DNA of 33,575 bases from Anaerolineales bacterium (GTDB taxonomy: Bacteria > Chloroflexota > Anaerolineae > Anaerolineales > Villigracilaceae), in the NCBI GenBank assembly GCA_020060235.1, contig JAGVAO010000210.1:1-33575 (forward strand), in the 5' to 3' direction. The first letter of the stretch is position 1; every line of letters starts with the position of its first letter. Shown in pieces: positions 1-33,575 of the stretch. The translations under genes and the position numbers were made by a program. The notes under the pieces are model-generated. The model did no database searches, was not told the origin of the DNA, and saw only the letters and a list, made by a program, of their open reading frames with translations.

Positions 1-68
1 CCGGCCAGGAAGGCGAGCGAAACCCATAAAAGGTGCAGGTTGGCGAGGTTATGAATGCTGAATTTCAT
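1..68 (-). CDS. Partial CDS running off the left edge, N-terminus MKFSIHNLANLHLLWVSLAFLAG; probable membrane protein
   Basis: Open frame from the ATG at 68 (minus) to the window edge; hydrophobic N-terminus; overlaps the 3' end of the MFS gene by about 20 nt. Too short to assign a family. Confidence 0.4.
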   Translation of the reverse strand, partial: MKFSIHNLANLHLLWVSLAFLA

Positions 69-1263
69 GTCCCTGTGATTGTACTGTAAATACGGCAACT
101 GCGGCCAGTGCCATCACTGACCCAAAAAGGAAGGGCGCGGCGGGGCCGAAGCCAGTCCATGCGCCCCATCCCTGCCAGAGCAGCCCGGCGATGAGCGAAG
201 CCGGGAAAGCAGACAAGGCCAGGGAAGCGTGATATAGGCCGTAGGCGCGTCCGCGCATTTCGTCGGGAACCAGGTCGGCGACAAAGGCCTTGGCCGCGCC
301 TTCGGTCAGGGCGTAGAACAGGCCGTACAGCCCGAACAAGGCCCAGACGTGCGCGCCGGTTTGGGCCAGCGAAAATCCGAGATAGACCAGGGCGTAGAAG
401 AGCCAGCCGCCAAAAATCAACTTGCGGCGGCCAATTTTGTCTGAGAGCGCGCCGAGCGGGCCGGAAAGCAGGCTGTAGACGGCGTTGAAGGTCATCAGCA
501 TGCCCATGATTTGGAGCAGGTTCAGGCCGCGCTCCTGTCCGCGCAGGATGATAAAGGCGTCAGACGAGTTGCCCAGGGTGAACAAAATCGAGGCCAGCAG
601 GAAGAGTTTGAAACGTCCATCGAACCCTGCCAGGCTGAAGGCTGGCAAGGCGGATTTTTTTTCTGTTTGAACGTCGCGCGCCAACCAGGCGAGCAGAACA
701 ACCGCCAGCAAGGCTGGGATGAAGGACACCAACACAACTACCTGGAAGGTCTCGCGGGTCAGCAGGGTTGCGCCCTGCTGGGTCAGGTAAATGACCAGGG
801 CGGCGATTCCCAGCCCGATGAACGCGCCCGCCGTATCCCCGGCGCGATGCAGGCCGAAAGCCAGTCCGCGCTGTTTTTCGTCAATGCTGCCTGCAATCAG
901 GGCGTCGCGCGGTGCAGTGCGGATGCCTTTGCCCATCCGGTCGGCGAAGCGCACACCGAGCACCCATCCCCACGAACTGGCAAAATAGAGAAACGGCTTG
1001 GCAACCGTCGAAAGGCCGTACCCGGCCACTGCCAGCCACTTGCGTTTGCCCAACCTGTCTGACAGCGCGCCGGAGTACAACTTCATCAGGCTGGCAGTTG
1101 TTTCGGCAATACCGTCTATCAGGCCAATCAGCGCAGTCCCGACCCCAAGCACATTGCTCAAGAAGAGCGGCATCAGGTTGGCTATCATTTCGGAGGAGAT
1201 GTCGGTCAGGAAGGATGTTGCAGTCATAACCCAGACGTTGCGCGGCAGTTGTGGCAGTTTCAT
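49..1263 (-). CDS. MFS transporter
   Basis: 404 aa, multiple hydrophobic helices, MFS loop motif (GALSDRLGKRKW; repeated as GALSDKIGRRKL), DRMGKGIRTAPRDALIAGS. Confidence 0.88.
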   Translation of the reverse strand: MKLPQLPRNVWVMTATSFLTDISSEMIANLMPLFLSNVLGVGTALIGLIDGIAETTASLMKLYSGALSDRLGKRKWLAVAGYGLSTVAKPFLYFASSWGWVLGVRFADRMGKGIRTAPRDALIAGSIDEKQRGLAFGLHRAGDTAGAFIGLGIAALVIYLTQQGATLLTRETFQVVVLVSFIPALLAVVLLAWLARDVQTEKKSALPAFSLAGFDGRFKLFLLASILFTLGNSSDAFIILRGQERGLNLLQIMGMLMTFNAVYSLLSGPLGALSDKIGRRKLIFGGWLFYALVYLGFSLAQTGAHVWALFGLYGLFYALTEGAAKAFVADLVPDEMRGRAYGLYHASLALSAFPASLIAGLLWQGWGAWTGFGPAAPFLFGSVMALAAVAVFTVQSQGHEIQHS

Positions 1264-1336
1264 GGTTTATCCTGTGATGGAACTTGAGAGCAGGTTGCAA
1301 GCGATTCTACACCCAATCGTGATATATTCCTGCCTG

Positions 1337-2800
1337 ATGTCACCTAAACCCGGAAAAATCCTCGTCACCGGCCCGACCGGTTATATTGGCGGACGCCTGA
1401 TTCCGCGCCTGCTTGAAGCCGGATATGATGTGCGCGTGCTGGCCCGCGACCCGTCTCGACTGGGGGGCCGCCCCTGGTTGGGCAGGGTGGAAGTGGTGCA
1501 GGCCGATGCGCTTGACCCCGCCAGCCTGTCTGCCGCGCTGGAGGGCGTCTCGACCGCCTATTACCTGATTCACGGACGCCAGGCCGGGAAAATCACCGCC
1601 GAACGCGACATGATCGCCGCCCGCAACTTCGCCCGCGCCGCCGACCAGGCCAACATCGAGCGCATCATCTACTTTGGCGAACTGGTCGACCCGACCGCCA
1701 GGCTTTCGCCCTACCTGCGCTCGCGCCACGAGACGGGCTACATCCTGCGCCAGGGCCGCGTACCCGTCACTGAATTCCGGGCTGGCATGATTGTCGGTTC
1801 GGGCAGCGCGCTCTTTGAAATGGTGCGTTACCTGGCCGAACTGCAACCGGTCTTTATTTGCCCGAGTTGGTTTTTCTCGCTGGCCCAGCCGATTGCAATT
1901 CGCGATGTGCTCAGTTATCTCGTTTCTGCGCTGGAGACGCCCAAAAGCGTTGGCAAACTCATCGAAATTGGCGGTGCGACCCAATTGACCTATGCCGATA
2001 TGCTGCTGGGTTACTCGCAAGAGCGCGGATTCAAACGCTGGCTTATCCCGACCCCGGTCTATGCCCCGCGTCTTTCGGCGTATTGGGTACACATGGTCAC
2101 GCCGGTCTCTTATCAGACCGTGCTGCCGCTCATCGAAGGCCTGCACATCGAAAGCCTGGTGCGCGATGACCTGGCGAAGAAACTCTTCCCGCACATTGCG
2201 CCGCTTGACTTCCAGACCGCCGTCCGTTATGCGCTGGTCAAAATCGAAAACGGCGAGGTCGAGACATCCTGGAGCGACGCCCTCGTCACCAGCGCGGGGG
2301 ATGTGACCCCTTACCAGTTCAAACTGGAAGAAGGCATGTTCCTCGAAAAACGACAGACGCTGACCGACCTGTCTGTTGAAGCCATCTTCCGTTCGTTTAC
2401 CGGCATCGGCGGCGAGCGCGGCTGGATGTATATGGATTGGGCGTGGGCCATTCGCGGCTGGGTGGACAAGGCCGTCGGCGGGGTCGGACTGCGGCGCGGA
2501 CGACGCCACCCGGACGACATCCGCGCCGGGGAGTCGCTCGATTTCTGGCGGGTTGAATCGCTCACGCCCGGCCAATGTATGCGCCTGCGGGCCGAGATGA
2601 AAGTACCGGGCAAGGCCTGGCTCGAATTCCAGGTGACGCCGCAGGAAAATGGCAAAAACCTCTTCGTCCAGACCGCCTACTTCGCCCCGCGCGGATTGTT
2701 TGGTTACCTTTACTGGTACGCCATGTGGCCTTTCCATGCGTTTATTTTCGACGGCTTGTTGCGCAGGCTGGTATTAAGAGCGGAAGAAATCAGTAAGTAG
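1337..2800 (+). CDS. NAD(P)-binding SDR/NmrA-like protein with C-terminal DUF2867-like region
   Basis: MSPKPGKILVTGPTGYIGGRLIPRLLEAGYDVRVLARDPSRL Rossmann motif. The ATG at 1337 is preferred over the 998 start in the ORF track, because upstream residues run antisense through the MFS gene. Confidence 0.85.
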   Translation: MSPKPGKILVTGPTGYIGGRLIPRLLEAGYDVRVLARDPSRLGGRPWLGRVEVVQADALDPASLSAALEGVSTAYYLIHGRQAGKITAERDMIAARNFARAADQANIERIIYFGELVDPTARLSPYLRSRHETGYILRQGRVPVTEFRAGMIVGSGSALFEMVRYLAELQPVFICPSWFFSLAQPIAIRDVLSYLVSALETPKSVGKLIEIGGATQLTYADMLLGYSQERGFKRWLIPTPVYAPRLSAYWVHMVTPVSYQTVLPLIEGLHIESLVRDDLAKKLFPHIAPLDFQTAVRYALVKIENGEVETSWSDALVTSAGDVTPYQFKLEEGMFLEKRQTLTDLSVEAIFRSFTGIGGERGWMYMDWAWAIRGWVDKAVGGVGLRRGRRHPDDIRAGESLDFWRVESLTPGQCMRLRAEMKVPGKAWLEFQVTPQENGKNLFVQTAYFAPRGLFGYLYWYAMWPFHAFIFDGLLRRLVLRAEEISK

Positions 2801-2809
2801 TGACGAGTG

Positions 2810-2860
2810 GACAGTAACCAGTATCCAGTGGTCAGTTACCAGTTCTGAATACTGAATACT
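2810..2860. repeat. Heptamer-periodic CAGT/ACTG repeat
   Basis: Reads gacagta|accagta|tccagtg|gtcagtt|accagtt|ctgaata|ctgaata|ct: period 7 with a conserved CAGT core, switching to the complementary CTGAATA phase. Confidence 0.75.
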
Positions 2861-2884
2861 AAAAATCCGACAGGTAAAACCCCC

Positions 2885-4186
2885 TTGTATTCATCCCCCA
2901 CCCAACCCTCGAAATTAATCCTCATCGGCGGCGCGACTGGGTATATTGCCAGCCGTCTGATTCCGCGCCTGCTCGAATTGGGTTATCGGGTGCGCTGCCT
3001 GGCGCGCAACCCGGCACGCCTGCGCAATCGCGCCTGGTTCGGGCAGGTCGAGGTGATAGCCGGGGACGCGACCCGCGCCGAAAGCCTGCCCTATGCCATG
3101 CACGGCGTCAGCGCGGCGTATTATCTCATCCACAGCATGGCCGCCGGGCATGGCTATGACCGCATCGACCTGGAGTCGGCGCGGAATTTTGGCCGGGCTG
3201 CCAAAAAGGCCGGGGTGGAGCATATCATCTATGTCGGCGGGCTGGCCGACCCGCACGACAAACTGGCCCTGCACCTGCTCTCGCGCATCGAGACAGGCGT
3301 GGCCCTGCGCGAGGCGGGCGTGCCTGTCACCGAGTTCCGCGCCGGGGTGATTGCCGGACCGGGCAGCGTTTCGTTCGAGATGATTCGCTTCATTGCCGAG
3401 CAATTCCCGTTGATGGTCGGGCCGAACTGGCTTAAACACCGCTCCCAGCCGATTGCCACCAGCGACATCATCGAATACTTGCTGGCCGCGCTGACGACGC
3501 CCGAATGCCGCGGCGAAATTGTCGAGTTGGGCTGCGAGAAACAGCGTACTTACATCGAAGTCATGCAGGAATATGCCCAAATACGCGGCCTGAAACGCCA
3601 AACCCTGCTGCTGCCCTTTGTGCCGCCGGTTTTGATGGCCTTTATGATTGACAAATTGACTCCCGTCGAGTTCTCGTACGCCTTGCCGCTTGTGGAAGGA
3701 CTCCAGAACGACAGCCTGGTGCTGGAACCGACCGCCCGGCGCCTGTTTCCGCACATCGAGCCGTTGGACTACGCCGAGGCGGTGCGCCAGTCCCTGGCCG
3801 ACCTTGACCCTCGCAACATCGAGCGCGTCTGGCTGGATTCTGAGCGCGAGCATGTGCGCATGAAGCACGAGGGCTTTCTGGTTGATTATCAAGTAATTGG
3901 GACTCCAACGTCGGGAGACGTTGGAAACTCCCGACATCAGGAAATGTTGGAGTCTTTAAACCTGCCGCGTGTGAGTGGCTGGGAAACGGTCGAACAGGCT
4001 GAGGGGAGTCTGCTCCTGCTCAAGGCGCGGGGGAACCATCCGGGCGGGCTGTGGTTCGAGCGCCGCGCCCTGCCGGGGGGCAGGACATCCATTACCCTGT
4101 TTTTTGCCCCCAAAGGTTTGCCGGGGTTTTTGTACTGGAATATGATTTTGCTATTCAAATTGCGGCAGTTGCGTGATTTAATGTAG
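2885..4186 (+). CDS. NAD(P)-binding SDR/NmrA-like protein, tandem paralog of the preceding gene
   Basis: LILIGGATGYIASRLIPRLLELGYRVRCLARNPARL; aligns by eye along most of its length with the 1337..2800 product. TTG start. Confidence 0.85.
   Translation: MYSSPTQPSKLILIGGATGYIASRLIPRLLELGYRVRCLARNPARLRNRAWFGQVEVIAGDATRAESLPYAMHGVSAAYYLIHSMAAGHGYDRIDLESARNFGRAAKKAGVEHIIYVGGLADPHDKLALHLLSRIETGVALREAGVPVTEFRAGVIAGPGSVSFEMIRFIAEQFPLMVGPNWLKHRSQPIATSDIIEYLLAALTTPECRGEIVELGCEKQRTYIEVMQEYAQIRGLKRQTLLLPFVPPVLMAFMIDKLTPVEFSYALPLVEGLQNDSLVLEPTARRLFPHIEPLDYAEAVRQSLADLDPRNIERVWLDSEREHVRMKHEGFLVDYQVIGTPTSGDVGNSRHQEMLESLNLPRVSGWETVEQAEGSLLLLKARGNHPGGLWFERRALPGGRTSITLFFAPKGLPGFLYWNMILLFKLRQLRDLM
3901..3954. 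repeat. Nested palindromic element inside the SDR coding sequence
   Basis: GACTCCAAC (3901-3909)/GTTGGAGTC (3946-3954); GTCGGGAG (3910-3917)/CTCCCGAC (3928-3935); CCAACGT (3905-3911)/ACGTTGG (3918-3924). Confidence 0.75.
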
Positions 4187-4214
4187 CAAACATATCTGGT
4201 CTTTTGGAGGTTTT

Positions 4215-5330
4215 ATGGCGGGTACTTTGCAGGACGCAATTTTGTTCACCAGGCAGGGCCAAAAACTGGAGGCGCGCGCGATACTCGAATCGTTGCTGCG
4301 CGCCAACCCGAAGGACGTTTCGGCCTGGTTTTGGTATGCTGAGACGCTTGATTCGCCCGAAAAGCGCGTGCAGGTGCTGGAGTTGTGCCTGAAGGCCAAC
4401 CCAGGCAACCCGCAGGCCGAAAAGGCGCTGGCGGCGCTGCGGGCCCGTTTGCAGCCTCCGACTCCCGCTTTTGGGTCAGATGAGCCAGCCTCCTTCAATT
4501 GGGATGAACCTGCTCCGGTTGCCCCGGTCAGCGACGAGCCGCCGATGGTCTGGGACGATGAACCGGAAGAAGCCTCCGCCTCGGCGGGCATCGATTGGGA
4601 TGCCATCGAACGCCAGCAGGTTCCCCAGCCTGCCCAGCCGCAACATGTTTTTGCACCCGAGGCGGTTGTGCCTGCTGCGCCGATTGCCAGGCCGTCTTTT
4701 CCCTTTTACGAGGTCTGGATGACCGCCTTGACCAATCAGGATATGCGCGCGTACTACGCCTTGCTTGAAGACAAAGATGCCGGGCAGGGGCGCGCTTATG
4801 AATGGATGGCTTATGTTGGCCTGGTGACCGGGCTGTTATATGGTTTGGCGTTCTCATCTACCATGGGTGACGCTTTAGCGGAATTCGGGACTATTGATTT
4901 TCTTGCGGGTATGGATTCCATCCTGGTGATGGTAATCCTGGCGGGGATTTTGGCAATTTTTACCTGCATTTCCAGTGTGCTTGGCCTGTTTATTAGTGGT
5001 GTCTTTCAGCATTTCCTGGCCCTGCTTTTTGGCGGCAGTGGGACTTTCTCGCGAACCGTTTATGCGCTCGGGGCCTATCTCGCGCCCATGACGCTCATCT
5101 CGACGGTTGTTGCGATTATTCCATTTGCCAGTTGTCTCTCGCCTTTGCTGGGAATTTATAGCCTGGTTTTGAATGTGCGCGCCCTGGCCGCTGCGCACAA
5201 TATGGTGCTTGCGCGCGCGTTGATGGTGGTGTTATTGCCGAGCCTGGTTATTTTTGCAATTATGTGTCTGGTGTTGTTCCTGCTATGGCCTACTGTCACA
5301 GAAATCATAAATGCTTATCCGCTCTATTGA
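4215..5330 (+). CDS. TPR-like N-terminal region fused to a Yip1-like multi-helix membrane domain
   Basis: N-terminal helical repeat (ARAILESLLRANPKDVSAWFWYAETLDSPEKRVQVLELCLKANPGNPQAEKAL), Pro/Asp/Glu-rich linker, C-terminal hydrophobic helices. Confidence 0.65.
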   Translation: MAGTLQDAILFTRQGQKLEARAILESLLRANPKDVSAWFWYAETLDSPEKRVQVLELCLKANPGNPQAEKALAALRARLQPPTPAFGSDEPASFNWDEPAPVAPVSDEPPMVWDDEPEEASASAGIDWDAIERQQVPQPAQPQHVFAPEAVVPAAPIARPSFPFYEVWMTALTNQDMRAYYALLEDKDAGQGRAYEWMAYVGLVTGLLYGLAFSSTMGDALAEFGTIDFLAGMDSILVMVILAGILAIFTCISSVLGLFISGVFQHFLALLFGGSGTFSRTVYALGAYLAPMTLISTVVAIIPFASCLSPLLGIYSLVLNVRALAAAHNMVLARALMVVLLPSLVIFAIMCLVLFLLWPTVTEIINAYPLY

Positions 5331-5344
5331 CGTATCCCTTATCA

Positions 5345-5515
5345 CGGCATACAATCAGGCCCACGTAACTGAATAGCGAACAAATGCGGCGAAGCCGGTG
5401 TGAGTCCGGCGCTGTCGCGCAACTGTAAGTTCTGCAAAGAACGAGCCAGGTCGCCCGCATTGTTCGTCCTGCGTACCACTCTCTCGCGAAAGGAGGTGGG
5501 AACGGCGATTTTTAC
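5345..5515 (+). ncRNA. Cobalamin riboswitch
   Basis: gaaGCCGGTGtgAGTCCGGCGCTGtcGCGCAACTGTAA followed by GAGCCAGGTCG (B12-box-like core), closing stem GAACAAATGCGG/CCGCATTGTTC, position directly upstream of a BtuF-like gene. Boundaries approximate. Confidence 0.88.
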
Positions 5516-5536
5516 CCGGATTTGCCCTCCCTGCCT

Positions 5537-5573
5537 CCCCTGACCGCTGATGCGGCAGGGGATTTTGATTTCT
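5537..5573 (+). terminator. Rho-independent terminator / riboswitch expression platform
   Basis: CCCCTG-a-CCGC tgat GCGGCAGGGG followed by attttgatttct. Confidence 0.75.
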
Positions 5574-5601
5574 GTTATCACCCCCAAGGAGAATTCACCC
5601 C

Positions 5602-6576
5602 ATGTTTCGTAAGTTGACTTTTGCCTTACTGGCATTGACCCTTTTGTTGGCGGCCTGCGCCCCGGCTGTTGCGACGCCCTCCCAGGCGACTGAAATCCCG
5701 GCGACCGAGGCTTCCTCCCTCTTCCCGCCCACGCCTGAAACCGAAAACATTTCCATCACCGATGGCCTGGGCCGCCAGGTTATTCTCGCTGAGCCGGCCC
5801 AGAAGGTCGTCTCGCTGGCGCCTTCGAACACCGAAATCCTGTTTGCCATCGGCGCGGGCGGCCAGACGGTGGGCCGCGATATGTTCTCGGATTATCCTGC
5901 CGAGGCCCTGTCGCTGCCCGATATTGGCGGCTCGATGGGCGAGTACAACCTCGAGGCGATTGTTGCCTTGCAGCCCGACCTGGTGCTGGCAGCTGAAATC
6001 AACCCCACCGAACTGGTCAAATCGCTCGAAGACCTGGGCCTGACGGTTTTCTACCTGGCAAACCCGACCAGCCTCGAGGAAATGTACGATAATCTGGGCA
6101 TCGTCGCCCAACTGACCGGGCGTGAGACCGAAGCCGCCGCGTTGGTCGAGTCGCTCAAGGCGCGCGTCGCCGCCGTGGACGAGAAAATCATCCCACTCAG
6201 TTCGCGCTTCAGCGTGTTCTATGAAATTGACGCCAGCAACCCCTCCCAGCCCTGGACTGCCGGGAAAGGCACCTTCATCACCCTGCTGATTGAGCGCGCC
6301 GGAGGCTACAACATCGCCGCGGAACTGGACGCTTACCCCCAGTTGAGCATCGAGCAAATTGTGGCCGACGACCCGATGTTCATCATCCTGGGCGACGCCA
6401 TGTGGGGTGTGACGGTTGAATCGGTCGGCCAGCGGCCCGGCTGGGAGAACCTCGCTGCTGTACAGAATGGCAACATTTTCCCGTTTGACGACAACCTGGC
6501 CAGCCGTCCCGGCCCGCGCCTGGTCGATGGTTTGGAAGAACTGGCGAAAATCCTGCGCCCGGAATTGTTTGAATGA
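5602..6576 (+). CDS. btuF: ABC transporter substrate-binding lipoprotein, cobalamin/Fe3+-siderophore type
   Basis: Lipobox LLLAACAP; ITDGLGRQVILAEPAQKVVSLAPSNTEILFAIGAGGQTVGRD; downstream of a cobalamin riboswitch. Confidence 0.88.
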   Translation: MFRKLTFALLALTLLLAACAPAVATPSQATEIPATEASSLFPPTPETENISITDGLGRQVILAEPAQKVVSLAPSNTEILFAIGAGGQTVGRDMFSDYPAEALSLPDIGGSMGEYNLEAIVALQPDLVLAAEINPTELVKSLEDLGLTVFYLANPTSLEEMYDNLGIVAQLTGRETEAAALVESLKARVAAVDEKIIPLSSRFSVFYEIDASNPSQPWTAGKGTFITLLIERAGGYNIAAELDAYPQLSIEQIVADDPMFIILGDAMWGVTVESVGQRPGWENLAAVQNGNIFPFDDNLASRPGPRLVDGLEELAKILRPELFE

Positions 6577-6583
6577 TTTCGTG

Positions 6584-6606
6584 GGGGCGCAGCATTGCTG
6601 CGCCCC
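6584..6606. repeat. Perfect hairpin between btuF and btuC
   Basis: GGGGCGCAGC att GCTGCGCCCC, 10-bp perfect stem with 3-nt loop, then gcaaaaaaa. Confidence 0.75.
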
Positions 6607-6623
6607 TGCAAAAAAACCAACCC

Positions 6624-7616
6624 ATGCGCCCTTACCTCCTGACCCTCCTCGCCCTGGCCCTGGCCTTGCTCCTGAGCATTGTCATCGGCTCGGTATTCAT
6701 CCCGCCCGCTGAACTGTGGGCGGCGCTTTCGGGTTCGGGCGCGAACGGTACCTTTAACACCATCCTGTGGAACATCCGCCTGCCGCGCACCGCGCTGATT
6801 TTGCTGGTCGGGGCGGCGCTTTCGGGTAGCGGCGCGGCCTACCAGGGTTTGTTCCGTAATCCGCTGGCCGACCCGTACTTAATCGGTGTCGCTTCCGGGG
6901 CCGGGCTGGGCGCGGTGCTGGCGATGTCGGTCCAGTGGCCCTACACCCTGGCCGGGCTGATGGCTGTCCCGCTGGCGGCGTTTGCGGCGGGGCTGTTGAC
7001 CGTCCTGCTGGTTTATAGTTTCGCCCGCGTTGGCGGCAGCGTGCCGACCACCACGCTCATCCTGGCCGGGGTGGCGCTGTCCTCCTTTGCCACGGCCCTG
7101 ACCTCCTTCCTGATGCTGCGCTCCAGCGGCGAACTGCGCCGCGCCCTCGGTTGGCTGTTGGGCGGCGTCAGCCAGGGCGGCTGGGACGCCATCCTGGCCC
7201 TGATTCCCTTCCTGGCAATCGGCCTGCCCGCGCTGATTTTGAGCGGACACGCCCTCAACCTGCTCCAATTTGGGGACGAACAGGCCGCCCAACTCGGCCT
7301 CGATACGCGCCGCGCCAAACTGGTCATCATCGTGGCCGCCTCCCTCACCACCGCGGCGGCGGTCGCTTTTGCGGGCATCATCGGTTTTGTTGGCCTCATC
7401 ATCCCGCACGTTATGCGCTTCTGGTGGGGAGCCGACTATCGCCGTCTCATTCCGCTCAGCATCTTCGGCGGCGGGGCGGCCCTTTTGCTGGCCGACGTGC
7501 TGGCGCGGGTTGTCATCGCCCCGCAGGAACTTCCGCTCGGCGTTGTCACCGCGCTGGCAGGCGCGCCCTTCTTTCTGTGGATTTTGCGCCGCGCCAAAAT
7601 GGGAGGTAACTGGTAA
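6624..7616 (+). CDS. btuC: FecCD-family ABC transporter permease (cobalamin importer)
   Basis: LPRTALILLVGAALSGSGAAYQGLFRNPLADPYLIGVASGAGLGAVLA; GIIGFVGLIIPHVMRF. The ATG at 6624 is more likely than 6573, whose extra 17 codons are the hairpin repeat. Confidence 0.9.
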   Translation: MRPYLLTLLALALALLLSIVIGSVFIPPAELWAALSGSGANGTFNTILWNIRLPRTALILLVGAALSGSGAAYQGLFRNPLADPYLIGVASGAGLGAVLAMSVQWPYTLAGLMAVPLAAFAAGLLTVLLVYSFARVGGSVPTTTLILAGVALSSFATALTSFLMLRSSGELRRALGWLLGGVSQGGWDAILALIPFLAIGLPALILSGHALNLLQFGDEQAAQLGLDTRRAKLVIIVAASLTTAAAVAFAGIIGFVGLIIPHVMRFWWGADYRRLIPLSIFGGGAALLLADVLARVVIAPQELPLGVVTALAGAPFFLWILRRAKMGGNW

Positions 7617-8383
7617 TGTTAAAAGCCGAAAACCTGCTGGTCGCCTATCACGGGCGGCCCGTGCTCAAAAACATCAGTTTGGGGATGGAAAAAGGGGAGA
7701 TTCTTGCGTTGGTCGGGCCGAACGGCTCCGGCAAATCGACCCTGATTCGCGCCCTGAGCGGAATCCTGCCCGTCTCGCGCGGGACGATAAGCCTGTCTGG
7801 CCGTTTAATCAGCGCATTTGGCCCCGCCGAACGCGCCCGCCAAATTGCGGTTGTCCCGCAGGGAGTCCAGATGCCCCCGGCGTTTACCGCGCTCGAAACA
7901 GTGTTGTTTGGCCGCACCCCCTACCTGAACTTCCTCGGCCAACTCTCGGCTGAAGACGAGCGCATCGCCCGCGACTCGCTCGAACAGGTTGATGCCCTGT
8001 CCCTGGCCGGACGCCTGATGGGTGAACTCTCCGGCGGCGAACAGCAGCGCGTCCTGCTGGCGCGCGCCCTGGCGCAGTGCAGCCCCATCCTGCTGCTCGA
8101 CGAACCGACCAGCCACCTCGATTTGCAGCACCAGATGGCCCTGATGGAACTGGTCTATAAACTGGCCCGCGAGTGCGAGTTGACAGTGCTGGTGGCCCTG
8201 CACGACCTGAACCTGGCCGCGCGCTACGCCGACCGCATCGCCCTGCTCGAAAATGGCGAACTGAAAGCCATTGGCGCGCCCGCCGACATCCTGACCGCGG
8301 AGATGCTTTCGCAGGTCTATGGCTGGCCCGTGCAGGTTGTCAAACACCCCTTTCAGGATGCGCCGCTGGTGCTTCCAGGGTAA
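7616..8383 (+). CDS. btuD: ABC transporter ATP-binding protein (cobalamin importer)
   Basis: Walker A GPNGSGKST, signature LSGGEQQRVLLARALAQ, Walker B ILLLDEPTSHLD. Confidence 0.92.
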   Translation: MLKAENLLVAYHGRPVLKNISLGMEKGEILALVGPNGSGKSTLIRALSGILPVSRGTISLSGRLISAFGPAERARQIAVVPQGVQMPPAFTALETVLFGRTPYLNFLGQLSAEDERIARDSLEQVDALSLAGRLMGELSGGEQQRVLLARALAQCSPILLLDEPTSHLDLQHQMALMELVYKLARECELTVLVALHDLNLAARYADRIALLENGELKAIGAPADILTAEMLSQVYGWPVQVVKHPFQDAPLVLPG

Positions 8384-8398
8384 ACGATTCCCAACATT

Positions 8399-9619
8399 CT
8401 AAATTCCAAACAAAGCGCGCGCGGTGGCGGCATACTCTGGGGCCTCGGCGCGCAACTGACGGGTGGGCTTGTCGAGCAGCTTTTTGACCAGCGCCTGGGT
8501 CAGGGCTTCGATGTGTTCGCGTTCCGCCTCGCCCAGGCCCGGAAGGCGGCGCAGGGTCTTTTCCAGTTCGCTGCGGCGGATGGCCTCCGCCTGCCGGCGC
8601 ATGTCGCTAATCAGCGGCAGTACATCCAGCGCGCCGAAGTAATCCATAAATTTGGCAATCTCTTCGGCCAGGATGGCCTCGACGCGCGGGACTTCGGCAA
8701 TCCGCCCGGCCAGCGATTTCTCAAGGCTTGCGTTCAGGACATCCAAATCGTGCAAACGCACATGGGGGATTTGGGCCGCCTGCGGGTCAATATTACGCGG
8801 AACGGCAATATCAATCAACACCAGCGGGCGTCCAGGCCGCCGGGACATGGCAGCGGCCACCATTTCCGCATCCAGCACGGCTTGCGGCGCGGCTGTCGAG
8901 GCTATCAAAATATCGGCGTCGGCCAGGGCGGCGGGCAGGCCGCCCAATCCGCCTGCCTGTGCGTTCCAGCGCGCGGCCAGGGCCTGGGCGCGTTCTGCGG
9001 AGCGGTTGATAACTGTCAACCGTTGTGCGCCGCGTTTGCGCAGGGCTTCGACCGCCAGTTCAGCCGTTTCCCCCGCGCCGAGGATGACAACCTGCGCCGA
9101 ACGGATGTCCTGTACCGAGCGTTGGCACAGCGCGGCGGCCAGCGAGGAAACCGAAGCCGGGTTGCGGCTGATGGCTGTTTCGGCGCGGACTCGTTTGCCC
9201 GCATGGATGGCGTCCTGGAACAGGCGCGAGAGCAGCGGCCCGACCGTGTTTTGGCTGCGCGCCTTCTCGAGCGCGCGGGTCACTTGCCCCAAAATCTGCG
9301 CTTCTCCCAGCACCAGCGATTCCAGCCCGGCGGCGACCCGGAACAAATGCGCGATGGCTGCCTCGTCGCAGGCGCAATGTAAATGCCGGCGGAACTCATC
9401 CAGCGGTACGCCGCTTATCGCAGCCAGAAAGGTTTGCAGGTCGGCAAACGACCCCTCACCAGAAACGGCATAGATTTCAGTCCGGTTGCAGGTCGAGAGC
9501 AGCACGGCTTCTTGCAGGTTGCTTGGTGGGGCGCAAGTTTCGGCTGCTCCAAGCGCCAGCCTTTCGCGCAGGCGGATGGGGGCGGTGGTATGGTTGATTC
9601 CAATCGACAGGATGTGCAT
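8399..9619 (-). CDS. hemA: Glutamyl-tRNA reductase
   Basis: MHILSIGINHTTAPIRLRERLAL; STCNRTEIYAV active-site Cys motif; GLESLVLGEAQILGQV. Confidence 0.95.
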   Translation of the reverse strand: MHILSIGINHTTAPIRLRERLALGAAETCAPPSNLQEAVLLSTCNRTEIYAVSGEGSFADLQTFLAAISGVPLDEFRRHLHCACDEAAIAHLFRVAAGLESLVLGEAQILGQVTRALEKARSQNTVGPLLSRLFQDAIHAGKRVRAETAISRNPASVSSLAAALCQRSVQDIRSAQVVILGAGETAELAVEALRKRGAQRLTVINRSAERAQALAARWNAQAGGLGGLPAALADADILIASTAAPQAVLDAEMVAAAMSRRPGRPLVLIDIAVPRNIDPQAAQIPHVRLHDLDVLNASLEKSLAGRIAEVPRVEAILAEEIAKFMDYFGALDVLPLISDMRRQAEAIRRSELEKTLRRLPGLGEAEREHIEALTQALVKKLLDKPTRQLRAEAPEYAATARALFGI

Positions 9620-9621
9620 GG

Positions 9622-10287
9622 CTAAACGTCGGCAGGTTGGAAGTGGAAGCCGACAATGTCAGAGATGATTTGTAGGGCGGTTTCCTCGCGGCCGGCTTCG
9701 ATGTGGGTCAAAACGTCCGAATCGACAATCTGATACCACAGTTGTTTGCGGGTTTCAAAGTCGGGAATGCGCTCGGCCAGGGGCTGGCGCAACTTCCCTG
9801 CCAGGGACAGGAAGCGGGCATGGTGCGCCCCAACCTGCTGCTGGAACTGCTCCCGCAGGCGTACGGCCAGGGCCGGGGCTTTACCCGCCGTCGAAATGGC
9901 AATCGTCAGGTCGCCCTGGCGCGCAATCGACGGGGCGATAAAGTTGCAATGCGGGGTGTCGTCCACCACGTTGACCAGTTGGCGGTTGGCGTTGGCTTCC
10001 TCCCAGACCTGGCGGTTGATTTCGGGCTGGTTGGTGGCGCAAATGGCGAGGAACGCGCCGCGCAGGTCGCCGGGCCGGTAGGCGCGCTGGATATACGTTA
10101 CCCGTCCGGCGCGGACGTGTTCGCCCAGCCTGTCGGTCAGGTCGGGCGAGATGAGCGTAACCCGCGCCTGCGATTCGAGCAAACTCTCGACCTTGCCCTC
10201 GGCGATTTTCCCGCCGCCTATCACCACGCAGGGCTGGTCTTTGAGTTGTAAAAAGACCGGGTAGTAGGTTTCGGGTTCAGATTTCAT
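9622..10287 (-). CDS. Precorrin-2 dehydrogenase / sirohydrochlorin ferrochelatase-type (CysG N-terminal/Met8-like)
   Basis: YYPVFLQLKDQPCVVIGGGKIAEGKVESLLESQARVTLISPDL; NRQVWEEANANRQLVNVVDDTPHCNFIAPS. Confidence 0.92.
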   Translation of the reverse strand: MKSEPETYYPVFLQLKDQPCVVIGGGKIAEGKVESLLESQARVTLISPDLTDRLGEHVRAGRVTYIQRAYRPGDLRGAFLAICATNQPEINRQVWEEANANRQLVNVVDDTPHCNFIAPSIARQGDLTIAISTAGKAPALAVRLREQFQQQVGAHHARFLSLAGKLRQPLAERIPDFETRKQLWYQIVDSDVLTHIEAGREETALQIISDIVGFHFQPADV

Positions 10288-11041
10288 AATCGGGTTTCAG
10301 GTGAATGCCGCACTCGGTTTTTTTCTGCCCACTCCAGCGTCCGGCGCGGGGGTCTTCGCCGGGTTTGACCGCCCGGGTGCAGGGCCAGCAGCCGATGCTG
10401 GGGAAGCCCTTATCGTGCAGGGGGTTGTAGGGCAGGTTGTGGGTGTGGATGTAGTCCCAAACCTGCTGGCTGGTCCAGGCGGCCAGGGGGTTGAGTTTGA
10501 CCATTTTGTTGGTCGTATCCCACTCGACCAGCCCGGCGTTGGCGCGGAAGATGGTCTGGTCGCGGCGGATGCCGGTAATCCAGGCGCGGTAGCCTCCCAG
10601 GTATTCGCGCTGCGGCGTGACTTTGCGCAGGTAGCAGCACGAATCGGGGTCGCTTTGCCACAGGGCTTCGCCATATTTTTTGGTCTGCTCCTCCAGCGAA
10701 AGGCCGGTCGCAACGCGTTCCAGGCGCACGCCCAGGCGGCGCACCAGTTCGTCGCGCAGGGCATAGGTTTCGGGAAAGAGCAGGGCGGTATCGAGGTAAA
10801 AAATCCTGGTTTCGGGACGAATTTCGGCAATCATGTGCATCAACGCGACGCCTTCCGGGCCAAAACCGGTCGCTTGGACGATGTCGGGGCCGAAGTGTTC
10901 GAATCCCCAGCGCAGTACCAGTTGCGGGCTGCTGCCTTCGAGTTGCTGGTTGATGTGTTTCAGTTCGCTGACCGTCCACTGGGTCAAATCGTAAAGGGTA
11001 TAGGGGTCTTGTTGGGTCAAGAAGTGGGAAGACATGGGCAA
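10277..11041 (-). CDS. cysH: Phosphoadenylyl-/adenylyl-sulfate reductase (Fe-S type)
   Basis: CCYLRKV, CWPCTR and C-terminal ECGIHL motifs; WITGIRRDQT. Confidence 0.93.
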   Translation of the reverse strand: MPMSSHFLTQQDPYTLYDLTQWTVSELKHINQQLEGSSPQLVLRWGFEHFGPDIVQATGFGPEGVALMHMIAEIRPETRIFYLDTALLFPETYALRDELVRRLGVRLERVATGLSLEEQTKKYGEALWQSDPDSCCYLRKVTPQREYLGGYRAWITGIRRDQTIFRANAGLVEWDTTNKMVKLNPLAAWTSQQVWDYIHTHNLPYNPLHDKGFPSIGCWPCTRAVKPGEDPRAGRWSGQKKTECGIHLKPDYEI

Positions 11042-11058
11042 TTTCTCCTTGGGTTACA

Positions 11059-11826
11059 TTATCCGCCTGCGAAGGCGGGCAGTTTTTCCTGAAACCAGGC
11101 GATTTCCTGGCGCATTCGCACCACCTCGCCAACCACAAGGATGGCGGGCGGCTGGATGTGCGCGGTTTTGGCGGCGATGTCTTCGAGCAGGCCTTCGACG
11201 ACGACCTGTTCAGTGGTTGTGCCTTGCTGGATGACGGCCACCGATACGCGACCTGACATGCCGTTGGCGAGCAGGCGGTTGCAGATTTCGGGCAGGTGCG
11301 CCACGCCCATCAGGAAGACGAGCGTTCCCAGCCGGGGCAGGGCCGCCCAGTCGATGCCTGATTCTGGCCCGCAGGTGTGCCCGGCGATGACGGTAAACGC
11401 GGTCGTCACCCCGCGTTGGGTGACGGGAATCCCGGCATAGGCGGGGACAGCGATTGCGCTGCTGACGCCGGGAATGACCTCGAAGGGAATCCCCGCCTCG
11501 GACAGGGCCTGGCATTCTTCGCCGCCGCGCCCGAAGACGAAGGGGTCGCCGCCCTTTAACCGGGCGACGCGCAGCCCCTGGCGGGCTTTTTCGACCAGCA
11601 GGACGTTGATGCATTCCTGCGCGAGGCGGTGACGGGATGGGGCTTTGCCCACGTCGATGGCCTCGGCCAGGGGGTGAATTTCATCCAGCAGGGCCGGGGC
11701 GGCGAGACGGTCGTACAGCACCACGTCCGCCTGGCGCAGGCGTTTCAGCCCTTTGACGGTGATAAGTTCCGGGTCGCCTGGCCCGGCGCCGATAATGGAA
11801 ACAAGCCCTGGGGTTGTCGCGCTCAT
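11059..11826 (-). CDS. cobA: Uroporphyrinogen-III C-methyltransferase
   Basis: LVSIIGAGPGDPELITVKGLKRLRQADVVLYDRL; ARLKGGDPFVFGRGGEE; GVSSAIAVPAYAGIPVTQRG. ATG at 11826 preferred. Confidence 0.95.
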   Translation of the reverse strand: MSATTPGLVSIIGAGPGDPELITVKGLKRLRQADVVLYDRLAAPALLDEIHPLAEAIDVGKAPSRHRLAQECINVLLVEKARQGLRVARLKGGDPFVFGRGGEECQALSEAGIPFEVIPGVSSAIAVPAYAGIPVTQRGVTTAFTVIAGHTCGPESGIDWAALPRLGTLVFLMGVAHLPEICNRLLANGMSGRVSVAVIQQGTTTEQVVVEGLLEDIAAKTAHIQPPAILVVGEVVRMRQEIAWFQEKLPAFAGG

Positions 11827-11836
11827 CGGCTTGCTC

Positions 11837-13501
11837 CTAAAGCGGCTGCAAGGCTTGCAGTTGGTCGAAGCCCACGCGCACGCAGAAATCCCCGAAAGTC
11901 TCATCCGGCTGACGGGTTTCTTTGAAGTGGGCCAGCAGCGGCAGCAGGGTGGGGATGATTTCCTGGAACGGCACAAGGTCTTTGTAGAATTTGTTCAGGC
12001 GCGTGCCGTCGATGCGCCCGCCGAGGAAGATGGTGTACTTGTTGAGCGAGCGTCCCACCAGGCCGATGTCGGCCACGTAGGGGCGGGCGCAGCCGTTGGG
12101 GCAGCCGGTCATGCGCACGGTGATGGGTTCGTCTTGCAGGCCCAGGCGTTTGAGTTCTTCTTCCAGTTGGTCTACCAGACCCGGCAGGGCGCGTTCGCCT
12201 TCGGTAATGGCCAGGCTGCAGGTCGGCAGGGCCACGCAGGCGATGGAATGTAACTGCACCAGTGAGAGTTCGCGGGGCAGGCGCACGCCGTGGGCATGCA
12301 AAATGGTTTCGATGGGGATTTGGGCCTCGGGCGGCAGGTTGGTGATGAGCAGGTCCTGGCTGGCGGTGATGGCGAAGCGCGGCTGGAATTTGCGCGCGAT
12401 TTCGGCCAGGGCGGTTTTCAGTTTCATGCTTTCGGTGTCCTGGATGCGCCCGTTTTCGATGGACAGGCCGAAGAACCAGCGTCCGTCGCCCTGGTTATGC
12501 CAGCCGAGGTGCAGGTGCGGCTCGAAGGGCGGCAGCGGGGCGCTGGGGGCCAGTTGGTAACCCAGGCGGGCTTCGACCTCGCTGCGGAAGCGGTCGATGC
12601 CCCAGTCGTTAATCAGGTACTTGATGCGCGAGTGTTTGCGGTTGGCGCGGTCACCGTTGTCGCGGTAGACGGCGATGACCTGCTCGGCCACCGGCAGCAG
12701 TTGCTCGGGTTCGACAAAGCCGAGCGGGTCGGAAAGGCGCGGGAAGGTCTCCGGCTGGGTGTGGTTCATGCCCAGCCCGCCGCCGACCAGGATGTTGAAT
12801 CCCTTCAGGGCTTCGCCTTCCAGGATGGCGACAATCCCCAGGTCGTTGGTGAAAATGTCGAGGCAGTTATCGCCGGGGTAGGCCAGCGCGATTTTGAACT
12901 TGCGCGGCAGGTAGGTTTTGCCGTAGAACGGTTCGATTTCTTCTGCCGGCTCAGACAGGTCGAGTTTTTCGCCATCGAGCCAGATTTCGGCGTAGGCCTT
13001 GCCGCGTGAGATGAAGTGTTCCGAAATCTGGCGGGCATATTCGGTCACCTGGGCGTGGGCGCGGCTTTTGAAGGGAGCCGGGCAGGCAGTGACGTTGCGC
13101 ACCACGTCGCCGCAGGCGCCCTGGCTGGTTATCAGGGCCTTGTGAATTTCCTGCAACATGGATTTGACCTCGCCTTTGACCAGCCCGTGAAATTGGATGG
13201 TCTCGCGGGTGGTCAGGCGGATGGTGTTGTTGGCGTAGCGGGTTGCCAGGTCGTCGAGTACCAGGTATTGCTCGGCGCTGATTTGCCCGGCGGGGATGCG
13301 CCAGCGAATCATAATGGAATGCACTTTTTGGCCGCGAATGTCACGGTCGTGCTGCTGATACATGCCGTGCGCTTTCAGAACAACGGCGTTGTCTTCAGAG
13401 AAAGCCGGGGTGCCTTGTTGCAGTTCCTCTTCCAGGGTTCCGCGCAGGTAACGGCTGTTTTCTTTAATATGTTCGACTTTGCTTAATTTTGGGGCGTCCA
13501 T
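11837..13501 (-). CDS. Sulfite reductase (ferredoxin-type; nitrite/sulfite reductase family)
   Basis: Siroheme/4Fe-4S motifs CVALPTC and TGCPNGCARPYVADIGLVG; IPAGQISAEQY; DVVRNVTACP. ATG at 13501 has a good SD (aaggag, 8 nt spacing); the track's 13564 start would run through the T2 terminator. Confidence 0.92.
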   Translation of the reverse strand: MDAPKLSKVEHIKENSRYLRGTLEEELQQGTPAFSEDNAVVLKAHGMYQQHDRDIRGQKVHSIMIRWRIPAGQISAEQYLVLDDLATRYANNTIRLTTRETIQFHGLVKGEVKSMLQEIHKALITSQGACGDVVRNVTACPAPFKSRAHAQVTEYARQISEHFISRGKAYAEIWLDGEKLDLSEPAEEIEPFYGKTYLPRKFKIALAYPGDNCLDIFTNDLGIVAILEGEALKGFNILVGGGLGMNHTQPETFPRLSDPLGFVEPEQLLPVAEQVIAVYRDNGDRANRKHSRIKYLINDWGIDRFRSEVEARLGYQLAPSAPLPPFEPHLHLGWHNQGDGRWFFGLSIENGRIQDTESMKLKTALAEIARKFQPRFAITASQDLLITNLPPEAQIPIETILHAHGVRLPRELSLVQLHSIACVALPTCSLAITEGERALPGLVDQLEEELKRLGLQDEPITVRMTGCPNGCARPYVADIGLVGRSLNKYTIFLGGRIDGTRLNKFYKDLVPFQEIIPTLLPLLAHFKETRQPDETFGDFCVRVGFDQLQALQPL

Positions 13502-13539
13502 TTTCTCTTCTCCTTCTCTTCTCCATGGGTGAACGATTA

Positions 13540-13573
13540 CAAAAAATAAAAAAACCGGGGTCATTCCCGGTTT
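13540..13573 (-). terminator. Intrinsic terminator T2 in the sulfite reductase leader
   Basis: Minus strand: AAACCGGG aatgac CCCGGTTT followed by ttttattttttg. Confidence 0.8.
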
Positions 13574-13582
13574 GTAATCAAT

Positions 13583-13634
13583 AAAAAAACCGGCGAATGC
13601 ACGTCAGGGGCCTCCTGGGGATGTGCATCACCGA
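13583..13634 (-). terminator. Intrinsic terminator T1 in the sulfite reductase leader
   Basis: Minus strand: tCGGTGATGCAC ... GTGCATtCGCCGG followed by TTTTTTT. Perfect inner GATGCAC-type stem, one bulged T and a G-U pair in the outer stem. Confidence 0.75.
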
Positions 13635-13660
13635 TTTGCGGGCCTGTTTTTGGCCTGTGC

Positions 13661-13780
13661 TCAGGTGCGGGTTGCGGCAATCAGCCGCTCATCTCCCTGG
13701 AGACGCGGAAAACACATACATGTACAGGAACACATACACGCGCAGGCTGCCAGCGGGGAGAGTGATTTGTTGGTCTTCAT
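13661..13780 (-). CDS. Cysteine-rich leader peptide MKTNKSLSPLAACACMCSCTCMCFPRLQGDERLIAATRT (39 aa)
   Basis: Direct translation: ATG at 13780, TGA at 13663-13661; Cys at residues 13, 15, 17, 19, 21, 23. Preceded by a near-consensus promoter and followed by T1/T2 and sulfite reductase. Not in the supplied ORF track. Confidence 0.8.
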   Translation of the reverse strand: MKTNKSLSPLAACACMCSCTCMCFPRLQGDERLIAATRT

Positions 13781-13792
13781 AATTAACGACTG

Positions 13793-13820
13793 ATTTTATC
13801 GTCATTATGATATTTGTCAA
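13793..13820 (-). promoter_or_regulatory. Sigma70-like promoter for the cysteine leader / sulfite reductase operon
   Basis: Minus strand TTGACA (13820-13815), 16-nt spacer, TAAAAT (13798-13793); leader ATG only 12 nt past the -10 box. Confidence 0.75.
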
Positions 13821-13957
13821 TACATCTTTTATAAAAATCGTGTAATGAAAAACCTGATTTGGATGTCGGCAATTCTTCTGCTAGCCAGTTTACAAATCTA
13901 TAAACGAGGCAGGCCTGATAATAGGACAGAAATCGTCTGAAATGATACAATCCCTTT

Positions 13958-14869
13958 ATGAACCAACCCCAACCGATTGCGATTGCCCCGCACCGTATTC
14001 ACCCCGAAACAAAGCCGGGATACGTGCACCTCAAGGTTGCCAGCCTTGAGAGCCAACTGACCTTTTACCAGCAGGCGCTCGGCTTGCGCCTGCACTGGCG
14101 CAAGGACAACAGCGCAGGCCTGGGCGCGGGCGGCCCCGATTTTGTGCGGCTGACCGAAATTCCGGGCGCCCGGCGCTATCGCGGCGTAACCGGGATTTAC
14201 CATTTTGCCATCCTTTTCTCAAACCGCTACGAACTTGCGCGGGCGATTGCGCGGCTGTTTGCGTTGCGCTGGCCCAACTCGCCCACCGACCACATCCTGA
14301 CCAAGACCACCTACCTCGAAGACCCGGAAGGCAACACCATCGAACTGTACTGCGAATCGCCGGAAGACGGTATCTTCGCTGTCGAGGGCGGCGAATTTAT
14401 TGCCCGCCGCGCCGACGGCTCTCCCAGCGACGGGCGCGAACCGCTCGACCTGGATGCGCTTTTCTCACACCTGGGCGAATCCGAATCGTTCGATGCGCCT
14501 GTGCCGCTCGAAACCCGCATCGGCCATTTTCACCTGCACGTCTCAAACATGGACGAAACCCGCCGGTACTACCACGACCTGCTTGGTTTCGATGATATGG
14601 GCATTGGCCGCCGCTATCGCATGGGCATGGTTTCGGCTGGCGGCTATCACCACCACATCGGCTATAACACCTGGCAGGGGGAGGGCGCGCCCCCGCCTCC
14701 GCCCGACGCGCTGGGGCTGGAGCATATCTCTTTTATCTTTCCAAACCCGCAGGCCTGGCAAGATTTTATGGCCCGACTCGAAGAGCTGCAACTGCCCTTC
14801 GAGCAAACCGCTGAGGGTGTCTTGCTCAAAGACCCGTCTCGCAACGGGCTGTTGTTCCAGAAACCATAA
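13958..14869 (+). CDS. VOC-family glyoxalase/extradiol dioxygenase-like protein (two VOC modules)
   Basis: GYVHLKVASLESQLTFYQQALGLRLHWR and IGHFHLHVSNMDETRRYYHDLLGFDDMG; DPEGNTIELY. Confidence 0.88.
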   Translation: MNQPQPIAIAPHRIHPETKPGYVHLKVASLESQLTFYQQALGLRLHWRKDNSAGLGAGGPDFVRLTEIPGARRYRGVTGIYHFAILFSNRYELARAIARLFALRWPNSPTDHILTKTTYLEDPEGNTIELYCESPEDGIFAVEGGEFIARRADGSPSDGREPLDLDALFSHLGESESFDAPVPLETRIGHFHLHVSNMDETRRYYHDLLGFDDMGIGRRYRMGMVSAGGYHHHIGYNTWQGEGAPPPPPDALGLEHISFIFPNPQAWQDFMARLEELQLPFEQTAEGVLLKDPSRNGLLFQKP

Positions 14870-14914
14870 TCAAAACCCTGGATATCTGATTGGCGTCCAG
14901 GGTTTTGATTTTTA
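14868..14914 (+). terminator. Intrinsic terminator after the VOC gene
   Basis: Perfect 15-bp stem AATCAAAACCCTGGA (14868-14882)/TCCAGGGTTTTGATT (14896-14910), followed by ttt. Confidence 0.85.
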
Positions 14915-14982
14915 CTGACTCGTCTGTTGTCTGGACAGAAGAGTGTTGTAAAATAGTTATATATGGTTAAGGAGCAATCTTG

Positions 14983-17900
14983 ATGAAACTGCATCGTCGT
15001 CGTAAAAAGCTCCAATCGTTCTCGAAACAAGTCTGGCTGTTTGACAATCACCCCTTGCCGATTTGGGTTCATGATTTCAAATCGCTGGCTTTTCTGGCTG
15101 TAAACAGGGCGGCTATCAGTAAATATGGTTATACCCGCCAGGAATTTTCGAGAATGACCCTCCTCGACATCCAGGCGCCGGGAGAAATGCTGACGGTTGA
15201 AAAAGACAGCGCCAAAAAGGATTTATTTTTACAGCAGGTGGGCGAGTGGCGGCATTGCGCGAAAAACGGCGACATCTTCCCTGTTCAATTGTATTCCGGA
15301 CTGGTCAATTATGCTGGCAGGCAGGCCCTTCTTGTGATTGCCAGCGATACAAGCCGGGAGCAGAAAGCCCGCGATGAAGTTTTTTCGCTCTGGCAGCAGC
15401 ACCTGCAATTGCAGGAAATCATCAGGAACGGCCCGGCAATTGCGGTGCAGTGGGGGGCCGACCCTGGCCGGCCGGTCAACTTCATTTCCGAAAATATAGG
15501 TCAATTTGGCTATCGTCCCGCGCAATTTACCCGTGATGGACTGCTGTATACGGAGATTATTCACCCTGAAGACTTGCGGTATGTCCAGGACGTGATTCGC
15601 CGCCATACAAAAAAGGGCGGCTCCCAAGTTTTGTGCGAGTACCGCATCCTGACCGCCGACATGCAGGTGCGCTGGGTGGAAGAACGCACCTGGATACGCC
15701 GCGACCGGTCACAAGCGCCGGGTTACTCTGGCATTGTTCTGGATATTACCGAGCGCAAACGAGTGGAAGAAAGCCTGCATTACCAGGCGGCTTTGCTGGA
15801 CAATGTTTCAGACGCGATTATTTCCACCGATATGGCTTTTAATATTGTTAGTTGGAATCAGGCCGCCCGGGATATTTTCCAGTGGAGCGTAGACGAAGTC
15901 ATCGGGCAGCGCTGGAACAGCCTGGCAGAAACCGACTACCTCGGGCAGGAGGAGTCTGGTGTCCTGCGCCAATTTAATGCTGTTGGCTACTGGGGCGGAG
16001 TGGTTTCCCAAAAACGCAGGGATGGACAGTTTATTATTGTCGATACGCGGATTTCGATGGTCAAGGATACAAAAGGCCAGCCTGTTGGGGTTGTGATAGC
16101 CTGCCGCGACATCAGCGAGAAAGTAAAAATCGAGCAGGCCTTAAGCAACAGCGAAAAACAATACCGGGGTATTTTTGAACAGGCGGCGGTTGGCGTGTCC
16201 CGCACAAATATTAGCGGCAACTTCCTTGAAATCAATCAAAAATTTTGCCAGATTACCGGTTATTCACGTCAGGAATTGCTGAAGATGTCGTTTCGGGATA
16301 TTACCGACCCGGTAGATATCGAAACCAATGACCGTCTCCGCCAGGACTTAATCGACCGCAAGACAAGCAGCGTCCAGATGGAAAAGCGCTATGTCCGCAA
16401 AGACGGCACGCGAACCTGGGTGAATCTGACTCTTTCTTACATCGAATCTGGGCCGGGACTGGAGCCTTTCCTGCTTGCTATTACAGAAGATATCAATGTG
16501 CGCAAAAACCATGAGCGCGAGTTGCAGGCGCTTTATGAAGCCGGGCTGGCCCTAAGTTACCTGAAAACCCAACAGGCAATTGCCGAAAAAATCATCCAAA
16601 TCCTTAACATTCATCTGGATTGGCGCTATGCGGTGGTGTGGCTGCGCGAGAAGGGAACGGAAAACATTTCCATCCTGGCTTACAGTGTTCCGGGGCAGCC
16701 GGAAGACTTTGATGAAAAACGCAGGAAAAGCCAGCAAATGGTTCAAGACATGGATACCGGTCTGACCGGCTGGTCGATGCGTCGGCAAAGAACCATCCGC
16801 TGTGGGGATGTCAGCGCCGACCCGCATTATGTAAATGTCAATGAAGAAGTCCGTTCGGGGTTGTATGTTCCCATGATGTCTGCCGGGCAGGCGATAGGGT
16901 GTATTGCGGTCGAAAATGATGAACTGGATGGCTTTAGCGAACACGACCAGCGATTATTGGAAACCCTGGCAAACCAGGCGACCATCGCTTTCGAAAACGC
17001 AAATCTGCTCATTGCCGAACAAGGACGCGCCAACCAGATGCAGGCGGTTGTGCAGGCCAGCCAGGCCATTTCAGGCACCCTCGATTTGCCCAACCTCCTG
17101 CAAACAATCCTGGAGACAGCCCAAAAGGCCATTCCGGCTACTGAAAAAGGCACCATTTTCCTTAAGTTGGAGGAGGATGGCTTGCTGCATGTCAGCGGCT
17201 CGATAGGGTACCTCGACCCGGCTTTCCTGAACGCGTCTTTTTCAGACCAGGCTGGCTATGCCGCAGGTGTTTTTCGCGAGAAAAAAGGCCTGATGATAAG
17301 CGATGTGATGGAACACCCCGATAAAAAATATTTTTCCAGGTTTCCTGAAGCGGCGCAAATTCGCAGTGCCATCAGTGCCCCTTTAATGGTCAAGGGCGAG
17401 CCGATTGGCGTCATCTCACTCGATAATTGCACCAGCCCCTCGGCGTTTACCGAGAATGATTTGCAACTTCTCTCCACGTTTGCGGCCTCGGCGGCCATCA
17501 GCATCGAAAACGCGCGTTTGTTCGAGCAAACCCAGGTGCGGCTCAGGCATATTTCCGCGCTGCGCTCGATAGACAATGCGATTAATGCCAGCAGCGATAT
17601 TTCCACCATTCTCAACATCATTATCGAACAGGCCCGCAACCAGTTGGGGGTCGATGCCGCCTGTGTCTTGTCTTTCAACCCGACAACCCTCAACCTCGAA
17701 CACCAGGCCAGCGCAGGATTTTACGCCCAACATATCCGGCAGTCGCGTTTTCGCATGGGTGAGGGCCTATCCGCCAGGGCCGTGCTCGAGCGCAAAACCT
17801 TCTTGATTACCGACCTGGACAAGCACGAGAAAATCTCCTCGCGTGAGAGCCTTTTGCTGCAAGACGGTTTTGTGACTTACGCCTGTGCGCCGATGCTTGC

Positions 17901-18630
17901 CAAGGGCGAAATCAAGGGCCTTTTGGAAGTCTTTCACCGCAGCCCGCTCAAGCCTGACGCAGAATGGCTCTCTTTCCTTGAAATGCTTGGCGGGCAGACG
18001 GCCATCGCAATCGAAAACACCCAACTCTACCAAAACCTGCAACGTTCCAACATGGAACTGACCATCGCTTACGACGTCACCATCGAAGGTTGGGCGCAGG
18101 CCCTCGAATTGCGTGACCAGGAAACCGAAGGTCACAGCCGCCGCGTGACCGAACTGACCCTGAAACTGGCCCGCGAACTGGGGCTGCGCGGCGAAGCCCT
18201 GGCGCATATCCGGCGCGGGGCATTGTTGCACGACATCGGCAAGATGGGAGTTCCTGATTCCATCCTGCACAAGCCCGGCCCGCTCAGCCCCGAAGAATGG
18301 GACATCATGCGCAAGCACCCCGTCAGGGCCTACGAATTGCTTTCACAAATACCTTATCTGCAACATGGCCTTGAAATCCCCTATTGCCACCACGAACGCT
18401 GGGACGGTTCCGGCTATCCGCGCGGCTTGCGCGGCGAACAAATCCCCATTTCAGCCCGCATTTTTGCGGTTATCGATGTTTTCGATGCCCTGGCAAGCGA
18501 CCGCCCCTACCGCGCCGCGCTCGAAAGGCCCGAGGTCTTGGACTATATTCGCAAAAACTCCGGCACGCATTTTGACCCCAGGGTGGTCGAAGTCTTCCTG
18601 AAAATTATCGAAGACGAGCATTTCGATTAG
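14983..18630 (+). CDS. Multi-PAS, multi-GAF, HD-GYP domain protein (putative c-di-GMP phosphodiesterase)
   Basis: Several PAS/PAC-like blocks, GAF blocks, and HD-GYP motifs ALLHDIGKMGVPDSILHKPGPL and HHERWDGSGYPRGLRGEQIP. A TTG at 14980 is an alternative start. Confidence 0.9.
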   Translation: MKLHRRRKKLQSFSKQVWLFDNHPLPIWVHDFKSLAFLAVNRAAISKYGYTRQEFSRMTLLDIQAPGEMLTVEKDSAKKDLFLQQVGEWRHCAKNGDIFPVQLYSGLVNYAGRQALLVIASDTSREQKARDEVFSLWQQHLQLQEIIRNGPAIAVQWGADPGRPVNFISENIGQFGYRPAQFTRDGLLYTEIIHPEDLRYVQDVIRRHTKKGGSQVLCEYRILTADMQVRWVEERTWIRRDRSQAPGYSGIVLDITERKRVEESLHYQAALLDNVSDAIISTDMAFNIVSWNQAARDIFQWSVDEVIGQRWNSLAETDYLGQEESGVLRQFNAVGYWGGVVSQKRRDGQFIIVDTRISMVKDTKGQPVGVVIACRDISEKVKIEQALSNSEKQYRGIFEQAAVGVSRTNISGNFLEINQKFCQITGYSRQELLKMSFRDITDPVDIETNDRLRQDLIDRKTSSVQMEKRYVRKDGTRTWVNLTLSYIESGPGLEPFLLAITEDINVRKNHERELQALYEAGLALSYLKTQQAIAEKIIQILNIHLDWRYAVVWLREKGTENISILAYSVPGQPEDFDEKRRKSQQMVQDMDTGLTGWSMRRQRTIRCGDVSADPHYVNVNEEVRSGLYVPMMSAGQAIGCIAVENDELDGFSEHDQRLLETLANQATIAFENANLLIAEQGRANQMQAVVQASQAISGTLDLPNLLQTILETAQKAIPATEKGTIFLKLEEDGLLHVSGSIGYLDPAFLNASFSDQAGYAAGVFREKKGLMISDVMEHPDKKYFSRFPEAAQIRSAISAPLMVKGEPIGVISLDNCTSPSAFTENDLQLLSTFAASAAISIENARLFEQTQVRLRHISALRSIDNAINASSDISTILNIIIEQARNQLGVDAACVLSFNPTTLNLEHQASAGFYAQHIRQSRFRMGEGLSARAVLERKTFLITDLDKHEKISSRESLLLQDGFVTYACAPMLAKGEIKGLLEVFHRSPLKPDAEWLSFLEMLGGQTAIAIENTQLYQNLQRSNMELTIAYDVTIEGWAQALELRDQETEGHSRRVTELTLKLARELGLRGEALAHIRRGALLHDIGKMGVPDSILHKPGPLSPEEWDIMRKHPVRAYELLSQIPYLQHGLEIPYCHHERWDGSGYPRGLRGEQIPISARIFAVIDVFDALASDRPYRAALERPEVLDYIRKNSGTHFDPRVVEVFLKIIEDEHFD

Positions 18631-18638
18631 CGCGGCGA

Positions 18639-19121
18639 TTAATCCGTTTGGCGGCCCTCACGAATGGCGGCAATGTGTTCAACAATGTGCGCCAGTCCGC
18701 GTTCGGCCCAGGTTTGCATGGCAAACTCGCCGTAGACTTCGTGGCGGGTCAGGCGGGCCCAGGCTTCCGGTGGCAATTCTGAAAGCCAGCCAACCAGTTC
18801 ATCGACGCTTTCCCTGAATTCGTTAAGGATTTTATCGAGCGGCTCGGCGGGGTCATAGTGGGCCGCAATCCAGGCATCGCCGTCAAAGTTCTCGAAAACG
18901 GGATGTTCCTCAGTCACTGCCCGGCGCAGGCGCAGGCCGTAGACGTGTTTATCCACATCGCGGACATGGGCGGCGATTTGGTGGGCGTTCCACCCGTCGC
19001 TTGAGAGCGGGGCAAACGGGTCTGGCACCTCCCTGAAGAGGGCGCAAAACTCTTGCGCGGCAGACAGGATGCGTTGCTGCAACCGGGAGCGATATTCGTA
19101 CAATTCCTTGTGTTCAGCCAT
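18639..19121 (-). CDS. DinB-like / maleylpyruvate isomerase-type N-terminal family protein
   Basis: SSDGWNAHQIAAHVRDVDKHVYGLRL and HEVYGEFAMQTWAERGLAHIVEHIAAIREG, a DinB four-helix pattern. Confidence 0.65.
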   Translation of the reverse strand: MAEHKELYEYRSRLQQRILSAAQEFCALFREVPDPFAPLSSDGWNAHQIAAHVRDVDKHVYGLRLRRAVTEEHPVFENFDGDAWIAAHYDPAEPLDKILNEFRESVDELVGWLSELPPEAWARLTRHEVYGEFAMQTWAERGLAHIVEHIAAIREGRQTD

Positions 19122-19124
19122 GCG

Positions 19125-19805
19125 TCACCTCTCGCAAACCTTCAATAGCGAACCGCTGGGGATTCCCGGCCCGTCGAGCAGGGTCAGGATGGCCTGTTCA
19201 GCGGATGAAAAAACCGGGTCAGGCTGGCAGAGTTCGTCCAGCCCGCAGGCCAGCCCATAGATGCGGATGTTGTGGGCCGCCAGTTCCGGGGCCGCCTGGC
19301 GCGTCAGCCCGGCGACGGCCAACCGGCTGGCGAGATAGGCAGGCGGCAGGTTTTTTGGGGAATTTTGCAAATCGCCCAGCAAGTTAATAATCACCCCCCC
19401 GCCCTGTTCGCGCATCACGCGCCCAACCGCCTGCATGGACAGGAAGGCGCCGATGGTGTTGACTTCAAAAACGCGGTGCAGGTCCCACTCGTCCATATCC
19501 AGCAGGCCGGCCGGGTGCTGGACGTTGGCATTGTTAATCAGGACATCGATGCGGCCAAAGTCGTCCTGCGCCTGGTTTACCAGGGCCTGGACGGCTACTT
19601 TTTTGGCGACATCGTGCAGGTAGGCGCGCGCTTTTCCGCGTCCGCTGGTGGAAACCTGGCGGATGACCTCGTCCACGTTCAGCGGGGAGAGGTCGTTGGC
19701 GGCGATGGTAGCGCCCCTCGCAGCAAGGGACAGGCACAGGCTGCGTCCGCTCCCGCGTCCCGCGCCGGTGATGAGGAATACTTTCTCGTTCAGGTCAGGC
19801 ATCAT
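19125..19805 (-). CDS. SDR family oxidoreductase
   Basis: KVFLITGAGRGSGRSLCLSLAARGA; DVLINNANVQ. The usual YxxxK appears as AYLASRLAV (R in place of K), so catalytic activity is uncertain. Confidence 0.82.
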   Translation of the reverse strand: MMPDLNEKVFLITGAGRGSGRSLCLSLAARGATIAANDLSPLNVDEVIRQVSTSGRGKARAYLHDVAKKVAVQALVNQAQDDFGRIDVLINNANVQHPAGLLDMDEWDLHRVFEVNTIGAFLSMQAVGRVMREQGGGVIINLLGDLQNSPKNLPPAYLASRLAVAGLTRQAAPELAAHNIRIYGLACGLDELCQPDPVFSSAEQAILTLLDGPGIPSGSLLKVCER

Positions 19806-20506
19806 GGCTCCAGGCAGGTCGGGACTTTATCCCGGTTTTGATTGGCGTTCAAACGCAATCCCAAATAGGGGGAAGGGTCGAGTGTGTTTTCGATTTCCAG
19901 TTCGTTCAGGTAGCGGCCAAAGCCATCATCCCTGACCACCGAGAAATGCAGGTGAACCCCCACCGGGCTGCCCGGCGTGCCCGAAAAATTGCCCTGGTAG
20001 CCGAGCAGGGTTCCGGCTTCGACGAAAACTTCCCGCGTACCGGGCGGGAAATCGGCGGCGATGGTCGGGTTGCCGCTGGAGTCAGCCATGTGGGTGTAAT
20101 ACGTCCAGATTTGCTGGCCGGGGTTGAGCGGGTCGCTGGGAATGCGAATGATGACCGATGACTTCCAGTCGGCCAGGCGGGTCAGGTAGCCGGGGTAGGC
20201 TGCGTAAACCGGGGTGACGCCCACTTTTGTCCCGGCGAAGATGTCAATGCCCGCGTGGCGGTGGCCGGGGCGGAATGAATCGTCCCAGATAAAGCCGACC
20301 AGGCCGTCGGTCGGGAAGGTGAAGGGCGCGTCGTTGCAGCGCACCCCGGCTTTCATCATCAGGCTGGTCTGCGAAGCCGGGTTGGTCAGGAACGCCCAAA
20401 CGGCCTGGTTGCGTTCACCGCCGGAGCGCAGGCTGCGGTAAAGGTAAAATCCGCTGCCTGCCAGCGCGCCGACAATGAGGACAATAATAAGTTTTCGTAT
20501 TTGCAT
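19802..20506 (-). CDS. M23-family (LytM-like) metallopeptidase with N-terminal TM anchor
   Basis: MQIRKLIIVLIVGALAGSGFYLY anchor; HRHAGIDIFAGTKVGVTPVYA and GVHLHFSV motifs. ATG at 20506 preferred over 20833, whose extension runs antisense through the kinase gene. Confidence 0.82.
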   Translation of the reverse strand: MQIRKLIIVLIVGALAGSGFYLYRSLRSGGERNQAVWAFLTNPASQTSLMMKAGVRCNDAPFTFPTDGLVGFIWDDSFRPGHRHAGIDIFAGTKVGVTPVYAAYPGYLTRLADWKSSVIIRIPSDPLNPGQQIWTYYTHMADSSGNPTIAADFPPGTREVFVEAGTLLGYQGNFSGTPGSPVGVHLHFSVVRDDGFGRYLNELEIENTLDPSPYLGLRLNANQNRDKVPTCLEP

Positions 20507-20562
20507 GGGGCCGATTATACCTGCCGGGCGGGGATGTGATTTCCCGGCAGGGGGCGCTAATC

Positions 20563-23500
20563 CTAACTGCCGAGTGGCAGGCGGATGAAGAAGGTGCTGC
20601 CGGGGCAGGTGCTTTCGTCGTAGCCGGGGCTTTCGACCCAGATGCGCCCGTTGTGGGCTTTGATGATGCCCGCCGCGATTGCCAGCCCGAGGCCTGGCCC
20701 GCCGCCTTTGAAGGATGTGCGGCCCGAGGAATGCAGTTCCACCTTGCCCAACTGGTACAGCTTCTCGAAGACGATTTTGTGGTTGGCCGGGTCGATTCCG
20801 ATGCCGGTATCCTGCACGCTGATTTCGGCGCACTCGCCCAGACGCTCGTCGGCAATTTGCCGGGCACTGACGGTTATCGCGCCGCCGTCGGGAGTGAACT
20901 TGATGGCGTTGACAATTACATTGTCCAGCGCTTTTTGAAGCAGTTGTGAATCGGCCATCAGGTAGGGGATGGAATGCAGGCTTTCTTCAAGCGTGAGGGT
21001 GATGTTGCGGGTTTGCAGGTCGGCGGTGTAATCGTTCTGGATTTGGGTCAGGATTGGGTTGACCGAGATTTTTTCGAAATGCGGCTGGAGGGTTTGCGAG
21101 TCGAGTTTGACCACGTCCAACATGCTGTTGACGATTTGATGCAGGCGGTCTGTGCCTTTGATGACCCCGTCCACCGCCTGGACGAGCATTTCCTGTTCCT
21201 GAATGGCCGGCACGCCGCGCAGCATGGTCAGGTAGCCTTTCATGACGGTCAGCGGGGTACGCAACTCATGCGCCGCAACCTGGATGAAGGAGGTTTTGTT
21301 CTTGTCCAGTTTTTCCAACTGGCTGTAGGCAATGTTAAGTTCCTCGACACGCTGCGAAACCATGCGTTCCATCAACTCGTTGAACTTGTTGAGTTCGTCG
21401 TACAGGCGCGCATTTTCGAGCGCGATGGCGGCCTGCATACCGAAGGTGGTTGCCAGCAGCAAATCATCCTGGCTGAACGCGCCGATTTCCTCGCGGGTCA
21501 GCGATAACATGCCAATCACTTTGTTCTTTGAAAACAGCGGCACGCCCATCCAGGAGTGGTGCAGGGGCAGCCATGCCACCTGCTGCCAGCCCGGCTCCTG
21601 GCTGACGTCTTCAATCAGCAGGGCTTCGCCGGTTTCGGCTATTTTCTCGTAAACGCCGCCTTTGTTGATTTCGATTTGCAGGCTGTCCACTTCGGGGATG
21701 TCGGGGAAACCATAGTGGGCCATAAAGTGTGTGACGCCGCCGGGTTGTTCGAGCAACAGGGCGCCGCGTCCATAGGGCAGGATGTGGGTCAGTTGTTCGA
21801 GCACCTGCTGGGGGACTTCCTCGACCTTGAGCAGGGTCGAAAGCATACGGGATGATTTCGCCAGGGCCTCGGCCTGCTGTCGGCGGGTCTGTTCCGTGCC
21901 GTACAGGCGCGCCAGTTCGTTGGCGGTTTGTTCGGCGACATCTTTGGCAATCGCCAGTTCACCGGCGCGCTGTTTCGACTCTTCGAGCAGGCGCTCGACT
22001 TCCTTTTGGGCCTGTTCGCGTTGTTCGCCGAGCATGGTGCGCAGCAGCGCGCTCGAAATCAGGTTGCGCACACGGGCATAAACTTCCCAGTCTGAGGGGC
22101 CCATTTCCATCCAGACGAACCCGAAGCGGTTCTTTGCCAGTGAAAGGGGCATGACCACCGCTGTATAACGGCGGTCTTTGGGCGTCAATTCGGTGATGAG
22201 TTTGCCGGTTGGCAGGGATTCCTGCTTTTGCGGCATTGTCAGACCGGCCTCGTCGTATTTCATCAGCAGGTTGTAACTCTTCGAGGGCGGCAGGGCAACC
22301 GGTTCAGGCCGGGCCGAATCGTGATACAGCAGCATGTAAAAGTGGTCAATGCCCATGCGCGGGAAATTTTCCTGCACGGCATTGCCAATCTGACCCATGC
22401 TCATGGCAGGAGCCATCGAAAAACTGAAGCCTTGCAGGACTTCTTCCTGTTGCTCGAGTTGCAGTCGGTGGAATGCCTGGGCGCGCTGCGAAAGTTCGCC
22501 GACCAACATGCGCGCCTGCTGGAAAAGGTTTTCGGCCAGCAGCATGGCTTTCTTGTCATTAATACCGGCCAGGATGTGGCGGCGCAGCACCGAGATGACG
22601 TTGTGCCAGGAGGTGGCTTCCTCGTCTGCTTCTTGCAGGATTTGAACCAGCGATTGGATGGTGCGGAGGAAGGATTCGCCGCTGCCGTCTTCTTCGCGCA
22701 GGGAGGCCAGGAGCGCGTCCCAGGCCTGGCCGCAGAGTTGCTTGTATTGCCTGGCGATGGGCGCATTTTCGGCAATTCGCCCGGCTGTCATCAGGGCGCG
22801 GGTGGCTGCGTCGCGCTTGTCTTCGAGGTGGCCGGTCTGGGCGACTTCCTGCTGGCTGACTGCGGCCTGAACCACGCTTTCGGGCAGGCATCCGCAAGAC
22901 CAGCGCACGACCAGTTCCGTCGGGATGCTGACCTGCTCCGGCGGCGAATCGCCTTGCATTAACGCGACCAGCGTCTCGACTGCCTTTGTGCCCATGTCGA
23001 AAAACGATTGGTGAACGGTTGTCAGCGGAACGCCCAGCGACTGGGCCTCGCGCACATCGTCGAAACCGGTCACGGCTATATCGGCGGGAACCCGGATTCC
23101 GCGCTGCTGCAAGGCTTCCATGGCGCCAAAGGCCATGCGGTCGTTGGCGGCGACTATCGCGTCGGGCTTAAGTTTGCGCTCGTCGAGCAGGACGCGCACG
23201 GCATTGCGCCCGGCCTGCACCGAGAAGTCACCGTCTACACTGAGTTTGGGGTCAACCTTAATATTGTGGGCTTTGAGTTCTTCGCTGTAAGCGTGAAAAC
23301 GCTGGTCTGAATCGACCTGGTCTTTGATGCCGCGAATGAAGGCCAGCTTTTTACAGCCGTGTGTTTCAACCAGGTGGCGCACCAGGGCGCGCATCCCGCC
23401 GATGTTGTCGGCCAGCAGGTTGGTGGCGTTTTCGATTTCGATGGCGTTAACGACGACCGGCAGGCTGGCGTAGTGTTCGTAAAAGGCTTTCAAGTCTTTG

Positions 23501-23769
23501 GCTTTAACACCATGCGCAATGTCGGCGGCCATAATCAGGCCGTCGATACGGCCCGGTTTTGCCAGGTCGTACAGGCCATAGGAGGCTGTAAATTCCCCCG
23601 GGGTAATCAGCGCGGAGGGCTGCCCGCCGACAAAAATGACCAGATTCAGGTCATGCGCCTGGGCGGCCTGCGAGATGCCATTCATAAAATCCTGGCCCCA
23701 TACCCGGCCTACATGGGCGGTGAAAACCCCGATTGTTTTGCGAGCGCTTGCCTTGCCTGTTTTCTTCAT
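20563..23769 (-). CDS. Hybrid protein: LacI/PBP-type ligand-binding domain, GAF domain, HisKA and HATPase histidine kinase
   Basis: N-terminal TIGVFTAHVGRVWGQDFMNGISQAAQ...AFGAMEALQQRGIRVPADIAVTGFDDVREAQSLGVPLTTV (LacI effector-binding); GAF; HELRTPLTVMKGYLTML (H box); NAIKFTPDGG, DTGIGIDP, GPGLGLAIAAGIIKAHNGRIWVES (N/G boxes). Confidence 0.9.
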   Translation of the reverse strand: MKKTGKASARKTIGVFTAHVGRVWGQDFMNGISQAAQAHDLNLVIFVGGQPSALITPGEFTASYGLYDLAKPGRIDGLIMAADIAHGVKAKDLKAFYEHYASLPVVVNAIEIENATNLLADNIGGMRALVRHLVETHGCKKLAFIRGIKDQVDSDQRFHAYSEELKAHNIKVDPKLSVDGDFSVQAGRNAVRVLLDERKLKPDAIVAANDRMAFGAMEALQQRGIRVPADIAVTGFDDVREAQSLGVPLTTVHQSFFDMGTKAVETLVALMQGDSPPEQVSIPTELVVRWSCGCLPESVVQAAVSQQEVAQTGHLEDKRDAATRALMTAGRIAENAPIARQYKQLCGQAWDALLASLREEDGSGESFLRTIQSLVQILQEADEEATSWHNVISVLRRHILAGINDKKAMLLAENLFQQARMLVGELSQRAQAFHRLQLEQQEEVLQGFSFSMAPAMSMGQIGNAVQENFPRMGIDHFYMLLYHDSARPEPVALPPSKSYNLLMKYDEAGLTMPQKQESLPTGKLITELTPKDRRYTAVVMPLSLAKNRFGFVWMEMGPSDWEVYARVRNLISSALLRTMLGEQREQAQKEVERLLEESKQRAGELAIAKDVAEQTANELARLYGTEQTRRQQAEALAKSSRMLSTLLKVEEVPQQVLEQLTHILPYGRGALLLEQPGGVTHFMAHYGFPDIPEVDSLQIEINKGGVYEKIAETGEALLIEDVSQEPGWQQVAWLPLHHSWMGVPLFSKNKVIGMLSLTREEIGAFSQDDLLLATTFGMQAAIALENARLYDELNKFNELMERMVSQRVEELNIAYSQLEKLDKNKTSFIQVAAHELRTPLTVMKGYLTMLRGVPAIQEQEMLVQAVDGVIKGTDRLHQIVNSMLDVVKLDSQTLQPHFEKISVNPILTQIQNDYTADLQTRNITLTLEESLHSIPYLMADSQLLQKALDNVIVNAIKFTPDGGAITVSARQIADERLGECAEISVQDTGIGIDPANHKIVFEKLYQLGKVELHSSGRTSFKGGGPGLGLAIAAGIIKAHNGRIWVESPGYDESTCPGSTFFIRLPLGS

Positions 23770-23851
23770 GCGGCCCTTTGCTCCATTGCGATGACCTGAT
23801 TATATACCACCTTGCCCGGCAAGGAATAGAAATATCATTGAAATTATCGCA

Positions 23852-24763
23852 TTAGCGGCGTTTTTTCTTGTCGAGTTTGAAGCCGAAGCGGCGCAGGTAT
23901 TCTTCGTTGTTGCGCCAGTCTTTGAGCACTTTGACACGCAACTCGGTGTGGACCTTGCGCCCGCTCATGGCTTCGATTTCCTTGCGGGCATGGATGCCGA
24001 TTTTTTTGAGCATTTGTCCGCCTTCGCCGATGACGATACCTTTTTGCGAATCGCGCTCGACGAACAGGGTGGCGGCGATGTAAGCCCCGGCATCGCCGCG
24101 CTCGGTGAACTCGTCGATGCGGACGTGGACGCCGTGCGGAATTTCCTCGCGCAGGTGGGCCAGGCAGGCCTCGCGGATGAGTTCGGCGGCGATGTCGCGC
24201 TCGTAGTAGTCGGTGACCTGGTCGGGATCGTAGTCGGGATCGCGTTCGGGAAGGTGGGCGGTCAGGGCCTCGAGCAGCGAATCCAGCCCCAGGGCTTGGA
24301 GCGCGGAAACGGGGTGGACGGAGGCGTCAGGAACGAGGTCGGCATACGGGGCGGTTTTGGCGGATAACGCTTCGGGTTGCACCAGGTCGAGTTTGTTGGC
24401 GGCCAGGACGAGGGGAGCGCGCCGCTTGAGTTGCGCCAGGTAGGCGGCGATGCGCCTGTCGTCCTCGGTCGGCGCTTCGGAGACATCCACCATCCATAAA
24501 ATCGCATCGACATGTTCGAGGGCGCTTTCGGCCTGCTGGTTGAGAATTTCGCCCAGTTTGTGGCGCGGCTGGTGAATGCCGGGGGTGTCGATGAAGGCAA
24601 TCTGGATTTCGCCGCGGGTGAGGATGCCGAGCTGCTGGCGGCGTGTGGTCTGGGCTTTGGGTGAGACGGCGGCCACTTTTTGGCCGAGCAGGGCGTTGAC
24701 GAGGGTCGATTTGCCGACGTTGGGGCGGCCAATGACCGCAATATAACCGGATTTCATTTGCAT
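23852..24763 (-). CDS. era: GTPase Era
   Basis: GRPNVGKSTLVNALLGQKVAAVSPKAQTTR; DTPGIHQPRHKLGEILNQ; C-terminal KH region GEGGQMLKKIGIHARKEIE. Confidence 0.95.
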   Translation of the reverse strand: MQMKSGYIAVIGRPNVGKSTLVNALLGQKVAAVSPKAQTTRRQQLGILTRGEIQIAFIDTPGIHQPRHKLGEILNQQAESALEHVDAILWMVDVSEAPTEDDRRIAAYLAQLKRRAPLVLAANKLDLVQPEALSAKTAPYADLVPDASVHPVSALQALGLDSLLEALTAHLPERDPDYDPDQVTDYYERDIAAELIREACLAHLREEIPHGVHVRIDEFTERGDAGAYIAATLFVERDSQKGIVIGEGGQMLKKIGIHARKEIEAMSGRKVHTELRVKVLKDWRNNEEYLRRFGFKLDKKKRR

Positions 24764-24766
24764 CTC

Positions 24767-25981
24767 CTAGAATTCGAGGGCCAGGAGCGGAATTTCCATC
24801 TCCTGGGGGGTCAGGCCGCCGTGGTGGCCGCGATATTTCTGTTCGTATTTGCCTTTTTCGTACCACCAGACCGATTCGTAGCGGTAGGTGAGAATGACGA
24901 GGTTGCCCATGCGTTCGCGCAGGCGCGCGGTGACGTTGGGGCCGAAATAACCGGCTTCGGCCAGGTCGGCGGTGCGGACGACATCGGCCTTGCCCGCCAG
25001 GCCTTCGGCCAGCATGGACTGGACTTCTTCGAGGTGTTCTTCCTTAATATAAAGGAACAGGTCGCGGCACGAGCCGCCGGGGACGAGCAATTGTCCGCTG
25101 GCGGTGGTTTTGATGAATTTCTCGAAGCCGGGGAAGGCGCGGTTGAGATAGACTGTGGTTTTCGGGTCGACTTCGGCCTGGCCGTGGTCGGCGGTCAGCA
25201 GCAACAGGGTTTTGCCTGCCGCTTTGGGCTTTTGGCTGAAGAAGTGGCGCTCGAGGATGGTCAGGAAGGTGTCGATTTCGGCGTCGGCCTGGGGCGAGTC
25301 GGGGCCGTACTCGTGGTTGATGGAGTCGATTTTATCGTAGTAGAAGAAAAAGTAGTTTTTGCCTTTGGCTTCGGCCAGCGCCGCGCGCAGGTTGACCAGG
25401 ATTTCGGGCAGGGTTTTGAATCCCTGGGCGTTTGCCCCTTTGAAGGCAATGTTGGAATATGTTGAAGGCGTATATTCACGATGTTGGAAAACCTGCGACT
25501 TGACGCCCAGTCCTTTCAGGCGGGTGTACAGGCTGCGCGGCGGATAGAGGCTCTTCGGGTCGATGCCAGTGGCCTTGAGCTGGTCTCGCTCGGCGGTGCC
25601 GGAGAAGGAGAATAAGAGCGGGACAATCATGGCGTCGAGCAGCGGTTCGTAGTAGTTCCACTCGTGCAGGCCGCTTTCGCCCATCGGCTGTCCGCTGTGG
25701 ATGAAGGGGACGTGGGCCGAGGTGGTGGAGGGGAAGAGCGAGGTCAGTTTGGCGGTTCGGCCTTCATCCTGGAAGCGGCGCAGGGCGGGCATTTCGGCAA
25801 ACCGCTCGAAAAAACGCCAGCCGAAGCCGTCGATGAAGAAGAGCAGGACGTTGTCGTAGGTGTCGTCCAGCCCCTTGAAGGGGCGCGCGGCCCCGGGGCC
25901 GCCCAGCAGGCTGGTGACCAGGGCAGGCAGGTTGGCAAATCCGTGCGCGTCGAAGCGCGGTTTGATAAAGTCGGGGTTCAT
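24767..25981 (-). CDS. Alkaline phosphatase / type I phosphodiesterase superfamily protein
   Basis: NVLLFFIDGFGWRFFERF, LFPSTTSAHVPFIHSGQPMGESGLHEW, TADHGQAEVDPKTTVY. ATG at 25981 overlaps the upstream stop (ATGA). Confidence 0.83.
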   Translation of the reverse strand: MNPDFIKPRFDAHGFANLPALVTSLLGGPGAARPFKGLDDTYDNVLLFFIDGFGWRFFERFAEMPALRRFQDEGRTAKLTSLFPSTTSAHVPFIHSGQPMGESGLHEWNYYEPLLDAMIVPLLFSFSGTAERDQLKATGIDPKSLYPPRSLYTRLKGLGVKSQVFQHREYTPSTYSNIAFKGANAQGFKTLPEILVNLRAALAEAKGKNYFFFYYDKIDSINHEYGPDSPQADAEIDTFLTILERHFFSQKPKAAGKTLLLLTADHGQAEVDPKTTVYLNRAFPGFEKFIKTTASGQLLVPGGSCRDLFLYIKEEHLEEVQSMLAEGLAGKADVVRTADLAEAGYFGPNVTARLRERMGNLVILTYRYESVWWYEKGKYEQKYRGHHGGLTPQEMEIPLLALEF

Positions 25982-26424
25982 GGTTTGTTCTGCCAGTTGA
26001 CCAAAACCAGCCCGACGATGCACAGCAGGATACCGAGCAGGTTGAGCGGGGTCAGTTTTTCACGAAAGAGAATTAGTCCGATGGGCAGGAGCAGCAGGGC
26101 GGCGGCGATGTGGACGACGACCCCCAGCAGGCTGATTTGCCAGCCGAAACGATACGCCAGCAGGATTCCCAATTCCAGCCCGACGATGCTTAACCCCAGG
26201 GCATAACTGGCCCAGTTCAGTTTGGCGAAATCGGCAGCCAGGTTTTGGGGCGGGTAGAAAATGAAAAGCCCCAGGGTGGCGATGGCTGCTGTGCCATAAG
26301 TCACCAGCAGGCTGAGGGCCGGGTTGACCTCGGCAGGGGTGCTTTTCTGGAAGACGTGGTAAAGCGTCGATGAGAGTATCGCCAGTCCGGCGGTCAGGAT
26401 GAGTATCATGGCTGTCTTTTTCAT
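25978..26424 (-). CDS. EamA/DMT-like small membrane protein
   Basis: 148 aa with multiple hydrophobic helices; LLGVVVHIAAALLLLPIGLILFREKLTPLNLLGILLCIVGLVLV. Confidence 0.75.
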   Translation of the reverse strand: MKKTAMILILTAGLAILSSTLYHVFQKSTPAEVNPALSLLVTYGTAAIATLGLFIFYPPQNLAADFAKLNWASYALGLSIVGLELGILLAYRFGWQISLLGVVVHIAAALLLLPIGLILFREKLTPLNLLGILLCIVGLVLVNWQNKP

Positions 26425-26572
26425 GGGTTATTGATAAAGATGGGCATCGAATTGCTCGAATTTCGCGAATTTTTTCGGGGCATTTTTCGCGCATCTGGGG
26501 CAAGGAATAACCGGGTGTTTGTTTGTAGCAAAACCGGGCAGACCTTGCGTTTCTGTAATCGGTTTGTCGGAC

Positions 26573-26605
26573 AAGCGTAGGGTAAGCGTAGGTTAAGCGT
26601 CAAGT
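26573..26605. repeat. Three tandem 11-bp direct repeats
   Basis: aagcgtagggt | aagcgtaggtt | aagcgtcaagt. Confidence 0.75.
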
Positions 26606-26667
26606 ACATTTGGTCGTCTAGATGTATATTAGGTGCATAGGTGATTTCTCTTCTCCTCCTTTCAAAG

Positions 26668-26696
26668 GAGAGCCGGGGTCGGCGTCCCCGGCTCTC
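26668..26696. repeat. Perfect inverted repeat in intergenic region
   Basis: GAGAGCCGGGG tcggcgt CCCCGGCTCTC, 11-bp stem, no T tract. Confidence 0.75.
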
Positions 26697-26764
26697 TCGA
26701 TTCTAGCACAAGTACGCGGGGGTTATAATTTGGGCCAGTTATTTTTGCCCGGGAAACCTTTCTG

Positions 26765-27013
26765 ATGCCTTTCTACTGCTATATCCTCGAGTGCGCTGAC
26801 GGGACTTTTTACACCGGCTGGACAACCGACCCGCCCCGGCGCGAGAAACAGCATAACGCCGGTCGCGGCGCGCGCTACACCAGCACTCGCCGCCCGGTGA
26901 AGTTGGTTTACACCGAGGAGCAGCCCGACAAATCCAGCGCCCTGCGGCGCGAAAGGGCCATCAAGGCGCTGAAACGGGAACAGAAGAAAAGGTTGATTTT
27001 CGGGGGAAATTAA
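26765..27013 (+). CDS. GIY-YIG nuclease domain protein (UPF0213-like)
   Basis: [55 protein letters not shown] at 26724-26729. Confidence 0.92.
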
Positions 27014-27035
27014 AAGGGGAGCGCCCCAGGCAGGA
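27009..27035. repeat. Partial copy of the tRNA-Arg 3' end
   Basis: attaaaaggggagcgccccaggcagga matches 27102-27128 attaaaagatgagcgccccaggcagga at 25 of 27 positions. Confidence 0.75.
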
Positions 27036-27114
27036 CGCGTGCTCCGTAGGGGTAGTCGAACCCATAGCATCCCCTAAATGGGGACAACCGCTGATTGTGC
27101 AATTAAAAGATGAG

Positions 27115-27187
27115 CGCCCCAGGCAGGAGTCGAACCCACAACCTACTGATCCGAAGTCAGGCGCTCTGTCCATTGAGCTACTGGGGC
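27115..27187 (-). tRNA. tRNA-Arg (anticodon TCG)
   Basis: GCCCCAGTAGCTCAATGGACAGAGCGCCTGACTTCGGATCAGTAGGTTGTGGGTTCGACTCCTGCCTGGGGCg: paired acceptor GCCCCAG/CTGGGGC, anticodon loop CTTCGGA, T loop TTCGACT. CCA not encoded. Confidence 0.93.
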
Positions 27188-27285
27188 GTGCGCGGGATTA
27201 TACCACCAGCCACCCGCATTTCGCTTGCCCCTCGCCCAATTCTCACGTACAATCAGGGTACCCTCCCATCCCTAAAGGATTTCCC

Positions 27286-28236
<951 letters not shown>

Positions 28237-28237
28237 C

Positions 28238-29557
28238 ATGCGAAACCCGGCGCGCGTCTTCCTGCTGCTGCTCTTTTTGGTTGGGCTGGCCGGAAGCATC
28301 ATCAACGGCGCGGTTTTATACGTCCGCATGGCCTACCTGGGGGGCTTACTGCTTGGCTCGGCCTGGCTGTGGACATTTCTCTCCCTGCGTAAAATCCGTT
28401 TTAGCCGCCAGGCGCGTTCGTTGCGCGCTTCGGTCGGCGATACCTTCGAGGAAACCTTCGAACTGAACAACGAAAGCCGCCTGCCGCGCCTGTGGGTCGA
28501 AATCGAAAACCGCTCCGACCTGCCCAATGCGGCTGGTTCGCGGCTGCTTACCAATATCGGGGGGAAACAGGGACGTTCTTACCTGGCCCGCACCTGGCTC
28601 ACCCAACGAGGCGTGTACCGGCTCGGGCCGACCACGTTCGCCTCGGGCGACCCCTTTGGCCTGTTCACCGTTAAACGGACATTCCCCCACGCTGATTCGC
28701 TGCTGGTCCTGCCGCTGATTCTGCCAATTGCCGATTTCCCCTCCCCGGCAGGATACCTGCCCGGCGGCAAGGCCATTCGCCGAAAATCGTTCGAAATCAC
28801 GCCCCACGCTTCGGGAGTGCGCGAGTATGTTCACGGCGACCCGCTCAAGCGCATACACTGGCCGACCAGCGCCCGCCGAGACCGGCTGATGGTCAAGGAA
28901 TTCGAGCAAGACCCGCAGGCCGAAATCTGGCTCTTTCTTGATGCCCAGGCTGGTTTGCATCACGCGCTGCCCGCCGAGCCGCTGCCAAAATGGCACGACT
29001 GGACCTTGCAGCGCCGCCCGCAGCTCTCCCTGCCGCCCGACAGCCTGGAATATGCCATCACCATCACGGCCTCGCTGGCGCATTATTTTATCAACCAGCG
29101 CCGCGCGGTCGGGTTCGTGACCGAAGGCCCGGCTTATACCGTCATTCCGGCTGAACGCAGTGAGCGGCAGGAGGCGAAAATCCTCGAAACCCTGGCTTTT
29201 GTGCGCGACCTGGGCCGCCTGCCCCTCGTCAGCCTGGCCGATTCCATCGCGCCGCGCATCCCGTACGGGTCCAGCGCGCTGCTGGTGACTCCCTCCTCGC
29301 GGCGCGACATCCTGCTCGCGGCGGATAACCTCGCCCGGCGCGGGCTGAGTCCGGTCGTCATCCTGCTTGACCCCAAAACATTTGGCGGGCATGGCCACAA
29401 CGACGAACTGGCCCAAAACCTGGTCCGGCGCGGCACGCCGGTTTGCCAGGTGCGCCGGGACGATAACCTGACCGAAGTGCTTTCGGCCTTTGCCGCCCAA
29501 AACCGAACTCCGGAGCAAAATTTATGGCGAAAACAACTGTCCAGCTTATCGATTTAG
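28238..29557 (+). CDS. DUF58 domain-containing protein
   Basis: Two N-terminal TM helices, then GVREYVHGDPLKRIHWPTSARRDRLMVKEFEQDPQAEIWLFLD; paired with MoxR. Confidence 0.92.
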   Translation: MRNPARVFLLLLFLVGLAGSIINGAVLYVRMAYLGGLLLGSAWLWTFLSLRKIRFSRQARSLRASVGDTFEETFELNNESRLPRLWVEIENRSDLPNAAGSRLLTNIGGKQGRSYLARTWLTQRGVYRLGPTTFASGDPFGLFTVKRTFPHADSLLVLPLILPIADFPSPAGYLPGGKAIRRKSFEITPHASGVREYVHGDPLKRIHWPTSARRDRLMVKEFEQDPQAEIWLFLDAQAGLHHALPAEPLPKWHDWTLQRRPQLSLPPDSLEYAITITASLAHYFINQRRAVGFVTEGPAYTVIPAERSERQEAKILETLAFVRDLGRLPLVSLADSIAPRIPYGSSALLVTPSSRRDILLAADNLARRGLSPVVILLDPKTFGGHGHNDELAQNLVRRGTPVCQVRRDDNLTEVLSAFAAQNRTPEQNLWRKQLSSLSI

Positions 29558-30426
29558 ATTTCCAGGGACATGCGACGGCAATGGCAGTGTATGCCGTCCC
29601 GCATGCCGACGGGGTTGCGCTGGTCGAATCTGGCCCCGGCTCGACTATCCCCGCCCTCGAGCGCGGGTTGGCGGCCCTGGGCTATGGCCTGAAAGATGTC
29701 AGCCATGTGCTGCTGACCCACATCCACCTCGACCACGGCGGGGCGGCGGGGTTTTTGGCTTCGCAGGGGGCGCAGGTGTTTGTGCATCCCAACGGCGCGC
29801 CGCACCTGCTCAACCCCGAAAAATTGATTGCTTCGGCCACCCGCATTTACGGCGACAAGATGCACAGCCTGTGGGGCGACTTTTTGCCCGTGCCTCCCGA
29901 CCGCCTGACGATTTTGCAGGATGGTGACCGGATTGCCTTGGGCGGCGGGCTGGAAGCGCTGGCGCTCGATACGCCCGGCCATGCCGAGCATCATCTTTCG
30001 TATTTTGTGGACGGTTATTGTTTCACGGGGGATGTTGGCGGAATTCGCATTTCGGCCTACCCTTACCTGCGGCTGCCGTTTGTGCCGCCCGAACTGCATC
30101 TCGAAAAATGGCATGCTTCGATTAATAAACTGCAAGCCCTGGATGTGCGCCACGTGGCCCCGACTCATTTTGGCATTTTCGACGACCCCGCCTGGCACTT
30201 CGAGGCCATTCACCGCGTACTCGACGATGTCGAAGCCTGGCTGGTCGAGGTGATGCCCGCCGACCCGCCGATTGAAGACTTGCGCAGCAAGTTTGTCGAT
30301 TGGATGGAAGAACAAGGACGCGCGATGGGCCTGCCCGAAGATGTGCGCCAGGCCTACGCGCTGGCAAATCCGCTGGGCATGAGCGCGGACGGGTTGCAGC
30401 GCTACTGGCGCAAGTTCAGGAGTTAA
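29524..30426 (+). CDS. MBL-fold metallo-hydrolase
   Basis: LLTHIHLDHGGAAGFLASQGAQVFVH (HxHxDH), DTPGHAEHHLSYFVDGYCFTGD. Confidence 0.92.
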   Translation: MAKTTVQLIDLDFQGHATAMAVYAVPHADGVALVESGPGSTIPALERGLAALGYGLKDVSHVLLTHIHLDHGGAAGFLASQGAQVFVHPNGAPHLLNPEKLIASATRIYGDKMHSLWGDFLPVPPDRLTILQDGDRIALGGGLEALALDTPGHAEHHLSYFVDGYCFTGDVGGIRISAYPYLRLPFVPPELHLEKWHASINKLQALDVRHVAPTHFGIFDDPAWHFEAIHRVLDDVEAWLVEVMPADPPIEDLRSKFVDWMEEQGRAMGLPEDVRQAYALANPLGMSADGLQRYWRKFRS

Positions 30427-30671
30427 TCGGCGGCCAGCCTGCCGACCACTTTGACGCATGGACGGCTGAAGACGTCCGTTTTGTGGGGTGCGTCGGCCAG
30501 TTCGCCGCTCAGGTCCTGGCCGGGGAAGTGCAGGCGTTCGTGCATGTCCTGCTTCCAGCGTGGACAATCGGTCACGTCATAGACCAGGCCTTCGTGGGCA
30601 ATCCATTTGCGCGAGCCGCGTTCGCCCGTGTTGCGGCGAAGTTCGGCCAGTGAGACGAGTTTATCGGTCAT
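30423..30671 (-). CDS. Cytochrome b5-like heme/steroid-binding domain protein
   Basis: LVSLAELRRNTGERGSRKWIAHEGLVYDVTDCPRWKQDMHERLHFPGQDLSGELADAPH. Confidence 0.8.
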   Translation of the reverse strand: MTDKLVSLAELRRNTGERGSRKWIAHEGLVYDVTDCPRWKQDMHERLHFPGQDLSGELADAPHKTDVFSRPCVKVVGRLAAD

Positions 30672-31587
30672 TGGTTGTTGTCCCCATCGATTTGTAAAAT
30701 GCATCCACCTGCGCGGAGGTTATCAGGTTGTCGGTGCTGGCCTTTTGGGCGCAGGTATAACGCGCCGTAATTTGCCCGCGCAGGATTGATTCAGCCAGGC
30801 CGCGCCCCTCCAGCACATGGCTGGACAGGAAGCCGACCGCCAGTCCGTCGCCCGCGCCGTTGGTGTCGATGACCGGTTCCGGCATGGACACCGGGCCGAA
30901 GAATTCGACCCTGCCCGCCACGCCCAGGGCGCAGCCGCGCGCCCCCATGCCGCTGACAAGCACACAGCCGGGATTCATCGTCCAGAACTCGCGGAACAAA
31001 GGCGTCGGGTCGGGATGGTTGGCCGCCGAAAAGAAGAGAAAATCGGCAGCCGCGATAAAATCCCGCCGGTAGGGGTCATCCGCCCGGACGACATCCTGCA
31101 AGTCACAGGCAATCACCGTCCCGGATTTGCGCGCGATGGGCAGCAAAGTCCGCGCCCAGTTGGCCAGGTTGAAATGCGCCAGCCGCGCTTTCGACAGGAC
31201 TTCCCGGCAGGCGGCCAGGTCGGGTGTCAGGGTCATGTGGGCCTTGCCGTCGTAAAAGTTTTTGCGCCGCCCGTCGGGATACATGAAATTGACGCTGCGG
31301 GCCGTGCCGGTTGGGTCGCTGAACAGGGCGCTCGTGTCGATGCCGTCGCTGGCAAACACCTCGCGGATGTAGCGCCCCGAAAAATCCTCGCCGACATGCC
31401 CGATGAAGGCCGTGCGTTTGCCCTGGCGGTTGTATCCGCGGCTGGCATAGCCGCCCGCCTGGCCGAGATAGTCGATGTTTTCGGTGAAATTGGCCTCGAC
31501 GGTGAAATCGATTTCGTTGCCGTAGAGATAAATATTGGTGTCGATGCCGACATTGCCGACGACCGCAACGTCAAAAGTTTTTTGCAT
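30661..31587 (-). CDS. PfkB-family carbohydrate kinase
   Basis: FDVAVVGNVGIDTNIYL; AGGYASRGYNRQGKRTAFIGHVGEDFSGRYI; C-terminal VIDTNGAGDGLAVGFLS (DTxGAGD). Confidence 0.9.
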   Translation of the reverse strand: MQKTFDVAVVGNVGIDTNIYLYGNEIDFTVEANFTENIDYLGQAGGYASRGYNRQGKRTAFIGHVGEDFSGRYIREVFASDGIDTSALFSDPTGTARSVNFMYPDGRRKNFYDGKAHMTLTPDLAACREVLSKARLAHFNLANWARTLLPIARKSGTVIACDLQDVVRADDPYRRDFIAAADFLFFSAANHPDPTPLFREFWTMNPGCVLVSGMGARGCALGVAGRVEFFGPVSMPEPVIDTNGAGDGLAVGFLSSHVLEGRGLAESILRGQITARYTCAQKASTDNLITSAQVDAFYKSMGTTTNDR

Positions 31588-31757
31588 GTTTGGGTTTCCT
31601 GGCTGCTGGTTTCTCGATACTATATCCCAACTGCCCCTTCCCGGCAATGTCCTGGTGATTTTTGGCGCAAAACCGACAAATTCGCCTGCCAGACCTTATA
31701 ATTGGAGGCGGCAAGTCGATGCGTGATAATTTGATGTTCGATACCGCCTGCCAAACA

Positions 31758-31794
31758 CAGCCCTGAGCGGAGTGATAACGAAGTCGAAGGGCTG
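31758..31794. repeat. Imperfect inverted repeat (REP-like)
   Basis: CAGCCCT (31758-31764) gagcggagtgataacgaagtcga AGGGCTG (31788-31794). Confidence 0.6.
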
Positions 31795-31795
31795 G

Positions 31796-31830
31796 AAACT
31801 GAACACTATCTACTGAATACTGAACACTGG
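31796..31830. repeat. Heptamer-periodic ACTG repeat
   Basis: aaactga|acactat|ctactga|atactga|acactgg: period 7, NNACTGN; same motif as 2810-2860. Confidence 0.75.
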
Positions 31831-31837
31831 AGTCCCC

Positions 31838-33370
31838 ATGACCCAAATTGTCGAATGTATCCCTAACTTTTCCGAAGCCCGCCGCCCCGAAGTGGTGGAG
31901 CAGATTTTGGCCGCCATCACTGCCGTGCCTGAAGTCAGCCTGCTCGACCACTCCTCGGATAATGACCATAACCGCACCGTCGTCACCTATGCCGGGCCGC
32001 CCGCCGCCGTTGAGGAAGCCGCCTTCCAGGCCATCAAGAAAGCCGCCGAACTCATCGACCTCGACCAGCACAGCGGCGAACATCCGCGCCTGGGGGCGAC
32101 CGATGTCGTGCCCTTTGTGCCGATTTCCGGCGTCAGCATGGATGAGTGCGTCGCCATGGCCCGTCACCTCGGCCAGCGCGTCGGCGACGAGTTGGGAATT
32201 CCGGTCTATCTGTACGAATATGCCGCGCTCAAACCGGAGCGCAGCGGGCTGGAGACCATCCGCAAAGGCCAGTATGAAGCCATCAAGGAAGAAATCGGCA
32301 TTAAACCCGAGCGCGACCCCGACTACGGCCCGAAGAAACTGCCCAAAGCCGGGGCGGTTGTCATTGGCGCGCGCGACCCGCTGGTGGCCTTCAACGTCTA
32401 CCTGACCACCGACGATGTTTCCGTCGCCGATAAAATTGCCCGCGCCGTGCGCCACTCCTCCGGCGGATTGCGCTTCGTCAAAGGCATGGGCATCCTGGTT
32501 GATGGCCGCGCCCAGGTCTCGATGAACCTGACCAACTTCCGTAAGACGCCCATCGCCCGGGTGGTCGAGTTCGTGCGCCGCGAGGCCGCCCGCTACGGGG
32601 CTGACATTCACCACACCGAACTGGTCGGCCTCGTTCCGCAGGAAGCCCTGGTCGATGCCGCCGTCTGGTACACCCAACTGGACCAGTTCGACAAATCCCA
32701 AATTCTCGAAAGCCGCCTGGCGGGTGGTGGACGGCAGGTCGAAGACGCCAAAACCGCCTTCCTCGACGATGTCGCCGCTGGAACGCCCGCCCCCGGCGGC
32801 GGGTCTGCCGCTGCTTATGCCGGGGCGCTCGGCGCCGCCCTGGCTTCGATGATGGCCCGCCTGACGGTCGGAAAAAAGAAATATGTCGAAATCGAACCCG
32901 AAATGATGAAATTGCTCGACGAAGCCGAATCCCTGCGCGCCGACCTGACCAGGGCCATCGACGAAGACGCCGCCGCCTTCGATACCGTCCTGCAAGCCTT
33001 CAAACTTCCCAAACTGACCCCCGAAGAAGAACAGGCCCGCGAGGAAGCCATCCAGCAGGCCACCCTGCACGCCAGCGAAGTGCCGCTGCAAGCCGCCCGC
33101 AAATGCCTGCGCGTCATGGAAATCTGCACCCGCGCTGCCATGATTGGCAACCTGAACGCCATTTCAGACGCCGCCAGCGGGGCTGTCATGGCCAGGGCCG
33201 CCTTTACCGCCGCCGGGTACAACGTGCGCATCAACGTCCACAGCCTGCACACCAAAGACCTCGGTGCGTCCCTGCTCTTCGAACTCGAATCGCTCGAAGC
33301 CCGCGCCATCCAAATCGAGAAGGAACTCAAAACCGTCCTCAACGACCGCGGCGGGTTTGGCATTCCTTGA
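31838..33370 (+). CDS. ftcD: Glutamate formimidoyltransferase / formimidotetrahydrofolate cyclodeaminase fusion
   Basis: IVECIPNFSEARRPEVVEQI (formimidoyltransferase start); C-terminal FLDDVAAGTPAPGGGSAAAYAGALGAALASMMARLTVGKKKY (cyclodeaminase). Confidence 0.94.
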   Translation: MTQIVECIPNFSEARRPEVVEQILAAITAVPEVSLLDHSSDNDHNRTVVTYAGPPAAVEEAAFQAIKKAAELIDLDQHSGEHPRLGATDVVPFVPISGVSMDECVAMARHLGQRVGDELGIPVYLYEYAALKPERSGLETIRKGQYEAIKEEIGIKPERDPDYGPKKLPKAGAVVIGARDPLVAFNVYLTTDDVSVADKIARAVRHSSGGLRFVKGMGILVDGRAQVSMNLTNFRKTPIARVVEFVRREAARYGADIHHTELVGLVPQEALVDAAVWYTQLDQFDKSQILESRLAGGGRQVEDAKTAFLDDVAAGTPAPGGGSAAAYAGALGAALASMMARLTVGKKKYVEIEPEMMKLLDEAESLRADLTRAIDEDAAAFDTVLQAFKLPKLTPEEEQAREEAIQQATLHASEVPLQAARKCLRVMEICTRAAMIGNLNAISDAASGAVMARAAFTAAGYNVRINVHSLHTKDLGASLLFELESLEARAIQIEKELKTVLNDRGGFGIP

Positions 33371-33373
33371 TGG

Positions 33374-33412
33374 AGTCCCTAAAGGCTTCCAAAACCTTTA
33401 GGGACTTTATTT
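33374..33412 (+). terminator. Intrinsic terminator-like hairpin after ftcD
   Basis: AGTCCCTAAAGG (33374-33385)/CCTTTAGGGACT (33395-33406), perfect 12-bp stem, then ttattta. Confidence 0.8.
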
Positions 33413-33419
33413 AATCGAC

Positions 33420-33575
33420 ATGATTGGTAGCGTCTCTCCCCCCAGGCGACTCCTGACTCTCGTCGTTGTCTCCCTGCTCCTGGCCGCCTGCGGCGCGGAA
33501 CGCGCTCCCCTGCGCCCCGATTCTGCGCCGACCAACCCCGCCGACCCGACGCCGCTTTCCGCCGCCGGGAGCCAG
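33420..33575 (+). CDS. Partial lipoprotein running off the right edge
   Basis: MIGSVSPPRRLLTLVVVSLLLAACGAERAPLRPDSAPTNPADPTPLSAAGSQ; signal peptide and lipobox LLAAC. Confidence 0.75.
   Translation, partial: MIGSVSPPRRLLTLVVVSLLLAACGAERAPLRPDSAPTNPADPTPLSAAGSQ

Follow-up and report, generated by a model that had tools for sequence, protein, structure and literature searches.

The sulfite reductase operon and its leader region

The window, a stretch of 33,575 nucleotides of DNA from an Anaerolineales bacterium, carries an operon of five genes, all on the minus strand and either overlapping or separated by short gaps. Their identities were assigned from NCBIfam and Pfam profiles:

11837..13501, minus strand: assimilatory sulfite reductase hemoprotein, operon gene 1 (PRK13504, 742 bits against a cut-off of 457; PF01077 and PF03460)
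11059..11904, minus strand: uroporphyrinogen-III C-methyltransferase (SUMT) of the siroheme branch (TIGR01469, 291 bits)
10277..11035, minus strand: CysH, (phospho)adenylyl-sulfate reductase (PRK02090, 265 bits; PF01507)
9622..10287, minus strand: precorrin-2 dehydrogenase/ferrochelatase of the CysG N-terminal type (TIGR01470, 168 bits)
8399..9619, minus strand: HemA, glutamyl-tRNA reductase, last operon gene (TIGR01035, 389 bits)

The first genes of the operon yield sulfide, which is the sulfur donor for cysteine, and siroheme is the cofactor of the sulfite reductase. The region ahead of the sulfite reductase contains the following elements, some of which are candidates proposed from pairing energies:

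13793..13820, minus strand: sigma-70-type promoter, TTGACA (13820..13815), 16 nt, TAAAAT (13798..13793), by direct reading
13661..13780, minus strand: Cys-rich leader peptide ORF with a TGA stop, by direct reading, with orthologues in two congeners (G089 and G091) and analogues in the class
13712..13744, minus strand: Cys codon block TGC-GCG-TGT-ATG-TGT-TCC-TGT-ACA-TGT-ATG-TGT (region 1), the proposed stall site
13690..13704, minus strand: candidate antiterminator 5' strand GTCTCCAGGGAGATG (region 2), pairing with 13623..13610 by duplex energy and fold
13610..13623, minus strand: candidate antiterminator 3' strand CATCCCCAGGAGGC (region 3), within the T1 5' arm and loop
13583..13637, minus strand: intrinsic terminator T1 (3:4), −22.8 kcal/mol, T tract 13589-13583
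13590..13602, minus strand: T1 3' arm GTGCATTCGCCGG (region 4), complementary to the T2 5' arm as well
13548..13573, minus strand: intrinsic terminator T2 (5:6) with T tract, its 5' arm being region 5
13510..13515, minus strand: Shine-Dalgarno sequence AAGGAG of the sulfite reductase, about 9 nt before its ATG (13501)

The promoter, the 39-codon ORF with six cysteines, T1, T2, the Shine-Dalgarno sequence and the start at 13501 had all been named in a preliminary description of this DNA, and each was found again on re-reading. Its statement that the genes behind make sulfide and siroheme agreed with the profile matches to sulfite reductase, SUMT, CysH and CysG-N. The leader ORF (13780..13661) encodes the peptide MKTNKSLSPLAACACMCSCTCMCFPRLQGDERLIAATRT, with cysteines at positions 13, 15, 17, 19, 21 and 23, the first encoded by TGC and the other five by TGT. 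Its ATG lies about 6 nt past the expected transcription start (around 13786, minus strand) and is not preceded by a Shine-Dalgarno sequence, which makes the leader nearly leaderless. The T1 stem spans 13637..13587 and the T2 hairpin 13573..13552, the latter with about −12 kcal/mol.

The six-fold Cys-x pattern matched once in the 3.99 Mb genome and its reversal twice, from which about 1e-4 matches would be expected by chance per 320 nt. Compared with dinucleotide-shuffled versions of the upstream region, the pattern reached p ~0.003, the resolution limit of that comparison. When all of the window was scanned for short ORFs with at least three Cys per nine codons followed by a terminator-like hairpin, the sulfite reductase leader was the sole match with a strong terminator, and two weak matches lay elsewhere.

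Distribution of Cys-rich leaders

Within its own family and order, the sulfite reductase is essentially limited to the genus of the window. Three of 400 genomes of the order carried it, and outside this genus it is nearly absent. This distribution suggests either horizontal gain or wide loss, and the operon may have travelled together with its leader as one unit. Among the four further genomes of the genus covered by the family search, two (G089 and G091) possess the sulfite reductase. Their leaders, MNSFTLPGLYLFTCLCTCMCSMCIWGDVRRLVMRHIRV and MNSFTLPSLYLIACLCTCMCSMCIWGDVRRLAMRHIRV, both ending in a stop codon, are preceded at the aligned place by promoters with the same spacing as in the window (TTGACG/TTGAAT-16-TATAAT) and followed by both terminators, with T1 conserved at −28 kcal/mol. 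The two leaders differ from each other in six codons, four of which change the residue, and in none of the Cys codons. The peptide has otherwise mostly diverged in these congeners, so that the Cys block and the RNA are what is conserved, and not the peptide. In G091 (contig C91, locus L004/L077) the sulfite reductase breaks off after codon 137 and runs into hemB-like sequence, which reflects either a deletion or a misassembly; leader and terminators are intact there.

Sulfite reductase loci were further drawn from the class, the phylum, two families of the class and GTDB contigs. A Cys-rich leader and a terminator preceded the sulfite reductase in genomes of the class Anaerolineae from six families (f1, f34, f52, f59, f60 and f70) and about 14 genera, and also in a groundwater Chloroflexi MAG. 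Examples are MTFCFCAACLMCCVCEIPQASCCPDARL, MTTFAMCCWMCKCYQIITHC and CCCMVCLCCLM. The arrangement of the cysteines varied (C-x-C-x, CCC, CCxCC, CCCCC), and nearly all leaders were followed by a GC-rich hairpin and a T tract. None of 36 sulfite reductase loci of other Chloroflexota classes, Planctomycetota and Pseudomonadota had at least four Cys per nine codons. Conservation of the Cys-rich frame in relatives had been proposed as a check in the preliminary description; carried out here, it came out in favor of the leader, with Cys codons and terminators kept in the two congeners and recurring in distant genera. Five loci of the class lacked a leader (L023, L032, L034-L036). Another coding stretch on the same strand lies close upstream of each, so the sulfite reductase appears not to be the first gene there. 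At locus L031 (G738), a leader containing ten or more Cys, ending in SSLCSCTCFCCTSFTCCTCCC and a stop codon, occupies −427..−218 before the sulfite reductase; a clear intrinsic terminator was not found behind this leader, and control there is perhaps Rho-dependent or translational. Searching the class for CC(x)CC with GGGGC-T4 behind it gave two matches in 386 genomes, about the chance level (control, one match), and pointed to no further target.

At nine loci in five genera (L026, L027, L028, L079, L030, L078, L082, L084 and L085) the sulfite reductase is preceded by two complete units in series, leader-terminator-leader-terminator, as in MLLQPCCLCCMMTTTTFRRRAM-stop-T-MYRTRCCCMMCCMGLSGMEMVRLSTPG-stop-T. 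The window itself has one leader and two terminators, not two full units. In the tree of the sulfite reductases, which covered 61 of them, absence of a leader needed only three changes and the serial units at least four. L024/L088 (G744) is a probable tenth serial locus. About 315-490 nt before its sulfite reductase, a large inverted repeat (GGCCAGCCAT..ATGGCTGGCC, CCCGCTATCT..AGATAGCGGG) encloses the CCC codons of the probable second leader. No T tract follows this repeat, and a different mechanism of the second stage is therefore possible.

The genome of the window carries a second Cys-rich leader (contig G000:C197, locus L102/L110). This CCCCC leader, MNQHKASFNVSTVENNMMCCCCCMLS with its stop codon, lies between a gene for an Rrf2-like regulator, recognised by its N-terminus, and cysK (482 bits to TIGR01139). 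It is followed by ATCGGCGA...GCCTCGCCGATTAGCAGTGCTACTACGGCGAGGTTTTTT, where CCTCGCCGAT can pair either upstream, forming a putative antiterminator ATCGGCGA/TCGCCGAT, or downstream, forming a terminator CCTCGCCG/CGGCGAGG-T6. The attenuation system of the window genome probably governs cysK too. The leader was found in none of the 29 other cysK loci among the 30 compared in the family, including that of the same-genus genome G088, where the Rrf2-cysK pair is present. Its confinement to the window genome points to recent gain or local retention. Before sat and cysE of the window genome no leaders were found.

Codon choice and RNA pairing

In each of 15 representative loci the leader had a higher fraction of TGT among its Cys codons than its own sulfite reductase gene (sign test, 3e-5). 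Pooled TGT:TGC counts were 114:27 in the leaders versus 41:103 in the sulfite reductases. Nine genes of the window together contain 38 TGC and four TGT, compared with one TGC and five TGT in its leader. An attenuator would be expected to use a rare codon where the ribosome stalls, but the lower G+C content of the leaders could contribute too. A second bias concerned methionine, whose enrichment had not been a criterion in selecting the leaders. Of the 164 residues no more than two positions away from a Cys, 31 were non-initiator Met, as against six of the 269 other residues (odds ratio 10, p=3e-9), and 17 of 21 leaders contributed to this enrichment. The enrichment may indicate a reading of both sulfur amino acids, or it may stem from TG-rich sequence or from internal starts.

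Antiterminators, which the preliminary description had not included, were searched for in a segment of each unit that runs from a ribosome stalling on the second Cys codon as far as the edge of one that has reached the stop codon. The pairing partner was the 5' arm and loop of the terminator, and dinucleotide shuffles served as the null. Terminators were chosen by hand, as a compact hairpin before the T tract, for unit 1 of L027/28/79, for L029, for unit 2 of L030 and for L033 and L038. In the window the duplex of the segment with the T1 arm reached −30.7 kcal/mol against a shuffled mean of −20.1 (p=0.003). Twelve of 20 representative units had p<0.05, which combines to 8e-13 by Fisher's method for units that are not fully independent; by the same shuffle test no significant antiterminator was obtained in L025, L029, L080, L081, L084 and L085. 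When arms and segments were swapped between units, the mean pairing energy weakened from −16.1 kcal/mol for own pairs to −10.6 (z=−8.3, permutation p ~5e-6). The paired strands vary between genera and the pairing is retained, as illustrated by CAGGCGGGGTT/AACCCCGCCTG in unit 1 of L078.

Antiterminator and terminator are mutually exclusive, since the 5' arm of the terminator is common to both. In most units a ribosome at the leader stop codon covers or touches the 5' strand of the antiterminator. In the genus of the window, however, such a ribosome leaves region 2 uncovered, about 25 nt behind, and a local hairpin at region 2 may take over the role of this coverage. After transcription of the whole terminator, folding at equilibrium favors it in nearly all units, so antitermination would have to be kinetic.

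The preliminary description had treated T1 and T2 as tandem terminators. As terminators they stand; that they are merely redundant looks unlikely, because the 3' arm of T1 (CATTC-x-CCGG) is complementary to the 5' arm of T2 (CCGGGAATG). This 4:5 duplex amounted to −16.3 in the window (p=0.019), and p was 0.0006 and 0.001 in the congeners; the three sequences of the genus are near-identical there, and the pairing shows almost no covariation. For a transcript that extends to the T2 loop and carries a stalled ribosome, the fold of minimum energy combined 2:3 and 4:5 in the window and in G089. In G091 the transcript cut at the same place folded into T1 and not into 2:3 and 4:5. The full-length equilibrium fold was T1 and T2 in all three. 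Judged by these complementarities, T1 and T2 look coupled.

A proposed cysteine-sensing attenuator and its alternatives

We propose, on comparative and thermodynamic grounds, that the element is very probably a transcription attenuator of the trp/his/leu type, mediated by the ribosome and sensing cysteine. The features of this type that can be read from a sequence were all found, namely leader codons, terminator, antiterminator and fitting downstream genes. The genes behind the leaders make the sensed amino acid, be it sulfite reductase, cysH and the siroheme genes or cysK. As the same design recurs across the class, a stalling ribosome is most likely used as the cysteine gauge. The near-leaderless leader peptide would be translated during transcription. 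When Cys-tRNA is scarce, the ribosome would stall at the block of UGU codons, and region 2 could pair with region 3, that is with the 5' arm and loop of T1, which would block T1. Region 4, thereby left free, would pair with region 5 in the 5' arm of T2 and block T2 as well, and the polymerase would read into the sulfite reductase, siroheme, cysH and hemA genes. With ample cysteine, the ribosome would pass region 2 to the stop codon, and T1 (3:4) and then T2 (5:6) would form and terminate transcription. Two attenuators in series, as in several relatives, would be expected to make a tighter gate. The preliminary description had likewise read the region as a cysteine attenuator; conservation, the antiterminator added here with its swap test and the TGT skew support this reading at the level of sequence. 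We refine it by placing the element within a system that spans the class and is often serial.

Cys leader peptides were predicted before the cys operons of Actinobacteria, mycobacteria included, without conserved terminators (Seliverstov 2005; PMC1262725). In mycobacteria these polycysteine leaderless uORFs, reportedly tested by Canestrari 2020 (doi 10.1111/mmi.14498, as cited in PMC9031893 and PMC13236596), are cysteine-responsive and described as translational attenuation. The likeness is evident, in a Cys-rich short ORF before sulfur assimilation genes and, in the window, in a nearly leaderless start. A Cys-stalled ribosome might accordingly open the downstream ribosome binding site, the hairpins being incidental. 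We consider this improbable for the Anaerolineae. A GC-rich hairpin with T tract stands behind nearly all leaders found, and the complementarity within the leader region targets the 5' arm of the terminator. The window combines strong terminators with stalled-ribosome folds that amount to a choice between terminator and antiterminator upstream of the ribosome binding site, unlike a system of translational control with no terminator. Evidence for common descent with the mycobacterial uORFs was not found.

Even less probable is a sensing of metal, sulfide or redox state through the cysteines of the nascent chain, or a function of the peptide as a small metal-binding protein. C-x-C patterns can bind metals, and copper-responsive Cys-containing nascent peptides exist. 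However, no residue pattern other than Cys and the neighboring Met is conserved, the choice of rare codons fits decoding speed and not peptide chemistry, and the downstream genes make sulfide for cysteine. Since T-tract hairpins occur commonly and a TG-rich tract gives Cys codons in one of its frames, one might also see here a fortuitous Cys-rich frame beside two terminators of the ordinary kind that belong to some upstream transcript, with no regulation. This explanation is already disfavored and has hardly any probability left, given the recurrence of the frame before sulfite reductase in about 14 genera and its absence from the 36 comparison loci, the TGT bias, the swap test and the second instance before cysK.

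For the cysteine attenuator, the classical counterparts are the trp, his and leu operons of E. coli, and such systems in Proteobacteria were reportedly surveyed by Vitreschak in 2004. The likeness extends to a leader peptide rich in the end product, a terminator, an exclusive antiterminator and a biosynthetic operon behind, and the leu leader too uses rare codons for its regulatory residue. The Anaerolineae differ in the residue, cysteine, in the phylum, Chloroflexota, and in that two full attenuators often stand in series; in the genus of the window, a single leader seems to govern two coupled terminators. From Salmonella mgtCBR, termed a singular example in 2012 (PMC3641672), a pair of serial leader ORFs is known, with an attenuator belonging to each. 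The mgtCBR ORFs, however, read different signals (ATP and proline), whereas the serial leaders of Anaerolineae, judging by their codons, would both read the same residue, and both of their units end in intrinsic terminators before biosynthetic genes. A joint reading of these observations is possible, if rather doubtful: a lineage-specific attenuation by sulfur amino acids in Anaerolineae would stack attenuators for the same residue, its TGT/ATG block would read Met as well as Cys, double units would have been gained or lost several times, and in the genus of the window a chain of 2:3/4:5 would oppose 3:4/5:6.

Naville and Gautheret 2010 stated that leader-peptide systems were known only from Proteobacteria, Actinobacteria and, as his leaders, Firmicutes (PMC2965389). 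The preliminary description knew of no such system in this lineage, and our searches of the open-access literature agreed, finding neither leader-peptide systems in Chloroflexi nor terminator-type cysteine attenuators. New are the lineage, the terminator mechanism for cysteine, the serial duplication and the Met enrichment beside Cys, with the serial stacking as the main surprise. A terminator-based cysteine attenuator across a class of Chloroflexota would carry this type of regulation into a further phylum and to a further amino acid. The natural pairs of single and serial attenuators offer a test of how stacking affects leakiness and the response curve, and the leaders provide a rule for locating cysteine regulons in uncultured bacteria. 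The presence of hemA in the operon would tie siroheme and heme supply to cysteine status.

The T-box riboswitches of cysteine genes in Firmicutes also sense tRNA charging and control termination. The Anaerolineae would differ from them in using a translated leader; searches at the Rfam gathering threshold in the window and ten related loci gave no known riboswitch or T-box at the leaders. Elsewhere in the window, at 5363..5507 on the plus strand, an AdoCbl (cobalamin) riboswitch scored barely above the Rfam gathering score, upstream of a region with an iron/cobalamin-type ABC transporter ATPase (7616..8383).
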